Source: Thermoplasmata archaeon (GTDB lineage Archaea > Thermoplasmatota > Thermoplasmata > Lutacidiplasmatales > UBA184). From it: a stretch of DNA of 64,000 nucleotides. This document shows, in pieces, positions 1 through 64,000 of this stretch; within the stretch, counting starts at the first letter, position 1, and each line of letters begins with the position of its first letter. The position numbers were made by a program, and so were the translations under genes. The notes under the pieces are model-generated. The model was not told the origin of the DNA, made no database searches, and saw only the letters and a list, made by a program, of their open reading frames with translations. The stretch lies in contig DASPVQ010000013.1 of the NCBI GenBank assembly GCA_035622275.1, positions 1 through 64,000 on the forward strand. Direction: 5' to 3'.

Positions 1-1468
<1,468 letters not shown>

Positions 1469-1771
1469 TTATCGCGCGCACGGGGCGCGCGGGAATACGT
1501 GAGTCGTGAAACCGATCTTCGCTGACTGGCGGAAATGCTCTATTGCATCGAATGAGCTACTGCGTACTTCGCATGCATCTCTCCTCCGTCGGTCCCGAGA
1601 GGTCGCTCCCCCCGCGAGGGGGGAGGGGTTCTCGGGGCTCCACGCCCCATCGGGCCATCTGTGACGCGGCCCTGGAAGAGACCGGATCATGCGTCCCCGG
1701 CCCGCCGTGGCGGCGTCGCCGAGCTCCGCTTCCGTGGAAGCGGGCGCGGTGCCGATTGGCAGCGGGCCCCG
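1469..1771 (-). other. 16S rRNA leader / upstream spacer, no protein gene seen
   Basis: About 300 bases between the HAD gene and 16S rRNA carry no convincing reading frame. Several inverted repeats occur: GCGCGC-ACGGG-GCGCGC next to the 16S 5' end (about 1474-1490), CCCCCC-GCGA-GGGGGG (about 1611-1627) and CCGCTTCC-GT-GGAAGCGG (about 1726-1744). I read the stretch as transcribed leader with processing stems. No tRNA was found in it. Confidence 0.5.
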
Positions 1772-1781
1772 GTATTTAACG
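1771..1781 (-). promoter_or_regulatory. Candidate TATA box of the 16S rRNA gene
   Basis: On the minus strand the sequence GTTAAATACC overlaps the TAA stop codon of the HAD gene. It is the only AT-rich TATA-like element in the roughly 300 bases upstream of 16S, which would place transcription start near 1750 and give a leader of about 280 bases. This is sequence inspection only. Confidence 0.4.
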
Positions 1782-2501
1782 CGCGCGACCGCCGGCGGCC
1801 CTCGGCGCCGGCGCCGTGCCCTCGAGCTGGTGCAGGGCGAGCGGGACCTCGAGCAGGCTCGTGATCTCCGGCGGGTCGTCGCCGAGCCCGGTGCCCGCGC
1901 GGTTGAGCCAGATCGCGTGGAGGCCGGCCTCGCGGGCGGCGACCGCGTCGGTGAACGCGAGGTTCCCGACGTACAGCGCCTCGGCCGGGGCGAGGCGCAT
2001 GCGCTCCAGCGTCCGATGGAAGATCGCCGGCGCGGGCTTCTCGACCCCCTCCGTGCCCGAGGAGACGACCCGCTCGAAGAAGGGGAGGATGCCGGTCCCG
2101 TGGAGGATCGCGCGGCAGCGCGCCTCGCTCGAGCTGTTCGAGATCACGCCGAGCCGCCGCCCGTCGGCGCTCAGGCGCTCCAGGCACCGCCGCGTGTCCG
2201 AGTAGAGGCGGAAGAAGCCGGGCCGCTCGCGACTCAGCCCGAGGAACCGCGCCGCGCTCGCGGCGTCGACCTCGCGGCCGGCGGCCCGCTCGAGCGTCCG
2301 GCGCCAGAACTCCTCGTAGCTCGGCTTCTCCCGCACGTCCGTCTCCTTCTCGACCTCGACGAAGGCGTGGGCGAGCGCCTCTTCCTCCACCGGGACGAAG
2401 CAGCGGCGGGCGAGCTCGGTCCAGTGGGCGAAATCGTGGTAGTCGACGAGCGTCCCGCCGAGGTCGAACAGCACGGCCCGGATGCGGGACGGCGCGGCCA
2501 T
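1776..2501 (-). CDS. HAD-superfamily hydrolase
   Basis: 241-residue haloacid dehalogenase-like phosphohydrolase. Motif I is complete near the N-terminus (VLFDLGGTLVDY, with Asp nucleophile and the following Gly-Gly-Thr-Leu). Motif II (GVISNSSS), the motif III lysine (GVEKPAPAIF) and motif IV region (LYVGNLAFTDAVAAREAG) follow in order; the usual DD/DxxxD pair of motif IV is partly altered to N-x-x-x-D. An alpha-helical cap fits residues 15-90. It lies last in the minus-strand RNA polymerase block and just before 16S rRNA. The substrate cannot be told; pyrophosphatase or phosphoglycolate-type activities are both possible. The ATG at 2501 starts directly before the motif I strand. Confidence 0.85.
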   Translation of the reverse strand: MAAPSRIRAVLFDLGGTLVDYHDFAHWTELARRCFVPVEEEALAHAFVEVEKETDVREKPSYEEFWRRTLERAAGREVDAASAARFLGLSRERPGFFRLYSDTRRCLERLSADGRRLGVISNSSSEARCRAILHGTGILPFFERVVSSGTEGVEKPAPAIFHRTLERMRLAPAEALYVGNLAFTDAVAAREAGLHAIWLNRAGTGLGDDPPEITSLLEVPLALHQLEGTAPAPRAAGGRAR

Positions 2502-2554
2502 CGGTGGCCGCCCGAGGCGACGGCGCGCTTTATCCTGCGCACCGCGCCCGCGGC

Positions 2555-2980
2555 CTAGGCGACGCTGACGCTGACGATGTCGGAGTGGCGGAGCAGGATC
2601 GCCCGCGCGACCTTGAGGTTCTTGCCCGCCTTGCCGATCGCGCGGGCCTTCCAGGCGGGGTCGACGGTGACGGTGGCGTGGCGGCCCTTGCCCTTCGGCG
2701 CGAAGTCGACGCGCACCGGCGAGTACCAGTAGAAGATGTTCCGCACGAGCGCCTCGGGCTCGTCCGCGTACTCGACGACCTGGATCTCCTTCCTCAGCAT
2801 CCCCTTGAGGCGGTCGACGAGCACGCCGCCCGGGCCGACCGCCTTGTGCACCTCGCCGGGCTGGACGAGGAAGACGAGCTTGTCCTCGGCGGTGAGGCAG
2901 TCCTTGACGCGCGCGCCGGTGCGCTCCTCGAACAGGCGGATGTAGCCGAGCGTCTCGGTGTCGAGGGTGATCTCGGTCAT
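2555..2980 (-). CDS. nusA: NusA-like archaeal transcription factor (two KH domains)
   Basis: 141-residue protein matching the archaeal NusA family, which consists of the two KH RNA-binding domains without the S1 and N-terminal domains of bacterial NusA. The second KH domain shows the GxxG loop in AIGKAGKNLKVARAI near residues 113-127. The ATG at 2980 is chosen because the family starts just before the strand ITLDTETLGYIRLFEE; the open frame extends further upstream over rpl30e but that part is a shadow. It follows rpl30e by 23 bases, the conserved rpoA2-rpl30e-nusA order of archaeal RNA polymerase operons. It probably acts in transcription elongation, termination or coupling to ribosome synthesis. 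The usual next genes rps12 and rps7 are missing; a HAD gene follows instead. Confidence 0.93.
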   Translation of the reverse strand: MTEITLDTETLGYIRLFEERTGARVKDCLTAEDKLVFLVQPGEVHKAVGPGGVLVDRLKGMLRKEIQVVEYADEPEALVRNIFYWYSPVRVDFAPKGKGRHATVTVDPAWKARAIGKAGKNLKVARAILLRHSDIVSVSVA

Positions 2981-3003
2981 CGCGCCGGACGGGCGGACCC
3001 GTC

Positions 3004-3291
3004 CTACGTCTCGAGCGAGAGGATCGCGCTCGAGCCGGGGTCGAGGATCGCCATCGCGCTGATCGGGAACGGCTTGCCGCAGGCCTGGCCGAGGTCGACC
3101 GCGGTCCCGTCGTAGTGGTAGACCGGGATCTTGCCGAGGGCGCGGTGCTGCGTGAGCGTCGGCTCCGGGCACGTCCGCGCGACGATGACGAGGCGCGCCT
3201 TCTTCGCCTTCGCCGCGTCGAGCGTCTCGGTGAGTCCGAGGCGGACCGTGCCGGTCTCGAGCGCGACCTTGAGGGCGTGCGCGAGGTCCAT
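3004..3291 (-). CDS. rpl30e: Large-subunit ribosomal protein L30e
   Basis: 95 residues, the usual length of archaeal L30e (family of L7Ae/L30e RNA-binding folds). Recognisable stretches are TVRLGLTETLDAAKAKKARLVIVA, split here by helix 2, and the central IPVYHYDGTAVDLGQACGKP. Its start codon directly abuts the stop of rpoA2, which implies translational coupling. Its position between RNA polymerase subunit A'' and NusA is conserved widely in archaea. It is a 50S component and may also contact rRNA in autoregulation, as known for the family. Confidence 0.95.
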   Translation of the reverse strand: MDLAHALKVALETGTVRLGLTETLDAAKAKKARLVIVARTCPEPTLTQHRALGKIPVYHYDGTAVDLGQACGKPFPISAMAILDPGSSAILSLET

Positions 3292-4599
3292 CTACGCCGC
3301 CTCCGTCGCCTCGGCCGGCGCGGGCGCGGGGGCCGCCTTCGGGGGCGGGCTCGCGCCCGCGAGCGGCTTGTAGACGAGGTTCACCGCGCCGGTGCCGAGC
3401 GTGATCGGCTGGCCGACGATGATGTTCTCGGCGACGCCCTTGAGCTCGTCGACCTCGCCGGTGATCGCGGCGCGCAATAGGTGGGCCGCGGTGATCTCGA
3501 ACGCCGCGCGGGCGAGCACGCTCGTCTTCTTGCCCGAGATGCCGTGTCGGCCGATCGCGCGGATGTCCCCCTCGTTCGTCATCACGTCGGCGACGAGCAT
3601 CAGGTGCCGGATGTCGACGCCGAGCCCCTGCTCGGCGAGCGTGCGGTTCGACTCGTGGATCAGCGCCGCGCGGGCCGCCTCGACGCCGTAGACCCGGTAG
3701 ATCTCGAAGACCGAGTTCGTCGTCGTCCGCACCGGGTCGACGCCGGGGATCTCGAGGACGTTCTCGAGGTTCGAGCCCTCCGTGTAGATCACGTACTCGT
3801 CCTTCTCTTTGCGGATGAGGGCCCGGCGGATGCCGGTGACGCCCTTGATGCGGATCGCCTTCGCCTCCTCGCTCGCGATGAGGAGCTTCTTGAACGGCAT
3901 CTCCTCGACGAGCTCCTCCTTCTTGGACTTGGTCGCGCCGGGGCTCGACTCCTTGAGGTGGATCTCGAAGCTGCGGGTCTCGCCGCTGCCGCTGCCGTTG
4001 GAGAGCTCGAAGAGGCGGGGGTCGAGGTTCTCGCGCAGCGCGCTCTCGAGCTCCGCGCGCTTGATGCCGCGCTCCTCGAGGCGGGCGGCGATCGGGCTCA
4101 CGACGACCGTGAGGTCCTCGACGACCGTGCCGATCGCGGCGACGTCCGGGACGGTCGTCACCTCGATCTGGAGCGCGATCTGCTGGACGGCGTCGCGCTC
4201 GCCCCGCAGCTTCTTCTCCACGTGGACGGTCATCATCGGGGTCGACGGGACCCGGCGCGCGTCGACGAGCTCGATCAGGCGCGGCAGCCCGAGCGTCACG
4301 TTCATCTCGGCGACGCCGGCGTAGTGGAACGTCCGCAGCGTCATCTGTGTCCCCGGCTCGCCGATCGACTGCGCGGCCAGGATGCCGACCGACTCGTGCG
4401 CGTCGACCTCGGCGCGCCGGTAGCGGCGCGCGACCTCGCGCACGACGCGGGTCGCGTCGCCCGGCGGCAGGCGCAGGTTGTGGAGCTTCGTGCGCAGCTC
4501 CTCGGCGACCAGCGGCGGGAGCGCGACCCCCTCCCTCCCGGCGATCTCCTGGATCCGGCGGACCGCGTCCCCTGGCCCGCTCTTCTTCTCCTCGGGCAT
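3292..4599 (-). CDS. rpoA2: DNA-directed RNA polymerase subunit A'' (Rpo1C)
   Basis: 435 residues, corresponding to the C-terminal third of bacterial beta' and eukaryotic Rpb1. The start of the jaw and trigger-loop region is clear in the motif [19 protein letters not shown] (residues about 60-78), followed by [20 protein letters not shown]. The C-terminal part contains the conserved [21 protein letters not shown] and SVLARAAFE stretches, and a final Pro/Ala-rich tail. The ATG at 4599 lies 2 bases after the stop of rpoA1 and is preferred over a longer in-frame extension that overlaps rpoA1. The split into A' and A'' is an archaeal trait. Confidence 0.97.
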
Positions 4600-4601
4600 C
4601 G

Positions 4602-7391
4602 CTACTCGCCTCCGAACTCGGGGCCCTCCTCGGGCGCCCCGAACTCCTCGGTCTCCTCCTCCTCGCCTTCTTCCTCGAGCTGGGCCTCCGCCTGGAGGTC
4701 CATCTCCTCCTCCGTGACCGGCGGGGCGCCCGCGGGGCCCTCGGGCCGGCGCTCGTCGGAGGAACGGACGCGCCGGCCGAGCACCTGGCTGACGACCTCG
4801 TCCAGCGAGACCGCCGCCCCCTGGTAGGAACGGGTCGGGTCGATGCCGTCCTCGCCGTAGTCGAACTCGATGACGGTGCCCGCGGTGTTGCGGACCGTGC
4901 GGTCCTCGGCGACCTTGAGGTCCTCGAGGGCGTTGATCAGGCGGCGCTGCATGTAGCCCGAGCGGCTCGTGCGCACGGCCGTGTCGACCAGCGACTCGCG
5001 CCCGCCCATCGAGTGGAAGAAGTACTCCGTCGGCGAGAGGCCCCGCTTGTAGCTCGAGCTCACGAACCCGCGAGCGCCGCTGCCGAGGTCGCCGCGCTCG
5101 AAGTGGGGCAGGGTCCGGTTGAAGTAGCCGCGCATCAGGCGCTCGCCGCGCACGCTCTGCTGGCCGACGGCCCCGGCCATCTGCGTCAGGTTGAGCATCG
5201 AGCCGCGCGCCCCGGACTTCGCCAGGATCACGGCGGGGTTCTCCAGGCCCAGGTAGCGCCCGGCGATCTCGCCGGCCTTGTCGCGGGCCTGGCCGAGCTC
5301 GCGCCGCACCATCACCTCGAGCGTCTCCTCGACCGAGCGGCCGGGCATCTGCTCGAGCTTCCCCTTGCGGTACTGCTCGACGAGCTCGTCGACCCGCTCG
5401 CGGGCGGCATCGAGCGCGCTCTGGATCTCGCGCAGGGCCGGCTCCGGGACGTCCTCGTCGTCGATGCCGGTCGACAGGCCCTTGAGCCCGATGGCGGTGA
5501 TCGCGAGCCGGCTCATCTCGTCCAGGAACTCCCGCGCCCGCGGCATCCCGTTGTTGCGCGCGATCGCGTCGAGCACGGCTCCCTTCTCGTAGGCGATCGC
5601 CTTCTTGTCGATCGTCCCGGCCTTGAGGACGCCGTTCTCGATCACGACCCAGGCATCGTGCTTGCAGGCGAGCGGCGGGTCGTTGCAGCCGGCCCAGATG
5701 TTCGAGCGGAACTCGAGCGTGAGGTCCTTCGGCAGCGTGAGGCTGAAGAGCTGCTTGCCCGACCAGAACGGGTTCCCGTCCTTGTCCTTGCCCGCCGGCG
5801 GCGGGACCGGGTAGGCGAGCTTCGAGAGCAGGTAGGTCACCTCGGCCCGCGAGAACGAGGGGTCCTGGTAGGTCAGCAGGAACGCCGCGGTGATGTGGTC
5901 GTGCAGCATCCCGATGATCGGGCCGCCGTAGCGCGGGGAGAGGATGTGCTCCTCGACCTTCATCAGGACCTTCGCCTCGGCCCTCGCCTCCTGGCTCTGG
6001 AGGACGTGCAGGTTCATCTCGTCGCCATCGAAGTCGGCGTTGTAGGGCGGGCAGTCGCACAGGTTGAAGCGGAACGTCTTGTGCGGGAGGATGCGCACGA
6101 AGTGCGCCATCATGCTCATCCGGTGCAGGCTCGGCTGCCGGTTGAACAGCACGATGTCGCCGTCGATCAGCTGGCGCTCGACGATCGAGCCCGGCGTGAC
6201 GAGCTCGGCGCACGCCTCGGCGTTCTTCTCCATCACCTTGATGCGCTGGCCGTCCTCGCGCACGAGGTAGTTGACGCCGCAGCGGTAGCGGCCCTCGTCA
6301 TCCGGCCCCGGCGTGGGCCCGCGCTTCACCAGCTCCTTGGCGACCTCCTGGTTGTGGACGGTCACCTCGAGGGGTACGGTGAGCCCGCGCGCGACCTCGC
6401 CGGGGATTCCGACCTCGTTGATCGAGAGCAGCGGGTCCGGGCTGATCACCGTGCGGGCCGAGAAGTTGACCCGCTTGCCCGAGAGGTTGGAGCGGAACCG
6501 GCCGTCCTTGCCCTTGAGCCGCTGGGCGAGGGTCTTGAGCGGGCGGCCCGAGCGGTGCCGGGCCGGCGGGATCCCGCTCGTCTGGTTGTCGAAGTAGGTC
6601 GTGACGTGGTACTGGAGCAGCTCCCACAGGTCCTCGACGACGAGCTGCGGGGCGCCCATGTCGCGGTTCTCGCGCAGCCGCTGGTTGATCCGCAGCACGT
6701 CGACGAGCTTGTGCGTGAGGTCGTCCTCGCTGCGCTCGCCGCTCTCCAGGGTGATCGACGGCCGGACCTGGACCGGCGGGACCGGCAGCACGGTGAGGAC
6801 CATCCACTCCGGCCGTCCGAACTTCGGGTTGAGGCCGAGGGCCCGGACGTCGTCGTCGGGGATCCGCTCGAGGCGGGCGCGGACCTCCTTCGGCGTGATC
6901 TTGTGGGAGTTCTCCCGGAACGTCGTGGGCTTGTCGAGGACGATCCGCTGCTGCACCTCGTGGCAGTGCGGGCACGTCCGCTCCTCCTTGGGCTCGCGCG
7001 AGCGGACCGGCGGGGTCGGGGCGTCGTCGTCGCCGATCGCCTCCGCGCGGGGGCTCGGCGCGTCGGGGAGCATCCGCCCGCACGCGCGGCAGGTCGACTG
7101 CAGGAGGCGCTTGATCTCCTTGGCGTAGCCGACGTGGATCACCGGCATCGCGAGCTCGATGATCCCGAAGTGACCGGGGCACTCGTTGACGCGCCCCCCG
7201 CACGTGCGGCAGCGCAGGTTCGGCTCGATGACCCCGAGGTGGAGGTCCATCAGGCCCATCTCGATCGGGTAACCGTCGTCGTCGTAGGTGTCGGCGGTGA
7301 TGATCTTCACGCCGCTCATCCGCCGGATCTCGTCCGGCGAGAGGAACGCGAACTGCAGCGCCTTGATCCGCTTCGAGAGCCCCTGCGCCAT
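4602..7391 (-). CDS. rpoA1: DNA-directed RNA polymerase subunit A' (Rpo1N)
   Basis: 929 residues. The catalytic Mg-binding loop NADFDGDEM lies at residues 451-459, with Asp453, 455 and 457 as metal ligands. N-terminal zinc sites include [16 protein letters not shown] and CRACG/CPHCH. The bridge-helix region with [23 protein letters not shown] is present near the end, as expected before the A'/A'' split. Residues about 867-929 form an extra tail dominated by Glu, Gly and Pro beyond the family core. Start ATG at 7391 with a purine-rich GAGGGGACG just upstream. It lies 9 bases after rpoB in the RNA polymerase operon. Confidence 0.97.
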
Positions 7392-7400
7392 CGTCCCCTC

Positions 7401-10400
7401 CTAGCGCATCTCCTCGAGCTGCAGGCGCATGATCACGCCCAGGCTGATCAGCTCCTCGAGGAGGAGCTTGAACGAGTAGCTCATCTCGACCGGGTAGATC
7501 GAGCTCGTGTTCCCGCAGCTGGGGCAGCGCAGCGAGCCGGCGCGCGTGTCCGGGATCGCGATATGCCCGCAGTCGGTGTTGCCGCAGACGTACTGGATCG
7601 TGCCGTCCGACTCGTCGAGCAGCCGGTCCTTGATCACCATCGCGACGCCGTGGCCGATCAGGCAGTCCCGCTCCATCTCGCCGAAGCGCAGGCCGCCCTG
7701 GCGCGAGCGTCCCTCGGTCGGCTGGCGCGTGAGGATCTGGACGGGCCCGCGCGAGCGCATGTGCATCTTGCCCGCGACCATGTGGTGGAGCTTCTGGTAG
7801 TAGATCGCGCCGACGAAGATCTCGGCCTCGAAGCGCCGTCCGGTCAGCCCGTCGTAGAGCGTCTCGCGCCCGGACGGGTGGAAGCCGGCGGCCTTGAGGC
7901 CCTCCCGCAGCGCCTCCTCGCGCGCGCCGCTGAACGCGGTGCCGTCGACCGTCCGGCCCTCGAGCGCGCCGACCTTGCCGCCCAGCATCTCGAGCACGTG
8001 GGCGACCGTCATGCGCGAGGGGATCGCGTGCGGATTGATCAGGAGGTCGGGCGTGACGCCGTCGCGCGTGAACGGCAGGTTCTCCTGGGGGACGATGAGC
8101 CCGATCACGCCCTTCTGGCCGTGGCGGCTCGCGAACTTGTCGCCGAGCTCGGGGATCCGCTGGTTGCGGACCTTCACCTTGACGAGCTTGGAGATGTTCT
8201 CGCCTTCGGTGAGGATGACGTTGTCGACCCAGCCGGACTCGCCGAAGCGCACCGTGACGCTGGTCTCGCGCCGCTTCTGCGGCGTGAGCAGATCGGTCTT
8301 TTCCTCGAGGAAGCGCGGCGGGCTCGTCTTCCCGACGAGCACGTCCCCCTCGCTCACCTCGAGCTCCGGGAAGATCAGGCCGTCCTCGCCGAGGTTGCGG
8401 TAGGCCGTGTCCACGCGGGCGCCGGCGACGTCCGGCCGCGGGATCTCGAAGCGGTCCTCCTGGCCGCCCGGGTACTTGCGCTCCTCGCCGCGGTAGGTCC
8501 GGAAGAAGGAGGAACGGCCGAGGCCCCGGTCGATCGCGCCCTTGGAGAAGACGAGGGCGTCCTGCATGTTGTAGCCCTCGTAGGAGAGGACGGCGACGAT
8601 GAAGTTCTGGCCCGCTGGCCGTTCGGTGAAGTGGACGTAGCGCATCGTCTGCGTCTGGAGCAGCGGGGCCTGGGGGTAGTGGAGCAGGTGGCCGCGGGTG
8701 TCGGGCCGGCGGCGGTAGTTGACCGACTCGACGCCGAGCGCCTGCTTGGCCATCCCCGAGCCCATCGTGTTGCGCGGCGCGCTGTTGTGCTCGGGGTACG
8801 GGATGAGCCCCGTGCAGACGCCGAGCATCAGGTTCGGGTCGATCTCGAGGTGGGTGTGGCGGTCGGTGACGAGGCTCGCCGTCGGGAACTCGTTCTTGCA
8901 GAACCCGCACTCGACGAGCGCCTCCTCCCGCCGCTCGCCCATGGAGAGCCAGCGGATGTCGCTGCGGCTGAGCGAGCGCTCGCACTTCGGGCACCGGTCG
9001 GGCGGGACGAACGGATCGACGGCGATCAGCGAGTCCTCCTCCTCCTCGGCGTCGAGCCACTCGATCTTGCCTTCGCGGATGAGGTCGGTGAACGAGCGCG
9101 TGCCCCGGGCGAGCTCGTCGAGGTCGGTCCGCGTGACGCGCGGGACGCCGTTCTTCACGACCACGAGCGGACGGCGCAGCCGGCCGGGGTCGCAGTGCAC
9201 GATGACCTCGTTCATCTCCGCGTCATAGCGCACGTTGATCTCGTACGTTCGGTCCTCGAGCGTCGAGGAGAGCGTGCGGGTGCGGCGGCGGTCGCGCAGG
9301 TCCCGCACGAGCTCGAGCGGCTGCGAGTGGAGACCGATCAGGTTGCCGTTCACGTAGACGCGCGCGGCGCGCTTCCCGCGCGGCGCGGCGGCCTCCTGGA
9401 AGACCTCGGGGCCGATCTCGCGCGTGTTGTTGTCGCGCAGGATGAGGGTGACCTCCTCCTCGTCGCACCCTTCGGAGACGTCGACGCACAGCGCGTAGTT
9501 CTTGACGAGGCCGCAGTTCTGGCCCTCGGGGGTCTCGTTCGGGCACAGCCGTCCCCACTGCGTGGGATGGAGGTCCCGCGCCTCGAAGTGCGGCTGGCTG
9601 CGGGTCAGCGGGCTCGTGACGCGGCGCAGGTGGCTGATCGTCGACATGTGACTCGTGCGGTCCAGCACCTGGCTGACGCCGGCGCGGCCGCCGACCCAGT
9701 TCCCCGTCGCCAGCGCGTGCACGAGACGCTGCGTGAGCAGGTCGGGACGGATGGCGCTCGCGATCCGCAGGTCCTTCTTGCGGGCGAACGACCGCTCGAG
9801 CTGGTACTTGAGGTCCTTGAGCAGCAGCGAGAAGGCGACCCGGAACAGGTCCTCCATGAGGTCGCCGGCGAGCTTGAGGCGCTTGTTCGCGTAGTGGTCC
9901 TTGTCGTCCTCGCCACGGACCTTGAGATGGAGCTCGAGGACGGTGCGGGCCATGCGGGCCAGGTACAGGGCCTTCTTCAGCCGGTCGTGCTTGGTGTCGC
10001 CGAGGTGCGGGAGCAGCGAGCGGTCGAGGATGCCGTCGACCTTGCGCTGGCGGTACTCCTTCGCCTGGCCGGTCGCGAACTTCTTCTCGAGGAAGATCAG
10101 CGCGTCGTCCGTCGAGAGGATCCCCTCGGGCGGGTACAGCTTCTTGGAGACGCACTCCTCGAGGTTGACGTTGAGCAGGTGCTTCATCGTCTGGACGAAC
10201 GGCTCGTCCAGCGGGAGGAGCTCGCCCAGGACCGCCTGGAAGATCTCCTCGTCGTTCTTCATCCCGAGGGCTTTCATCAGGATCACGAGCGGGATCTGGC
10301 CGCTCGCCGTCGGGACCGAGACCTGGAGCACCCCGTCCTTCTTCTTCTCGACGACCGTGAGGGAGCGGTATCCGCCCCGCTGGCTGAACACCTTCGCGCT

Positions 10401-11072
10401 CTCGATCGGGGTGCCGTAGCGCTCGTTGTACTCGGCGAAGATGCGGTTCGGTGCGAGGTCCTCGAGGCTGATGATCACGCGCTCCGTGCCGCCGATGATC
10501 GCGTAGCCGCCGGGGTCGAGCGGGTCCTCGCCGTACTCGACGAGCTTCGCCCGGTACTCCTCGTCGGACAGCGCGATCTGGCCGTCGGCCTCGATGTTCG
10601 CCTTCGCGAGATTGCACTGGCGGCTCTTGACCATGATCGGCAGGTCGCCGATGTGCACGGTCTCGCTCGCCCGCTCGACCCCGTTCTCGACGACCGTGAC
10701 GTCGAGGTAGATCGGCGCCTGGTAGGTCAGGTTGCGCAGGCGCGCCTCCATCGGGGTGAGCGTCGGCTTGGAGCCGACCGGCTCCTTCACGAACGGCTTG
10801 CCGATGCGGATCGTCGGCTCGGCCGACGGGCTGACGTAGCCGCGGGGGTCGCGCCGCCGCCCGACGCGCACCTGGATCGAACTCTTCGTCTTCTGCACGT
10901 CGAGCCGGATCATCCCGTGCTCGGTCGAGTCCTCGCTGACCCGGGCCTCGTCGACGATCCGCTGCATCCGGGAGTTCGGGTTGTCCTCCGTCGGCAGGAA
11001 GTCGTTGAAGCTCGCCAGGTGGTGGTTGACGATGGACCGCTCGCGGAAGAACGCGTCGACGATCTCGCGCAC
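7401..11072 (-). CDS. rpoB: DNA-directed RNA polymerase subunit B (Rpo2, unsplit)
   Basis: 1,223 residues, one continuous B subunit rather than the B''/B' pair found in many methanogens and haloarchaea. Typical segments include [47 protein letters not shown] and [12 protein letters not shown], and a C-terminal zinc ribbon (CGNTDC...CPSCG) before [18 protein letters not shown] second Cys pair set, Cys694-x2-Cys697-x24-Cys722-x2-Cys725, lies between the strand [14 protein letters not shown] and HTHLEID, a place where crenarchaeal and eukaryotic homologues have no zinc ribbon to my knowledge. Located 6 bases after rpoH. Confidence 0.97.
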
Positions 11073-11078
11073 GGACCT

Positions 11079-11417
11079 TCAGCTCCCCCCGGCGGCGACG
11101 ACGATCAGACGGTAGGCGACGGCCTCGCCGGCAGTGGCGCTCGGGCGGCGGATCCGCACCAGGCGACCCACCAGCCGCTCGCCGGCATCGCGCGCTGCGG
11201 TGAACTTCGGGTCGGTGAGCAGGCCGGGATCGCCGAGCAGGATCTTGGGGAGGCGCTCGGGGACCGTCTCGAGCTCCTGGAGGATCCGCTGCGTCTCCTC
11301 CTCCGACAGGATCTCGTGGGGCGGGGCGAGCCGATGGGCGATGAACGGCCGGGCCGGCTTCGCCGCGGCCGGGGCAGCGGCCTTGCGACGGGGCGCGCGC
11401 GCGCTCGAGGGGGTCAT
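11079..11417 (-). CDS. rpoH: DNA-directed RNA polymerase subunit H (Rpo5)
   Basis: 112 residues. The C-terminal about 85 residues match RpoH, the archaeal equivalent of the assembly domain of Rpb5: FIAHRLAPPHEILSEEETQRIL and ERLPKILLGDP are diagnostic. The first about 23 residues are a basic Ala/Pro/Arg/Lys-rich extension not found in most RpoH proteins. A Shine-Dalgarno GGAGGAG sits 4 bases before the ATG, inside the 21-base gap to tRNA-Lys. No separate TATA box is visible in that gap, so rpoH, first gene of the RNA polymerase block, may be expressed from a promoter upstream of the tRNA. Confidence 0.92.
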   Translation of the reverse strand: MTPSSARAPRRKAAAPAAAKPARPFIAHRLAPPHEILSEEETQRILQELETVPERLPKILLGDPGLLTDPKFTAARDAGERLVGRLVRIRRPSATAGEAVAYRLIVVAAGGS

Positions 11418-11452
11418 GCGACTCCTCCGGGAACGCGATGGGCCCGGGGGGA

Positions 11453-11490
11453 CGCCCGGAGCGGCTCCGCGGCACGCGCGGGGCGGCTCG
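11453..11490 (-). other. T-loop intron (position 59/60) of tRNA-Lys
   Basis: 38-base insert between TTCGAA and TCCCCC of the T-arm. The boundary is ambiguous by one base (C or T at tRNA position 60). It can form an inner hairpin CCGCG-CGTGC-CGCGG and an outer GAGC/GCTC pairing. A canonical bulge-helix-bulge could not be confirmed by eye. Confidence 0.8.
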
Positions 11491-11529
11491 TTCGAACCCC
11501 CGACCAACTGGTTAAAAGCCAGCTGCTCT

Positions 11530-11559
11530 TTGTAGGGCCGGCGGGAGCGCCGCGCGGCC
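11530..11559 (-). other. D-loop intron of tRNA-Lys
   Basis: About 30 extra bases between AGCTAGGTT and AGAGC in the D-arm; exact ends are uncertain by 1-3 bases. The insert folds through GGCCG/CGGCC and an inner GGCG-CTCC-CGCC hairpin, which would bring both exon ends together. TAG in the 5' exon can pair with CTA near the 3' end, leaving short bulges, reminiscent of a relaxed bulge-helix-bulge. Confidence 0.75.
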
Positions 11560-11613
11560 AACCTAGCTGAGCTACGGGCCCGATCCCGTTCCGGCCCGGG
11601 CCGACCCGGCCGC

Positions 11614-11623
11614 CGTATTTCAG
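11614..11623 (-). promoter_or_regulatory. Candidate TATA box for tRNA-Lys and possibly the RNA polymerase operon
   Basis: The minus strand reads GAAATACGGC about 37 bases upstream of the tRNA-Lys 5' end, a suitable distance for transcription start close to the tRNA. It is the nearest AT-rich element between UPF0147 and rpoH outside the tRNA itself. Confidence 0.4.
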
Positions 11624-11640
11624 CGTATCCCCGGCGCGCC

Positions 11641-11955
11641 TCACGCGATGCTCTCCAGGCTCGAGATGATCGACCAGATCGCCGTTCGGCCGTGCGTCGG
11701 GAGGTTCGGGTCGTTCGCCAGGTCGTCGAGCAGGTAGACCGCGCTCGCGATCCGCACATCGCGTGCCGCCCGCGGCTTCGCGAGCGCCTCGCGCGCGGAC
11801 TGCGCGCCGCGACGGATGTTGCGGGGCACGCTCGAGTCCTCCGCGAGCTCGGCGAGCGCGTCGAACACCGACTGGAGCGCGGGCGGGTCCGCGTCCGCCC
11901 CCGTCGGCGGGGCGGCGGGCGAGCTGGCCGAGGCCGCGGGGGACGTCGCCGTCAC
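11641..11955 (-). CDS. UPF0147 family protein
   Basis: 104 residues. The C-terminal about 75 residues match the archaeal UPF0147 family, with LAEDSSVPRNIRRGAQSA and DVRIASAVYLLDDLANDPN, then HGRTAIWSIISSLE. The first about 27 residues are a Ser/Ala/Pro-rich extension. The family is small, all-helical and of unknown function. Its ATG overlaps the stop codon of the Lrp-like gene upstream (ATGA type), so the two are translationally coupled. It is on the same strand as tRNA-Lys and the RNA polymerase genes. Confidence 0.88.
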   Translation of the reverse strand: MTATSPAASASSPAAPPTGADADPPALQSVFDALAELAEDSSVPRNIRRGAQSAREALAKPRAARDVRIASAVYLLDDLANDPNLPTHGRTAIWSIISSLESIA

Positions 11956-12293
11956 GCCGTGCGGGTCTCCCCGCCCTCCTTGTAGGCGGTCACGACCAGG
12001 AGCGTCTTGGTCTCCCGGATCCCGCGGACGGCGGGGAGGCGGTGCAGCACGAAGTCCTTCAGCTCGTCGTAGTGCGGGAAGCGCACCTTGAGGAAGATGT
12101 CCGTGTCGCCGGTGACGAGGAAGACGTCCTCGACCTCCGAGAAGCGGGCGACCTCTCCGGCGACGGTGTCGGCCTCCGACGTCTCGACCTTGAGGGCGAT
12201 CAGCGCGACCACGTGGTCGTCACCCCAGACCTTGGTGAACGCGCTCTCGACCGCGCGGCTGACCGGCGGCTTGGACGATGTGGACTTCTGCAT
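11952..12293 (-). CDS. Lrp/AsnC ligand-binding (RAM) domain protein
   Basis: 113 residues made up almost entirely of the effector-binding RAM domain of the Lrp/AsnC family (residues about 27-105: VVALIALKVETSEADTVAG, EVEDVFLVTGDTDIFLKV, LPAVRGIRETKTLLVV). There is no helix-turn-helix; the N-terminal 25 residues are a short basic lead. Stand-alone RAM proteins usually bind amino acids and may modulate full-length Lrp regulators or enzymes. It is coupled to UPF0147. The effector cannot be told from sequence. Confidence 0.87.
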   Translation of the reverse strand: MQKSTSSKPPVSRAVESAFTKVWGDDHVVALIALKVETSEADTVAGEVARFSEVEDVFLVTGDTDIFLKVRFPHYDELKDFVLHRLPAVRGIRETKTLLVVTAYKEGGETRTA

Positions 12294-12362
12294 CGGTGCC
12301 TCGATTTCCCCTGAACGTGGACTATGAAACGGTGACTGCGGATGCCCGGTGCGCGTCCAACG

Positions 12363-12554
12363 CTACGCCACCGGGGCGGACTCGAACTCCTCTTGGAGGT
12401 CGTTGATGACCTGATCGATCACAGACCCGGCCGCGGGGCCCCGGTACTCCCGGATCCCGCCGGCCTCGCTCGACACGCGGGCAACGAGCTCCGCCGGGCC
12501 GCGGAGGAACTCGACGCTGCAGATGAACTCCTCCATGACGGCCGGCACCCCCAC
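12363..12554 (-). CDS. Small conserved hypothetical protein
   Basis: 63 residues, or 57 if the second ATG at 12536 is used, which begins MEEFICSVEFLRGPAELV. The sequence alternates short strands and helices (VARVSSEAGGIREY, GSVIDQVINDLQEEFE) and looks like a genuine compact domain, but I do not recognise a family. The start is supported by a TATA box CTATATAG about 30 bases upstream, which gives a nearly leaderless mRNA. It is divergent from purS and shares its promoter region. Confidence 0.65.
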   Translation of the reverse strand: MGVPAVMEEFICSVEFLRGPAELVARVSSEAGGIREYRGPAAGSVIDQVINDLQEEFESAPVA

Positions 12555-12580
12555 CGCGCCGATGGGTCGAAAAATTACTT

Positions 12581-12588
12581 CTATATAG
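12581..12588. promoter_or_regulatory. Palindromic TATA box between the small ORF and purS
   Basis: CTATATAG is its own complement and sits in an AT-rich pocket (AAAAATTACTTCTATATAGG) between two divergent genes. It can serve the minus-strand 63-residue gene (start 31 bases away) and the plus-strand purS gene (start about 68 bases away). Confidence 0.65.
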
Positions 12589-12652
12589 GTTTTGCCGAGC
12601 CCGGACCGGCCGGTCGGCCGTCGCCCCCGACGCTCCGGCTGCCGCCGGAGCG

Positions 12653-12976
12653 GTGACGCGGGCTCAGGGTTATCTGCGCCGTTCCGTCACGAGCGCCGGG
12701 GCGATCTCGCTGGAGCTCGTCGCGCGCACGCTGCGCCTCGAGATTCGCGTGGAGCTCAAGCCCGGGATCCTCGACGCGGAGGCCGAGAGCATCGCCAGGT
12801 CGCTCGCGCTCCTCGGGATCGCCGGGGTGCGCGAGGTGACCACTGCGCGCATCTACGACCTCGAGTTCGAGGGGACCACGGAGAGCGAGGCCCACCGGCG
12901 GGCGCAGGAGGCCGTGGACCGCCTGCTCGCCAACCCCGTCATCCATCGGGTCACGATCCGGCCCCCGCCGGACTAG
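12653..12976 (+). CDS. purS: Phosphoribosylformylglycinamidine synthase subunit PurS
   Basis: The C-terminal about 82 residues match PurS: LEIRVELKPGILDAEAESIARSLALLGIAGVREVTTARIYDLEF, broken here by helix 1, then NPVIHRVTI. PurS links PurL and PurQ in the FGAM synthase complex that uses glutamine to convert FGAR to FGAM in purine synthesis. The GTG start at 12653 has a GGAG motif 3-6 bases before it, giving 107 residues with about 25 extra N-terminal residues; no ATG, GTG or TTG lies nearer to the conserved first strand. It precedes purL by 6 bases. purQ is not in this neighbourhood. Confidence 0.85.
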   Translation: MTRAQGYLRRSVTSAGAISLELVARTLRLEIRVELKPGILDAEAESIARSLALLGIAGVREVTTARIYDLEFEGTTESEAHRRAQEAVDRLLANPVIHRVTIRPPPD

Positions 12977-12982
12977 GGGACG

Positions 12983-15313
12983 ATGCCGCGCCACCGCGCT
13001 GCCGAGCGCCTGGAGTGGGCGACCGGCGTCGCGACGGTCGACTTCCGCGCGGGCTCGCTCGCCGAGCTCGAAGCGGCGGTCGCGGCGCGCGGGCTCGGGT
13101 TCGATCGGGCGGAGATCCGCCGGCTGCGCGACTACTTCCGCCGGGCGGAACGCGATCCCACCGACGTCGAGCTCGCCGGCCTCGCCCAGAGCTGGAGCGA
13201 GCACTGCAGCTACAAGAGCTCCCGAGCGCTGTTGCGCCGCGCCTTCGGCCGCCTGCAGCCCCGGCCGCGCGTCCTCGGCACCGGTGACGCGGGCGTCCTG
13301 CGGTTCGAGGACGGAACGGCCTACGCCCTGCGGATCGAGTCGCACAACCACCCCTCCGCCGTCGAGCCGTACGGCGGCGCGGCGACCGGGATCGGGGGGA
13401 TCCTGCGGGACGTCCTCGCGGTGGGCGCGAAGCCGATCGCGCTCGCCGACCCGCTGTTCTTCGGGCCGCTCGACACCCCGATCTCCCGGGTGCCGCCGGG
13501 CATCAAGAACCCCCGGTATCTGGCGAGCGGCGTCGTCGCCGGCATCCGGGACTACGGCAACCGGGTCGGCGTGCCGACGGTCAGCGGCGGCATCTACTTC
13601 GACCCGTCGTACCTCGTCAACCCGCTCGTCAACGTCGGCTGCGTCGGCTTCCTGCCGACGGCGCGGCTCCGGCCGAACCGGGCCCGAGCGGTCGGGGACC
13701 GCCTGGTGCTCGTCGGCGGACGGACCGGCCGCGACGGGATCGGCGGCGTCGCCTTCGCCTCGCGGGAGCTCTCCGAGCGCAGCGAAGCGGACTCCCGCGG
13801 CGCGGTCCAGCTCGGCAACCCGATCCTGAAGCACCCGCTCATCCTCGCCTGCCTCGAGGCCTACGATCGGGAGCTCGTGCAAGGCGTCAAGGACCTCGGC
13901 GGCGGCGGCCTTGCGACGGCGAGCGGGGAGCTGGTGCACGCCGGTGGATTCGGCTCGCGCCTCCATCTCGACCGCGTCCCGCTTCGGGAGAAGGGACTGC
14001 GCCCGTGGGAGGTCTGGGTCTCGGAGTCGCAGGAGCGCATGCTGCTCGACGTCCGTCCCCGGGACCTCCCCGCCGTAACGGAGATCTTCCAGCGCTACGA
14101 CGTGCCCGTCACGGACGTCGGGGAGGTGGTCCCTCCGCCCTTCGAGACCCTCCTGTGGGAGGGACGTCCCGCGGCCCACCTCAACGTGGGCTTCCGCGTC
14201 GGCGCGCCGCTGCGGACGCGCCCGCGACGTCCTCGCGCGCGGCGGTATCGCCCGACGCCGAGCGTGCCGGAGGACGACCTCGGCGCGACGGTGACGGACC
14301 TCCTGCTCGCCCCGGACTCGGTGTCGCGCGAGCCGGTGATCCGGGTCTACGATCACGAGGTGCAGGGCCGCACCGTAGTGAAGCCGCTGCACGGCCGGGT
14401 CGTCTCGCCGTCGCACGGCGACGCGGCGATCGTCCAGCCCCGTCCGGGCCGCCGACGCGCGCTCGCGATCACGACGGCCGCGCAGCCGTGGGCGTGCCGG
14501 GAGGACCCGCGGGCCGGCGCCGTCGGGGTCGTGGAGGAGGCCGCGCGAAACCTGTACGCGGTCGGCGCCCGACCGGACGCGTTCTCCAACTGCCTCAACT
14601 TCGGCAACCCGGAGGATCCGGCGGTCCTCGCCGACTTCGCCGCGACCACCGAGGGGCTAGCGGCCGGCGCCCGGGCGCTCGGCTTCGCCGTCCCCTCGGG
14701 CAACGTGAGCTTCTACAACGGGGGCCTCGGCGCCGGCATCGCCCCGACGCCGGTCCTCCTGGCGACCGGGATCGTCGACGACCTCGACCACGCGGTCACG
14801 AGCGACCTCAAGTCGCCCGGCGACGCGCTCTTCGTCGCAGGTCCCTGGCACCCGGAGCTCGGCGGCTCGTTGTGGGCCCGCCGCCACGGCGAGACCGGGC
14901 TGCGGATCCCGCCGTCGGATCCCGCGGGCCTGCGGGGGACCGGCGAGCGCGTGCTGCGGGCGATGCGCTCGGGGCTTGTTCGCGCGGCCCACGACGTCTC
15001 CGACGGGGGCCTCGGCATCACGCTCGCGGAGATGGCGTTCGGAGGCGGCCTCGGCTTCGCGGTCGATCTCGCGGACGCGGGCGCCCCGGCCCCGGGCCCG
15101 GCGCTCGTCGCGGAGGGCGGCTCGCGCCTCGTCCTCGAGGTACCGGCGTCCGCCGTGCGGCGGTTCGAGCGGGCGATGGCGGGCGCGCCGCTCCATCGCC
15201 TCGGCGAGGTCACCGCCGCCGACGGGGTCCTCGGCTGGCGCGAGCGGCGAGTCGCGTCGCTGCCGCTCGCACGGCTCTTCGAGCGCTGGCGCAACGGGCT
15301 CGGGCTGCCGTAG
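12983..15313 (+). CDS. purL: Phosphoribosylformylglycinamidine synthase subunit PurL
   Basis: 776 residues, the small-PurL type that needs separate PurS and PurQ. Diagnostic segments are LAQSWSEHCSYKSSR with the catalytic His, ESHNHPSAVEPYGGAATGIGGILRD (ATP binding, shown in part), GGIYFDPSYLVNPLVNVG, KDLGGGGLATASGEL, and in the second half NCLNFGNPEDPAV, PSGNVSFYN and AHDVSDGGLGITLAEM. It catalyses ATP-dependent FGAR amidotransfer with PurS and PurQ. Co-transcribed with purS; dph6 starts 9 bases downstream. Confidence 0.96.
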   Translation: MPRHRAAERLEWATGVATVDFRAGSLAELEAAVAARGLGFDRAEIRRLRDYFRRAERDPTDVELAGLAQSWSEHCSYKSSRALLRRAFGRLQPRPRVLGTGDAGVLRFEDGTAYALRIESHNHPSAVEPYGGAATGIGGILRDVLAVGAKPIALADPLFFGPLDTPISRVPPGIKNPRYLASGVVAGIRDYGNRVGVPTVSGGIYFDPSYLVNPLVNVGCVGFLPTARLRPNRARAVGDRLVLVGGRTGRDGIGGVAFASRELSERSEADSRGAVQLGNPILKHPLILACLEAYDRELVQGVKDLGGGGLATASGELVHAGGFGSRLHLDRVPLREKGLRPWEVWVSESQERMLLDVRPRDLPAVTEIFQRYDVPVTDVGEVVPPPFETLLWEGRPAAHLNVGFRVGAPLRTRPRRPRARRYRPTPSVPEDDLGATVTDLLLAPDSVSREPVIRVYDHEVQGRTVVKPLHGRVVSPSHGDAAIVQPRPGRRRALAITTAAQPWACREDPRAGAVGVVEEAARNLYAVGARPDAFSNCLNFGNPEDPAVLADFAATTEGLAAGARALGFAVPSGNVSFYNGGLGAGIAPTPVLLATGIVDDLDHAVTSDLKSPGDALFVAGPWHPELGGSLWARRHGETGLRIPPSDPAGLRGTGERVLRAMRSGLVRAAHDVSDGGLGITLAEMAFGGGLGFAVDLADAGAPAPGPALVAEGGSRLVLEVPASAVRRFERAMAGAPLHRLGEVTAADGVLGWRERRVASLPLARLFERWRNGLGLP

Positions 15314-15322
15314 CGGGCGACG

Positions 15323-16027
15323 ATGACCGTCACCGCGCTCGTGTCGGGCGGCAAGGACTCGATCTACGCGGCGTATCTCGCCGAGACCCAGGGCCGGTCG
15401 GTGGACGAACTGGTGACGATCCGTCCGGGGGACGAGGCGTCGATGCTCTACCACACGCCGAACCTGGCGCTGGTTCCCCTCCAGGCCGAGGCGTGGGGGA
15501 AGGCACACCGCTTCGTCACGGTCGACGGCGTCGGGGAGGACGCGGAGCTCGCCGCGCTTGCGACGGCGATCGAGGGGGCGAGGGGCTGGGTCGTCGCCGG
15601 CGCCATCGAGTCGTCGTACCAGTGGTCCCGCCTGCTCGAGGTCGCCGGGCGCGCCGGCCGCCCGGTCTACACGCCGCTGTGGCGCAAGGATCCCGAGCGC
15701 GTGGTCCGCGCCGAGATCGCCGCCGGCCTCGACGCGCGGATCGTCCGGGTGGCGGCCGAGACGCTGGGGCCGGACCTGCTCGGGCGCCGGCTCGACCCGG
15801 CGCTGTTGGAGGAGATCGTCCGCCGCAGCGCGCGCCAGCGCGCGACGCACGTCGCCGGCGAGGGCGGGGAGTACGAGACCCTCGTGCTCGACGCGCCGTT
15901 CTTTCACGCCCGCCTCCACGTCGATGCCGCCCGCGCGTCGATCGAGCCGTCCACGGCGAGCTGGCAGGTCGAGCGGGCGCACCTGGAGGAGAAACCGGCG
16001 CCGGGCCGTTGGGGAGCGAGGGCATGA
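15323..16027 (+). CDS. dph6: Diphthine-ammonia ligase (Dph6-type ATP pyrophosphatase)
   Basis: 234 residues. The PP-loop LVSGGKDSIYAAYLA is at residues 6-20 and the family hallmark GEGGEYETLVLDAPFF lies near residue 178-193. Dph6 converts diphthine to diphthamide on the elongation factor 2 histidine in archaea and eukaryotes. The length and lack of a C-terminal YjgF-like domain fit the archaeal form (MJ0570 family). It follows purL closely and its stop overlaps the ATG of a methyltransferase gene. Other diphthamide genes are not in the window. Confidence 0.88.
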   Translation: MTVTALVSGGKDSIYAAYLAETQGRSVDELVTIRPGDEASMLYHTPNLALVPLQAEAWGKAHRFVTVDGVGEDAELAALATAIEGARGWVVAGAIESSYQWSRLLEVAGRAGRPVYTPLWRKDPERVVRAEIAAGLDARIVRVAAETLGPDLLGRRLDPALLEEIVRRSARQRATHVAGEGGEYETLVLDAPFFHARLHVDAARASIEPSTASWQVERAHLEEKPAPGRWGARA

Positions 16028-16782
16028 GGCGACGCTCGCCCCGGGCGGCCGAGTCCCCCGGGGTCGCCGCGGCCCTTCGGGCGCTGGGCGACCGCCGCGC
16101 CCGGCCCGACGCGGCCTGGGTCGCCGCGCTGGCCCGCGTGGATCCCGGTGAGGTCGCTGTCGTCCTCGAGGAGGTCGCGGAACTGCTGCCCCTCGAGCGG
16201 CAGATCCGCGCCGCGCAGGTCGCGGCCGGGCGGACGGGCTACGCCCAGATCCGCGCGCCGTTCGAGCTCTACGCGCTCACCCGGCTCCTGCGCCCAGAGC
16301 ACGTGGTCGAAGCCGGCGTCAGCAGCGGCGTGTCGTCCGCCCACTTCCTCGCGGCGCTCCGCCGCAACCGCCGGGGGCGGCTCCACTCGATCGATCGGCC
16401 CACGTATCAGCGGGGCCCGGTGCTCGGCCCGCGCGAATCGCCGGTCTCGATCCCGCCGGGCCGGGCCAGTGGCTGGGCCGTTCCGGCCGCGCTGCGGGCG
16501 CGCTGGGACCTCTGGATCGGCCCGGCCGAGCGCCGGCTCGGTCCGCTCCTAGCGGGCCTTCCCTCCGTCGGCCTGTTCCTGCACGACGATCTCCACACCA
16601 GCCGGCACCTCGCCTTCGAGCTCGCCACCCTGCGGCCGAAACTCGCGGCCGGCGCGGTCGTGCTCGCCGACAACACCGTCTGGACCGGCCAGGCGTTCCC
16701 GCGCTTCGCCGCGTCGCTCGGCGTCCCCTGGCACCGACGGCGCCGCAGCGACCTCGTCGGCCTCGCCGCACCGGAGGGCTGA
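16024..16782 (+). CDS. Class I SAM-dependent methyltransferase (Methyltransf_24-like)
   Basis: 252 residues. The SAM-binding strand and loop appear as [19 protein letters not shown] near residue 95-113, an acidic end of strand 2 in GRLHSIDRP, and the motif [20 protein letters not shown] near residue 180 is typical of the Methyltransf_24 class, as is [11 protein letters not shown]. The first about 70 residues form a helical lead. Its ATG overlaps the stop of dph6 (ATGA), indicating coupled expression. The substrate is unknown; a role with Dph6 or elongation factor 2 is suggested only by position. Confidence 0.75.
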
Positions 16783-16834
16783 GGCGCCTCTCCGCGGCTC
16801 CGGCCTTATCAGGGGCTGCGGCTCTTGTCGGCCG

Positions 16835-18553
<1,719 letters not shown>

Positions 18554-18578
18554 CCCGAGCCTACCGGGTGAGATCTCG

Positions 18579-20012
18579 ATGCCCCCCCGAACGACGCACG
18601 CCGCGCCCGGTGCGGCGGCCTACCGCGCCGTGCTCGACCGTCTCTACCGCCGCCGGCGCTTCGGCCTGCGCCCCGGCCTCGAGGTGATCCACGCGCTCCT
18701 GGAGCCGCTCGGTCACCCGGAGCGCGCCTACCCGGCGATCCACGTGACGGGGAGCAAGGGCAAGGGATCGGTCGCCGCGATGGCCCAGGCGCTCCTGAGC
18801 GCCCACGGCGTGGTGACCGGGCTCTTCACGTCCCCTCACCTCGAGAGCTACCGCGAGCGGATACGGATCGACGGGCGGCGGATCCCGCCGGCGGCGATCG
18901 TCCGCGGGATCGAGCGGATCGAGGCGATCGCCGACGAGCTCTGCGCGAGCGGCGCGATCGACCGCGCGCCGACGTTCTTCGAGGTCACCACCGCGCTCGC
19001 GCTCGACTGGTTCGCGCGCGAAGGGGTCGGCGCCGCGGTCGTCGAGGTCGGGATCGGCGGCCGCCTCGACGCGACGAACGTCCTGGATAGCCGCGTCGGC
19101 GTCGTGACGACGATCGAGCTCGAGCACACGGAGATCCTCGGTCCGACGCGGGCCGCGATCGCCCAGGAGAAGGCCGGCATCCTGCGCCCGGGCATGCGGG
19201 GGGTGGTCGGAGCGCTGCCGCCGGACGCGGCGGCGACGGTCGACGCGGCCGCGGCCCGGCTCGGCGTCCCCCTCTGGCACCTCGGCAGCGAGCTCACCGT
19301 CAGCGATCGGACCCTCGACGAGGAGGGCCAGACCTTCTCGGTCCACCGGCCGGGCCGCACGGTCGGGCGGATCCGGCTCGGGCTCCACGGCCGCTTCCAG
19401 CCGGGCAACGCGGCGCTCGCGCTCGCGGCGTTCGCGCGGTTCGCCGAGGTCCGGGAGGTCGTCCCCGACGAGGATCGGGTCCGCGCGGCGTTCGCCGGCC
19501 TCGTCTGGCCCGGGCGCCTCGATCGCATCGCGCGCCGGCCCGAGCTGTTCTACGACGTCGCGCACACGCCCGAGAGCGCGCGCGCGGTCGCCCAGAGCCT
19601 CGGCGAGATGTTCCCGCTCGCCGAACCGGCGGGGAACGCCATCGTCTTCGGCTGCCTGCGCGGCAAGGACGTCGCGTCGATCCTCGACGCGCTCGCGCCG
19701 CTCGCTCACACGCTCGTCGTCGTGCCGGTCCGCTCGGAGCGGTCGCTTCCCCCCGCCGAGCTGAAGGCGGCCGCCTCCGGCCGCTTTCCCCGGGTCGTGG
19801 TCGCGCGCTCGGCGGAGGAGGGGGAGCGCCTGGCGCGCGCGGCGACCGGCGCCGACGGCGTCACCCTCGTCGTCGGCAGCGATTATCTGATCGGCGAGCG
19901 GCTGCGGGACCGCCACGGGGCGCCGGACGAGCCGGATCTGTCGGATCCGGGCGCGGAGGCGAGCGGGCGACCGACGGCCGACGGCGTCCTCGCGGGCCGG
20001 GGGGGCCCGTGA
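18579..20012 (+). CDS. folC: Folylpolyglutamate synthase / dihydrofolate synthase (FolC)
   Basis: 477 residues. The P-loop IHVTGSKGKGSVAAM near residue 51-65, the SPHLESYRERIRIDG segment, FFEVTTALALDWF, EVGIGGRLDATNV and a Mur-ligase-like HTEILG are all present in family order, and the C-terminal domain contains YDVAHTPESA. The enzyme adds glutamate to folates using ATP. The last about 40 residues are extra. The ATG at 18579 was chosen at the first family-like helix; longer in-frame starts lie within mcmA1. Its TGA overlaps the GTG of the endonuclease III gene. Confidence 0.92.
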   Translation: MPPRTTHAAPGAAAYRAVLDRLYRRRRFGLRPGLEVIHALLEPLGHPERAYPAIHVTGSKGKGSVAAMAQALLSAHGVVTGLFTSPHLESYRERIRIDGRRIPPAAIVRGIERIEAIADELCASGAIDRAPTFFEVTTALALDWFAREGVGAAVVEVGIGGRLDATNVLDSRVGVVTTIELEHTEILGPTRAAIAQEKAGILRPGMRGVVGALPPDAAATVDAAAARLGVPLWHLGSELTVSDRTLDEEGQTFSVHRPGRTVGRIRLGLHGRFQPGNAALALAAFARFAEVREVVPDEDRVRAAFAGLVWPGRLDRIARRPELFYDVAHTPESARAVAQSLGEMFPLAEPAGNAIVFGCLRGKDVASILDALAPLAHTLVVVPVRSERSLPPAELKAAASGRFPRVVVARSAEEGERLARAATGADGVTLVVGSDYLIGERLRDRHGAPDEPDLSDPGAEASGRPTADGVLAGRGGP

Positions 20013-20845
20013 CCGGTGGGGCGGGGCCGCCGGCCGTCGACTGGGAGCTCGTCCTCGACCGACTCTCCGCGCTCTACCACACCGGCGACTGGCGCACGCC
20101 GTACCTGCGCGATCACGCCGAGGACCCGTTCCAGGTGCTGATCGGCACGATCCTCTCCCAGCGCACCCGCGACGAGAACACCGACGTGGCGAGCGCGCGC
20201 CTGTTCGCGGCGTTCCCGGACGCGGGCTCCCTCGCCGCGGCGCGGCCCCAGGAGATCGAGCCGCTGATCCGGGTCACCGGGTTCTACCGGACCAAGGCGC
20301 GGGCGATCCGCGCGACGGCCGAGCAGATCCGAAGTCGCTTCGGCGGCGTCGTCCCGCGGACGTTCGAGGAGCTCGTGTCGCTGCCGGGCGTGGGGCCGAA
20401 GACCGCGAACTGCGTGCTGGTCTTCGGCTACGGCATCCCCGCGATCCCGGTCGACACCCACGTCCACCGGATCGCGAACCGCCTCGGAGTGGTGGCCACA
20501 CGGACCCCCGAGGAGACCGAGGCGCGGCTGCGCGAGGTCGTCCCGCCCCGGTACTGGATCCCGCTCAACCCGCTCCTGGTGCAGCACGGGCAGAACCTGT
20601 GCCGCCCGATCGGACCGAGGTGCCCGGTCTGCCCGATCGCCGAGGTCTGCGCTACGGGCCGGGCGCTCGCGCAGGGACGCCCGCCGCCTCGTCCCGCGGA
20701 CCGGCCGCGGGCGGGGTCGGCGCGAGCGCGACGAGCGCCCCAAGCGTCGCGACCGTCAGGGCCCCGAGGAACCACCACGCGACGTCGTAGGAGCTCACCG
20801 CAACGACGGCACCGAACGCCGACGCGACGATCGCGCCGCCGGTGA
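20009..20845 (+). CDS. nth: Endonuclease III-like DNA glycosylase/AP lyase
   Basis: The helix-hairpin-helix LPGVGPKTANCVLVFGYG and following catalytic Asp in IPVDTHVHRIANRLG are at residues about 127-160, with the catalytic Lys at the start of the hairpin (GPKTAN). A [4Fe-4S] cluster motif C-x6-C-x2-C-x5-C (residues about 197-213) closes the normal fold. The frame then continues about 65 residues as an Arg/Pro-rich tail that overlaps the convergent MFS gene by almost 200 bases, so the functional end may be earlier or the tail may be unstructured. It excises oxidised pyrimidines. GTG start overlaps the folC stop. Confidence 0.9.
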   Translation: MTGGAGPPAVDWELVLDRLSALYHTGDWRTPYLRDHAEDPFQVLIGTILSQRTRDENTDVASARLFAAFPDAGSLAAARPQEIEPLIRVTGFYRTKARAIRATAEQIRSRFGGVVPRTFEELVSLPGVGPKTANCVLVFGYGIPAIPVDTHVHRIANRLGVVATRTPEETEARLREVVPPRYWIPLNPLLVQHGQNLCRPIGPRCPVCPIAEVCATGRALAQGRPPPRPADRPRAGSARARRAPQASRPSGPRGTTTRRRRSSPQRRHRTPTRRSRRR

Positions 20846-21917
20846 GCTGGATCGAGTTGAACAGGCCGATCGCCAGCGGCACCTCGCCCGGCGGTAGCTC
20901 GCGCCAGAAGTGCGGCAGCACGTACATCACGGCGTAGACGAAGCCGTAGGCGAACGAGAACAGCACCCCGATCGCGATCGCGGCCGCGACCCCGGCCCAG
21001 GGCAGGAGCGCGAGGACCGCGCCGCCGCCGACGACCGCGACCGCGAACTGCGTGCGGTGGTTGCGGTGGCGCTCGGCGAACCAGCCGCCGACCGGGCCGC
21101 CGAAGGTGCTCGGGAAGACGAACGCCATCCCGATCGCGCCCGCGAGCAGGATCGACCAGCCGTCGACGCTCGTTCCGTACGGGACGATGAACTGACCGGT
21201 GGCGAACGACGCCCCCTCGACCCCGATGAACGCGATGCCGATCACCCAGACCGCCGGCAGCCCGAACGCGCGCGGGAGGGGGCGCCACGGCGGCCGGGTG
21301 GCGGGCGGCGACCCGGCGGCCGTCGGGATCAGGACGGGCGCCGCGAGCGCGAGGGCGCCGAGCAGAGCGCCCCCGGCGAGGAGCGCGAGGCGCCAGCCCA
21401 GGAGCGGGATCAGCCCGGCGCTCGCCACGATCCCGAGCGCGGCGCCCGCGCTGAAAGCCGTGGTAAAGGTCCCGACCGGCAGCCCCCGCCGGCCGGCCGG
21501 ATACAGGCTCGCGACCAGCCCGATCGCCGGCGAGAAGAACAGGGCGGCCCCGGCACCGGCGAGCAGGCGGAGCGCGACGAGGGTCGCGAACGTCGGCGCG
21601 GCCGCGCTCGCCGCGCTCGCGGCCGCGAGCAGGGCGACCCCCGCGAGCGACACGGTGCGCGCGCCGTAGCGCAGCGAGAGCAGGCCGGCCGGCACCTGCA
21701 GCAGGCCCGCCCCAACGAGGAAGCTCGCGACGAGGAGGCCGAGCTGGGCGGGCCCGACCGCGAACGTCGCGCCGATCGACGGCAGCGCGGGCCCGGTGTC
21801 GAACCAGTTGTAGGCATATCCGACGCGCAGCAGGATCAGGACGACGGTCGCCCGGTTCACCGCACGGGAGGAGAGCGCCGCCCCGGCCACCGCGCCCGCC
21901 ATCCGCCTCCGCGCCAT
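20652..21917 (-). CDS. Major facilitator superfamily transporter
   Basis: About 421 residues with twelve hydrophobic segments, starting after a short basic lead (SSRAVNRATVVLILLRVGYAYNWF). The loop motif YPAGRRGLPVGTFTTAF and duplicated six-helix halves are typical MFS features. The substrate cannot be assigned. The ATG at 21917 is preferred because a longer TTG start at 21965 would lie in the TATA region shared with divergent alaS. The 3' end overlaps the C-terminal tail of the endonuclease III gene on the other strand. Confidence 0.85.
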   Translation of the reverse strand: MARRRMAGAVAGAALSSRAVNRATVVLILLRVGYAYNWFDTGPALPSIGATFAVGPAQLGLLVASFLVGAGLLQVPAGLLSLRYGARTVSLAGVALLAAASAASAAAPTFATLVALRLLAGAGAALFFSPAIGLVASLYPAGRRGLPVGTFTTAFSAGAALGIVASAGLIPLLGWRLALLAGGALLGALALAAPVLIPTAAGSPPATRPPWRPLPRAFGLPAVWVIGIAFIGVEGASFATGQFIVPYGTSVDGWSILLAGAIGMAFVFPSTFGGPVGGWFAERHRNHRTQFAVAVVGGGAVLALLPWAGVAAAIAIGVLFSFAYGFVYAVMYVLPHFWRELPPGEVPLAIGLFNSIQLTGGAIVASAFGAVVAVSSYDVAWWFLGALTVATLGALVALAPTPPAAGPRDEAAGVPARAPGP

Positions 21918-21967
21918 CCACCGCGCGCCCCCCGTGGGGCGCGCGCCACCCCGGCGATTCTCCAAAC

Positions 21968-21977
21968 GATTTAAGGG
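21968..21977. promoter_or_regulatory. TATA element between MFS gene and alaS
   Basis: CGATTTAAGG is centred 29 bases before the alaS ATG, which implies a leaderless alaS mRNA. Its complement (CTTAAATCG) may serve the divergent MFS gene, whose ATG lies about 55 bases away. Confidence 0.55.
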
Positions 21978-22000
21978 TCAGGCGGCGTCGGCGCGGCGCC

Positions 22001-24562
22001 ATGGACGCGGCGGAGTACGACCTCGAGTTCTTCCACCGCGCGGGCTTCCACCGCCGGACCTGCGCGGTCTGCGGCGCCCCGTTCTGGACCCTCGGGGACG
22101 CCGACCGTTGCCAGGAGGCGCCGTGCCGCGACTACGGGTTCGTCGGGCGGCCGGGCTTCGCCCGTGCCCTCTCCCCGCGCGACGTGCGGGAGACGTTCCT
22201 CTCGTTCTTCGAGCGGCGGGGCCACACCCGGATCCGGCGCTACCCGACGGTCGCGCGCTGGCGGAACGACGTCTTCTTCACGCAGGCGTCGATCTACGAC
22301 TTCCAGCCGTGGGTGACGAGCGGGGCGATCCCGCCGCCGGCGAATCCGCTCGCGATCAGCCAACCCGTCCTTCGCTTCGTCGACCTGGACGAGGTCGGTC
22401 GCAGCGGCCGGCACTTCACGCTTTTCGAGATGATGGCCCACCACGCGTTCAACCGCCCCGACCACGAGGTCTACTTTAAGGACCGGACGACCGAGCTCTG
22501 CCAGGAGCTCCTGACGACCGAGCTCGGCGCGGACCCGCGGGCGATCACCTACAAGGAGGAGGAATGGGAGGGAGGCGGGAACCTCGGCCCGTCGCTCAGC
22601 GTCGGCCTCCTCGGGCTCGAGCTCGCGACGCTCGTGTTCATGGAGTACGAGCGGGACGGCGACCGACTGAAGCCGATGCCGCTGACGGTCGTCGACACCG
22701 GCTACGGCCTCGAGCGGTTCGCCTGGATGAGCCGCGGGACGAAGACCGCCTACGAGGCGGTGTTCGGCGAGCCGTACGACGAGCTCCGCGCGACGTTCCC
22801 GGCCCGGGAGGCCGCGATCCTGATCGATCACGCCCGGGCGCTCAACTACCTCGTCACGGACGGCGTCGTGCCGTCGAACAGCAAGGCCGGCTACTTCGCC
22901 CGCCTCCTGGTCCGCCGCGCGCTGCGGATCCTGGGCAAGGTCCCGGAGGCCCCGAGCCTCGTCTCGGTCCTGGACGCGGTCGGTCGGCAGATCGCCCACG
23001 ACGCTCCGGAGGTCGGCGAGCACCGCGACGACCTCCACCGGGTCATCGAGGCGGAGGTCGAGCGGTTCGGGGAGGCCGTCGAGCGCGCCCGGGCGGTCAT
23101 TCGTCGCCAGGAGGAGCGCGGCCGCGCCGCGGGCGGCCGCATCTCCGAGGACGATCTGCTCGCGTGGTACGATTCGCTCGGGATCACGCCGGATCTCGCC
23201 ACGGCCGAGCTGGAGCACCCCCCGCCGATCCCCGAGGATTTCTACGCGCGGGTCGCGGCCCGGCACGAGCGCGACGCGCCGGCGAGCGACTACGTGGAGC
23301 GGGCCGAAGGCCTGCCGGACGTCCCCGCCGCGATCCCGCCGACCGAGGTCCTCTACTACCTCGACCCGTACACGCTCGCCTTCGACGCTCACGTATTGTG
23401 GGCGCAGGGTGAGTTCGTGGTCCTCGACCGCACTTTCTTCTACCCGACCGGCGGGGGCCAGGTCACCGACCGCGGCCACCTGGGGGACCGGGAGGTCGTC
23501 GACGTCGAGCGCAAGGGCCCCTGGATCCTCCATCGTCTCGACGCGCCGGCGCACGTGAGCGCGGGCGAGCGCGTCCACGGCCGCATCGATCGGGCCCGGC
23601 GCGTCCAGCTGATGCAGCACCACACGGCAACGCACCTGCTCAACGGCGCGCTGCGCGAAACGCTCGGGCCGCACGTCTGGCAGGCCGGCGCCTACAAGGG
23701 CCCCGAGCTCGCCCGCATCGACGTCACGCACTACCGGCCGCTCTCGCGGGAGGAGCTGCACAAGGTCGAGCGCCGGGTGAACGAGATCGTTCGCGAGGAC
23801 CGGCCCGTCAAGAGCTACTTCGAGTCGCGCAACGAGGCCGAGCGACGCTTCGGCTTCACGCTCTACCAGGGCGGCGCGGTCCCCGGTCGCGAGCTGCGCA
23901 TCGTCGAGGTCGAGGGGTTCGACGTGGAGGCGTGCGGCGGAACCCACTGCACCCACACGAGCGAGGTCGGCGCGATCGGGCTGCTCGACGTCGAGCGGAT
24001 CCAGGACGGGATCGTCCGGCTGACGTTCGCGAGCGGCGAACGGGCGCTCGACATCCGGGAGGAGCACGAGGAGATCCTGAAGGAGGCGGCCCGGCGCCTC
24101 GGCGTCGGGGTGCCGCAGCTGCCGGACGGCATCGACCGTCTCCTGGGGGAGGTCGAGGAGTCTCGCCGCACCGCGCGCGAGCGCCGACGCGAGGACCTGG
24201 GTAGCCTCGCCGGTCGGCTGGCGGGCGACCCGGCGGCCACGCAGACCGTCGGCGGGACGACCCTGACGAGCTACCTGGGGACGCTCGAGCGCGCCGAGCT
24301 GATGGAACTCTCGCGCCTGCTCACCCGCGACGGCGAGCGGGTCGCGGTGCTCGCGGGCGAGCGGGAGGGCCGCGGGATCCTCTTCGTGGGATCGACCTCG
24401 GCGCGCGTCGCCGCGGACGCGCTCGTCCGCGCCGCGGCTCCGGCCTTCGGCGCGAAGGGAGGCGGGAACCCGAGCGCGGCGACCGCCGTCGGCGAGCCCG
24501 GCGCGCCGCTCGCGGAGGCGGTCCGGCGGGCGGTCGAGGCCGCCCGCGCGATGGCGGCGTAA
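22001..24562 (+). CDS. alaS: Alanyl-tRNA synthetase, archaeal type
   Basis: 853 residues. An N-terminal zinc-knuckle segment, CAVCGAPFWTLGDADRCQEAPC, shown only in part as CAVC...CQEAPC, is the archaeal hallmark. The class II catalytic core follows (FTLFEMMAHHAFN, GYGLERFAWMSRGTKTAYEAV). The editing domain carries HHTATH and CGGTHCTH, the zinc ligands that hydrolyse Ser- and Gly-tRNA-Ala. The C-terminal domain ends with the Gly-rich KGGGNPSAATAVG. It charges tRNA-Ala with alanine. A TATA box 29 bases before the ATG suggests a leaderless transcript. No neighbours form an obvious operon. Confidence 0.97.
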   Translation: MDAAEYDLEFFHRAGFHRRTCAVCGAPFWTLGDADRCQEAPCRDYGFVGRPGFARALSPRDVRETFLSFFERRGHTRIRRYPTVARWRNDVFFTQASIYDFQPWVTSGAIPPPANPLAISQPVLRFVDLDEVGRSGRHFTLFEMMAHHAFNRPDHEVYFKDRTTELCQELLTTELGADPRAITYKEEEWEGGGNLGPSLSVGLLGLELATLVFMEYERDGDRLKPMPLTVVDTGYGLERFAWMSRGTKTAYEAVFGEPYDELRATFPAREAAILIDHARALNYLVTDGVVPSNSKAGYFARLLVRRALRILGKVPEAPSLVSVLDAVGRQIAHDAPEVGEHRDDLHRVIEAEVERFGEAVERARAVIRRQEERGRAAGGRISEDDLLAWYDSLGITPDLATAELEHPPPIPEDFYARVAARHERDAPASDYVERAEGLPDVPAAIPPTEVLYYLDPYTLAFDAHVLWAQGEFVVLDRTFFYPTGGGQVTDRGHLGDREVVDVERKGPWILHRLDAPAHVSAGERVHGRIDRARRVQLMQHHTATHLLNGALRETLGPHVWQAGAYKGPELARIDVTHYRPLSREELHKVERRVNEIVREDRPVKSYFESRNEAERRFGFTLYQGGAVPGRELRIVEVEGFDVEACGGTHCTHTSEVGAIGLLDVERIQDGIVRLTFASGERALDIREEHEEILKEAARRLGVGVPQLPDGIDRLLGEVEESRRTARERRREDLGSLAGRLAGDPAATQTVGGTTLTSYLGTLERAELMELSRLLTRDGERVAVLAGEREGRGILFVGSTSARVAADALVRAAAPAFGAKGGGNPSAATAVGEPGAPLAEAVRRAVEAARAMAA

Positions 24563-24688
24563 CGCCGGTATCCGGGCCGCCGAAACAGGGAAACCTTTAC
24601 CTTCCCTCCGCGACCTTGACGACTTCGGGAAACGGAATGGTTCGTCGGGCTCGGGACCCACCGTGCCGCCCGTACCCGCGGGGCTAGC

Positions 24689-26245
24689 ATGTCCGCGAAC
24701 GAGGGGAGCACGGTCGGCGGGGTGCCGCCCGAGGTGGTGGCCTTCCTCAGCGGCAAGGGCGGCCGGTCGCTGATCGTCAAGGGCGGCGCCGGCTCCGGCA
24801 AGACGACCTTCGGCCTCGAGCTGCTCGAGCGCGTCGGCCAGCCCAACCGCTCGTTCTACCTCTCGACGCGCGTCGGCGACGAGGCGCTCTACCGCCAGTT
24901 CCCCTGGCTGAAGGCGACCGAGATGCGCACGCGCGTCCTCGATGCCGCCAAGCTGTTCCTCGACGCGATCCAGTCGGCCGGCAAGTCGCGGGAGCCCGAG
25001 CTCCCCGAGCCCGAGCAGCGCAAGGTCCGCGCGGGTCGCGAGGTCCTCTCCAGCTTCGGCCAGGAACGCGGCGCCCCGACCCGGGTCGACCGCGCGCACC
25101 TGCAGGCGCTGCTCAAGCGCAGCCCGATGCCCGAGGTCGAGAACGTCTACAACCGCATCGAGAAGGCGCTGCCGGAGAAGGCGCTGCTCGTCATCGACTC
25201 GCTCGAGGGTGTGACCCACAAGTACGGTCTCGAGATGGAAGAGTTCGTCATGGCGCTCCAGAAGGACCTCGTGGAGGGGTCCAGCACGGACGTCGTGATG
25301 ATCCTGGAGAAGCCCGAGGCCGGGGGCATCGAGTACCTCGTCGACGGGCTGATCTCGATCCAGCGCGAGGAGCTGGACGAGCGCCGGGTCCGCCACATGC
25401 GGCTCGAGAAGCTGCGAGCGACCAACATCGGGCGCGCGCGCTACGCGGTCACGCTCAACGAGGGCCGCTTCGAGGCGCTCGGGATCGGGGCCGCCAACCA
25501 CGCCGCGTCCCCGGGGGCCAACGCATCGGGCCCCTGGAAGCCGATCTCGGACCCGGAGCGCTACTACTCGACGGGGATCCCGGACTTCGACCAGCTGCTC
25601 GGGGGCGGCTTCCGCCGCGGCAGCTTCAACGCCTTCGAGGTCGACGTCAACGTCGGCATCGACGACTGCTACATGCTGTTCACGCCGACGTTCCTCAACT
25701 TCCTGAGCCAGGGCCGGGGCCTGATGGCGGTACTGAGCGCCGGCGAGTCCCCGGAGCGCCTGCGCGAGACCCTCGTGCGCCACATCCCGGCGAACCAGTT
25801 CGACACGCGCGTGCGGATCCCGGACTACACGGCCAACGAGACCGAGGACCCGTACATCCTGCCGATGGCGCGCTTCGGCCGCGAGGAGGCGACCCGCGCG
25901 ATGGTCACCGCGGAGAAGGCCGTCGCGGGCCCGGACCGAAAGCCGTTCATGGAGTACACCGCGTTCGACACGTTCGAGAGCCTGATGGGCGATCAGATCG
26001 CCATCCGGATGTACTTCCAGGGCGTCTCGCGCACCAAGCACGTGGGCAACCTCGGCATCGGGCTGCTGAAGCCCGGGCTCCTCGTGTCGAGCGAGATCCT
26101 GAACATGATGGACACCTACTTCCGGATCATGAACATCGACAACGCCCCATGCATCTACGGGATCCGGCCCCGGACGACGATCTACGCGATCAGCGCGGAT
26201 CCGGAGAAGGGCGCACCGCACGCGACGCTGACCCCGGTCGTCTAG
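24689..26245 (+). CDS. Double RecA-like ATPase (KaiC/GvpD-like), second domain degenerate
   Basis: 518 residues with two RecA-type domains. Domain 1 has Walker A VKGGAGSGKTTFGLELL (residues about 30-46) and Walker B ALLVIDSLEGVTHK near 170. Domain 2 starts with the KaiC-type lead STGIPDFDQLLGGGFRRGSF (about 292-311), but its Walker A is replaced by FEVDVNVGIDD, so it should not bind ATP normally. This arrangement is seen in archaeal KaiC/GvpD relatives often annotated as RAD55-family or gas vesicle GvpD-like regulators. No gas vesicle genes are nearby. The role is unknown; regulation or signalling through oligomeric ATPase activity is inferred. Confidence 0.8.
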   Translation: MSANEGSTVGGVPPEVVAFLSGKGGRSLIVKGGAGSGKTTFGLELLERVGQPNRSFYLSTRVGDEALYRQFPWLKATEMRTRVLDAAKLFLDAIQSAGKSREPELPEPEQRKVRAGREVLSSFGQERGAPTRVDRAHLQALLKRSPMPEVENVYNRIEKALPEKALLVIDSLEGVTHKYGLEMEEFVMALQKDLVEGSSTDVVMILEKPEAGGIEYLVDGLISIQREELDERRVRHMRLEKLRATNIGRARYAVTLNEGRFEALGIGAANHAASPGANASGPWKPISDPERYYSTGIPDFDQLLGGGFRRGSFNAFEVDVNVGIDDCYMLFTPTFLNFLSQGRGLMAVLSAGESPERLRETLVRHIPANQFDTRVRIPDYTANETEDPYILPMARFGREEATRAMVTAEKAVAGPDRKPFMEYTAFDTFESLMGDQIAIRMYFQGVSRTKHVGNLGIGLLKPGLLVSSEILNMMDTYFRIMNIDNAPCIYGIRPRTTIYAISADPEKGAPHATLTPVV

Positions 26246-26252
26246 GGCCGCG

Positions 26253-26906
26253 CTAGCCCGGCAGTCCCAGCAGGACGACGCCGAGCAGGAAGAGCGCCAG
26301 GGCCGGCACCAGCGTCATCACGATGTCGTCGTCGAACCACCAGACCTTCGGCCGCTCGACGGCGACGGCGATCGCCGCCGCGACCAGCGCGAGCCCCCCC
26401 GAGGCGAGGGGCGGCCAGCGCCCCAGCAGCGTGAGGCCCGCAAAGGCGAGCAGCGCGTAGACCCCGAACGGAACGGCGAGATCGATCCCGGGCACGCGCG
26501 GCGTCCGCCGTAGCTCGCCGGCCAGGGGGTCGACGATCGCGGTACCGAGCACGACCGCGCAGGCGATCGGCATCGGGAACAGCAGGATCGCGACGACGAT
26601 CGCCACCCCGAAGACGGCGAAGCTGCCGAGGCGCTCGCGTTCGTAGTCGCGGATCGTGGGCAGCTCGAGGCCGATCGCATGGCGCAGCAGCTCCAGGACG
26701 AGCACCGCCGCGAGCGCGGCGAGCAGCACGTAGAGCTTCGGGGCGACGACGAAGAAGTCGGTCGGGAGCGCGTAGTAGATCAGGGCCGCGGCCCCCAGCC
26801 CGTGCAGGATCCGCCGCCAGATCCGGTCGCCGAGGGCGAAGTCGCCCCCGAACCGGGCGCCGAGCCACCGCCGGAACCGCCCGCCGCGGTGGAGCCGGAT
26901 CGCCAC
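26253..26906 (-). CDS. Polyprenol (dolichol/phytol) kinase-like integral membrane protein
   Basis: 217 residues with about seven hydrophobic segments. After a basic lead, the cytosolic motif WRRILHGLGAAALIYY, the central segment IVDPLAGELRRTPR and a C-terminal DDDIVMTLVPALALFLL resemble the CTP-dependent dolichol/phytol kinase family, where the Asp-containing loops bind nucleotide. It may phosphorylate a polyprenol or geranylgeraniol for lipid or glycan carrier metabolism. GTG at 26906 is preferred over a TTG at 26918 because a TATA-like AAATAG lies about 24 bases upstream. Divergent from purE. Confidence 0.6.
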   Translation of the reverse strand: MAIRLHRGGRFRRWLGARFGGDFALGDRIWRRILHGLGAAALIYYALPTDFFVVAPKLYVLLAALAAVLVLELLRHAIGLELPTIRDYERERLGSFAVFGVAIVVAILLFPMPIACAVVLGTAIVDPLAGELRRTPRVPGIDLAVPFGVYALLAFAGLTLLGRWPPLASGGLALVAAAIAVAVERPKVWWFDDDIVMTLVPALALFLLGVVLLGLPG

Positions 26907-26925
26907 GGGCGCGGGCAAGCGGCCA

Positions 26926-26934
26926 AACTATTTG
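26926..26934. promoter_or_regulatory. TATA-like element between the kinase-like gene and purE
   Basis: AACTATTTG is centred 28 bases before the purE GTG and about 24 bases before the GTG of the divergent membrane protein gene. Both would then be leaderless. Confidence 0.45.
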
Positions 26935-26957
26935 TCTCGCCGTCGCTCGCTCGCGCC

Positions 26958-27419
26958 GTGAAGGTCACGGTGCTGGTCGGCAGCAAATCGGACCTCGAGA
27001 TCGCGGAGAAAGTGCGCGCCCGGCTCACCGGGTTCGGCGTCGCCTGCGAGGTCCACGTCGCGAGCGCGCACCGCACCCCGGACAAGGTCGACCGGCTCGT
27101 CCGCGACCCCGAGACCGACGTCTTCGTCGCGATGGCCGGACTCTCGGCCGCGCTGCCGGGCGTCGTCGCGGCCCGCACGCTCAAGCCGGTGGTCGGGGTC
27201 CCGCTCCACCGGGGGCTCGGGCTCGACAGCCTGCTCTCCGTCGTCCAGATGCCGCCCGGGATCCCCGTCGCCGCGGTCGGCCTCGACGCCGCCGAGAACG
27301 CCGCGCTCCTCGCGACCGAGATCCTCGCGCTCAAGTTCCCCGAGCTCGCCGCCGCGCTCGAGCGCTACCGCGCGCAGTGGCGGGAAGAGCCCGCCGCGCC
27401 GGCGAGGGAACCGACGTGA
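26958..27419 (+). CDS. purE: 5-(carboxyamino)imidazole ribonucleotide mutase / AIR carboxylase PurE
   Basis: 153 residues. The N-terminal VLVGSKSDLEIAEKV and HVASAHRTPDKV are the PurE nucleotide-binding motifs, followed by AMAGLSAALPGVVAARTLKPVVGVPL and the DSLLSVVQMPPGIPVA segment. It makes CAIR in purine synthesis. Whether it is the N5-CAIR mutase or direct AIR carboxylase cannot be settled here; no purK is nearby. A GTG start after a TATA-like element is chosen; the open frame extends further upstream without family similarity. Its stop overlaps the GTG of guaA(B). Confidence 0.92.
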   Translation: MKVTVLVGSKSDLEIAEKVRARLTGFGVACEVHVASAHRTPDKVDRLVRDPETDVFVAMAGLSAALPGVVAARTLKPVVGVPLHRGLGLDSLLSVVQMPPGIPVAAVGLDAAENAALLATEILALKFPELAAALERYRAQWREEPAAPAREPT

Positions 27420-28363
27420 GGGACCCGGCCGCGTTCGTCGACGAGGCCCTCGGGCGCCTGCGCGCCGAGATCCCCGGGCGCGCGATCGTGGCGGCGTCCG
27501 GCGGCATCGACTCGACCGTCGCCGCCCACCTCACGGTGCGAGCGATCGGCGATCGGGCGCGCCCGATCTTCGTCGACACGGGCCTGCTGCGCGCGGGCGA
27601 GCTCGAGCGGGTGCGCCGGTCGTTCGCGACCGCCGGCCTGCCGCTCGAGGTCGCGGAGGCGTCGGAGGCGTTCTTCCGGGCGCTCGAGGGCGTCACCGAC
27701 CCCGAGGAGAAACGGCGGCGGATCGGCACCGCGTTCGTGCGGCGGTTCGAAGCGGAGGCCGGGCGATTCGGCACCGACCGACTCGTCCAGGGGACGATCG
27801 CCCCCGACTGGATCGAGAGCGGCGGCGCGCTGCGCGACACGATCAAGACCCACCATAACGTCGGCGGGGTGCCGAAGGACAGCCGCCTCGTCCTGGTCGA
27901 GCCGCTGCGCGACCTCTACAAGGACGAGGTGCGGGCCGTCGCCCGGACGCTCGGAATCCCGGCGCCCGATCGCCAGCCGTTCCCGGGCACCGGGCTCGCC
28001 GTGCGCGTCAACGGCCCCGTCACGCCCGAACGCGTGCGACGGGCCCGGATCGCCAACGCGATCGTCGAGGAGGAGATCGAGCGCGCGGCCACCGCGGGCG
28101 CGATCCCGCACCCGTGGCAGTACTTCGCGGTCCTCCTGCCCGTGCGCACCGTCGGCGTCACCGGCGACAACCGGGTCTACGGGGAGGCGGTGAGCGTGCG
28201 GGCCGTCGAGTCGGTCGACGCGATGACCGCGACCGCGCTCGAGCTGCCGCGCGCGCTGACCCGGGCGATCGCCGAGCGGATCACACGGGAGCTCTCCGGC
28301 GAGGTCGTCCGGGTCCTCTACGACGTCACCGACAAACCGCCGGCGACGATCGAGTGGGAATAG
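27416..28363 (+). CDS. guaAb: GMP synthase subunit B (ATP pyrophosphatase domain)
   Basis: 315 residues, the archaeal stand-alone PP-ATPase subunit of GMP synthase; the glutaminase subunit is a separate gene not seen here. The PP-loop VAASGGIDSTVAAHL is at residues about 24-38, and the C-terminal dimer domain has QPFPGTGLAVRVNG and the end motif YDVTDKPPATIEWE, which is diagnostic. It aminates XMP to GMP. GTG start overlapping the purE stop shows a two-gene purine operon. Confidence 0.95.
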   Translation: MRDPAAFVDEALGRLRAEIPGRAIVAASGGIDSTVAAHLTVRAIGDRARPIFVDTGLLRAGELERVRRSFATAGLPLEVAEASEAFFRALEGVTDPEEKRRRIGTAFVRRFEAEAGRFGTDRLVQGTIAPDWIESGGALRDTIKTHHNVGGVPKDSRLVLVEPLRDLYKDEVRAVARTLGIPAPDRQPFPGTGLAVRVNGPVTPERVRRARIANAIVEEEIERAATAGAIPHPWQYFAVLLPVRTVGVTGDNRVYGEAVSVRAVESVDAMTATALELPRALTRAIAERITRELSGEVVRVLYDVTDKPPATIEWE

Positions 28364-28408
28364 CGCGCGCGAAGAGCCTATCTATCCTCGACCCTCCGCG
28401 AGCGGCCG

Positions 28409-28627
28409 ATGAGCGCTCCGCCGGTGCCGCCCCGCTCCCTGCGGATCCCCGAGGAGACCGCGCGGGCGATCGAGGAGCGGATCCGCGGCTCCGGCTTCGA
28501 GACGGTCGATGCGTTCGTCGCGTTCGTGCTCGCCCGTCTCCTCGAGCAGCCCGGGGACGCCGCATTCAGCGAGGCGGACGAGCGCGCGCTCAAGGAGCGG
28601 CTGCGCTCGCTCGGCTACATCGACTAA
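28409..28627 (+). CDS. Small conserved protein with ribbon-helix-helix-like start
   Basis: 72 residues. The N-terminal RSLRIPEETARAIEERIRGSGFETVDAFVAFVLARLLEQ, split here at the turn, has the strand-helix-helix pattern seen in CopG-like proteins, and the C-terminal SEADERALKERLRSLGYID resembles the tail of many sulfatase/AlkP-type proteins. It may be a small DNA-binding or adaptor protein; I cannot name a function. CCTATCTATCC 20-30 bases upstream could be its TATA element. An AlkP-superfamily gene is present 9 kb away at 37248. Confidence 0.65.
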   Translation: MSAPPVPPRSLRIPEETARAIEERIRGSGFETVDAFVAFVLARLLEQPGDAAFSEADERALKERLRSLGYID

Positions 28628-29324
28628 GAGCCCGCACCCCGGCTTGTCGTGCGTGAGATCGTCCCTGCACTCCCGCATGCCGGTGATCGGATACACGGTG
28701 CCGGCCGAGGAACTCGCCGATCCGTTCGGGACATGTGAGCAGTCGAGGCGGTCCGGCGGCGGGGGGGGTGGGGCCGCGACGGGGAGCCTCACCACGGACG
28801 TCTTCGGGGAAAGCGCGTTCGGGAAGCTCGCCGCACCCACGGGGCCGGCGGACCCCCAGCGGGCTTCCCTACGGCCGAGGCGGTCGTCCGGCGGCAAGCC
28901 TCCTCTCCAACCTGGCGTTGCCCGTCCGGGGCCGCGAACCGACATTTGCCGACGCCGGTATCGTCACGGAGGATGATTTTGCGAATCAGCTGAATCCTGA
29001 ACTTCAACGCGACCGCGGCGGGCGCCTCACCGGATGGAGGGCGAGGCGGAATCGGGGTGCTGAGAGGCCTGACAGCAGTCGTGCCGACCTCCCCCCAGCA
29101 CCGGTTCTAGGAAAGCGCGCTCTGAGGGCCGTTAGGTGAGGTCGATGGGGTGCCATCATGGGGTGTAATCGACTGCGAGCGAGACCTGCCCCCAAGCCAA
29201 GCGCCTGTATCTCTGTCGAGGACCACCACGTGTGCTCTATGAGCTGACACTCGACGCAGTGCCCTGTCCTGTCTTTGCGATGCAGCTATCCGGACGCGCG
29301 CCCCCGGATTCGATAGGCGATTAT
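28628..29324. other. Gene-poor stretch, no supported gene
   Basis: About 700 bases where no frame on either strand gives a family I recognise. The plus strand has protein-like scraps in two frames (a start MPVIGYTVPAEELADP at 28677 and PTFADAGIVTEDDFANQLNPE at about 28945), which could be pieces of a frameshifted or decayed gene. GC falls towards the right. No repeats, tRNA or transposase ends were seen. Confidence 0.4.
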
Positions 29325-29672
29325 CTAAGGTCTCCCCGAGTCGGGCGATTTCTCGATCCCCAGCCCCGCCTGTTGTGCAGAATTCAGCACCGCTTCGAAA
29401 GCCTCTTGGGTCAGAGGATTGTCAGCGGGATAAATCGTCCGAAGATCGTAGCGAGAAAATGGAAAGGGGCGGCCGTTTGGAAGAATCGCCGGGTTGAGCC
29501 GGAGCGTAATCCGCGTATCGGGATCTCGAAGGGAGCCGAGATTCGCCATTGCGGCGACGAGGCTCTCTCGCACGATAAGGCGGTCGGTAAGGCGAGCGCT
29601 TCGAGCGGGACGGAAAGCGGCCATGCGCACCTGGGCAGGTTGCGCGCGGTATCGCGCGGGTCTGCGCCGCAT
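29325..29672 (-). CDS. Hypothetical protein in a low-GC patch, possibly acquired or truncated
   Basis: 115 residues, or 99 from an internal ATG beginning MAAFRPARSARLTDRL. The translation reads like a real protein (SLVAAMANLGSLRDPDTRI, PFPFSRYDLRTIYPADNPL, TQEAFEAVLNSAQQAG), but no family is recognised. Third codon positions often carry A or T, unlike all neighbours, and local GC is roughly 50-60 per cent against about 70 elsewhere. This suggests horizontal origin. The short length may mean a remnant. No mobile-element gene is adjacent. Confidence 0.35.
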   Translation of the reverse strand: MRRRPARYRAQPAQVRMAAFRPARSARLTDRLIVRESLVAAMANLGSLRDPDTRITLRLNPAILPNGRPFPFSRYDLRTIYPADNPLTQEAFEAVLNSAQQAGLGIEKSPDSGRP

Positions 29673-29734
29673 CTTTGGGCGCCGAGTCGCGTGCCGCCCG
29701 ACAACGCTTAGCCGCCGCGGCCGCTCCGCCTGCC

Positions 29735-29998
29735 GTGATCGCCTGCCCGTTCTGCGGGGCCCCCGAGACCGCGCGCCTCGACCTCGAGGGACGACGCTTC
29801 CTCGTCTTCCGCTGCCAGTTCACGCCCGAGGTCGATCCGACCCTCACCGACGAGGAGATCGCCGAGCGGCTCGCGTCCGCCTTCGCGGGGGACGCCCCCG
29901 GCTACTTCCGCCGGACGTGCGACCGCCTGCACGTCTACGTCACGCGCGGCGACGGGGCGCGCTGGCTCGACCCGGCCGGCCCGCCGCCCCGCGGCTAG
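29735..29998 (+). CDS. Small zinc-finger hypothetical protein
   Basis: 87 residues starting at a GTG. A single CPFCGAPETARLDL motif at the N-terminus and a Cys in FRCQFTP give a possible zinc-binding set. The central part, TLTDEEIAERLASAFAGDAPGYFRRTCDRLHVYVTRGDG, written here only in part as LTDEEIAERLASAF, is conserved-looking but unassigned. Its stop overlaps the stop of the convergent TMEM175-like gene by 4 bases. Normal high GC at third positions marks it as native. Confidence 0.6.
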   Translation: MIACPFCGAPETARLDLEGRRFLVFRCQFTPEVDPTLTDEEIAERLASAFAGDAPGYFRRTCDRLHVYVTRGDGARWLDPAGPPPRG

Positions 29999-30720
29999 TC
30001 GCCCTCCACGGTCAGGAACCGCTGGACGAAGAAGATCGCCACCCAGCTGAGCTGGGCGGCCTCGGTGCTGACGAACGACAGCCCGATCGAGCCGGCGAAG
30101 ACCGCAGCAGAGAACAGGCCGCGCCGAACGAAGTAGCGCGACGCGGCCGCCGGCGTGTCGGGCTTGGCGAGGTGGTGGTGCCGAGCGTACAGCCAGATCC
30201 CCGTCGTCGTGAGCCCGAGCGTGATCTGCAGCAGCGAGAAGAGATCGACCGCGACCTTGAGGTCGGAGTAGGTCGTGTAGACGCTGAGCACGAACGGCAT
30301 CACCGCGATCTGCATCAGCAGGATCATGTTCAGCCAGACCAGGCCGGAATCGAAGCGCGCGATGTACTGGTACGTCCGGTTGTGGACGATCCACCAGATC
30401 GCGATCATCACGAAGGCGAACGCGTAGCCGACGAACGTCGGCCAGTCGGTCTGCAGCGCGTGGACGAGCCCCCCCTCAGTGGGCGGGTGGAGCGACGGCA
30501 CCGCGAGCGACAGCACGAGGAGCGTCATCGCGAAGGCGAACACCCCGTCGCTGAGCGAGACGATCCGGCCGAGGTCCTCGCCGCTGATCTGCGCGACCGC
30601 CGACCGGCGGTAGCGACGGGTCAGGATCGGCTCGCTCGCCGGCGCGGGCGTCGCGTCGCCGGCCGCCCCCGTCGGGCCCGCGGGCGTCGCGGGCCCGGAG
30701 TCGAGCGGCGCCGATCCCAT
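29995..30720 (-). CDS. TMEM175-family (DUF1211) potassium channel-like membrane protein
   Basis: 241 residues. A Pro/Ala-rich lead of about 45 residues is followed by six transmembrane helices. The first carries the family signature RIVSLSDGVFAFAMTLLVL, close to the R-x3-FSDGVFAIA filter motif of prokaryotic TMEM175 channels. Prokaryotic members are six-helix proteins that form tetramers and conduct potassium. The ATG at 30720 is followed by the low-complexity lead. It lies after the sdh genes on the same strand, 87 bases away, with no sign of functional linkage. Confidence 0.85.
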   Translation of the reverse strand: MGSAPLDSGPATPAGPTGAAGDATPAPASEPILTRRYRRSAVAQISGEDLGRIVSLSDGVFAFAMTLLVLSLAVPSLHPPTEGGLVHALQTDWPTFVGYAFAFVMIAIWWIVHNRTYQYIARFDSGLVWLNMILLMQIAVMPFVLSVYTTYSDLKVAVDLFSLLQITLGLTTTGIWLYARHHHLAKPDTPAAASRYFVRRGLFSAAVFAGSIGLSFVSTEAAQLSWVAIFFVQRFLTVEGD

Positions 30721-30807
30721 GCTCGCGCCTAGGGCTCCCCGCCCGCGCCGGCGGGCGCATCCGCGGCCGGGCCGACCCGCGGACCGCCGCGGGCCCGGGC
30801 GTGGGCG

Positions 30808-31692
30808 CTACGCGCGGGCCGTCGCGCCGATCTTGGCAAGCGCCGTCTCCGTGGGGACGAGGTGCCGCGGCAGGCCAAGCTCCTCGGGCGAGGCTCCGAA
30901 GGCGAGCCCGACGACCTGCGGCAGGTGGAACACCGGCAGGTCGAGCGCGTGCCCGACCGCCTTCGCCGCCTGGTTCTGGTAGGCGTCGAGCGAGATGTGG
31001 CACAGCGGGCACGGCGTCGCCATCGCGTCGGCCCCGTGCGCCTTCGCGTCGTCGATCTGGCGGCCGGCGATGTGGCTCGCTACTTCCGGCTTGACGAACT
31101 GGATCGGGAAGCCGCAGCACATGACGCGCCCGCGGTAGTAGACGGGGGTCGCCCCGAGCGCGGCGAGGAGCGCCTCGAACGAATGGGGCTCCTCACCGCT
31201 CTCGGTCCCCAGCTCGTCGGACGGCCGCAACAGGTGGCAGCCGTAGAACGCCCCGACCTTTAGCCCGGCGAGCGGACGTCGCACCTTCGCGCGGACCGCG
31301 TCGAGCCCGACGTCCTCGACCAGGACACGCAACAGGTGCTTGACCTTCGTGGTGCCGCGGTACTGGATGCCGAGCGGCGCGAGGGCCCCGTCGACCCGCG
31401 CGCGGATCGTCGGGTCCGCGAGGCGGACGTTGGCGAGGCTGAGCATCCCCTGGCAGGTCGAGCAGATCGTGAGCAGGTCGAGGCCGGCGCGCTCGGCGAT
31501 GGCGAGGTTGCGCGCGTTCAGCGCGACATTGAGCACCTCGTTCGCCTCGTCGACGAAGCCCGAGCCGCAGCAGGAGAAGCTCGGGAACTCGACAAGCTCG
31601 AGGCCGAGCGAGCGGCAGACCCAGCGCGTCGCGAGGTCGAGCTCCTTGCCCGACTCCTGCGCCACGCAGCCCGGATAGTAGGCGAGCCTCAC
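30808..31692 (-). CDS. sdhE: Succinate dehydrogenase CCG-domain subunit (SdhE/HdrB-like)
   Basis: 294 residues with two complete CCG domains: the first has YYPGCVAQ, SFSCCGSGF and CSTCQGM, the second FYGCHLL, VMCCGFPI and CPLCHISLD. Such proteins in archaeal succinate dehydrogenases and in heterodisulfide reductase HdrB bind noncubane [4Fe-4S] clusters and replace the membrane-anchor subunits. A GTG start overlaps the TGA of sdhB, showing coupling. It probably passes electrons from succinate oxidation to quinone or another acceptor at the membrane; no membrane helix is visible, and no SdhF-like gene follows. Confidence 0.9.
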   Translation of the reverse strand: MRLAYYPGCVAQESGKELDLATRWVCRSLGLELVEFPSFSCCGSGFVDEANEVLNVALNARNLAIAERAGLDLLTICSTCQGMLSLANVRLADPTIRARVDGALAPLGIQYRGTTKVKHLLRVLVEDVGLDAVRAKVRRPLAGLKVGAFYGCHLLRPSDELGTESGEEPHSFEALLAALGATPVYYRGRVMCCGFPIQFVKPEVASHIAGRQIDDAKAHGADAMATPCPLCHISLDAYQNQAAKAVGHALDLPVFHLPQVVGLAFGASPEELGLPRHLVPTETALAKIGATARA

Positions 31693-32663
31693 GGCGGAGC
31701 CTCCGGCGGGCGGTCGAGCGCCTCGTAGATCTTCTCGACTTCGTCCTGGCCCTCGATGCGGTGGGGGGCGCGCAGGACCTCGGGCTTCTTGCGGTAGATC
31801 CGGACGCCCTGGCCCAGCTGGCCCACCATCCCCGCGAGGCCCGATGTCTGTCGGACGAGCTTCGCCTCGTTGAGGAGGCCGCGCTCGCGGATGTTCTCCA
31901 GGAAGCCGAGGGCGTGACGCGAGCCGGGCTCGGTCGCGCCCTGCGCCCGGATCGCCATCTCCTTCAGGTCGCGGATCCGCTCGGAGGGCCGCACGTCCTT
32001 CGGGCATGCCTCGGTGCACAGGTGGCAGCGCAGGCACGTCCACAGACCGCCCGGCTGGATGCGCAGCAGGCGGTCCTGCCGGGCATGGTCGCGCGGGTCG
32101 ACGACGAACCGGTACAGCTTGGCGAGCGCCATCGGCCCGGGAAAGGCGGGGTCGTCGGTGACCGCGGGGCACGCCGAGAAGCAGGCCGCGCACGCGATGC
32201 AACGGGGCGTCTCCTGGAACCGCTCGACCTCGGCCTCCGTCATCGGGTTCGCGACCCCCTCGGGCATCGGATGGCGCGGGTCGAGGATCAGGTGCGGCTC
32301 GATCTGCTCGTAGTGGCGCCAGAAGATCTCCTGGTCGACGACCAGGTCGCGCAGGACGGGTTGGTTGCGCATCGGCTCGATGACGACCCGTCCGTGCCGG
32401 GCCACCTCGGGGCCGATCTGGGTCTCGCAGGCGAGGCGGCTCTTGGAGTTCACCCGCATCGCGCAGGAACCGCAGATCGCGCTGCGGCAGGAATAGCGCA
32501 GCGTGAGCGTCGGGTCGATCTCCGCGCGGATCTTGAGCAGGGCCGTGAGGACCGGCGTGTGCGGCGCGAGGTCGAGCTCGTAGCGCTGGAACCGGGGTCC
32601 GGGGTCGTGGGTCGGGTCGAACCGATAGACGTCGAACGCGGCGTGGACGAGCTCCTCCGCCAT
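31689..32663 (-). CDS. sdhB: Succinate dehydrogenase iron-sulfur subunit
   Basis: 324 residues. The plant-type ferredoxin domain has YSCRSAICGSCAMRVN for the [2Fe-2S] cluster near residue 57-72. Two further motifs, CIACAACFSACP and CLRCHLCTEACP, both follow C-x2-C-x2-C-x3-C-P, which suggests two [4Fe-4S] clusters rather than one [4Fe-4S] and one [3Fe-4S] as in classical complex II; this is known for SdhE-type enzymes. The ATG overlaps the sdhA stop (ATGA). The C-terminal 70 residues extend beyond the core. Confidence 0.94.
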   Translation of the reverse strand: MAEELVHAAFDVYRFDPTHDPGPRFQRYELDLAPHTPVLTALLKIRAEIDPTLTLRYSCRSAICGSCAMRVNSKSRLACETQIGPEVARHGRVVIEPMRNQPVLRDLVVDQEIFWRHYEQIEPHLILDPRHPMPEGVANPMTEAEVERFQETPRCIACAACFSACPAVTDDPAFPGPMALAKLYRFVVDPRDHARQDRLLRIQPGGLWTCLRCHLCTEACPKDVRPSERIRDLKEMAIRAQGATEPGSRHALGFLENIRERGLLNEAKLVRQTSGLAGMVGQLGQGVRIYRKKPEVLRAPHRIEGQDEVEKIYEALDRPPEAPP

Positions 32664-34345
32664 CAGTAGACCCGCTCCGTCGGCTCCCACCGCGTGTACG
32701 TCACCGGTGTATAGGAGAGGTTCGGGCCCTCCGGCGTCCGGCGGGCCATGGTGTGCCGCATCCAGTGCGCGTCGTCCCGCTTCGGGTAGTCCGTGCGCGC
32801 ATGCGCCCCGCGGCTCTCGGTGCGCGCGTAGGCGCCGACGACGATCACCTCGGCGAGCTCGAGCAGGTGGCCGACCTCGAGCGCGTCGGTGAGGTTGAGG
32901 TTGTAGACGGTCGACGGGTCGACCACGCGGACGTTCGCAAAGCGCGCGCGCAGCGCGCGCACCCGCTGGAGCCCCTCCAGTAGGTCCGCTTCGTTGCGGT
33001 AGATCCCGACGTACCGCTCCATCGTCTGCTGGAGTTCCGTGCGCAGGGTCGAGGGGTCCTCGCCGTCCCGGCGCGCCGACCAGGCCCGCAGCGGGCTCGC
33101 GGCTCCGTCGACGTCGGCGGGCAGCATCTCCGGCCGCGGCGCCGCGAGCGCGTGCTCGGCGGCCGCGATGCCGGCTTGCTTTCCGAAGACGAGCGTCTCG
33201 AGCAGCGAGTTGCCTCCCAGTCGGTTCGCGCCGTGGATCGAGACGCAGGCCGCCTCGCCCGCGGCAAAGAGGCCGGGGAGGCTCGTCGCCCCGCGGATGT
33301 CGGTGCTGATCCCGCCCATCATGTAGTGCTGGCCGGGGTAGACCGGGATCGGCTGCGTCACCGGGTCGATGCCGGCGAAGTGGCGGGAGTAGTCGACGAT
33401 CTCCTGCAGCCGGCTCTCGATCTTCTCCCGGCCGAGATGCATCAGCTCCAGGTGCACGTAGCTGCCGTACGGTCCCGGGAAGCCCCGGCCCTCCGCAACC
33501 TCGGTCACGATCGCGCGGGACACCACGTCGCGCGACGCGAGCTCGAGGACGTGCGGGGCGTACCGGCTCATGAACCGCTCGCCAAGGGCGTTCTTCAGTA
33601 TCCCGCCCTCGCCACGGGCGCCCTCCGTGATGAGGATCCCGGACTCGAGGAGGGCGGTCGGGTGGAACTGGACGAACTCCATGTCCTTGAGGAGCGCACC
33701 GGCCTCGTAGGCGGCGGCCACGCCGTCGCCGGTACAGCTGTGCGCGTTGGTCGTCCGGCTGTAGACGCGGCCGAACGGGCCCGTCGCGAGGACGACGCTC
33801 TTCGCCGCGATCCCCTCGAAGTCGCCGCGCTTGCGGTCGAAGGCGACGATCCCCTGGACGCGGCCGTCGTGCAGCACGAGCCGGGTGAGGTCCCACTCCT
33901 CGTACAGCGTGAACTCCTCGGTGCCGAGCCGCTCCCAGAGCCCCTGCAGGAGCGCCAGACCCGTGCGGTCCGCCGCGTAGATCGTCCGAGGGAACCCGGC
34001 GCCCCCGAACGCGCGCCGGGCGAGCGAGCCGTCGGGCGACCGGCTGAAGATCGTGCCGAAGTGCTCCATCTCGACGACGGTCGGCCCGGCCTCGCGGCAG
34101 AAGAACTCGATCGCGTCCTGGTCGCCGAGGTAGTCGGAACCCTTCACCGTGTCGTAGATGTGGGTCTCGACCGAGTCCTCCGGACCGACCGCGGCGTTGA
34201 TCCCGCCCTGGGCGGCCCCTGAGTGGGAGCGCAGGGGGTGGAGCTTCGAGACGATCGCCACCTCGCGCCCGGCCTCGATCGCCGCGAGCGCCGCGCGCTG
34301 TCCCGCGAGGCCGGCGCCGACGACGACGACCTCGTGGCGTTGCAT
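32663..34345 (-). CDS. sdhA: Succinate dehydrogenase / fumarate reductase flavoprotein subunit
   Basis: 560 residues. The FAD-binding start [20 protein letters not shown], the covalent flavin His in [13 protein letters not shown], the HPTALLESG substrate loop, GARGEGGIL, and the [13 protein letters not shown] and [12 protein letters not shown] segments identify it. It oxidises succinate to fumarate in the citric acid cycle, or works in reverse. First gene of a tightly coupled sdhA-sdhB-sdhE operon. A TATA-like ATTAAAAC about 26 bases upstream of the ATG suggests a leaderless mRNA. Confidence 0.96.
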
Positions 34346-34474
34346 CGGAGGGAGCGAGCCTCGCGGGTTTTAATCGGTGTGCCCTGCCGCGCCCCGCGCG
34401 CGGCCCGCGGTCGGTCCGGCTACCGCGTTCCCCCAGGTTCCTCGGTGGCCCGGGCGTAATCGCCCGGTGAGCCG

Positions 34475-34482
34475 TTATATAG
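34475..34482 (+). promoter_or_regulatory. TATA box of the proteasome beta gene
   Basis: TTATATAG lies 46-53 bases before the ATG at 34528. The expected start near 34505 leaves a short leader that includes the Shine-Dalgarno GAGGAGA at 34514-34520, unlike the leaderless genes nearby. Confidence 0.7.
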
Positions 34483-34527
34483 CGAGCCCGGGTCGGCTCG
34501 CAGGCCGACTTCCGAGGAGATCGATCG

Positions 34528-35205
34528 ATGACGCATCCGGCGGTGAGCCCGCAGGACGAGGAGCGCCTACTCAAGGGCACGACGACGATCGGCCTCGTCT
34601 GCAAGGACGGGGTCGTCCTCGCCTCCGAGCGTCGGGCGACCGCCGGCACCATGATCGCGAACAAGCAGACGACCAAGGTCTTCAAGGTCGACGCGAACCT
34701 CGGCGTCACGATCGCCGGCATGGTCGGCGACGCGCAGGTCCTCGCGCGTTACCTGAAGGCGGAGGTCGCCCTCTACCGGCTGCGCCGCAACGGGCCGGTG
34801 AGCGCGGAGGGCGCGGCGACGCTGCTCGCGAACATCCTCAATGGCAGCCGCTTCTACCCGTACTACGCCTGGCTGATCCTCGGCGGTGTGGACGGCAAGG
34901 GCGGCCACGTCTTCTCCGTCGACCCGGCCGGCGGGTGCATCGAGGACCGGTACTGCTCGATCGGCTCGGGCTCGACGTTCGCCTACGGGCTGCTCGAGGA
35001 GGGCTACTCGCGCGATCTCGCCACGGCCGACGGCGTCGATCTCGCGCTGCGGGGGCTGACGGTCGCGATGCGACGCGACAGCGCGAGCGGGGACGGCTAC
35101 ATCGTCCACGTCATCACCCCGAAGGACTACCGCGAGCTGTCGGACGACGAAATTAATAAGCGTCTGAAGGCCCTCAAGATTCCGATACCTCCGGTGCCGG
35201 CGTAG
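34528..35205 (+). CDS. psmB: Proteasome beta subunit
   Basis: 225 residues with an N-terminal propeptide removed at Gly17-Thr18. After processing the catalytic set is Thr1, Glu17 and Lys33 (TTTIGLVCKDGVVLASERR then ATAGTMIANKQTTK). SIGSGSTFAYGLLEEGY and SGDGYIVHVIT near the C-terminus are typical. It forms the proteolytic inner rings of the archaeal 20S proteasome. A TATA box and a clear Shine-Dalgarno precede it. The CDC48 ATPase at 48310 could supply unfolded substrate, but the alpha subunit is not in the window. Confidence 0.96.
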   Translation: MTHPAVSPQDEERLLKGTTTIGLVCKDGVVLASERRATAGTMIANKQTTKVFKVDANLGVTIAGMVGDAQVLARYLKAEVALYRLRRNGPVSAEGAATLLANILNGSRFYPYYAWLILGGVDGKGGHVFSVDPAGGCIEDRYCSIGSGSTFAYGLLEEGYSRDLATADGVDLALRGLTVAMRRDSASGDGYIVHVITPKDYRELSDDEINKRLKALKIPIPPVPA

Positions 35206-35251
35206 CCGTTCCGGCCCGGAGCTCGGGCAACCCCTTCGGACCAACCCCTTC

Positions 35252-37165
35252 GTGGCGCGAATGAGTTTCGACTCTCTGCTGGACCAGACACGACAGGCAC
35301 TGCGCGAGGTGCTTCCCGAGAACGTCGAGGTCACCGACATCGAGCTGGAGGGACCCCACATCGTCCTCTACACCAAGCAGCTCGACTCGTTCCTCTCCGG
35401 AGGCGACCTCCTGCGCCAGATCGCTCAGCGGCTGCACCGCCGCGTGGTCGTCCGCAGCGATCCCGAGGTCCTGATCGATCCGAAGGAGGCCGAGAAGCTC
35501 GTGCGCGAGGTGATCCCGCCCGAGGCCGAGGTCAACCAGCTGTTCTTCGAGCCCGAGACCGGCGAGGTGACGATCGAGGCCGCGAACCCGGGCGCCGCGA
35601 TCGGTCGCGGGGGCTCGGTCCTCAACGACCTCAAGCGGCGGATCGGCTGGGTGCCGACCGTCATCCGGACCCCGCCGATCCCCTCCAAGACCGTCGAGGA
35701 GGTGCGGATCCACCTGCGCAACTCCTTCGATGATCGCCGCGCCTTCCTCAAGAAGGTCGGCATCCGCATCGCGCGGGACCCCCTGCCCGAGAAGCTGTGG
35801 GCCCGCAACACCGCGCTCGGTGGCTACCGGGAGGTGGGGCGCAGCGCCCACCTGTTGACCACGCAGAACTCCAAGGTGCTCATCGACTGCGGCATCGATC
35901 CCGGCTCGGACCGCACGCCGTTCTTCAACGCGCCCGAGCTCTTGCCGCTCGACTCGCTGGACGCGGTGGTCGTGACCCACGCCCACCTCGACCACTGCGG
36001 CCTCGTCCCGGTGCTCCTCAAGTACGGGTACAAGGGGCCGATCTACTGCACCGCGCCCACCCGCGATCTGATGACGCTGATGCTCCTCGACGCAATCAAG
36101 GTTGTCAACCAGGAGGCGCGCCGCGGCCTCTACGACTCGGCCCAGGTCCGCGAGCTCGTCTGGCGGACGATCCCGCTGCGCTGGGGCGAGACGACCGACA
36201 TCGCGCCGGACATCCGGCTGACGATGCACAACGCCGGCCACATCCTGGGCTCGTCGATCTGCCACTTCCATCTCGGCGACGGCGACCACAACCTCGCCTA
36301 CTCCGGCGACATCAAGTTCGAGCGGACCTGGCTGTTCAACCCGGCGACCAACCGGTTCCCCCGGCTCGAGACGCTCGTGCTCGAGTCGACGTACGGCGGC
36401 TACCGCGACGTCCAGCCGAGCCGCCAGCAGGCGTCCGACGAATTCGCGGCTCTGGTGACCAAGGTCCTCGCCCGCAACGGCCACCTGGTGGTGCCGGTGT
36501 TCGCGGTCGGACGCTCCCAGGAGGTGATGCTGGTCCTTGAGGAGCGGATGCGGGAGGGCAAGATCCCGCGGGTGCCGGTCTACCTGGACGGCATGATCGC
36601 GGAGGCGACCGCGATCCACACCGCCTACCCCGAGTTCCTGAACAGCCAGCTGCGCACGCAGATCTTCCAGCAGGGCGACAACCCGTTCCTCTCCGACGTC
36701 TTCCACCGCGTCGACTCCGCCGCGATGCGCAGCGGGATCATCGACGGGAAGGAGCCGTGCATCGTGCTCGCGACCTCGGGCATGATGAGCGGCGGGCCGG
36801 TGATGGAGTACTTCCGCGGCTGGGCGCCGGAGGAGCGCAACGCCCTGCTCTTCGTCGGCTACCAGGCGGACGGCACGTTCGGCCGGCGCCTGCAGCGCGG
36901 GCTCGCGGAGACGACGTTCCTCGACGGGCAGCGCCAGGCGTCCGTCCCGATCCGCCTCGAGATCGCCACCGTGGAGGGGTTCAGCGGCCACTCCGACCGC
37001 GTCCAGCTGATGAACTTCGTGGCCTCGCTCGACCCCCGGCCCCAGCGGGTGATCCTGAACCACGGCGAGGAGGCGAAGGCCGTCGACCTCTCCTCCAGCC
37101 TCCACAAGCGCTTCAACCTGGAGTCGCGGGTGCCCTACAACCTCGAGGCGATCCGGCTGCTGTAG
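35252..37165 (+). CDS. aCPSF1 transcription termination ribonuclease (KH, metallo-beta-lactamase, beta-CASP)
   Basis: 637 residues. The N-terminal about 180 residues hold the KH-type domains, with the loop AAIGRGGSVLNDLKRRIGW near residue 111-129. The metallo-beta-lactamase domain has VVVTHAHLDHCGLVP and NAGHILGS; beta-CASP motifs follow (VPVFAVGRSQEVM, LATSGMMSGGP, GFSGHSDR). This is the conserved archaeal endo/exonuclease that cleaves at U-rich 3' ends and ends transcription. GTG at 35252 or ATG at 35261 may be the start. It follows psmB by 46 bases, the same neighbour pair as in other archaea. Confidence 0.95.
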   Translation: MARMSFDSLLDQTRQALREVLPENVEVTDIELEGPHIVLYTKQLDSFLSGGDLLRQIAQRLHRRVVVRSDPEVLIDPKEAEKLVREVIPPEAEVNQLFFEPETGEVTIEAANPGAAIGRGGSVLNDLKRRIGWVPTVIRTPPIPSKTVEEVRIHLRNSFDDRRAFLKKVGIRIARDPLPEKLWARNTALGGYREVGRSAHLLTTQNSKVLIDCGIDPGSDRTPFFNAPELLPLDSLDAVVVTHAHLDHCGLVPVLLKYGYKGPIYCTAPTRDLMTLMLLDAIKVVNQEARRGLYDSAQVRELVWRTIPLRWGETTDIAPDIRLTMHNAGHILGSSICHFHLGDGDHNLAYSGDIKFERTWLFNPATNRFPRLETLVLESTYGGYRDVQPSRQQASDEFAALVTKVLARNGHLVVPVFAVGRSQEVMLVLEERMREGKIPRVPVYLDGMIAEATAIHTAYPEFLNSQLRTQIFQQGDNPFLSDVFHRVDSAAMRSGIIDGKEPCIVLATSGMMSGGPVMEYFRGWAPEERNALLFVGYQADGTFGRRLQRGLAETTFLDGQRQASVPIRLEIATVEGFSGHSDRVQLMNFVASLDPRPQRVILNHGEEAKAVDLSSSLHKRFNLESRVPYNLEAIRLL

Positions 37166-37186
37166 CCGCGCCGGCGGGACCAAACG

Positions 37187-37193
37187 ATTTATA
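37187..37193 (+). promoter_or_regulatory. TATA box before the AlkP-superfamily gene
   Basis: GATTTATA lies about 57 bases upstream of the ATG at 37248 and directly after the aCPSF1 stop. A second AT-rich spot (GATAAAG, 37210) occurs closer to the gene. Confidence 0.5.
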
Positions 37194-37247
37194 CCGTCCG
37201 ACCGCCGCTGATAAAGCGCTCACTACGATGCGGGGCGAAGACTCCGG

Positions 37248-38750
37248 ATGACCCTTCCTACGCGCCGCTTCCTCCTGCTCGGCCTCGACGGCGGGACGTT
37301 CACGCTGCTCGACCCGCTCATGGAGGCCGGCGAGCTGCCGTTCCTGCGCTCGATGGTCCGGCGCGGGGTGCGCGCGCCGCTGACCTCCGTCTACCCGGCG
37401 AAGACGATCCCGGCGTGGTACTCGCTCGCGACGGGGCAGGATCCCGGTCAGCTCGGCATCTACGGCTTCACGGAGCCGACCGAGGGCCCGGGCCACTCCC
37501 AGCTCGTCAAGACGTTCCGGCCCGCGGAGGCGATGTGGGACCGACTGTCCCGGCTCGGCGTCAAGGTCGGGGTCCTCAACTTCCCGCTCAGCGCCGGCTA
37601 CCCCCTCCACGGCTTCGTGATCCCCGGCATGTTCTCCGAGCGCCCGGTGATGTACCCGCGCGAGCTCTCCGCGGAGGTCGAGGGCGCGCTCGGCGCGCCG
37701 TACCCGCCGGAGCTGCCCGTGCACCGGGAATCGGATCGCGCGGGATGGCTGGCGCTCGCGACGCGCACGGTGCTCCAGCGCGGTCGATCCGCGGCCGCGC
37801 TCGCCGAGGGCCATCGCCCCGACTTCCTGTTCACGCTGTTCCGCGAGACCGACCGGGTCGAGCACCAGTACTGGAACGAGCTCAGCCGGCCGGTGTCGGA
37901 GATCCCGGCCGACCTGCTCGGTTTCTGGCGGGCGGTCGACTCCGCGTGCGCCGAGGTCGACCGCGCCTTCCGCTCCGCGGGGGGTCCGGCGGTGACGCTG
38001 GTCATCAGCGACCACGGACACGGCGCGATCCAGTCGGACTTCTTCACGAACCGCTGGCTCGAGGCCGAGGGGTTCCTCGTCTTCCGCGACGGCAGCGAGG
38101 TCGACGGGCGCAACCTGCTCGCCCGGATGATCCTCTGGAGCCAGCGCCACGGAGCCGGCCGCGTCCTGGCGAAGCCGGTCGCCGACCTGTTGCGGGGCAG
38201 CCGGGCGGAGGCCCTGTCGCACCTGCTGAGCGGCGCGGGCTCGTTCGAGCGGATGGCCGAACGCATCGACTGGCACCGGACGCTCGCCTACTCCTACCCG
38301 GTTCCCGAGGGGATCTACCTCAACCCGCGCCACCCGGCCGTCACGCCCGAGCAGCGTCCGGCGATCCTCGCCGAGATCCGCCGCCGCCTCGAGGCCTACC
38401 CCGACGCCCGGATCGAGGTGCTCGAGCCCGAGAAGATCTACCGCGGGCGCAACCTGCTGCGCGCGCCGTCGCTCCTGATCCGGGTCGACAGCATGTGCAC
38501 CGAGCCGCGGATGGACTTCAGCTACCCCTCGCCGCTGATCCGCGAGCGGCCGGAGTTCTTCTACGGCTGCGGCACGCACCGGATGGACGGGATCCTGATC
38601 GGCGCCGGCGACGGCGTGCGACCGGGCGCGGAGGAGGGACCGCTCAGCCTCCTCGACGTCGCGCCGACGGTCCTCGAGGGGATGGGGGCCGACGTCTCCC
38701 CCGCGATGGCCGGCCGATCGTTCGGCCGCCGCCTCGGCCTCGCCGCCTGA
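37248..38750 (+). CDS. Alkaline phosphatase superfamily phosphodiesterase/nucleotide pyrophosphatase
   Basis: 500 residues. The metal-binding Asp lies in LLLGLDGGTFTLLDPLM, the nucleophile Thr in SVYPAKTIPAWYSLATG, and further ligands in ETDRVEHQYW and ISDHGHGAIQ; a final His is in GCGTHRMDGIL. This is the type I phosphodiesterase subgroup. It probably acts on a phosphodiester such as a nucleotide sugar or phospholipid head group; the substrate is unknown. There is no signal peptide, so it should be cytoplasmic. A glycosyltransferase gene follows 48 bases downstream, which fits glycan metabolism. Confidence 0.88.
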   Translation: MTLPTRRFLLLGLDGGTFTLLDPLMEAGELPFLRSMVRRGVRAPLTSVYPAKTIPAWYSLATGQDPGQLGIYGFTEPTEGPGHSQLVKTFRPAEAMWDRLSRLGVKVGVLNFPLSAGYPLHGFVIPGMFSERPVMYPRELSAEVEGALGAPYPPELPVHRESDRAGWLALATRTVLQRGRSAAALAEGHRPDFLFTLFRETDRVEHQYWNELSRPVSEIPADLLGFWRAVDSACAEVDRAFRSAGGPAVTLVISDHGHGAIQSDFFTNRWLEAEGFLVFRDGSEVDGRNLLARMILWSQRHGAGRVLAKPVADLLRGSRAEALSHLLSGAGSFERMAERIDWHRTLAYSYPVPEGIYLNPRHPAVTPEQRPAILAEIRRRLEAYPDARIEVLEPEKIYRGRNLLRAPSLLIRVDSMCTEPRMDFSYPSPLIRERPEFFYGCGTHRMDGILIGAGDGVRPGAEEGPLSLLDVAPTVLEGMGADVSPAMAGRSFGRRLGLAA

Positions 38751-38798
38751 GGGCGGTGGACCCCAACGTTTTTCGGCCGCTCCCCCTAGGCGCGCCCG

Positions 38799-39947
38799 AT
38801 GGCGTCCCGGACGGTCGACGTCGTCGCCCTCGCGCCGCCCTCCGCGGATCCGTACGCCCCGGGGGCGGCGGCCTGGGGCCTCGCCGCAGCCCTCGCCGAG
38901 CGCGGCGACCGGGTGCGGGTGGTCTTCCCGGGGCCCGAGGACGGCGCCCCGGCACCGCCCGGCGTCGAGGAGGCGCCGGTCGAGCTCGCCCTGCGCCGGC
39001 CCGGCGCCGCGGTCGAGGCCGCCGAGCTCGCGGGCGCGGCCGCCCGCCGCCTGCGTCCGGAGGTCGAGCTCGTGCTCCGCGACCCGATCGGGCTCGGACG
39101 ACTGGGTCTGCGGCGGAGCCGGGGGACGGGGCCCCTTCTCGCCGGGTTCGTCCGGGGGCTCGAGCTCGATGCGTTCGATCGCTCGGGCCCCTCGGGCAGC
39201 CCGACCGGAATCCGCGACCGCCTGGATCGATGGCTGGACCGCCGGGCGATCCGCCGCCTGGAGGCCGCGGCGCTCGCCGAGGCCGATCGCCTCTTCTACG
39301 ACACGCCCGGGGTCCCCGCGCTCCTGAAGGAGCGCTACGCGATCCCCGAGAGCCGGTGCCGTGTGGCCCTCCCCGCCGTCGCCCGGCTACCGGACGCGCC
39401 CTCGACCGAGGACGCCCGGGCGGCCTGGCGCATCCCGCCGGACGTGCCGGTCGTCGCGGCACCCGCGGCGTTCGAGCAGGCCGAGCCGTCGGGCATCGAC
39501 CGGGCCCGGGAGGCGTTCCGTAGGGTGCGCTCGTTCTTCCCGGGGGCGCGGCTGATCGTGACCGGCGCGAGCGCACCGGCCGAGGCGCACGTGACCGTCG
39601 CGCCCGAGCGCGACGGGACGACCCTCGCCCGGGCACTGGCCGCCGCCGACGTCGCGGTCTTCGCCCGGCGCCTTCCGGGCTTCGACCCGGGGGTGGTCCA
39701 CGCGCTGCGCGCCGGTCGCAGCGCGATCGTCGGCCCCGGCGTGCGCCTGCCCGTCGAACCCGGCGAGGCCCTCCGCGCGCTGCCCGGCGACGACGCCGGC
39801 GAGTTCGCCTCCGTGCTCGCCGAGCTGCTCGCCGACCCGGCCGCGCGCCGCCCGCTCGCGAGCGCCGGCGAGCGCTACGCGGCCCAGTTCGACCCCGCCC
39901 GCGTCGCGGCGGGGATCGCCGAGGCGACCCGCCCCGGCGGCGCCTGA
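38799..39947 (+). CDS. GT4-like glycosyltransferase
   Basis: 382 residues with a two-Rossmann layout: an N-terminal domain with GAAAWGLAAALAERGDRVRVVF, the acceptor-side pattern of family 4 transferases, and a C-terminal part with ALAAADVAVFARRLPGFDPGVVHALRAGRSAIVG, shown as two halves around the usual E-x7-E site, where the first Glu seems replaced. The N-terminal half is longer and more Arg-rich than usual. Substrate unknown. A GTTTTTCGG element about 30 bases before the ATG may be its TATA box. Confidence 0.65.
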   Translation: MASRTVDVVALAPPSADPYAPGAAAWGLAAALAERGDRVRVVFPGPEDGAPAPPGVEEAPVELALRRPGAAVEAAELAGAAARRLRPEVELVLRDPIGLGRLGLRRSRGTGPLLAGFVRGLELDAFDRSGPSGSPTGIRDRLDRWLDRRAIRRLEAAALAEADRLFYDTPGVPALLKERYAIPESRCRVALPAVARLPDAPSTEDARAAWRIPPDVPVVAAPAAFEQAEPSGIDRAREAFRRVRSFFPGARLIVTGASAPAEAHVTVAPERDGTTLARALAAADVAVFARRLPGFDPGVVHALRAGRSAIVGPGVRLPVEPGEALRALPGDDAGEFASVLAELLADPAARRPLASAGERYAAQFDPARVAAGIAEATRPGGA

Positions 39948-39951
39948 GCCC

Positions 39952-40503
39952 CTAGCGTCCGGGTTCGTCGAGGCGCCACTCCCGGAACCCCCGGCCGCCC
40001 GAGGCGCGGCGGACCTCGCCCACGACACCGTCCCAGCGGACCGGGCTCGGCAGCGCTCCGGACTCGAGCGCGTCGAGCACCCGTCGGAAGCGGGCCCGCA
40101 GCTCGACGAACGGATCGGGCTCGCCCGGCCGTGCCCAGGCCCGCGGCGCCCGCAGGATGCGCAGCGCGTCGCCCTCGGTCCACCAGAGGCCGACCGGCGC
40201 GGCCCGTCCGTCGCGCGTGAGCGCCTCGAGCGCCCGCGCGGTGCGCTCGGAGGCGACGACGACCGCGACCCAGTCGCCCCAGGCCCGCCGCCGCAGCGCC
40301 TGCGCCAGGACCGCGCGGCCGTCCGCGACCTTTGCCTCGACCAGGCCGACCTCGTCCGCGCGCCGGGCGACCAGGTCGAAGTAGTCGCGGCCGTCCGGGT
40401 CGACCCACACCCGGAACCCCTCTTGTTCGAGGTGGCGCCGGGCGGCATCGACGAGCGACGCCTCGGCGCGGCGGCGCCCGCGGCCCGTGCGGCCGGGGCT
40501 CAC
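39952..40503 (-). CDS. Predicted PD-(D/E)XK nuclease coupled to mutL
   Basis: 183 residues. A helix with conserved Glu (SLVDAARRHLEQEGF), a catalytic-type Asp in GRDYFDLVARR, and the GLVEAKVADGRAVLAQAL segment, which supplies E-x-K and a downstream Gln, form the PD-(D/E)XK active-site pattern in correct order and spacing. The rest (about 100-183) is Arg/Trp-rich and not assigned. A GTG start overlaps the mutL stop, so it is the third gene of a mutS-mutL operon. It may serve as the nicking or excision nuclease of mismatch repair; this is inferred from context. The chance that it is unrelated housekeeping remains. Confidence 0.75.
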   Translation of the reverse strand: MSPGRTGRGRRRAEASLVDAARRHLEQEGFRVWVDPDGRDYFDLVARRADEVGLVEAKVADGRAVLAQALRRRAWGDWVAVVVASERTARALEALTRDGRAAPVGLWWTEGDALRILRAPRAWARPGEPDPFVELRARFRRVLDALESGALPSPVRWDGVVGEVRRASGGRGFREWRLDEPGR

Positions 40504-42230
40504 GCGCCGGACCTCAGGAACCATCGGTCGAGGCGCGCGCGGGGCAGCGCAAGGAAGATCGGGCGGCCGTGCGGGCAGGAACCGGCGCGGCCCGGCTCGG
40601 CGTCGAGCGCGGCGAGCACGGCCCCCATCGTCGCCGGTTCGATCTCGTCGCCGGCCCGGATCGCGGCATGGCAGGCGATCGTCGCGGCACGCCGCTCGGC
40701 CGCCCCGGGCCCGACCCCCGCGGAAACGCCATCGGCGAGCTCGTCGAGCAGGCCGGCGAGCGCCGCGGCCGCCGCGCGAACGACACGGTAGCTGGGCACG
40801 GCGCGCACGAGCGCAGCCTCCGGCCCGAAGCCCTCGACGTCGAACCCCGCGGCGGTCACGGCCTCGGACTCCGCGGCGAGCGTCGCGCGCTCGAGCGCGG
40901 TCAGCGTCACCGCGACCGGGGCGACCAGCTGCTGGCGGGCGAGCCGCCCGTCGCGCCGCAGCTCGTCGAAGAGCAAGCGCTCGCTGGCGGCGTGCTGGTC
41001 GACGAGCACGAGTCCACCGTCGCGGAGCGCGACCCAGTAGAGCCGATCCACGCAGCCGAGCAGTTCCCAGCGGGCCGGCGCGGCCACGAGGGCGGGTTCC
41101 GAGCGCCCCGCGCTCACGTCGAGCCGGGCCTGGACGAGGGACGATCGGGCGGCGGTCAAGGGAGGGGGCGGCATCCGTGCCCGCCCGGCGGGGCTCGGCC
41201 GGCCGAGCGGCGCCTCCGACGGGGCCGGCGCCTCGATCAGCGCCTCCCGGACGCGGACGCGCAGCGCGTCGAGGAGCTCGCGCTCGCGGGCGAAGCGCAC
41301 CTCCCGCTTGGTCGGATGGACGTTGACATCCACCCCGTCGCGACCGATCGTGAACGCGAGCACCCCGACGGGGAATCGGGCGCGCGGCATCGAGTCGCCG
41401 TAGGCGGCGCGCACGGCCTGTGGGATCGAACGCGAGATCACCGCGCGGCCGTTCACGGACAGGTAGAGCCCGGTCGAGGTCGCCGCGCCGCTCGCCGGCG
41501 CCCCGAGGCACCCCTCGATCCGGCCTCCGGGGACCGGCGCGTCAAGGGCCATCGCGCCGCGCGCCGCTTCCGGCCCCAGCACGCGCGCCGCCGCATCCGT
41601 AAGCCGCACGCTGGCCGGGTAGACCGCGAGCTCCAGGTCCCCGGTGCTCACCCGCAGCGCGACCGAGGGCCGGGCGAGGTAGACCCGGGCGAGCGTCCGC
41701 ACGATCTCGAGCTGCTCGGCCGCGGGGCTCTTGAGGAACTTGCGACGGGCCGGCGTGCGGTAGAACAGGTCGGCGACCTCCACGGTCGTCCCGGGGGCGC
41801 GGGGCGCCTGGAAGCGGCCGGCGACCTCGCCGCCCTCGATCCGGATCCCGTGGCCGACCTCCTCGCCGGCGGGCCGAGACAGCAGGCGCACGCGGGCGAC
41901 CGAGGCGATCGAGGCGAGCGCCTCGCCGCGGAAGCCGAGGGTGGCGATGGCGTCGATCGGCCCGTCGGGGGCGAGCTTGCTGGTCGCGTGTCGCTCGACG
42001 GCGAGCCCGAGCTCCTCCGGCGGGATCCCCTCGCCATCGTCCTCGACGACGATCCGCTCGAGTCCACCACCGTCGAGGCGAACGCTCACGCGCTGGGCGC
42101 CCGCGTCGATCGCGTTCTCCACGAGCTCCTTGGCGACCGAGGCCGGCCGCTCGACGACCTCGCCCGCCGCGATCCGCTCGATCGTGCGGGGTTCCAGCCG
42201 GCGGATGGGCCGCCGTCCGCCCGCGCTCAC
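40500..42230 (-). CDS. mutL: DNA mismatch repair protein MutL
   Basis: 576 residues. The GHKL ATPase domain has RTIERIAAGEVVERPASVAKELVENAIDAG (the Glu and Asn of motif I lie in ELVENAIDAG), DDGEGI and TLGFRGEALASIASV. The C-terminal domain contains DQHAASERLLFDE, near the endonuclease motif DQHA-x2-E-x4-E with the last Glu changed to Asp, plus ACHAAIRAGD and CPHGRP, all typical of nicking MutL. GTG start overlapping the mutS stop replaces a longer frame that runs into mutS. MutSL systems are patchy in archaea and usually of bacterial origin. Confidence 0.94.
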   Translation of the reverse strand: MSAGGRRPIRRLEPRTIERIAAGEVVERPASVAKELVENAIDAGAQRVSVRLDGGGLERIVVEDDGEGIPPEELGLAVERHATSKLAPDGPIDAIATLGFRGEALASIASVARVRLLSRPAGEEVGHGIRIEGGEVAGRFQAPRAPGTTVEVADLFYRTPARRKFLKSPAAEQLEIVRTLARVYLARPSVALRVSTGDLELAVYPASVRLTDAAARVLGPEAARGAMALDAPVPGGRIEGCLGAPASGAATSTGLYLSVNGRAVISRSIPQAVRAAYGDSMPRARFPVGVLAFTIGRDGVDVNVHPTKREVRFARERELLDALRVRVREALIEAPAPSEAPLGRPSPAGRARMPPPPLTAARSSLVQARLDVSAGRSEPALVAAPARWELLGCVDRLYWVALRDGGLVLVDQHAASERLLFDELRRDGRLARQQLVAPVAVTLTALERATLAAESEAVTAAGFDVEGFGPEAALVRAVPSYRVVRAAAAALAGLLDELADGVSAGVGPGAAERRAATIACHAAIRAGDEIEPATMGAVLAALDAEPGRAGSCPHGRPIFLALPRARLDRWFLRSGA

Positions 42231-44857
42231 GGTCCGCGCGGCTCCGCCGCATCGGCCGCGCGGACCTTCGCGCGCAGCTCCGCGAGCGTCCGGTGCGCCT
42301 CGAGCGGCGTCATCCGCTCCAGATCGGCGCCGCGCAGGGCGTCGCGGATCGGATCCGCCGCGGCCGGCGCGTCCCCGAGCAGCACCGCCTGTGTGTAGCG
42401 CGGACCGCGGCCGCGGCCCCCCCGCGCGGGCGCCGGTCCGATCCCTTCTCGCTCGAGCTCGCGCAGCAGCCGCTCGGCCTCGCGCAGGACGCCGTCCGGC
42501 ACCCCGGCCAGCTTCGCGACGTGGACGCCGTAGCTGCGGTCGGTGCTCCCCGGCACGAGGCGGTGCAGGAAGACGACGCCGTCGGGCCCCTCCCGGACCG
42601 CGAGGTGGGCGTTGCGCGCCCCGGCGAGCCCGCCGATGAGGTCGGTCAGCTGATGGTAGTGCGTCGCGAGGATGCAGCGCGCCCGCGTCGTGTCGTTCAG
42701 GTGCCGCAGCGTCGCCCAAGCGATCGCGAGCCCGTCGAAGGTGCTCGTGCCCCGGCCGACCTCGTCGAGGAGCACGAGCGAGCGGGGGTCCGCGGCCCGC
42801 AGGATCTCCGCGACCTCGCTCATCTCGACCATGAAGCTCGACTTGCCCCGACCGATCTCGTCCGTGAAGCCCATGCGCGTGAACAGCTGGCGGACGAGGC
42901 CGATCCGCGCGAACTTCGCCGGCACGAACGAGCCCGCCTGGGCGAGGACCACGAGCAGCCCGACCTGGCGCATGTAGGTCGACTTGCCGCTCATGTTGGG
43001 ACCGGTCAGCACGAGCAGCCGGTCCCCTTCCCCGTCGAGCTCGACGTCGTTCGGCACGAAGCCGGCGCCGAGGCCCCGGTCGAGCACGGGGTGGCGCCCG
43101 TCCCGCACGACGAGCGCCGTCGAGCCGTCGACCGTCGGGCGGACGTAGCCGCGGCCCGCGGCGACGTGCGCGAAGGTCCCGAGCGCGTCGAGCTCGCCGA
43201 CGGCCCGGGCGAGCCGGTAGATCGTCCCGACGTGCCGGTCGACGTCCGCGAGGAACGCCTCCCAGCCCGCGGCCTCGGCCGTCCGCGCGCTCTCCCGCGC
43301 CTGGAGCACCCGACGCGCGAGATCGTCGAGCGCCTCGGAGGTGAACCGCTCCGCCTGCGCCACCGTCTGGCGCCGATGGAAGTGGGCGGGGACCCGGGCG
43401 AGATGCGGCCGGGTCACCTCGAAGTAGTAGCCGAATACCTGGTTGTAGCCGAGCTTCAGGCCCTTGATGCCCGTCGCCTGTTGCTCGGTCCGCTCGAGCG
43501 CTGCGAGCGCGTCGAGCGCAGCCTGCTCCTTCGCCCGCTCGCGGTCGACCTCGGGGACGTGACCGGTCCGGAAGAGGCCGCCGGCCTCCTCGCTGGCGGG
43601 CAGCACCTCGGGGAGCGCGCGGTCGAGGACCGCCCGTAGCTCGGCCGGTGGGACGAGCTCGGCGGCGAGGCGGCCGAGACGGCCGGTGCTCGGCAGACCC
43701 GTCAGCGGACCGGCCAGCGCGGCGACGGCCTCCAGGCCTCCGCGGAGCGTGCCCAGCTCCGGGGGCCGGACCCGACGGCCGGCGACCCGCGACGCGATCC
43801 GCGCGAGATCGCCGACGCGCGCGAGGACGGCGCGGATCTCCTCGAGGGCGGCGGGGCGGTCGACGAGCGCCGCGACCGCCTCCTGGCGTTCGCGGATCGC
43901 CTCGACCTCGGCGAGCGGGTTCGTCAGCCAGAACTCGAGCGTCCGTCGGCCGGCGGCGGTGACCGACTCGTCCCAGGCGCCGAGCAGCGTTGCGCCCTTT
44001 GGATCGTCCGGGTTCATCGGGCGGCGGATCTCAAGGTGTCGCAGCGTCGTCGCGTCGAGGACGAGCCGACGTCCGCCCGCCCCCCGGTCGACCAGCGTCA
44101 GGTGGGGCAGCAGGCGCGGCTGGGTGACGCTGAGGTAGGCCGCGAGCCGCCGGTCCGCCTCGAGCGTCGAGGCGGGGGCCGATCCGGCCCGGGGCAGGGA
44201 GACCGGGAGCTCCCCCTCCGCGAGCGGAGGGGGAGCGGGCTCGATCCGCGCGCCGGGGAACTCTCGGCGCAGCGCCCCGGCGAGCGCCGCGCTGCGGAGA
44301 TCGCCGGGCGCCGAGAAGAGGACCTCGCGCGGCTGGAACGGCGCGACCGAGGACAGCAGGCCCTCGGGTCCCGGGCCGTCCGCCGCCCCGTGGAACCACT
44401 CGCCCGTCGTGATGTCGACGGCCGCGAACGCCCCGGCCTCCCGGGGGGGATCGACGACGATCGCGAGAAAGCTGTGGTCCGGTCCGCCGAGGAGCCGGTC
44501 CTCGACGACCGTGCCGGGCGTCACGACGCGCGTGACCTCGCGACGTACGAGGCCCTTGGAGAAGCGGGCGTCCTCGACCTGGTCGCAGACCGCGACCTTG
44601 TAGCCGCGTCGCACGAGCCGGCCCAGGTAGGACTCCACGGCGTGGTAGGGGACCCCGGCCATCGGGGTCCGCTCGCCGTGGGCGTCCGGTGCCCGGGCGG
44701 TCAGCACGACGTCGAGCTCCCGGGAGAGCAGGCGCGCGTCATCGCCGAACGTCTCGTAGAAGTCGCCGACCCGGAACAGGACGAGGTGGCCCGGAAAGCG
44801 AGCCCGCACCCCCTCGTACTGCTCCATCAGCGGCGTCGGGACGCTCGCCTCGGGCAT
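42227..44857 (-). CDS. mutS: DNA mismatch repair protein MutS
   Basis: 876 residues. The mismatch-reading motif VLFRVGDFYETFGDD (Phe-x-Glu) is at residues about 27-41 and the ABC-type ATPase has TGPNMSGKSTYMRQ and LLDEVGRGTSTFDGLAIAW, followed by ATHYHQLTDL. It recognises mismatches and recruits MutL. The ATG at 44857 is chosen because a TATA box (ATTATATC, 44890-44883) lies 30 bases upstream, giving a leaderless mRNA; a longer start at 44908 would run into tRNA-Ser. First gene of the mutS-mutL-nuclease operon. Confidence 0.96.
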   Translation of the reverse strand: MPEASVPTPLMEQYEGVRARFPGHLVLFRVGDFYETFGDDARLLSRELDVVLTARAPDAHGERTPMAGVPYHAVESYLGRLVRRGYKVAVCDQVEDARFSKGLVRREVTRVVTPGTVVEDRLLGGPDHSFLAIVVDPPREAGAFAAVDITTGEWFHGAADGPGPEGLLSSVAPFQPREVLFSAPGDLRSAALAGALRREFPGARIEPAPPPLAEGELPVSLPRAGSAPASTLEADRRLAAYLSVTQPRLLPHLTLVDRGAGGRRLVLDATTLRHLEIRRPMNPDDPKGATLLGAWDESVTAAGRRTLEFWLTNPLAEVEAIRERQEAVAALVDRPAALEEIRAVLARVGDLARIASRVAGRRVRPPELGTLRGGLEAVAALAGPLTGLPSTGRLGRLAAELVPPAELRAVLDRALPEVLPASEEAGGLFRTGHVPEVDRERAKEQAALDALAALERTEQQATGIKGLKLGYNQVFGYYFEVTRPHLARVPAHFHRRQTVAQAERFTSEALDDLARRVLQARESARTAEAAGWEAFLADVDRHVGTIYRLARAVGELDALGTFAHVAAGRGYVRPTVDGSTALVVRDGRHPVLDRGLGAGFVPNDVELDGEGDRLLVLTGPNMSGKSTYMRQVGLLVVLAQAGSFVPAKFARIGLVRQLFTRMGFTDEIGRGKSSFMVEMSEVAEILRAADPRSLVLLDEVGRGTSTFDGLAIAWATLRHLNDTTRARCILATHYHQLTDLIGGLAGARNAHLAVREGPDGVVFLHRLVPGSTDRSYGVHVAKLAGVPDGVLREAERLLRELEREGIGPAPARGGRGRGPRYTQAVLLGDAPAAADPIRDALRGADLERMTPLEAHRTLAELRAKVRAADAAEPRGP

Positions 44858-44882
44858 GGGGACCGCGGGGAGCGGTCCGCGA

Positions 44883-44890
44883 GATATAAT
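44883..44890 (-). promoter_or_regulatory. TATA box of the mutS operon
   Basis: The minus strand reads ATTATATC, centred 30 bases before the mutS ATG and just after the 3' end of tRNA-Ser. It is the only AT-rich element in this GC-rich gap. Confidence 0.7.
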
Positions 44891-44907
44891 GGCGCGGCGG
44901 GGCGCCA

Positions 44908-44991
44908 CGCTGAGGGGGAGATTCGAACTCCCGTGGCGGAATCGCCACCAGCTTTCAAGGCTGGCGCCTTGCCGGACTAGGCTACCTCAGC
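44908..44991 (-). tRNA. tRNA-Ser(UGA)
   Basis: Acceptor strands GCTGAGG and CCTCAGC pair fully, with discriminator G and no encoded CCA. The anticodon arm CCAGC-CTTGAAA-GCTGG gives UGA. A long variable arm with TGGCG/CGCCA marks a class II tRNA. The T-arm GGGAG-TTCGAAT-CTCCC is uninterrupted, in contrast to tRNA-Lys and tRNA-Gly nearby. GGGTTTATCC about 30-35 bases upstream is a likely TATA element. Confidence 0.96.
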
Positions 44992-45056
44992 GCATCCGGC
45001 CCGAGCGGGGCTCCCGAGGATAAACCCTCGGATTCGAGCCCGCGGCCGGCGTCGGA

Positions 45057-45157
45057 TGCAGGTGCCGGGAGATCCGCGACAGGTCGTGGGGGCCCGTCGA
45101 TTCGAACCCGGGTGGTCAGCTTGGAGGGCTGACATCCTACCACTAGATTACACCTGC
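45057..45157 (-). tRNA. tRNA-Gly(UCC) with a T-loop intron
   Basis: Acceptor strands GCAGGTG (45157-45151) and CACCTGC (45064-45058) pair fully; discriminator A at 45057, no CCA. The anticodon arm TCAGC-CCTCCAA-GCTGA gives UCC. The T-arm 5' half CCGGG-TTCGAAT is separated from its partner CCCGG by 30 extra bases. Removing 45070-45099 yields a normal 71-nt tRNA with the T-arm CCGGG-TTCGAAT-CCCGG. The insert lies at the same place as the T-loop insert in tRNA-Lys. A CATTAAC element about 40 bases upstream may be its TATA box. Confidence 0.93.
45070..45099 (-). other. T-loop intron (position 59/60) of tRNA-Gly
   Basis: 30-base insert in the T-loop; the boundary is ambiguous by one base because T occurs at both ends. 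The intron stretch CGGG near its start could pair with CCCG of the 3' exon, as expected for a relaxed bulge-helix-bulge, but this was only judged by eye. It shares no obvious sequence with the tRNA-Lys introns. Confidence 0.8.
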
Positions 45158-45197
45158 AGCGCCGGCCGGAGGCGAGGCGGGCGACCGCGGCCCGCGG

Positions 45198-45764
45198 TTA
45201 ATGCTTTGCCGCCGGCTCGCGGCGTGCCGGCGCCGTGAGTTCGATCAGCGCGACCCGCTCGAGCACGAGACCCTCCCAGCGGTCGGCCGGGACCGACGCC
45301 CGCTCCGCGACGCCGATGCCGAGCCGCTCGAGCGTCGTCGCGTCCACCGGCCGGGGGTACGCCGACGGGTCCTCGGCAAGTTCGAAGCGTGGCAGCAGCC
45401 CCCCGGGGTCGACCGGCCGCTCGGCGACGACGACGAACTGCTCGCTCGAGGCCGAGGCGCCGACCTTGGCCAGGGCGCGCGGCAGCTGGTCGTCGCCCGC
45501 GACGTAGAGCGCGAGCTCGGCGGCACGATCCCGCAACCGGCTCTCGCCACGGGCCCGGGAGCGTCCGAGATGCGCCCAGGCCGAGAACAGATGGCGCTCG
45601 CCGGCGATCGCCCGTGCGTCGAAGACGGCGACGAGCGCGCCGGACTCCTGGGCGATCGCGCGCAGCGCCGTGACGAGCGTCGGAACGCTGGGGACGCCCG
45701 GGGCGCTGCGGCGCGCCCCGACGGCGCGCAGCGTCCGCTCCTCGGGTGGGGGCAGCGGCGGCAC
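45198..45764 (-). CDS. cgi121: KEOPS complex subunit Cgi121-like
   Basis: 188 residues. The pattern LVAVFDARAIAGERHLFSAWAHLGRS, split here after the helix, and AAELALYVAGDDQLPRALAKVG match the Cgi121/TPRKB family, which binds the tRNA 3' CCA end within KEOPS and supports the t6A modification at position 37. The second half is more divergent and ends Ala/Arg-rich. It lies next to tRNA-Gly and follows a metallo-beta-lactamase gene by only 3 bases. Other KEOPS genes are not in the window. Confidence 0.8.
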   Translation of the reverse strand: MPPLPPPEERTLRAVGARRSAPGVPSVPTLVTALRAIAQESGALVAVFDARAIAGERHLFSAWAHLGRSRARGESRLRDRAAELALYVAGDDQLPRALAKVGASASSEQFVVVAERPVDPGGLLPRFELAEDPSAYPRPVDATTLERLGIGVAERASVPADRWEGLVLERVALIELTAPARREPAAKH

Positions 45765-45767
45765 GGT

Positions 45768-46379
45768 TCACTCCCGCATGAAGCGGACGAACTCCTCCCG
45801 GGTCCGGGGCGCGAGGACGTAGTTCTCGCGCTTCTCGCGCCCGATCGTGGAGGTCGGGGTAGGACCGTAGTCGTGGCCGGGCAGCACCACGAGCGCGTCG
45901 TCGAGCGCCAGGAGCCGGCGGTGCAAGCTATCGTACATCTCCGCCGGATCGCCGCCAGGAAGGTCGGTGCGGCCGCATTCGCCGACGAACAGCGTGTCGC
46001 CGGTCGCGACGTTGCCCTCGAAGACGTAGAGGACACTGTCCTTCGTGTGGCCCGGGGTGTGCACGACCTCGAAGCCGATCGCTCCGACCTTGAGGGCATC
46101 GCCGTCGTCGACCGACACGTCCTGGTGGAGCGGCGCGACCCGGTGAGCGACGACCTTCGCGCCGGTGCGGTCGCGGACGTCCTGGTTGCCGGCGACGTGG
46201 TCGGGGTGGCTGTGGGTGTTGAGGATGTAGCGGACCTTGACGCCGCGGGCGTCGATCGCCGACAGGACCGGGTCGATCCCGAACGACGGATCGATCACCA
46301 CGCCCTCGCCGCCGTCCCGCTCGGCAACGAGGTAGGTGAAGTTGAGGTACGGGCCGACGCGGAACTGATCGAGCAGCAC
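45768..46379 (-). CDS. Metallo-beta-lactamase fold hydrolase (persulfide dioxygenase/glyoxalase II-like)
   Basis: 203 residues. The metal-binding motif NTHSHPDHVAGNQ lies near residue 54-66, followed by VVHTPGHTKDS, ATGDTLFVGECGRTDLPGG and LPGHDYG, which supplies the later ligands. GECGRTDLPGG-x-P and the PTSTIGREKRENY end fit the ETHE1-like persulfide dioxygenase group better than glyoxalase II. It may detoxify persulfides or a thioester. The gene is coupled to cgi121 downstream. Confidence 0.85.
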   Translation of the reverse strand: MLLDQFRVGPYLNFTYLVAERDGGEGVVIDPSFGIDPVLSAIDARGVKVRYILNTHSHPDHVAGNQDVRDRTGAKVVAHRVAPLHQDVSVDDGDALKVGAIGFEVVHTPGHTKDSVLYVFEGNVATGDTLFVGECGRTDLPGGDPAEMYDSLHRRLLALDDALVVLPGHDYGPTPTSTIGREKRENYVLAPRTREEFVRFMRE

Positions 46380-46421
46380 GGGCGCGCCGAGCGGGGCGGC
46401 CTATTTGACCCCGGGCTCCGC

Positions 46422-47336
46422 TCAAGCGCCGCCGCCGTCCGACGGGCTGACCCGCCGGCCGGTGACCCCGTCGAGGACGACGCGGCCTTCGGCGGCCTCG
46501 GCGTACCAGAACGGAACGAGGAGCAGCGCGAGCGGGGCGATCCGCAGATCGTCCGCGGCGGGAAGGATCCGCCGGGTCTCGATCACCAGCGCGCCGTCGT
46601 GCTGCTCGGTGTGCTCGACGTCGATCGTGTGGTGCCGGCGGATCGCGTCGACGGCGATCGCGAGCGCCGCGGATTCGCCGAGCTGGGGTGCGAGCCGCTG
46701 GTGCGGCTCGTCGATCGCCTCCACGAGCTCCCGTTCGCCGTCCTCCCACACCTCCGCCCGACGGCTGATCGCGTTCACCGCGACGAGGCGGTGCAGGACC
46801 GCCCCCGGGACCCCCGACGGCGCGAGCGGGCGGATGCGGTACGGGGCGACGTAGAACGGCACGAGCCGCAGGACGTAGCGCGAGCCGTCGATGCCCGCCA
46901 GCGCTTCGGCCTCGGTCCGACCGAGGCGCGGTCGGACGATCCGCTCGCCCTCCGGGAGCACCGCGAGCGGAGGACTGAGCGGGGTCGCGTCGTACCCCTC
47001 CCCCCCGGGCGCGGCCGGACCGATCGGCGACGGGAGCAGGAGCTCCCCGAGGGCGGGGCCGAGCGTCTCCGGCGAGAGCACCTCGATCCCCCGGTCCGCG
47101 GCCATCGAGCGCGCGTGGGCTCCGGGTTCGTCGTCGTAGACGATCGTACGGTGGACGGCGTCGGCCGGGAACCAGCTCTCGACCTCGGCCGGAGATCGCG
47201 GCGCGCGCACGATCAGGACGGCGCGGTGGTCGACGCTTCGAACCGCCAGGATCGCATGGTGCCGGGAGTCGAGGCGGTAGCCGGCGGTCTCGAGGAGCCG
47301 CCCCAGCACCGAGGACGGCGGAGCCGCGCGCGACAT
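46422..47336 (-). CDS. Conserved hypothetical protein
   Basis: 304 residues, unassigned. The N-terminal about 90 residues (SSVLGRLLETAGYRLDSRHHAIL, written in part as LGRLLETAGYRLDSRHHA, then AVLIVRAPRSPAEVESWF and DRGIEVLSPETLGPALGELLL) have an alternating strand-helix layout like a Rossmann or restriction-endonuclease-like fold. The rest contains YVLRLVPFYVAPYRIRPL and PLALLLVPFWYAEA, a duplicated motif with PF-Y/WY-A, suggesting a repeated beta domain. The ATG at 47336 is preferred over 47387 because a GATATC TATA-like element lies about 28 bases upstream. Confidence 0.65.
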   Translation of the reverse strand: MSRAAPPSSVLGRLLETAGYRLDSRHHAILAVRSVDHRAVLIVRAPRSPAEVESWFPADAVHRTIVYDDEPGAHARSMAADRGIEVLSPETLGPALGELLLPSPIGPAAPGGEGYDATPLSPPLAVLPEGERIVRPRLGRTEAEALAGIDGSRYVLRLVPFYVAPYRIRPLAPSGVPGAVLHRLVAVNAISRRAEVWEDGERELVEAIDEPHQRLAPQLGESAALAIAVDAIRRHHTIDVEHTEQHDGALVIETRRILPAADDLRIAPLALLLVPFWYAEAAEGRVVLDGVTGRRVSPSDGGGA

Positions 47337-47443
47337 CGTCGGCGTGACCGTAGGGTGGGGGATATCTCGCTTCCGTTCGTCGGGCACGCGCGCGGCATTC
47401 GCGGCACGAAACCCTCATCTTCGGCGGAGGCGACGCGCCGCCG

Positions 47444-48265
47444 ATGGGCCGCTACTGGCTCGGCTGCTCCGGCTGGGCCTACGACGACTGGGTCGGCCCG
47501 TTCTACCCCGCGGGCACCCCCCCCGGGGAGTTCCTGGAGCGCTACGCCCGCGTGTTCCGCACGGTGGAGGTCGACTCGAGCTTCTACCGCGCGCCGACCC
47601 CCTTCCTGGTCCGCCGCTGGGCCGAGCGGACTCCCAGCGGCTTCCGCTTCTCGCTCAAGGTCCCGCGCAACGTCACGCACGACGCCGACGAGGCGGTCGG
47701 CGAGCGGGTGCTCGGCGATTTCCTCTCGTCGCTCGGTCCCCTGCGAGGAGCCGGCAAGCTCGCGGCGATCGTACTACAGTTCCCGGCGTCGTTCCGGGCA
47801 CCGTCGGGCGTCGCGAAGCTCGAGCGCCTCCTCGACCGCGTGCCCCGGGAGGTCCCGCTCGCGGTCGAGCTGCGCCACGGGTCCTGGTGGGTGCCGGCGA
47901 CCGAGGCTGCCCTCGCCGACCGGGGCGCCGCGCTCGTCTGGTCGGTGGTCCCGGGCACCGAGCCGCCCGCCTGGACGACCGGCCCGTTCGTCTACGCCCG
48001 CTTCGTGGGCGACCGCGCGCTGACCCGGTTCGACCGGGTCCAGCGGGACCGCACGCGCGATCTCGAACGGATGCGCTCCCGCTTCGAGGAGGAGGCGCGG
48101 GCCGCCGGGCTCGTCTACGCCTACGCGAACAACCACTTCATGGGCTTCGGCCCCGGTACCGTCGCGGCCCTCGCGGGGGTCCTGGGCGAGCCGGCCCCCG
48201 AGCTTCGGCGGGCCGCGCACGGCGCGGGCCAGCGCACGCTCGACGGCGGCGGGCGGCCACCGTAG
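47444..48265 (+). CDS. DUF72 family TIM-barrel protein
   Basis: 273 residues. WLGCSGWAYDDWVGPFYP at the N-terminus, FRTVEVDSSFYRAP, GFRFSLKVPRNVTHD, LQFPASFR, AVELRHGSWW and YAYANNHFMGFGPGT are the full set of DUF72 signatures. The fold is a TIM barrel; the biochemical role is not established. The gene has its own start 107 bases from the divergent hypothetical gene. The last 25 residues are a Gly/Arg-rich tail. Confidence 0.92.
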   Translation: MGRYWLGCSGWAYDDWVGPFYPAGTPPGEFLERYARVFRTVEVDSSFYRAPTPFLVRRWAERTPSGFRFSLKVPRNVTHDADEAVGERVLGDFLSSLGPLRGAGKLAAIVLQFPASFRAPSGVAKLERLLDRVPREVPLAVELRHGSWWVPATEAALADRGAALVWSVVPGTEPPAWTTGPFVYARFVGDRALTRFDRVQRDRTRDLERMRSRFEEEARAAGLVYAYANNHFMGFGPGTVAALAGVLGEPAPELRRAAHGAGQRTLDGGGRPP

Positions 48266-48309
48266 CAGGGTAAGCTTTTTGGCACGTCGGCGCCCCACGA
48301 CGCTCGGCG

Positions 48310-50535
48310 ATGGGGGAGGCGCTCACGCTCCGGGTCGCGGAGGCGTTCCAGCAGGACATCGGTCTCGGGACCGCCCGCCTCGACGTCCAGACCCGCCAGC
48401 GCCTGAAGGTCGGTCTGGGCGACGTCGTGGAGGTCCGCGGCCGCAAGGCGACCCCGGCGATCGTCAGCCGCGCCCAGGCCGACGACGAGGGCAAGGGGCT
48501 CGTGCGGATCGAGGCGGTCGTCCGCCGCAACGCCGGCGTCAGCATCGGCGACCGGATCCAGGTGCAGCGCGTCGACTGCCCGAGCGCGGACTCCGTGACG
48601 ATCGCTCCGATCTATGCGGGGAGCGCGCGGATGGACCTTGGCCCGGGCCTCGAGAGCTTCGTCGCGAAGGCGCTCGCCCGTCGGCCGTTCGTCCGCGGGG
48701 ACGTCTTCGTGATCCCCGGCGTGTTCCTGATGGGCGGCTCGCTGCCGTTCATGGTGGTCGCCACGCAGCCGAAAGGGATCGTCCAGGTCGCCCCGTCGAC
48801 GCTGATCACGATCAAGGAGGAGACGGTCAGCGAGACCGAGGTCGCGGCCCCGCGCGTCTCCTACGAGGACATCGGCGGACTCAAGGAGAAGCTCGGCCGC
48901 GTCCGGGAGATGATCGAGCTGCCGCTCAAGCACCCCGAGCTGTTCGACCGGCTCGCCATCACTCCGCCGAAGGGCGTGCTGCTCTACGGGCCGCCGGGCA
49001 CGGGCAAGACGCTGATCGCCAAGGCCGTCGCGAACGAGGCCGGCGCCCACTTCATCGGCATCCAGGGCCCCGAGATCATCTCGAAGTACTACGGCGAGAG
49101 CGAGAAGGAGCTCCGCGAGAAGTTCGAGGAGGCGGAGAAGAACGCGCCGAGCGTGATCTTCATCGACGAGCTCGACTCGATCGCCCCGCGGCGCGACGAG
49201 GTCGTCGGCGAGGTCGAGCGCCGCGTGGTCGCGCAGCTGCTCACCCTGATGGACGGGCTGAGCGGGCGCGGCAACGTCATCGTGATCGCGGCGACGAACC
49301 GCGAGGAGGCGATCGACCCGGCGCTCCGTCGACCCGGGCGCTTCGACCGGGAGATCGAGATCGGGGTGCCGACCCAGGAGGGGCGCCTGGAGATCCTGCA
49401 GATCCATACCCGAGGGATGCCGATCGACGGCAGCGAGCGCGAGCGGGAGCGCCTCCTGAAAGAGCTCGCGGCGATGAGCCACGGCTTCGTGGGCGCGGAC
49501 CTGTCCTCGCTCGCGCGCGAAGCCGCGATGCGGGCCCTGCGGCGCTACCTGCCCGAGATCGACTTCGATCAGCCGATCCCGCTCTCGCTGCTCGAGCGCA
49601 TGAAGGTCACGGAGACCGACTTCAAGGAAGCCCTCACGCAGATCGAGCCGTCGAGCCTGCGCGACGTCGCGGTCGAGGTCCCCACGACGCACTGGGACGA
49701 GGTCGGGGGCGTCGAGAGGGTCCGGCGGATCCTCGAGGAATCCGTCGAGCTACCGTTCAAGAATCCCCAGGTCTACCGCCACATCGGCATCGATCCGCCG
49801 CGGGGCATCCTGCTCTACGGGCCGCCCGGGGTCGGCAAGACCCTCCTCGCCAAGGCCGCGGCCACGGAGAGCCAGGCGAACTTCATCTCAGTGAAGGGAC
49901 CCGAGGTGATGAGCAAGTGGGTCGGGGAGAGCGAGAAGGCGATCCGGATGATCTTCAAGAAGGCCCGACAGGCCTCGCCGTCAATCGTCTTCATCGACGA
50001 GATCGACTCGATCGCGCCGCGCCGCGGACTCCAGACGTCGAGCGGCGTCACCGAGCGCATCGTCAACCAGCTGCTCACCTCGATCGACGGGCTCGAGTCA
50101 CTGGAGCGGGTCCTCGTGATCGCGGCGACGAACCGACCGGACATCATCGACGAGGCGCTCCTCCGGACCGGCCGCTTCGACCGCATGCTGTACGTCGAGC
50201 CGCCGAGCGCGGCGGGCCGGGTCGAGATCCTGCGCGTCCACACGCGCAAGATGCCCCTCGCCGACGACGTTGAGCTCGCCGAGCTCGCGGCGCGGACCGA
50301 GGGGTACGTGGGCAGCGACCTCGCCGCGCTGTGCCGGGAGGCCGGCCTCACCGCGATCCGCGAGAACCTGAAGGCCTCGAAGGTAACCCGCGCCCACTTC
50401 GACGCGGCCCTCAAGCAGGTCCGGGCGTCGTGCGACGCGGACGTACTGCGCTTCTACGAGGAGTTCGAAAAGCACCTCGTGCGCGAGCGTGTCGGGCGCC
50501 GTCGCGAGGAACCCGGCCAGGCGATCTACCGGTAG
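48310..50535 (+). CDS. CDC48/VAT-type AAA+ ATPase
   Basis: 741 residues. An N-terminal double-psi-barrel domain (about 1-185) precedes two AAA+ modules. D1 has [15 protein letters not shown] and [16 protein letters not shown], with RRPGRFDRE supplying Arg fingers; D2 has [30 protein letters not shown] and RTGRFDRML. It unfolds proteins, probably for the 20S proteasome. A poorly conserved C-terminus ([15 protein letters not shown]) lacks a clear HbYX motif; the last residues I-Y-R are only a near match. A GCTTTTTGG element about 33 bases upstream of the ATG is a weak TATA candidate. Confidence 0.95.
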
Positions 50536-50590
50536 AGAAATCCGCGAAAAATCGGCGGGGCTTCCGCCGGTGGAGAGCGTCCCGGCAAAG

Positions 50591-50597
50591 CTATAAG
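50591..50597 (+). promoter_or_regulatory. TATA box of the large surface protein gene
   Basis: CTATAAG, about 55-61 bases before the GTG at 50652. An AGGGAGA Shine-Dalgarno-like element at 50644-50650 ends just before the GTG; it is better spaced for a TTG at 50661. Confidence 0.65.
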
Positions 50598-50651
50598 TAG
50601 GGTGGCAAGGTTCGGCGCCGCGCCCCCGATAGGGGGGTCGAATAGGGAGAC

Positions 50652-53600
50652 GTGAAACCGTTGGTCAGTCACCTGCCGCGCGCCACCTTCGCGGTGGTCG
50701 TACTGCTGCTGCTCGTGGGAACACTGGCAGCGGTGGGAGGAGCCGCCCAGGCCGGATCGACACCGAGTTACACGCTGACGGGGTACGCGCGCCAGCCCGG
50801 CGGCCCCTCGGCGCCCCCGGTGCCGGCAGGAGTGAGCGTCGACCTCCTCTCGCGCGCGACCGGCGCCGTCTACGTGAGCACCACGTTCGGCACCGGCGGG
50901 CAGTTCAACTTCACGTCGAGCGGCACGAGCGGCGCGCTCGGGCCGGGCTACTGGTCGGTGTACATCCCCGCCCAGACGAACCTGAGCCTCGGGCCGACGT
51001 GCACGCCGTGCGGGATCCTGCCGGTCAACCAGTCGCCGACCTACGCGTTCTACAACGTGAGCGCGCTCACCACGACGCTCTACCCGACCAGCCTGACGAA
51101 CATCGGGGTGTTCGCCTACAACTCGATGCTCCGCGGCGTCGTCAAGTCGAGCGGCGTGCCCGAGGCCGGGGCGACGGTGCAGCTCCTCGCCACGGGCTAC
51201 AACAACGTGCAGCTCGTCAACAACACGACGGCCTCGGACGGAAGCTACTCGCTGAAGGTGCCGATCGGGACCTGGGTGCTGAAGACGGCCGTCCCCGGCC
51301 CGACCACCTATTACAACTTCTCGAAGGTGACGATCGCCTCGCGCGCGACCGTCTGGGACAACGTCTCGGTCCAGCCGTACCTCGCGTCCGGCTACGAGTA
51401 CCAGCTCGCGAGCCCGAGCGCCCAGGTGCCCAACGGCGGGAACGTCACCGTCTGGGACGGCTACAACGGCGCGATCTACTCCAGTCCGACGCCCGGCGGC
51501 GGCTTCTACTCGTTCGGGACGTACCCGGGCAACTTCAGCTCGACCACGCAGTCGCAGTACTTCCAGGTCGTGCTGTCGCCGATCGGCTACCAGACGATGT
51601 GGTACCCGCTGACCGTCGCCTCGCCGCCGACCCCGTACACGCGGAACGTCTGGTTCCCGACGCTCACCCCGACCCAGAAGGGCATCTTCCAGACGACGCT
51701 CAACCTCGGCACGATCAACGTGTCGAAGGGGACCGGGAACGTCACGGTCACGACGCTGGCCAGCCTCGGCAACGACACCGTGTTCCCGAACCTGCCGAAC
51801 GCCTCGATCGGTCAGCTCTGGGCCCAGCTCGGGCTCGACTTCGACCACTCGACGACGTTCAGCGCCTCCTCGCTCAGCGCCTTCTACCAGTGGGAGAACC
51901 AGTCCGGGCCCTTCTTCCCCGCTGTCCAGGCCGGCCTCGCGATCAACGGGACCGGTTTCCTCGGCCCCAGCACGCCGCAGACGCTCACCAACGAGTCCTC
52001 GACGTGCACGACGACCTGCGGTCTCTCCGACTCCAAGCGGATCAGCCTCGGCTGGTCGGAGACCTACAAGCTCAACGGCACCGTCGCCCGGAACTCGGGG
52101 GCGTACACGCTGAGCTTCGGCTTCCAGCACTCCCCGAGCGCGGACACGTTCAACTACAGCGTGATCCTGCCCGCGGGCTACGTCCTGGCGGCCGGCACCA
52201 GCGCCCCGGCGGGAACGAAGCTCGTGCCGAACGGGCTCGACAATACCTGGACGAAGTTCACCCTGGTCTCGCTGCCGTCGAAGACCGCGCAGGGCCAGGC
52301 GTCGTTCTCGATCGTGAAGTACGCCAACCTCACCGCGAACGTGAACGTCTCGACCTCGGACTTTGCCTTCTCCAAGGCGAACGTGCTCAACGCGACGCAC
52401 GGCAACTACACGGTCGTCGTGGGCGTCGGCGAGAACGCGACGTTCAGCGCGCTCAACTCCACCTACCCGGCCGGCACGAACGGCACCAAGTTCGTCTGGA
52501 ACTTCGGCGACGGCGGGATGACGACGACCGGGCAGGCGACGACGAACCACACCTACGCCGTCGCGAGCGGCACCACGCCGTACTCCGGCACGCTCACCGT
52601 CACCAGCTCCGGCGGTCTGGTCAATTCGACGACGTTCTACGTCTGGGTCGCCCAGGGGCCGGTGACCGCCGTCATCAGCACCAACGCGAGCGCGAGCCAG
52701 AATCGCACGATCAACGGGCACCCGTACGTGTTCGTCAACTGGGGGACCGTGCTGTACCTCAATGCGTCACTGAGCAGTGCGAGCGTCTCGCCCAGCGCGC
52801 CGATCCCGGGCGTGCGCAGCGTCGCCTACTTCCAGCTCGCCGCGAAGGGCTTCAAGCTGACCCAGAACTACTCGGTCAGCCTCGGCGCGAGCTTCGAGTC
52901 GAACTTCTCGTACCAGTACCTCGGCGCCGGGGTCTACTACTCGAGCTCGACCACGATCAACGGCAGCGCGGTCACCTTCAAGGGCTGGCAGTACAACGTG
53001 ACGCTCACGGTCTGGTCGGGCACCGGCCAGAGCGCGAACGCCTACCTGGTGATCCTCGTCAACGACACGGAGAAGCCGACCTCGAGCTTCCAGGTGCTCA
53101 ACTCCGCCGGAAAGCCGGTCTCGGGCAGCGGCGTCGTCACGGCGAGCAATCTCACGGCCAAGGTGCAGCTCAACGGCGCCAACGCGACCGACCCGCACAA
53201 CGGGTCGATCACGAAGTACTACTGGCTGGTAACGAACTCGGGCAACTCCTCGGTGCACCTGGGCAGCAACGTGACCGCGGTCAAGCCGTACCCGACGTTC
53301 TGGCTGCCCGCGCAGCTCAAGGCGTACACGGTCAACCTCACGGTCTGGGACCTCAACGGGAACCGGGGCTGGGCGACGCAGGCGCTGTCGGTGAGCCCGA
53401 ACGCGACGATCGCGCCGATCATGGCATCGAACAACCTCACCGCCTCGTCGACCTTCAACGCGGGCACGTCCTACACGATCTGGGTCAACTTCACGTCCCA
53501 GGGCGGCTCCAAGTCGGTCGCCCAGAACGTCAGCGTCGCCTTCTACCTGACGAGCCCGAGCGGGACCGCGCGGACCTACATCGGCGGCTCGCCGTCGTCG

Positions 53601-54023
53601 GTGAAGTTCTACAACTACTCCGGCGGCGTGGTCAACTCCGTGCCGTTCGCCACCGGGCTCGTCCCGAGCATGGCGTACAACACGACCTATCGCGCCGAGA
53701 TCACCTGGACCCCCGGCGCGACCGGTAACTACGTCCTCTACGCCAACACGACGGCGCAGAACGAGTACTTCGGCAGCTACATCAACGGGCCGCAGACCGT
53801 GACGAAGTCGGTCACGGTGAACCCGAACCCGACGACGACGCTCCTCGAGTACGTCGCGATCGGCGTCGCGGTGGTGGTCGTGATCGCGCTGATCTACCTG
53901 TTCTACCGCCGCCGCACGGGTCGGTCGGGCGGCGCGCGCTCCGGACGCGCGGGCGCCGATCGCGGCCGCAGCCGGCCGGCGGACAAGGACGAGGACGAAG
54001 AGGACGAGGACGACGAGTCCTAG
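50652..54023 (+). CDS. Large secreted, membrane-anchored surface protein with PKD domain
   Basis: 1,123 residues. A signal peptide (FAVVVLLLLVGTLAAVGGAAQAG, given in part; residues about 13-35) is followed by a Ser/Thr/Asn/Gly/Tyr-rich ectodomain with very many N-x-S/T sequons. Carboxypeptidase-regulatory-like beta modules occur early (YTLTGYARQPGG; GVVKSSGVPEAGATVQLL). A PKD domain with FVWNFGDGG lies near residue 612-680. A single transmembrane helix at about 1066-1088 precedes a basic then strongly acidic tail (KDEDEEDEDDES). It is probably glycosylated S-layer or surface adhesin material. The start may be TTG at 50661. Confidence 0.85.
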   Translation: MKPLVSHLPRATFAVVVLLLLVGTLAAVGGAAQAGSTPSYTLTGYARQPGGPSAPPVPAGVSVDLLSRATGAVYVSTTFGTGGQFNFTSSGTSGALGPGYWSVYIPAQTNLSLGPTCTPCGILPVNQSPTYAFYNVSALTTTLYPTSLTNIGVFAYNSMLRGVVKSSGVPEAGATVQLLATGYNNVQLVNNTTASDGSYSLKVPIGTWVLKTAVPGPTTYYNFSKVTIASRATVWDNVSVQPYLASGYEYQLASPSAQVPNGGNVTVWDGYNGAIYSSPTPGGGFYSFGTYPGNFSSTTQSQYFQVVLSPIGYQTMWYPLTVASPPTPYTRNVWFPTLTPTQKGIFQTTLNLGTINVSKGTGNVTVTTLASLGNDTVFPNLPNASIGQLWAQLGLDFDHSTTFSASSLSAFYQWENQSGPFFPAVQAGLAINGTGFLGPSTPQTLTNESSTCTTTCGLSDSKRISLGWSETYKLNGTVARNSGAYTLSFGFQHSPSADTFNYSVILPAGYVLAAGTSAPAGTKLVPNGLDNTWTKFTLVSLPSKTAQGQASFSIVKYANLTANVNVSTSDFAFSKANVLNATHGNYTVVVGVGENATFSALNSTYPAGTNGTKFVWNFGDGGMTTTGQATTNHTYAVASGTTPYSGTLTVTSSGGLVNSTTFYVWVAQGPVTAVISTNASASQNRTINGHPYVFVNWGTVLYLNASLSSASVSPSAPIPGVRSVAYFQLAAKGFKLTQNYSVSLGASFESNFSYQYLGAGVYYSSSTTINGSAVTFKGWQYNVTLTVWSGTGQSANAYLVILVNDTEKPTSSFQVLNSAGKPVSGSGVVTASNLTAKVQLNGANATDPHNGSITKYYWLVTNSGNSSVHLGSNVTAVKPYPTFWLPAQLKAYTVNLTVWDLNGNRGWATQALSVSPNATIAPIMASNNLTASSTFNAGTSYTIWVNFTSQGGSKSVAQNVSVAFYLTSPSGTARTYIGGSPSSVKFYNYSGGVVNSVPFATGLVPSMAYNTTYRAEITWTPGATGNYVLYANTTAQNEYFGSYINGPQTVTKSVTVNPNPTTTLLEYVAIGVAVVVVIALIYLFYRRRTGRSGGARSGRAGADRGRSRPADKDEDEEDEDDES

Positions 54024-54077
54024 CCCGACCGCTCCCCTCGCCCGCCGCGCGTGAGGGGCGCGACCGCACGGGAGGCG

Positions 54078-54275
54078 CTAGCCGTACGGTCCGACCTCGT
54101 CAAGCAGGTCCACGTGCGTCAGGAGCATCCGCCGGCAGCAGTAGCGGTGGAGCCCGAGGCCGTCGAGGACCTCGCCGGCCGGCTCGCCCCGGGCCGTCCG
54201 CTCCCGGTACTCGTCCCAGTACTGGCCGATGACCGCGCCGCAGGTGAAGCAGCGCACCGGCACCATCATCGTCAT
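54078..54275 (-). CDS. rpoN: DNA-directed RNA polymerase subunit N (Rpo10)
   Basis: 65 residues from the ATG at 54275; family members usually begin at the equivalent of 54266 (MVPVRCFTCG). Zinc ligands are CFTCG near the start and the Cys pair in HRYCCRRMLL. It is the archaeal Rpb10 counterpart needed for RNA polymerase assembly. It ends the L18e-L13-S9-RpoN cluster, the conserved archaeal order, 17 bases after rps9. RpoK is not seen. Confidence 0.93.
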   Translation of the reverse strand: MTMMVPVRCFTCGAVIGQYWDEYRERTARGEPAGEVLDGLGLHRYCCRRMLLTHVDLLDEVGPYG

Positions 54276-54292
54276 CGGACCCGGACCTCCGT

Positions 54293-54700
54293 CTAGCGGT
54301 ACGACTTCTGCCGGCGCTTGCGGGCGCCGCGGCCGCCGGGGCGCTTCGGCAGCTTGCGGCGCGGGTCGTTCACCAGCAGCGAGCGGTCGTAGTGCTTGAA
54401 CGTCTCGCGCAGCGCGCCGTCCTTGAGCCACTCCAAAAGTCCGCGCGCGACCGCCGTGCGAGCGGCGGAGGCCTGGCCGACGATCCCCCCGCCGCGGACG
54501 CGGACCGAGATGTCCAGGCTGCGGGTGCGCTCGCCGACCATGAGGAGCGGCTCCTGGATCTTCAGGCGGACCACCTCGGGCTCGACGAGCTCGAGGGGCC
54601 GGTCGTTGACGCGCACGCGCCCGGCGCCCTTGCGGACGGTCGCGCGGGCGACCGCCGCCTTGCGCTTGCCCGTCGCCAGCACGACCTGCGGGGCCTTCAC
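54293..54700 (-). CDS. rps9: Small-subunit ribosomal protein S9
   Basis: 135 residues. ATGKRKAAVARATVRKGAGRVRVN at the start, VRVRGGGIVGQASAARTAVARGLLEW in the middle (each quoted in part by its GKRKAAVARA and GGGIVGQASAAR cores) and the basic end GARKRRQKSYR that reaches the P-site tRNA are all typical. The ATG overlaps the L13 stop (ATGA), showing coupled translation. Confidence 0.96.
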   Translation of the reverse strand: MKAPQVVLATGKRKAAVARATVRKGAGRVRVNDRPLELVEPEVVRLKIQEPLLMVGERTRSLDISVRVRGGGIVGQASAARTAVARGLLEWLKDGALRETFKHYDRSLLVNDPRRKLPKRPGGRGARKRRQKSYR

Positions 54701-55137
54701 GCGCGGGCCCCCAGCAGCACCGTGACTTCGCCGAGGGTGACCGGCGGGCGGAGGGCCGGCCGCGCCTTCGCCCCCTCGAGGGTAGCGAACGGGCTCCCGC
54801 GCAGCGGCTCGGGAACGCCGAGGTGGACCTCGAGGCGACGGTAGGCGAGCTTGCCGCGGGTCTTGAGATGCGGCAGCATGCCGCGCACCGTGCGGCGGAA
54901 GATGCGGTCCGCGTAGCGCGGAAAGTGGGGGCCCGAGCGGACCGACCCGCGCGCCCGCGCGGCCGTGTAGTGCGCGACGACCTGACGTCGCGAGCCCGTG
55001 ATCACGCTCTTTTCCGCGTTGACGACCACGATCGTCTCGCCGGCCAGCAGGCGCTGGGCGATCAGGCTCGCCGCCCGTCCGAGGACAAGGCCGGTCGCGT
55101 CGATGACCGTCGGAGGGCTCGATGTCGCCTCAGCCAA
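54697..55137 (-). CDS. rpl13: Large-subunit ribosomal protein L13
   Basis: 146 residues. VIDATGLVLGRAASLIAQRLLAGE, quoted by its core IDATGLVLGRAAS, then VVNAEKSVITG and the RSGPHFPRYADRIFRRTVRGMLPH region (core RIFRRTVRGMLPHL) match archaeal L13. An N-terminal lead of about ten residues is extra. It overlaps the upstream L18e gene by 8 bases and the downstream S9 gene by 4. Confidence 0.95.
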   Translation of the reverse strand: MAEATSSPPTVIDATGLVLGRAASLIAQRLLAGETIVVVNAEKSVITGSRRQVVAHYTAARARGSVRSGPHFPRYADRIFRRTVRGMLPHLKTRGKLAYRRLEVHLGVPEPLRGSPFATLEGAKARPALRPPVTLGEVTVLLGARA

Positions 55138-55495
55138 GGAGCCGCACCCCCGCGCCGTCCGGTCGCGCGTGCACCAGCTCCAGGATCGACAGCGCGGCCC
55201 CGCCGGCGGCGTGGACCTTCTCGCGGGCGCCGCCCGAGTACGCCGCGGCGCCGACGGTGATCGGCTTCGACAGCGGCCCGTCCGCGAGCAGCTTACCCGG
55301 CACGACGATCCATTCCTCGGCCTCCGCGATCCGCTCCAGGTGTCCCACGTTCAGCGGCCGCGCGCCGTGGCGGGGCCGCTCGAGCCGGTCCGCGACCGCG
55401 CCCCAGATCGCCGCGTCGTGGGCGTCGGCGGCCCGTCGCAGCGCGACGACGACGCGGTGGAGCTCCGGATTCTTCTGACGAAAGGGGCGGGCCAT
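55130..55495 (-). CDS. rpl18e: Large-subunit ribosomal protein L18e
   Basis: 121 residues. RPLNVGHLERIAEAEEWIVVPGKLL and ITVGAAAYSGGAREKVHAAGG (cores NVGHLERIA and VPGKLL; AYSGGAREKV) identify it as L18e, the archaeal/eukaryotic relative of L15. First gene of the ribosomal protein-RpoN operon. A TATA box TTATATCG is centred about 32 bases before the ATG, so the leader is only a few bases. The rpoD gene often found after or before this cluster is absent here. Confidence 0.94.
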   Translation of the reverse strand: MARPFRQKNPELHRVVVALRRAADAHDAAIWGAVADRLERPRHGARPLNVGHLERIAEAEEWIVVPGKLLADGPLSKPITVGAAAYSGGAREKVHAAGGAALSILELVHARPDGAGVRLLG

Positions 55496-55522
55496 GGGCG
55501 AGGTGCCCTCGACCTGTGTTCT

Positions 55523-55530
55523 CGATATAA
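55523..55530 (-). promoter_or_regulatory. TATA box of the L18e-L13-S9-RpoN operon
   Basis: The minus strand reads TTATATCG, centred 32 bases from the L18e ATG. The rest of the gap to the divergent PRC-barrel gene is GC-rich. Confidence 0.7.
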
Positions 55531-55616
55531 GCGTTGCCTCGCCGACGCGCGCTCGACCGCGCGCCGTCCGCCCCGGCGGCGCGCGCGCTCGCCGACGCGT
55601 TCCGCTCCTCGCTAAC

Positions 55617-55626
55617 GGTTAAATAC
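55617..55626 (+). promoter_or_regulatory. TATA box of the PRC-barrel gene
   Basis: GGTTAAATAC, centred about 42 bases before the ATG at 55663. It is followed by a short leader of roughly 15 bases. Confidence 0.6.
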
Positions 55627-55662
55627 GCCACCTCGCCATCGAACGCGCGAGGCCCCTCCCCC

Positions 55663-55905
55663 ATGCGCAGATTCCTCACCGAGCTCCGCGGCAAGACCGT
55701 GATGACGAACGACGGACAGATCCTGGGCGCGATCGACAACTTCGTGGTCGACACGATGACCGGCGGGATCGCGCACGTGCTCGTCACCCCGAGCGAGGAC
55801 GTCGAGCCCCGGCTCTTCCAGAGCGATGCGTCCGGCCGTCTCGTCCTTCCCTTCAAGAGCATGCGCGCGGTGAAGGACGTCGTCGTGATGGACATTGGGA
55901 AGTGA
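55663..55905 (+). CDS. PRC-barrel domain protein
   Basis: 80 residues consisting of a single PRC barrel: FLTELRGKTVMTNDGQILGAIDNFVVDTMTGGI (cores RGKTVMTNDGQILG and VDTMTGGI) and PFKSMRAVKDVVVMDI. Stand-alone PRC-barrel proteins are common in archaea; some have recently been tied to cell division (CdpB-type proteins that interact with SepF), and SepF is encoded at 63470. Here that link is only inference. The neighbouring glycosyltransferase frame starts 11 bases before its stop. Confidence 0.88.
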   Translation: MRRFLTELRGKTVMTNDGQILGAIDNFVVDTMTGGIAHVLVTPSEDVEPRLFQSDASGRLVLPFKSMRAVKDVVVMDIGK

Positions 55906-56740
55906 CGACGCTCCCGGCGATCTAGTCACTGTCGTCGTCACCGTCCGAAACGAGGAGGCCCACCTCCCCCGCCTCCTCGACAACCTCCTCCTCCAGGAAG
56001 GCCCGTTCGAGGTCGTTCTCGTCGAGTCCGAGAGCCGGGACCGCACGCGCGCCATCGCCGACGAGTATGCGCGGCGGCACCCTGAGCGCCTGCGGGTCCT
56101 GTCGCACCCCGGCTCGCGCGGCATCGGGCGGAACGTCGGGGCCGCGCACGCCCGGGGGCCGTGGATCGCGTTCACGGACGGCGATTGCTTTCCCGACTCC
56201 CACTGGCTGAGCGCGCTGCGCGCGGCCGCGCCGACGGCCCCGGTGCTCGCGGGCCGGACGGTGACGGTGGGCAAGCCCCAGTACGGCAACCTCGAGCGCG
56301 TCGAGCTGTTCCAGAGCGGATTCGACGTCACGTACCCGACCGCCAACCTCGCCTACCGCCGGGAGCTGTTCGATCGGCTGGGCGGCTTCGACCCGCGCTT
56401 CATCACCGCCGAGGACATCGACCTCAACCTGCGGGCGGTGCGCGCCGGCGCGTCGATCCGCTACGTCCCCGGGGCGGTCGTCTACCACCACCTGCGCGCG
56501 ACGCCGATCCGCTTCCTCTACCAGGCGTTCTGGAACGGCTACGGCCGCAAGCAGCTGACCGAGAAGCACGGCAGCCTCTGGGGCCGTTACCGGATCCGCC
56601 GCCTCCTCGCCGGTCAGCGCAGCGTCATCGCCTGGGCGCGGCTGGTCGGGGCCCTCGGCGGCTACTCGGCCCGCGTCGTGACGGGCCGCGGGCGCCGCCT
56701 CGGGCCGGGGACGCCGAGCGCGCCCTCGTTCGGGGCCTAA
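55895..56740 (+). CDS. Family 2 glycosyltransferase
   Basis: 281 residues. The GT-A start VTVVVTVRNEEAHLPRLLDNLL, the D-x-D-type motif in AFTDGDCFPDSHWLS and the catalytic-site region NLAYRRELFDRLGGFDPRFITAEDIDLNLR (core GGFDPRFITAEDIDLNLR) are clear. No transmembrane segment is seen. The start is a TTG at 55895 overlapping the PRC gene; no ATG or GTG lies between it and the first conserved strand. It probably adds sugars for protein glycosylation or polysaccharide; the surface protein at 50652 is one possible client. Confidence 0.85.
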   Translation: MGSDDAPGDLVTVVVTVRNEEAHLPRLLDNLLLQEGPFEVVLVESESRDRTRAIADEYARRHPERLRVLSHPGSRGIGRNVGAAHARGPWIAFTDGDCFPDSHWLSALRAAAPTAPVLAGRTVTVGKPQYGNLERVELFQSGFDVTYPTANLAYRRELFDRLGGFDPRFITAEDIDLNLRAVRAGASIRYVPGAVVYHHLRATPIRFLYQAFWNGYGRKQLTEKHGSLWGRYRIRRLLAGQRSVIAWARLVGALGGYSARVVTGRGRRLGPGTPSAPSFGA

Positions 56741-56748
56741 CGCGACGC

Positions 56749-57744
56749 TCAGCGGCGGGCGATCCGCTCGTAGATCGCGCGGTGCTGGGCGGCGACCGTT
56801 GCCGGGGACATCCGCTCGGCGAACGTCGGGTCCGGGGCGATCGGTCCGCGCTCGACCGCCTCGGCGAGGGCCCGGTCGATCGCGAGCGGGGCCGACGGCT
56901 CGTAGAACACCACGTCGCGTGCCACGTCGGCGTAGATCTCGAGGTACGGCTGCGCGCGCGGCACGCAGGGCCGCGCCCCGCGCAGGTAGCCTTCGACGAT
57001 CGGTCGCTGATAGGTGTCCCAGCGGGAGGTCGACAGGATCACCTTCGCTCGGTCGAAGAGCGCCAGCAGCTCCTCGCGCGGCAGGCCCCGATCGAAGAGA
57101 TCCACGTGGGCAGCACGGGCGAGCGACTCGAAGCGCGGGTCCGGGTTCGGCGGACGGCGCGAGACGACCGCGAAGCGGGTCGAGGTCCGGCGGCCGGCCA
57201 GCGCCACGAGCTCGTCGAGCCCCTTGCGCTCCATCCAGGTGCCGACCCACAGGACGTCGATCGGGCGCGGACCCCGCGCGACCCGATCCGGCGGCCACAT
57301 CGGGATCGGAATGACGTGGAAGCGGTCCCGGGCGTCCGGCGCGAGCCGAGCCCCCTCCTCCCGCTCCCAGGCGGTCGTGAAGATCGTGGCCTTCGCGACG
57401 CGGAAGGAGTGGCGCATCCGCTGCCGGGCGACCGCGCTCGTGAACGCGTCGTGGACCTGCGGCCGCAGATCGCGCGTGTCGTGGCTCGTCGTGACGTCGG
57501 GGTTGGCGAGCGCGTGGGTCGACCAGGTGTCGTGGAGGATCGAGCCGTCGTGGACGTCGTAGCGCCGTACCCACTGGCGCACCATCGGCAGGAGGAAGGC
57601 GCCGTGCCGGCGGCCTAGGTAGGTGTCCCGGTGGACGGCCGCGACCTCGAGTCCACTCGCGACGAGGGCGTCCCGAAGGCCGCTCGCATAGGTCCCGGCG
57701 GAGCTCCGCGACTCCCAGTCGCTGGCGAAGAGCGTGACCCTCAT
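56749..57744 (-). CDS. Family 4-like glycosyltransferase
   Basis: 331 residues. The N-terminal domain begins VTLFASDWESRSSAGTYASGL, and the C-terminal domain has VLWVGTWMERKGLDELVALAG and VILSTSRWDTYQRPIVEGYLRGA, with the Glu of the donor site in PIVEGYLRG. It is convergent with the family 2 enzyme, whose stop is 8 bases away. The ATG at 57744 starts directly at the first strand; longer frames run through the spacer. Substrate unknown. Confidence 0.82.
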   Translation of the reverse strand: MRVTLFASDWESRSSAGTYASGLRDALVASGLEVAAVHRDTYLGRRHGAFLLPMVRQWVRRYDVHDGSILHDTWSTHALANPDVTTSHDTRDLRPQVHDAFTSAVARQRMRHSFRVAKATIFTTAWEREEGARLAPDARDRFHVIPIPMWPPDRVARGPRPIDVLWVGTWMERKGLDELVALAGRRTSTRFAVVSRRPPNPDPRFESLARAAHVDLFDRGLPREELLALFDRAKVILSTSRWDTYQRPIVEGYLRGARPCVPRAQPYLEIYADVARDVVFYEPSAPLAIDRALAEAVERGPIAPDPTFAERMSPATVAAQHRAIYERIARR

Positions 57745-57803
57745 GCGTCCGGGCGGAACCGGGCCGCCTACAAGTCGGGTTCGCGGGCGGACGGGGCCCG
57801 GGG

Positions 57804-58163
57804 CTAGTTCGCCTTCAGCAGCTCGGCGACCTTGACGACCTCGCCGAGGACCTTCGTCACATCGACCGTCTGGTCGACGACCGCGACGAGGAGCGCCTTC
57901 TTGCCGCTGCCCACGATGAGCGTCTTCGAGTCGTTGCCCTCGATCACGATCCGCTCGGGCGGCGCCCGGTTGAGCTCGGTGTTCGCCGTCGCGGCCGCCC
58001 CGAGGATCGTCGCGCACATGATCGCGAAGGTCTCGGTGTACACGCCGGCGGGCACGTCGGCGTAGAGCACGAGCCCGTCGCGCGAGACGAGCGCGGTCGC
58101 GATCCCGCCGATGCGGCTCTTCAGGTCCTTGATGACGGACCCGACGTTCCCGGTGGCCATCAT
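57804..58163 (-). CDS. Roadblock/LC7 domain protein
   Basis: 119 residues covering one roadblock domain: IKDLKSRIGGIATALVSRDGLVLYADVP (core GGIATALVSRDGLVLYAD), then ETFAIMCATILGAAATANTEL and the final KALLVAVVDQTVDV. Such proteins are partners of small GTPases and sensory systems in bacteria and archaea. It follows a V4R protein by 12 bases on the same strand, indicating an operon. No GTPase is seen in the window. Confidence 0.88.
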   Translation of the reverse strand: MMATGNVGSVIKDLKSRIGGIATALVSRDGLVLYADVPAGVYTETFAIMCATILGAAATANTELNRAPPERIVIEGNDSKTLIVGSGKKALLVAVVDQTVDVTKVLGEVVKVAELLKAN

Positions 58164-58175
58164 GCCGTGTGCCTC

Positions 58176-58577
58176 CTACACCTCTTCAATCCGGAATCGG
58201 CATTCCGGATGCCCGGTAGAGGCACACATCTCTTCGGTACACTTAACGCGCCCCCCCTTAAAACGTTCGTAGAACTCGCGGAGGATCCCCCGGAGCCGGT
58301 GGCACGTCGGGATGTCGCTGGGTCCGACCTCGATCGAGCCCCGGACGACGACCTCGGTGTCCGTGAAGGAGATCGCCTCGACCCATCCCCGTTCCTTCAG
58401 GATGTTGCCGGCCCGCTCGAAGAACTTCGGACGATCCTTGAGCGCCTCCGCGGCCATGTCGGTGCCGATCACCGACCCTTCCTTGAAGAACAGGCCGTGG
58501 CAGGCATGCGACATCACGCCCTCGTAGAGCTCCTTGATCTGGCGGAGCTCCACCTCGTCGATCTTGACGTATCGCAT
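58176..58577 (-). CDS. V4R-domain-like small-molecule-binding protein
   Basis: 133 residues. ELYEGVMSHACHGLFFKEGSVIGTDMA and a C-terminal Cys set KCTEEMCASTGHPECRFRIEEV (cores HACHGLFFKEG and CASTGHPECRF) match the 4-vinyl reductase (V4R) domain, which binds hydrophobic ligands and often carries metal-binding Cys. The C-terminal C-x4-C-x7-C pattern may bind zinc or iron-sulfur. A TATA box 30 bases before the ATG suggests a leaderless operon with the roadblock gene. Confidence 0.75.
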   Translation of the reverse strand: MRYVKIDEVELRQIKELYEGVMSHACHGLFFKEGSVIGTDMAAEALKDRPKFFERAGNILKERGWVEAISFTDTEVVVRGSIEVGPSDIPTCHRLRGILREFYERFKGGRVKCTEEMCASTGHPECRFRIEEV

Positions 58578-58603
58578 GGCCGGGCCCGTCAGCGCGGTGA
58601 CTC

Positions 58604-58611
58604 GTATATAG
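58604..58611 (-). promoter_or_regulatory. TATA box of the V4R-roadblock operon
   Basis: CTATATAC on the minus strand, centred about 30 bases upstream of the V4R ATG at 58577. Confidence 0.7.
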
Positions 58612-58632
58612 GTTCGTCGCGGCGACCGAGCG

Positions 58633-59394
58633 CTAGGGCTGCGGGGCGCCGGGCGGCTCGGCCGGCGGCGACGGTGACCCGCCGCTCTGGAGCGCGCGCT
58701 CCAGCGCCTCCAGCTTAAGGATCCGCCCGTGCCCCACCTTCGGCCAGACGTCGAAGCGATCGAGCAGCAGCGCCGCGGCGCCGGCGCGAGCGGCCGCCCG
58801 AACGTCGCTCCAGAAGAGCCCGCCGACGAACGCGATGCGGGCGATCGGCACCTCGATCGACGAGGCAATCGCGCGGTACGCCGCCCGCTCGGGCAAGCCG
58901 GCCGGGCTGTCGCCGGGGAGCATCAGGGGCACGGTCCCGAGCGCCGCGCGCCCCAGGAGCCAGCGGGCGCTCTCTTCGGGCAGGCCGGTCACCGCGCCCA
59001 CGGTGACCCCGGCCGCGTCGAGCCGGCGCAACGCGGGCTCGACGTCGGCGAAGCGCTCGGGCGCCCCCGCGGGATGCATCAGGCGGCGCACGACCGCGTC
59101 GGCCTCGTCCGCGGGCAAGGGGTGGCCGGCGAGGGCGAACAGCGCCGCCTTCAGGTGCGCCTCCAACGCCCCGGCATCGGCGGGCGTCTCGACGCCCGTC
59201 AGGCCCCGCCAGCGGCGCCGGTCCCACGCGCGCAGCGTCCGGCGCATCGCGGCGTGGACCCGTCGCTCGCCGAGCAGCGGACCCTGCGGACGCCACGCCC
59301 ACTGCCAGGCCGACGGGGTGCGCAGCGGGACGAGGACGTCCTCGACGCCGAGGACGACGGCGTCGATGGCGTCGCGACCGTAGGGGAGCGACAC
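58633..59394 (-). CDS. HAD-fold protein lacking the catalytic nucleophile
   Basis: 253 residues. The fold order resembles a HAD hydrolase: DAVVLGVEDVLVPL at the motif I position, a helical cap, AAGVTVGAVTGLPEESARWL as motif II, and IARIAFVGGLFWSDVRAAARAGAAALL as motif IV. The DxDGT of motif I is replaced by GVEDV, so the Asp nucleophile is lost, and the motif III Lys is not evident. It may be a binding or scaffold protein. It is co-directional with the coiled-coil gene upstream (12 bases) and lies before the V4R promoter. Confidence 0.65.
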   Translation of the reverse strand: MSLPYGRDAIDAVVLGVEDVLVPLRTPSAWQWAWRPQGPLLGERRVHAAMRRTLRAWDRRRWRGLTGVETPADAGALEAHLKAALFALAGHPLPADEADAVVRRLMHPAGAPERFADVEPALRRLDAAGVTVGAVTGLPEESARWLLGRAALGTVPLMLPGDSPAGLPERAAYRAIASSIEVPIARIAFVGGLFWSDVRAAARAGAAALLLDRFDVWPKVGHGRILKLEALERALQSGGSPSPPAEPPGAPQP

Positions 59395-59406
59395 GGTTCG
59401 CGGTCG

Positions 59407-60270
59407 CTAGGCGCGGCCGCTCTTCTGGAGCTCGAGGAGGTCCTCGGTCGAGACCTTCTCGCCCTTCTTCAGCCGGGCGAGGAAGTCCTCCTCCTTCGGG
59501 GGCTCGGCATCGGCCCAGCTGGGGGGCGCTCGCCCGCCGCGGGCGGCGTAGAGCATCTTCTCGATGTCCCGCACCTCCTCGATCGATGCGATGTGGGCGC
59601 GGTGGGCCTCGTCGGCGGTACCCTTCACCTCGAGGAGACGCGCCTGCACCTCGTCGGCCCGTCGGCGCAGCTCGTCGACCGACTCGTAGAGCTGCACCAT
59701 CGCCTCGTGCTCGGCCTGCGCCTCCGAGGCGAAGCGGCCGACGGCGCTGTGGTGCTTCTCGGCCTCCTCGCGCGCCTCGGCGAGCGCCTGGAGCGTCCGC
59801 TCGATCTCGGGGTCCTGGCGGAGCTCGGCGTCCTGGTCCCGGATCGCGGCCTCGAGCCGCTTCATCTCCTCGATCAGCCGCTTCTCCTGGTCCGCCGTCA
59901 GCGCGGTCGTCATGTGGCGGAACTCGAGCTCCTTGAGCTCCTTGCGGAGACGCCAGACCGGCACGGCGCCCGGGCGCGGCGCCCGGTTGCGCCGCTGCTC
60001 CTGGACCCGGTCGCTCAGCTCCTGGAGCTTGCGGTTCCATTCCTCGCGCAGCCGCTTCTCCTCGCGGACCTGATCGTTGAGCTGGTCGCGGTGCCGTCGA
60101 TGCTCCTGGGCCTCGGCGCTCTTGGCGTGCAGCTCGTCGACGATCCGCGCGCGCTCCTCCGCCGTGGTCCGCGCCTCGGCGTTGAGGTGGTCGCGCCGGG
60201 CGCGGTGTTCGTCCGCGCGCTGGTTCGACTCGGCGCGCTTCTTCTCGAGTTCGTCCGTGGCGTCGGTCAA
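59407..60270 (-). CDS. Coiled-coil protein
   Basis: 287 residues, almost entirely charged heptad-like helix (TDELEKKRAESNQRADEHRA, EERARIVDELHAKSAEAQEH, HRRHRDQLNDQVREEK and so on) with a break at VPVWRLRKELKELEF near residue 104-118. A C-terminal segment FLARLKKGEKVSTEDLLELQKSG is conserved-looking. Proteins of this length and layout occur in many archaea, sometimes named phosphoserine phosphatase in error. Function unknown. It shares an AT-rich promoter region with the divergent herA. Confidence 0.8.
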   Translation of the reverse strand: MTDATDELEKKRAESNQRADEHRARRDHLNAEARTTAEERARIVDELHAKSAEAQEHRRHRDQLNDQVREEKRLREEWNRKLQELSDRVQEQRRNRAPRPGAVPVWRLRKELKELEFRHMTTALTADQEKRLIEEMKRLEAAIRDQDAELRQDPEIERTLQALAEAREEAEKHHSAVGRFASEAQAEHEAMVQLYESVDELRRRADEVQARLLEVKGTADEAHRAHIASIEEVRDIEKMLYAARGGRAPPSWADAEPPKEEDFLARLKKGEKVSTEDLLELQKSGRA

Positions 60271-60325
60271 CGGCTACCGCCCTCCCGGATTCGCCGAGGG
60301 TCGGGGACGTTTCGACAGGGGACGC

Positions 60326-60335
60326 TCATATAAAG
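60326..60335. promoter_or_regulatory. TATA box between the coiled-coil gene and herA
   Basis: TCATATAAAG. On the minus strand CTTTATATGA is about 60 bases before the coiled-coil ATG. On the plus strand the same element lies 95-104 bases before the herA ATG. Confidence 0.55.
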
Positions 60336-60429
60336 ACTCCCGACGGCCGCGCGGCGGGGCGACGCGGGCGAGCCCGCGTCGCCCGTTCCGTGGCCCGGTC
60401 GGTTCGTTCGTCTCCCGCGTCAGCCTCAT

Positions 60430-61905
60430 ATGCGGGGTTCCGGATGGAAACGCGCCGTGGAGGAGGTCGGGCGGATCTTCGGGGACGTCGGGCTCGGCCA
60501 GTTCCAGCTCAGCCTGACGAGCCCGATCGAGCGAGGCGATTACCTCGCCGTCGTCGACGAGGTGCACGGCAAGGTCCTCTGCCAGCTCGACGACCTGAGG
60601 CGCAAGAGCGACCTCGGCCTCGAGGCGGCGGGGCACCTCGCGCCGGGCGAGGAGGCGCCGGTCCACGAGAGCCTCCTCGGGATCGCGCAGATCATCGGCT
60701 ATCGCGACTCGCAGGGGCTCGTCAAGCTGCCCACGATCCCGTTCCGGCCGGGCGCGCACGTCTACCGCGCCGAGGAGCCCCTGATCGCGGAGGTGCTCGG
60801 CCTGAAGCACCGCGCGAACACGGGGGCCTACATCGGCCTGCTGCGCAGCCACAGCCTGCGCGTCGAGCTCGACATCAACCAGCTCGTGCAGCGCCACGTC
60901 AGCGTGCTCGCCAAGACCGGCGGCGGCAAGAGCTACCTGCTCGGCGTCCTGATCGAGGAGCTGCTCCGCCACAAGGTCACGTGCGTGATCATCGACCCGC
61001 ACGGCGAGTACGGCTCCCTCCGCGTGCCGGCGGAGAAGAACGGCAGCCACTCCCGATTCAACGTCGAGTCGCAGGGCTTCGGCCGCCAGATCCAGGAGTA
61101 CTCGCCGGACGTCACGCTCAACCCGACGGCCAAGCCGCTCACCTTCTCGCTCCGCCACATCGACCCGCGGGATCTCCTCGTGTTCATGGGGCTGACGAAC
61201 GTCAAGACCTTCCTGGCCCCCCTCAAGCAGGTGATCGAGGGCGTCGCGGCCACGAACACCGACTACACGGTCCACGACCTCGTCCGAGCCGCCGAGCACG
61301 GGGAGGGCGCGATCGCCGAGACGCTCCACGAGCGCCTCGAGTACCTCGAGCAGACCAAGCTCCTCGGCCCCGTCGGCACGAGCCTCAACGAGCTGGTGAG
61401 GCGCGGGGACGCGACGCTGGTCAACCTGCGCGGGGTCGCGCCGGACGTCCAGGAGCTGGTCGTCGCCCGGATCGCGCTGACGCTCTTCGAGAACCGCAAG
61501 AAGGAGAAGATCCCGCCGCTGTTCCTCGTCATCGAGGAGGCCCACAACTTCGCGCCGCAGCAGGGCACCGCGACCTGCTCGCGGATCCTGAAGAACATCG
61601 CGAGCGAGGGCCGCAAGTTCGGGCTCGGCCTGTGCGTCGTGACGCAGCGCGCGGCACGGATCGACAAGAGCGTGCTCTCCCAGTGCAACACCCAGCTGAT
61701 CCTGCAGGTCACGAACCCGCTCGACCTCAAGGCGATCGCCCAGTCGATCGAGGGGCTCACCGCGGGGATGACCGAGATGATCCAGTCGCTGCCCGTGGGT
61801 ACCGCCCTGATCACGGGCGGCGGCTACCACACGCCGCTCTTCTGCGAGGTCCGCCCCCGCGCGACCCGGCACGGCGGCGAGAGCGTGCAGATCGTGGCCG
61901 CCTAG
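60430..61905 (+). CDS. herA: HerA-family DNA helicase/translocase
   Basis: 491 residues. An N-terminal HAS-barrel (about 20-140) precedes the ATPase with VLAKTGGGKSYLLGVLIEEL (Walker A) and LFLVIEEAHNFAP (Walker B), then a VVTQRAARIDKSVLSQCNTQLI sensor-like segment (core TQRAARIDKSVLSQC). HerA works with NurA and Mre11-Rad50 in DNA end resection during recombination repair. NurA, Mre11 and Rad50 are not in the window, so this may be an orphan copy. The start ATG is at 60430 within CATATG. Confidence 0.93.
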   Translation: MRGSGWKRAVEEVGRIFGDVGLGQFQLSLTSPIERGDYLAVVDEVHGKVLCQLDDLRRKSDLGLEAAGHLAPGEEAPVHESLLGIAQIIGYRDSQGLVKLPTIPFRPGAHVYRAEEPLIAEVLGLKHRANTGAYIGLLRSHSLRVELDINQLVQRHVSVLAKTGGGKSYLLGVLIEELLRHKVTCVIIDPHGEYGSLRVPAEKNGSHSRFNVESQGFGRQIQEYSPDVTLNPTAKPLTFSLRHIDPRDLLVFMGLTNVKTFLAPLKQVIEGVAATNTDYTVHDLVRAAEHGEGAIAETLHERLEYLEQTKLLGPVGTSLNELVRRGDATLVNLRGVAPDVQELVVARIALTLFENRKKEKIPPLFLVIEEAHNFAPQQGTATCSRILKNIASEGRKFGLGLCVVTQRAARIDKSVLSQCNTQLILQVTNPLDLKAIAQSIEGLTAGMTEMIQSLPVGTALITGGGYHTPLFCEVRPRATRHGGESVQIVAA

Positions 61906-61924
61906 CCGCGTCGGCCGGGCGAGC

Positions 61925-63454
61925 TCAGGCCGGGGCGCCGTCGAGGAGGTACCGCGCGATCGTGCGCACGCCGAAGGCGGTCGCGCCGCGCGGCTGGTAG
62001 GCCGGTTGGAACCGGAGCGTCTGCGGCGTGGTGTAGGCGGGGCCGGCGATGTCGAGGTGGGCCCACGGCGTGCCGCCGACGAAGTGCTCGAGGAACGCGG
62101 AGGCGGTCAGCATGCCGCCGACCGGGATCTCGATGTTGTTGCGCACGTCGGCGAAGTCGCTCTGGATGAGCTCGCGGTGGTAGTCGGTCAGCGGCATCCG
62201 CCACAGCGGCTCGCCGGTCGCGGCCGAGGCCGCGAGCAGCGCCTTCGCCAGGCGCTCGTCGTTCGCGACGAGACCCGCCGTGTCGTCGCCGAGGGCCACG
62301 GTCTCGGCGCCGGTGAGGGTGGCGAGGTCGATCACCACGTCGGGGTGGTACTGCGCGACCGCGTAGGCGAGCGCGTCGGAGAGGACGACGCGGCCCTCGG
62401 CGTCGGTGTTGACGATCTCGATCGTCTTGCCCGAGAAGGTCCGCACGATGTCGCCCGGGCGGTAGGAGGTACCGCTCGGCACGTTCTCGGCGCAGGCCAT
62501 GACGCCGAGGACCCGCGGCGCGACCTTCAGGAGCGCGGCGGCCCGGAGGACGCCGAGGACCGAGACGGCGCCGGACTTGTCGAACTTCATGTCCTGCAGG
62601 CGCAGCGCGGGCTTGATCGAGATGCCGCCGGAGTCGAACGTGATCCCCTTGCCCACGATCGCGACGCTGCGGCGCACCCGCCCCCGGCCGGGATAGTCGA
62701 GCACGACGAGGCGCGGGGGATGCGACGTGGAGCCGCTCCCGACCGCGAGAATCCCGTTGCACCCCATCCGGGCGAGCTCCTTCTCGTCGAAGACCGTGAC
62801 CTTGAGCCCGACCTCCTTGCCGAGCGTCCGGGCCTCCTCGGCCAGGCGGGCGGGCGAGGCGGTGTCGGGCGGCAGGTTGCCGATCTCCCGCGTCCAGACC
62901 ACCGTCGCTCCGAGCGTCGACTCCTCGCGCAGCACGCGGCCCAGCGCGCTCGCCCGCCGGCCGAGCTCGCGGCCCAGCGCGAGACGCGCGGAGTCGATCG
63001 TGCCGCTCGGTTCCGACTTGTACTGGGAGAACTCGTAGCTGCCGAGGTAGGCGGCGTCGACGAGGGCGCGCACGATCTCCTCGACGCGGGCGCGACCCTG
63101 CACGAACGACGGCACGCGAAAGACGACCGTGCGGGCCCCCTTTCCCTTCAGCTTGCGGACCGCGCGCGCGGCGGCGCGTCGCGCCGCCTCGGCGCCGTAG
63201 CGCGCCCGCGGCCCGAGGCCGACGAGCACGAGCCGGCCGGCGCCCCCGTCGAGATGGAAGACCGTCACCTCGTTCTGCTGGCCGGTGAGCTCCCCGCGCT
63301 CCCATGCGGCCCGCACGAGACCGTGGGCGACGGCGTCCTCCTCCGCGAGCGCCCGGGGAAACGGAGCCTCCGGCGCCTCGCGCGCGAAGCAACCGCTGAC
63401 GAGGATGTCGGCCGACAGCGCCGTCGCGTCGCGACGGTCGAGCGATGCCTTCAG
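61925..63454 (-). CDS. pepA: Leucyl aminopeptidase (M17 family), probable CTG start
   Basis: 509 residues if begun at CTG 63454. The C-terminal catalytic domain has VGKGITFDSGGISIKP with metal and catalytic Lys, DMKFDKSGAVSVLG, and the signature NTDAEGRVVLSDAL. The N-terminal domain is complete only if translation begins upstream of the first standard start codon, the GTG at 63316: ALSADILVSGCFAREAPEAP and the helix up to HGLVRAAWERGELTG align with the M17 N-terminal domain. Upstream of the CTG only five codons separate it from an in-frame TAG, the stop of sepF. It removes N-terminal residues from peptides. Confidence 0.88.
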   Translation of the reverse strand: MKASLDRRDATALSADILVSGCFAREAPEAPFPRALAEEDAVAHGLVRAAWERGELTGQQNEVTVFHLDGGAGRLVLVGLGPRARYGAEAARRAAARAVRKLKGKGARTVVFRVPSFVQGRARVEEIVRALVDAAYLGSYEFSQYKSEPSGTIDSARLALGRELGRRASALGRVLREESTLGATVVWTREIGNLPPDTASPARLAEEARTLGKEVGLKVTVFDEKELARMGCNGILAVGSGSTSHPPRLVVLDYPGRGRVRRSVAIVGKGITFDSGGISIKPALRLQDMKFDKSGAVSVLGVLRAAALLKVAPRVLGVMACAENVPSGTSYRPGDIVRTFSGKTIEIVNTDAEGRVVLSDALAYAVAQYHPDVVIDLATLTGAETVALGDDTAGLVANDERLAKALLAASAATGEPLWRMPLTDYHRELIQSDFADVRNNIEIPVGGMLTASAFLEHFVGGTPWAHLDIAGPAYTTPQTLRFQPAYQPRGATAFGVRTIARYLLDGAPA

Positions 63455-63469
63455 GGGGCCCCCGCGGCC

Positions 63470-63847
63470 CTAGAACGACGGTCGGATCTTCTGCCGGTCA
63501 ATGCGGATGCCCGCCGGGGTGATGGCGAGCAGGTTCTTGGCGATGCCGGCGACATCGCCGCCGGTGTCCTTCGCGACGTTCTTGAGATCGATGCTCATCC
63601 GCCGCACCGCGACCTGGTCGTTGGAGATCGACGTGTAGTCCAGGATGACGATGTCGCCGGCGTAGGCGAGCTTGGTGACCTGGTGGAGGTCCTCGAAGCG
63701 CAGGATCTCGGCCATGCGGACGGTCCCCCTGTTGCCGGCGAGGGCCCCCGCCTCGTCGTCGAACTGCATCGTTCCGAGGTCGACGAACGACCCCTCTTCC
63801 AGCGTGTCGGACCCGTGATGGCGTCGGAGAATCCCGCTCTTCGTCAT
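63470..63847 (-). CDS. sepF: Archaeal SepF cell-division protein
   Basis: 125 residues. The core EGSFVDLGTMQFDDEAG, VRMAEILRFEDLHQVTKLAYAGDIVILDYTSIS (core RFEDLHQVTKLAYAGDIVIL) and DVAGIAKNLLAITPAGIRIDRQKIR (core GIAKNLLAITPAGIRIDR) match archaeal SepF, which anchors FtsZ to the membrane at mid-cell. The N-terminus MTKSGILRRH could form the short amphipathic membrane-targeting region. FtsZ is not in the window. Leucyl aminopeptidase follows 15 bases later. Confidence 0.92.
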   Translation of the reverse strand: MTKSGILRRHHGSDTLEEGSFVDLGTMQFDDEAGALAGNRGTVRMAEILRFEDLHQVTKLAYAGDIVILDYTSISNDQVAVRRMSIDLKNVAKDTGGDVAGIAKNLLAITPAGIRIDRQKIRPSF

Positions 63848-63893
63848 GCGGCGTGGCCTTCCGAGGGAATCGAGGAGGGGTCGCTTCTTAAGC

Positions 63894-64000
63894 CTATTGT
63901 TCCAGATTCGCCGGCGACCGGCCCGAGGTGCCGGACGGCTCGCCGACAGGCCGCGGGAAGCGCAGGCAGAACGTGACGCGATAGATGTCCCGGCCGTCCT
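63894..64000 (-). CDS. C-terminal end of a protein running off the window
   Basis: The last 35 codons of a minus-strand frame ending in TAG at 63894: the visible sequence DGRDIYRVTFCLRFPRPVG is protein-like and high in GC at third positions, and a 46-base gap to sepF holds a TTAAGAAG element. Too short to assign. The frame is open to the right edge. Confidence 0.45.
   Translation of the reverse strand, partial: DGRDIYRVTFCLRFPRPVGEPSGTSGRSPANLEQ

Follow-up and report, generated by a model that had tools for sequence, protein, structure and literature searches.

Introns at positions 20/21 and 59/60 of archaeal tRNA genes have been listed, chiefly in Crenarchaeota and Nanoarchaeota (PMC4090602), and multiple tRNA introns have been described in Thermoproteales, M. 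kandleri, Korarchaeum, ARMAN and Asgards (PMC4033280, PMC11291895). According to reviews, euryarchaea with an α4 or α2 EndA splicing endonuclease carry single canonical introns only (PMC4090602, PMC4033280), and Korarchaeum has been called the sole α2 archaeon with non-canonical introns (PMC4033280). For Thermoplasmata and Methanomassiliicoccales we found no report of tRNA introns in the open literature; databases such as GtRNAdb may list them.

Here, we describe a tRNA-Lys(UUU) gene of a Thermoplasmata archaeon that has one intron in the D-loop, one in the T-loop and none at 37/38, and compare it with four described systems: (i) Thermoproteales and other Crenarchaeota have D- and T-loop introns including 20/21 and 59/60, several per gene and with bulge-helix-bulge or relaxed motifs (PMC4090602, PMC8450103), but their EndA is of the (αβ)2 type with a CSL loop whereas that found here is of the α'2 type without the loop, and their introns have been transposed between tRNAs whereas those found here are not recognisably similar; (ii) M. 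kandleri and Korarchaeum likewise have non-canonical or multiple introns outside Crenarchaeota, but the EndA of the former is a heterotetramer (PMC6379350) and the α2 EndA of the latter has a specific loop (PMC4033280); (iii) the Asgard Atabeyarchaeia and Freyarchaeia, also an uncultured soil lineage, have many intron-bearing tRNA genes, often with multiple and non-canonical introns (PMC11291895), but belong to a different phylum and have introns in 92-95% of their tRNA genes, compared with 19 of the 43 located here; and (iv) tRNA-Ile(UAU) of Cyanidioschyzon merolae has introns in the D- and T-arm of one gene (PMC9602550), but in a eukaryote, with a third intron in the anticodon arm and a TSEN-type enzyme. 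The kind of intron is already known in archaea; the surprise lies in the lineage and in the enzyme.

Based on the perfect stems, the sole UUU copy, covariation, a TATA-like box, the conserved locus and the presence of genes for EndA and the ligase RtcB, we suggest, with a probability of roughly 0.92, that this tRNA-Lys(UUU) gene is functional and present in a single copy, and that protein enzymes are predicted to remove its two archaeal introns.

The tRNA-Lys(UUU) locus

The window, i.e. the whole stretch of 64,000 nucleotides that was analysed (positions 1 to 64,000 of contig DASPVQ010000013.1, assembly GCA_035622275.1), belongs to a genome of 1.73 Mb in 29 contigs that is 97.4% complete. An archaeal 16S gene lies at the start of the window. 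By rpoB, the host has its nearest named relatives among Thermoplasmata MAGs, one of them Candidatus Lutacidiplasma silvani (rpoB identity 90%), and it is a Lutacidiplasmatales-like member of the Thermoplasmata. The features discussed below are as follows.

7401..11072, minus strand: rpoB, unsplit, with Pfam Rpb2 domains; the syntenic anchor of tRNA-Lys
11079..11417, minus strand: rpoH (RNA polymerase subunit H; Pfam RNA_pol_Rpb5_C, 57 bits), its start codon about 20 nt downstream of tRNA-Lys
11439..11581, minus strand: precursor tRNA-Lys(UUU), stems and anticodon read directly, kept in 66 relatives; discriminator A73 at 11439 included
11453..11490, minus strand: T-loop intron, 38 nt, site 59/60, with a 3-4-3 bulge-helix-bulge
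11514..11516, minus strand: anticodon UUU, within the uninterrupted 7-nt loop CUUUUAA
11530..11560, minus strand: D-loop intron at its maximal extent (31 nt, site 20/21), or 11531-11559 (29 nt) by the strict 2|1 bulge rule; UAGG/CCUA helix and covariation
11615..11622, minus strand: TATA-like promoter element, TGAAATAC, at -41 to -34 relative to the tRNA
11641..11955, minus strand: UPF0147 gene upstream of tRNA-Lys (Pfam UPF0147, 97.5 bits)
45058..45157, minus strand: tRNA-Gly(UCC), interrupted at 59/60 by a T-loop intron of 30 nt (about 45071-45100), the second such gene of the window

On the reverse strand 11439-11581 reads, in order, GGGCCCG TA GCTC, a D-loop of 40 nt, GAGC A GCTGG CTTTTAA CCAGT TGGTC GGGGG, a T-loop of 45 nt, and CCCCC CGGGCCC A. 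The 7-bp acceptor stem, the 4-bp D-stem and the 5-bp T-stem are perfect, and outside both loops the sequence is that of an ordinary archaeal tRNA-Lys(UUU). The original prediction had described perfect acceptor and anticodon stems and two introns with none at 37/38, and the sequence, the covariation and the intact 7-nt anticodon loop bear this out; its 38 nt for the T-loop insert is exact and its 30 nt for the D-loop insert lies within an uncertainty of 29-31 nt. A 2407-codon open frame on the plus strand (4347-11570 of the window) runs antisense to the RNA polymerase genes and is most likely an artefact of the 72% G+C content and no gene.

Both inserts lie at sites other than 37/38 and their removal leaves a standard tRNA, the features by which a non-canonical archaeal tRNA intron is generally recognised. 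ARAGORN called no gene in the precursor or after removal of one intron alone, and called tRNA-Lys(ttt) on 4/4 doubly spliced variants (74-76 nt); the Rfam tRNA model scores the precursor at 21.8 bits compared with a cut-off of 29 bits and misses it. The suspicion that automatic annotation may overlook this gene was well founded, and 13 of the 43 tRNA genes located in this genome lie below the Rfam cut-off or were found by special search only. Default tRNA finders undercount tRNAs in such genomes. The paper describing the order of the host used tRNAscan-SE 2.0 and leaves introns unmentioned (PMC9287336).

That default finders miss the gene, and that its A73 is unlike that of relatives, could be taken to indicate a tRNA pseudogene in decay, two of whose loops have acquired random insertions. 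However, the stems are perfect, the gene is single-copy, the promoter-like box is conserved, and the same two insertions occur with compensatory changes in 63 relatives. An A/T-rich block at -39 to -35 is conserved across more than 60 relatives, with 79-97% A/T against a G+C content of 72%. The second, uninterrupted tRNA-Lys(UUU) gene that the original prediction named as the sign of a pseudogene was not found: a UUU-specific pattern had one match genome-wide, the family census gave the same result, and the uninterrupted tRNA-Lys gene of this genome is Lys-CUU. Among the 55 lysine codons of rpoB, 54 are AAG and one is AAA. Because AAA codons are present and a CUU anticodon cannot read AAA, the sequence data imply that the interrupted UUU gene should be essential. 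Given the covariation and the single-copy status, we consider decay very unlikely, and the locus reads as a functional gene. The discriminator is A at 11439 and G in 66/66 relatives and in Lys-CUU of the same genome, a minor oddity or a sequencing error.

Splice motifs and covariation

In the T-loop intron, U54-G57 (UUCG) pair over 4 bp with CGGG close to the end of the intron. AA|C and CG|U form the bulges, the inner intron stem is GAGC/GCUC and the outer helix is the T-stem. The intron has the strict bulge-helix-bulge motif (two 3-nt bulges, a 4-bp helix and helices on both sides), and its helices are paired in 98% and 93% of cells among 64 sequences. In the D-loop intron, exon residues 17-19 (UAGG) pair with CCUA close to the intron end (100% of cells paired), the 5' bulge is UUG and the intron stem is GCCG/CGGC. 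On its 3' side an unpaired CAAA (4 nt) faces AGC (3 nt) before the D-stem, and the intron departs from the strict motif, having no outer helix stacked on the 3' bulge. As judged from these pairings, the D-loop motif is of the relaxed bulge-helix-loop type, with the relaxation on the 3' side. The limits of the D-loop intron are uncertain by one base on each side: the strict cut rule gives an intron of 29 nt and leaves an 11-nt D-loop, whereas intron-less orthologues have a D-loop of 9 nt, AGCUAGGUA, which would imply a 31-nt intron at 20/21; precursor positions 22 and 52 are variable and 21 and 53 are held. We place the cut at about 20/21 and the intron length at 29-31 nt.

The unconstrained minimum-energy fold (-81.7 kcal/mol) differs from the bulge-helix-bulge fold (-73.2 kcal/mol), and free folding is a weak guide for RNA so rich in G+C. 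As unconstrained folding does not give the bulge-helix-bulge motif, covariation was used instead. In 64 sequences (the gene of the window and 63 relatives) and 16 pairs in four exon-intron and intron helices, 96.7% of cells are paired and both sides have changed in 101 cells; neither value was reached in any of 500 shuffles, and pairing falls to 31-55% when the partner is shifted by one to three bases. Exon positions 17 and 17a covary with the intron (UA to CG and AU to CG, respectively), with UA in 42 and CG in 12 sequences at columns 17-49 and AU in 35 and CG in 29 at columns 18-48. Chance is excluded because dozens of relatives share the double interruption with compensatory changes between exon and intron, and we read the pattern as the signature of selection for splicing.

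The inserts are structured hairpins, and could in principle be permanent, so that the mature tRNA would be enlarged to about 142 nt. This is hard to reconcile with how they vary: across the relatives the exon-intron helix and the bulges are held, but the interiors of the inserts are free to vary and the length of the T-loop intron spans 29 to 42 nt. Moreover, elbow residues of the D- and T-loop would remain buried, orthologues at the same locus lack inserts exactly there (L154, L183-L188, L262), and EndA and RtcB are both encoded. We give such an enlarged tRNA scarcely any credence.

In the splicing model that we favor, the precursor would be transcribed from its own promoter, EndA would cut at 59/60 and about 20/21, and RtcB would join the exons to give a tRNA of 74-76 nt that would read AAA (and AAG). 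The original expectation that removal of both inserts leaves a standard tRNA agrees with the ARAGORN calls. The D-loop intron would pair with G18-G19 and the T-loop intron with U54-G57, i.e. with residues of the mature tRNA elbow, from which we infer that the elbow would form only after both cuts.

Introns in other tRNA genes and across the class

The gene is no isolated oddity: in one half of the class the same locus is doubly interrupted in most lineages, and the genome has 16 non-canonical introns in 15 genes. The 19 intron-bearing genes among the 43 located include (i) 13 with T-loop introns at 59/60 (Lys-UUU, Ala-GGC, Ser-GCU, Ser-GGA, Ser-CGA, Gln-CUG, Arg-UCG, Arg-UCU, Asp, Asn, Glu-CUC, Gly-UCC and His), (ii) three with D-loop introns (Lys-UUU, initiator Met and Arg-GCG), and (iii) four with introns at 37/38 (Trp, elongator Met, Tyr and Leu-UAA). 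One register is common to all 13 T-loop introns, giving 45/52 pairs compared with at most 35 in other registers. In seven of the 13, one of the four central pairs is absent, usually at A57, and by this measure these seven are slightly relaxed. A genome of the same genus that is rated 100% complete has the same intron set. Compared in 78 pairs, the intron cores of different tRNAs show no convincing resemblance (mean z 0.3, maximum 3.0).

tRNA-Gly(UCC) is also missed by ARAGORN and lies below the Rfam cut-off. It is immediately upstream of tRNA-Ser(UGA) (44907-44992), and the same-genus genome G041 has a matching low-scoring match beside its tRNA-Ser(UGA). The initiator tRNA-Met (L031) also has a D-loop intron; in Arg-GCG (L033) the insertion lies before G18-G19 and has its own helix, GUAGC/GCUGC. 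A pattern search for missing isotypes found His-GUG and had no match in the genome for Glu-UUC, Pro-GGG or Pro-UGG, and Leu-UAG, with its long variable arm, was outside the scope of the patterns; the unmatched isotypes may be hidden by an intron at 37/38 or by C33, or may lie within missing sequence. tRNA-Glu(UUC) of G041 (L217) apparently has C at position 33, where U is nearly universal. Two near-identical tRNA-Ile(GAU) genes (L004 and L011) lie near contig ends and may be an assembly duplicate.

tRNA-Lys(UUU) was read from 21 families of Thermoplasmata, and 20 were compared after exclusion of f26, whose intron-less gene is a different one away from rpoB; f31 is counted with the caveat that its Lys gene is not beside rpoB in the genome checked. 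Both introns are present in 13 of the 20 families (f1, f2, f3, f7, f9, f12, f18, f21, f22, f29, f30, f32 and f33), the D-loop intron alone in f14 and one genome of f1, the T-loop intron alone in f6 and one genus of f9, and neither in f8, f15, f19, f27 and f31. tRNA-Lys adjoins rpoB in 28 of 30 representatives, and from this position the Lys genes are orthologous. With or without introns, the gene lies directly upstream of rpoH-rpoB throughout the class.

In the rpoB tree, f15, f19, f27 and f31 form one well-supported intron-free side, and the other side has introns throughout except in f8. The simplest reading of this distribution is a single old gain on the intron-bearing side followed by several losses; we infer that the introns in this half of the class have been inherited and repeatedly lost and are not recent insertions. 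f6 branches first and has the T-loop intron only, which tentatively suggests that the T-loop intron may be the older of the two. Methyl-coenzyme M reductase is encoded in f8, f22, f29, f30, f32 and f33, which are probably Methanomassiliicoccales; f15 is probably Aciduliprofundum-like and f19 probably Thermoplasmatales. Thermoplasma and Ferroplasma, the sources of the characterised Thermoplasmata enzymes, would be placed on the intron-free side. The standard model finds 44 and 46 tRNAs in one f8 and one f19 genome, respectively.

The splicing endonuclease

EndA is encoded at a single locus (contig C19) as a protein of 354 aa with two fused repeats, two tRNA_int_endo domains, and two PF01974 and two PF02778 stretches. 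The catalytic Tyr, His and Lys are in the C-terminal half (KYGAHF, HARYLV and RKEF), and from its sequence the enzyme is assigned to the α'2 type. Its best PDB sequence match is the EndA-like chain 5x89, which we take to be the M. kandleri chain. RtcB ligase is also encoded in the genome. Broad specificity was judged by the presence of an inserted, Lys-containing loop ahead of the LSLIE strand in the catalytic unit, as in the CSL of (αβ)2 and the ASL of ε2 enzymes. The CSL/ASL loop is absent: the site reads YGSRVGSRLELSL and is short as in A. fulgidus and M. jannaschii. Among the 29 aligned class members that cover the CSL site none has a loop insertion, the ASL having been located by position and not by residue-by-residue alignment.

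The original prediction held that these introns imply an endonuclease with relaxed specificity. This does not hold in general: the T-loop motif is strict, so that its intron would need no relaxed enzyme, and EndA is an ordinary α'2 enzyme without CSL or ASL; of the two Lys introns only that of the D-loop is clearly off the strict motif, on its 3' side. Relaxed motifs are tied by reviews to (αβ)2 and ε2 enzymes (PMC6379350, PMC12397907), and α'2 EndA of A. fulgidus and T. acidophilum is listed as narrow. Together with the relaxed 3' side of the D-loop motif, this link would fit real introns whose excision needs a broadened, CSL/ASL-like endonuclease or a second, unrecognised subunit. On the other hand, there is only one EndA locus, of the α'2 type, no alignable class member has an inserted loop, and α'2 enzymes are reported to cut bulge-helix-loop motifs: A. 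fulgidus EndA does so at 37/38 in full-length pre-tRNA (PMC6379350), and homodimeric EndA is said to do so (PMC8707768). We regard a broadened enzyme or second subunit as unlikely, and lean moderately towards the model in which the loop-less α'2 EndA removes D- and T-loop introns from about one third of the tRNA genes, relaxed D-loop motifs included.

If this model is correct, an entire archaeal clade would break the rule that non-canonical introns co-evolved with CSL/ASL loops, and the masking of the two halves of the tRNA elbow by paired introns would be an old and stable trait. The conservation of the double intron on the side of the class that contains methanogens makes the co-evolution of enzyme loop and intron position testable in organisms that are closer to cultivation.

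Follow-up and report, generated by a model that had tools for sequence, protein, structure and literature searches.

Introns at non-canonical positions of archaeal tRNA genes have reportedly been described by Marck and Grosjean and by Sugahara et al. They are reported almost exclusively from Crenarchaeota, with further cases in Thaum-, Nano- and Korarchaeota and in three methanogens, at scattered positions (PMC3218864). The T-loop junction 59/60 is on the published list of such positions, where it is rare (PMC4090602). Canonical introns have the first two bases of the anticodon inside the central helix of the BHB motif and are cut after position 37 (PMC4090602). About 8% of euryarchaeal tRNA genes are interrupted (PMC4090602). 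According to reviews, euryarchaea with an alpha4 or alpha2 EndA have few tRNA introns, all of them canonical (PMC4090602), and scattered introns have co-evolved with loop-bearing enzymes (PMC12397907). A 2010 study, to the extent that it is described in PMC4033280, found similar introns in different tRNA species of a single genome, and a 31-nt T-arm intron is known from the tRNA-Sec of Lokiarchaeota (Mariotti 2016, as cited in PMC9499178).

The introns described here come from a soil-dwelling Thermoplasmata archaeon of the order Lutacidiplasmatales, which was itself described from AcS/SubAcS-type material (PMC9287336). Like the known non-canonical archaeal introns, they are of BHB type, occupy the same position, have a similar length and occur several to a genome; they differ in belonging to Thermoplasmatota, in that a single position predominates (14 of 23 introns), and in mostly forming strict BHB motifs. 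With the canonical 37/38 intron they share a 5-bp stem, a 7-nt loop cut after its sixth nucleotide, a 4-nt central helix and 3-nt bulges, but they sit on the T-arm, whose exon half hardly varies from isotype to isotype and does not contain the anticodon. As far as the account in PMC4033280 goes, that system also has similar introns across the tRNA species of one genome; it belongs to a different phylum, whereas here the site is the T-loop and the likely reason for the similarity, a near-invariant exon partner, is visible. The Lokiarchaeota intron, as it is quoted, is similar in length and arm, but affects a single tRNA in another phylum. A literature search, which is not proof of absence, returned no report of tRNA introns at 59/60 in Lutacidiplasmatales or Thermoplasmatota. 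As far as the literature found shows, what is new is the phylum, the scale, the dominance of a single site and the lack of a loop in the enzyme, whereas the kind of intron was already known. Phylum-wide scale and enzyme type both contradict current reviews: on the euryarchaeal side, an entire phylum combines introns at one precise spot with a loop-less enzyme. Since a reason for the 59/60 position can be read from the sequence, the siting and spread of tRNA introns and the needs of EndA become directly testable.

The tRNA-Gly(UCC) insert and the tRNA genes of the genome

The window, by which we mean the whole 64,000-nucleotide stretch of DNA analysed, contains an archaeal 16S gene and three tRNA genes, only one of which is reported by a standard run of ARAGORN. 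The tRNA-Gly(UCC) gene (45057-45157, minus strand) reads GCAGGTG..CCGGG TTCGAA / TCGACGGGCCCCCACGACCTGTCGCGGATC / T CCCGG CACCTGC A on its own strand. Exon 1 (45101-45157, minus) ends in TTCGAA at position 59, exon 2 (45057-45070, minus) starts at T60 and includes the discriminator A, and the 30 nt between them (45071-45100, minus) are laid out as a strict BHB intron. With the insert removed, all 12 acceptor and T-stem pairs form (7/7 and 5/5), and ARAGORN, which finds no tRNA in the unspliced gene, recognises tRNA-Gly(tcc). The unspliced gene scores 22.7 bits against the Rfam family, whose cut-off is 29. The initial annotation, made from the letters of the sequence, had a 30-base insert splitting TTCGAA from T-CCCGG at 59/60; sequence, pairing and ARAGORN agree with it, and the insert looks like a real, removable intron. 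It lies at the junction of T-loop nucleotides 6 and 7, and so away from the canonical 37/38 site. A group I, group II or other self-splicing intron was ruled out, since 30 nt compare with a catalytic core of hundreds of nucleotides; an Rfam scan of the window returned no ribozyme matches. Sub-cut-off Rfam matches to BjrC68 and sR45 in the window were taken as chance.

The same T-loop position had been proposed as the split point of tRNA-Lys, and this holds. The tRNA-Lys(UUU) gene (11439-11581, minus) contains two introns: one of 38 nt at 59/60 (11453-11490, minus), with the central helix UUCG/CGGG, and one of 31 nt in the D-loop (11530-11560, minus), where exon CUAG stands opposite intron CUAC in a relaxed motif; the annotation makes no mention of the latter. 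It is unrecognised unspliced, and is read as tRNA-Lys(ttt) after splicing. The exact restoration of two tRNAs upon insert removal is not chance. The tRNA-Ser(UGA) gene (44907-44992, minus), 65 bases from tRNA-Gly, is uninterrupted, as the annotation had it. This pair of tRNA genes is adjoined by mutL and mutS (40500-44908, minus), genes that are more typical of bacteria. The D-loop intron of tRNA-Lys is also found in the tRNA-Lys of other families of the class (L139, L183, L193), where the double D-loop and 59/60 arrangement of tRNA-Lys(UUU) recurs; because of this recurrence, the double arrangement may be ancestral.

The genome is a 1.73-Mb draft in 29 contigs, 97% complete. Its tRNA genes were sought with RF00005 at a lowered threshold, with a model (R1) made from ten of its own T-loop introns, and in further passes. 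This yielded 45 recognisable tRNA genes, a count that is perhaps low as Glu-TTC and Pro-GGG were not found. There are 23 introns in 21 of these 45 genes, and 19 of the introns are non-canonical. The 59/60 junction is interrupted in 14 genes, about one third of the total: Arg-TCT, Arg-TCG, Asn, Asp, Glu-CTC, Gln-CTG, Gly-TCC, His, Ala-GGC, Ser-GCT, Ser-GGA, Ser-CGA, Lys-TTT and Leu-TAG. The annotation had predicted many more such cases in the genome, and 12 further tRNA genes indeed have an insert at this position; listing insert positions here and in relatives, the check it proposed, gives a cluster at 59/60. It was the plain Rfam tRNA family, blind to introns at this site, that first revealed twelve of the 14 genes; the other two, His and Leu-TAG, were detected through R1. 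Standard tRNA finding misses genes of this kind, many of them below the Rfam cut-off, and the genomes then look short of tRNAs. Canonical-type introns occur in four genes (Met, Tyr, Leu-TAA and Trp). That of tRNA-Trp (L039) is long and has box C/D-like motifs, as is usual in archaea. Five D-loop introns, read by eye, are in Lys-TTT, initiator Met (L033), Arg-GCG (L035), Pro-TGG (L294) and Leu-TAG (L295); in the two that were closely examined, Lys and initiator Met, the motif is relaxed and the D-stem side has unpaired bases.

Could these genes be decayed pseudogenes or assembly artefacts? The draft state of the genome, with its 29 contigs and 97% completeness, leaves some room for this, but the exons are fully paired, no intact second copy was found, and orthologues with diverged introns at the same position exist in more than 100 genomes, so that the chance of it is negligible. 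For Asp, Asn and His, the genome search found only the interrupted gene. It is also extremely improbable that mature tRNA retains the insert as a lengthened T-arm: contact between the T-loop and D-loop would be broken in 14 isoacceptors, sole copies included, and both the strict BHB register and the confinement of variability to the intron point to removal.

Anatomy of the T-arm motif

In tRNA-Gly, the T-stem CCGGG/CCCGG is the outer helix of the BHB, UUCG/CGGA is its central helix, and AA|U and UC|U are the bulges. The intron's own stem, CGACGGG/CCTGTCG, has 5/5 pairs in the strict register. We compared this layout with a set of 146 unique introns from 60 genomes and 23 families, in which T54-T55-C56-R57 stand opposite intron bases -3 to -6. 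The central helix has three or four of its four pairs in 145 of the 146, and C56 faces a G in 144. Of 127 introns, 99% form at least three central pairs in register; a shift by one base lowers this to 72%, and most of the slid registers give 6-29%. Pairs 54-56 are part of the search model and are therefore partly ascertained outside this genome, where they carry less weight; the pair at base 57 is absent from the model. Here G57 is faced by C in 60 cases and A in 9 (69 of 74), while A57 is faced by G in 43 and T in 26 (69 of 72), a covariation with a Fisher p of 1.7e-31. Counting each family and isotype once, in the first 127 introns, leaves p at 2e-12. The search model likewise held no pairs in the region of the inner stem, which starts after one bulge base on the 5' side and after two bulge bases plus U60 on the 3' side. 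At least four of five pairs form in the strict register in 96 of 122 introns, compared with 26 or fewer when the register is slid. Judged by its pairing, the 59/60 motif is an hBHBh', the strict form, with the T-stem as its base. Where tRNAs of the archaeon's own family have A57, the motif is mostly not perfectly strict: in 39 of 43 an A-G mismatch takes the place of the fourth central pair, leaving three pairs and a purine mismatch.

This anatomy can be laid over that of the anticodon arm. In the canonical loop, nucleotides 1-4 pair, nucleotides 5-6 form a bulge, the cut falls before nucleotide 7, and the stem has 5 bp. In the T-arm loop, nucleotides 1-4 are U54-R57, nucleotides 5-6 are A58-A59, nucleotide 7 is U60, and the stem again has 5 bp. 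By analogy, we infer that the two sites are geometrically the same and that this sameness is the cause of the T-arm site. The T-arm would thus imitate an anticodon arm, with a 5-bp stem and a 7-nt loop broken between nucleotides 6 and 7 (59|60, corresponding to 37|38). The T-stem would serve as outer helix and the intron's hairpin as inner helix, U54-U55-C56-R57 would form the central helix with intron bases -6 to -3, and A58-A59|N and NN|U60 would be the bulges. EndA would then cut out the intron, and RtcB would ligate the exons. We put the probability that these are anticodon-arm-like T-arm introns at 59/60, removed by EndA and closed by RtcB, at roughly 0.87; splicing in the cell, EndA as the enzyme, the ligation and the route of spread are deduced from sequence. 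If the T-arm site equals the anticodon-arm site in geometry, this would account for the single hot spot at 59/60, and no special recognition of the T-arm would be required. It had been suggested that the splicing enzyme recognises the T-arm: the T-stem and T-loop do appear to supply the exon half of an ordinary BHB, but a separate act of recognition is unneeded. Because the T-loop is nearly invariant, one intron design would fit any tRNA, and many isotypes could be affected. Against this reading stand the A-G mismatches just described and the five D-loop introns of the same genome, which are relaxed where examined and are left unexplained by an imitation of the anticodon arm.

EndA and the T-arm as a possible docking site

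The genome has one gene for RtcB and one for EndA, with no second EndA gene. EndA is encoded by a single ORF of 354 residues and has two units, with the catalytic triad Tyr/His/Lys in the second. The three catalytic residues and the bulge-binding Arg are invariant across 29 EndA relatives. Relatives of this EndA in named records are Thermoplasmata MAGs, including UBA184 and AcS/SubAcS bins. By sequence alignment, the CSL/ASL loop is absent: YGSRVGSRLELSLIE has the same length as the A. fulgidus segment YGSEKGDLVTLSLIE, whereas the Aeropyrum enzyme has an insert there. On this evidence, the enzyme is alpha'2-like. For the EndA of a close relative (L043), structure prediction (pLDDT 93) gives a fold whose best matches are the structures from Methanopyrus (5X89; TM-scores 0.86/0.90) and A. 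fulgidus (2GJW; 0.79/0.90). The enzyme resembles those of Archaeoglobus fulgidus (2GJW), Thermoplasma acidophilum (2OHC) and Methanopyrus kandleri (5X89) in having two units, the catalytic Tyr/His/Lys in the second, the same predicted fold and no CSL/ASL loop. It differs from the A. fulgidus enzyme in being about 50 residues longer and in having a conserved basic segment in its N-terminal unit. It serves a genome full of non-canonical introns, while the rating given to the enzymes of A. fulgidus and T. acidophilum is "narrow" (PMC6379350).

The basic segment, PRGG..KTPS(R/K)..SER, is conserved in the 29 aligned EndAs. In the enzyme of the close relative (L043:2338-3399, residues about 108-129), it lies at the place taken by the active-site His in the catalytic unit. 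A relaxed EndA of broad specificity, acting through this segment and favouring 59/60 only secondarily, would offer a different explanation of the introns. The segment is missing in A. fulgidus, in short Thermoplasmatota EndAs and in family f15, whose tRNAs were all intact as far as seen; the same genome has both D-loop introns and A-G mismatches; and Methanopyrus EndA, the best structural match (TM 0.86/0.90), is rated "constrained broad" (PMC6379350). However, family f49 has 59/60 introns without the segment, and f26 has the segment, yet only intact tRNAs were seen in it. The CSL/ASL site has no loop, and most 59/60 motifs are strict, making a broad enzyme unneeded. We therefore consider a broad enzyme possible but rather unlikely, and given the imperfect correlation in f49 and f26, the segment was rejected as the main cause of the introns. 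A narrow enzyme could cleave strict T-arm motifs. Some tolerance is suggested by the D-loop introns, as those examined have an internal loop on their outer side.

Returning to the imitation of the anticodon arm, we lean, with reservations, towards a further step: in Thermoplasmatota the T-arm may offer a loop-less alpha'2-like EndA a second arm on which to dock, whatever the isotype. A portable intron suited to the near-invariant T-loop of any tRNA would then have spread to as many as a third of the tRNA genes and be spliced through a strict BHB modelled on the anticodon arm. Were this true, the rule that an alpha'2 enzyme means canonical introns only would be wrong as stated.

Distribution and spread

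Matches to R1 were counted at E <= 1e-10; the best intact tRNA of this genome reaches 1.5e-9, so its intact tRNAs are excluded. All 103 genomes of the family (7 genera) have such matches, 3-13 each. There are fewer in two other families of the order, and up to ten per genome in family f35, which belongs to another class. Once matches had been fetched and read, 59/60 introns were found in 23 families of the phylum, usually one to a few per genome; where a search covered more than 40 genomes the filters were stricter, and the counts are lower bounds. Representatives of the matches in f15, f19 and f26 proved to be intact tRNAs. ARAGORN recognised 138 of the 142 fetched genes after splicing in silico, against 51 unspliced; among these 142, 15 loci split by the automatic procedure were neighbouring intact tRNAs, and later counts leave them out. 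The lineage-wide system foreseen in the initial annotation is thus borne out by 103 of 103 family genomes and 23 families of the phylum.

In one genome of another class (G357), near-identical T-loop introns of 36-42 nt occupy tRNA-Ala, tRNA-Arg and tRNA-Asp (L220, L221, L275). Those of Arg-CCT and Asp-GTC are identical at 34 of 36 positions, as against 51 of 68 in the exons; that of Ala-TGC is 33/36 identical to the shared one and has a 6-base insertion. The mature tRNAs of these three isotypes share 48-52 of 68-72 aligned positions. As near-identical introns thus sit in unlike tRNAs, the intron can be taken to have moved between T-loops, and the alignments are a direct trace of this movement in that genome. 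Recent exchange was not seen within the archaeon's own family: orthologous introns resemble each other (mean z 1.35), and those of different isotypes in one genome (0.3) are no more alike than chance. Because these introns resemble their orthologues and not one another, the spread there would be old and inheritance vertical. An intron end of the type N-G-R-R-N-N would fit all isotypes and permit spread from tRNA to tRNA, either by reverse splicing with recombination or by DNA exchange.

The near-identical inserts in three isotypes of G357 would also suit a hot spot at the DNA level, with mobile elements or integrases targeting the GTTCRAAT of tRNA genes and leaving inserts as tolerated relics; the 3' ends of tRNA genes are common integration sites. 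Yet the junctions always restore the exact tRNA, the insert's 3' end is paired to the exon and changes in step with base 57, the inserts are too short to encode anything (13-46 nt), the sole Asp, Asn and His genes found carry them, and most tRNAs with a similar T-loop are empty. Such an origin is very unlikely. An integration preference for GTTCGAAT had been put forward as well. It gains something from the movement between T-loops in one relative, but it is unneeded, as the constant feature is an RNA structure and similar T-loops are uninterrupted; with 2 sites in the window against 0.7 expected, the sequence itself is not unusual. In family f8, each of the three near-complete genomes read has a single 59/60 intron, in tRNA-Arg(UCU) (L184, L189, L191).
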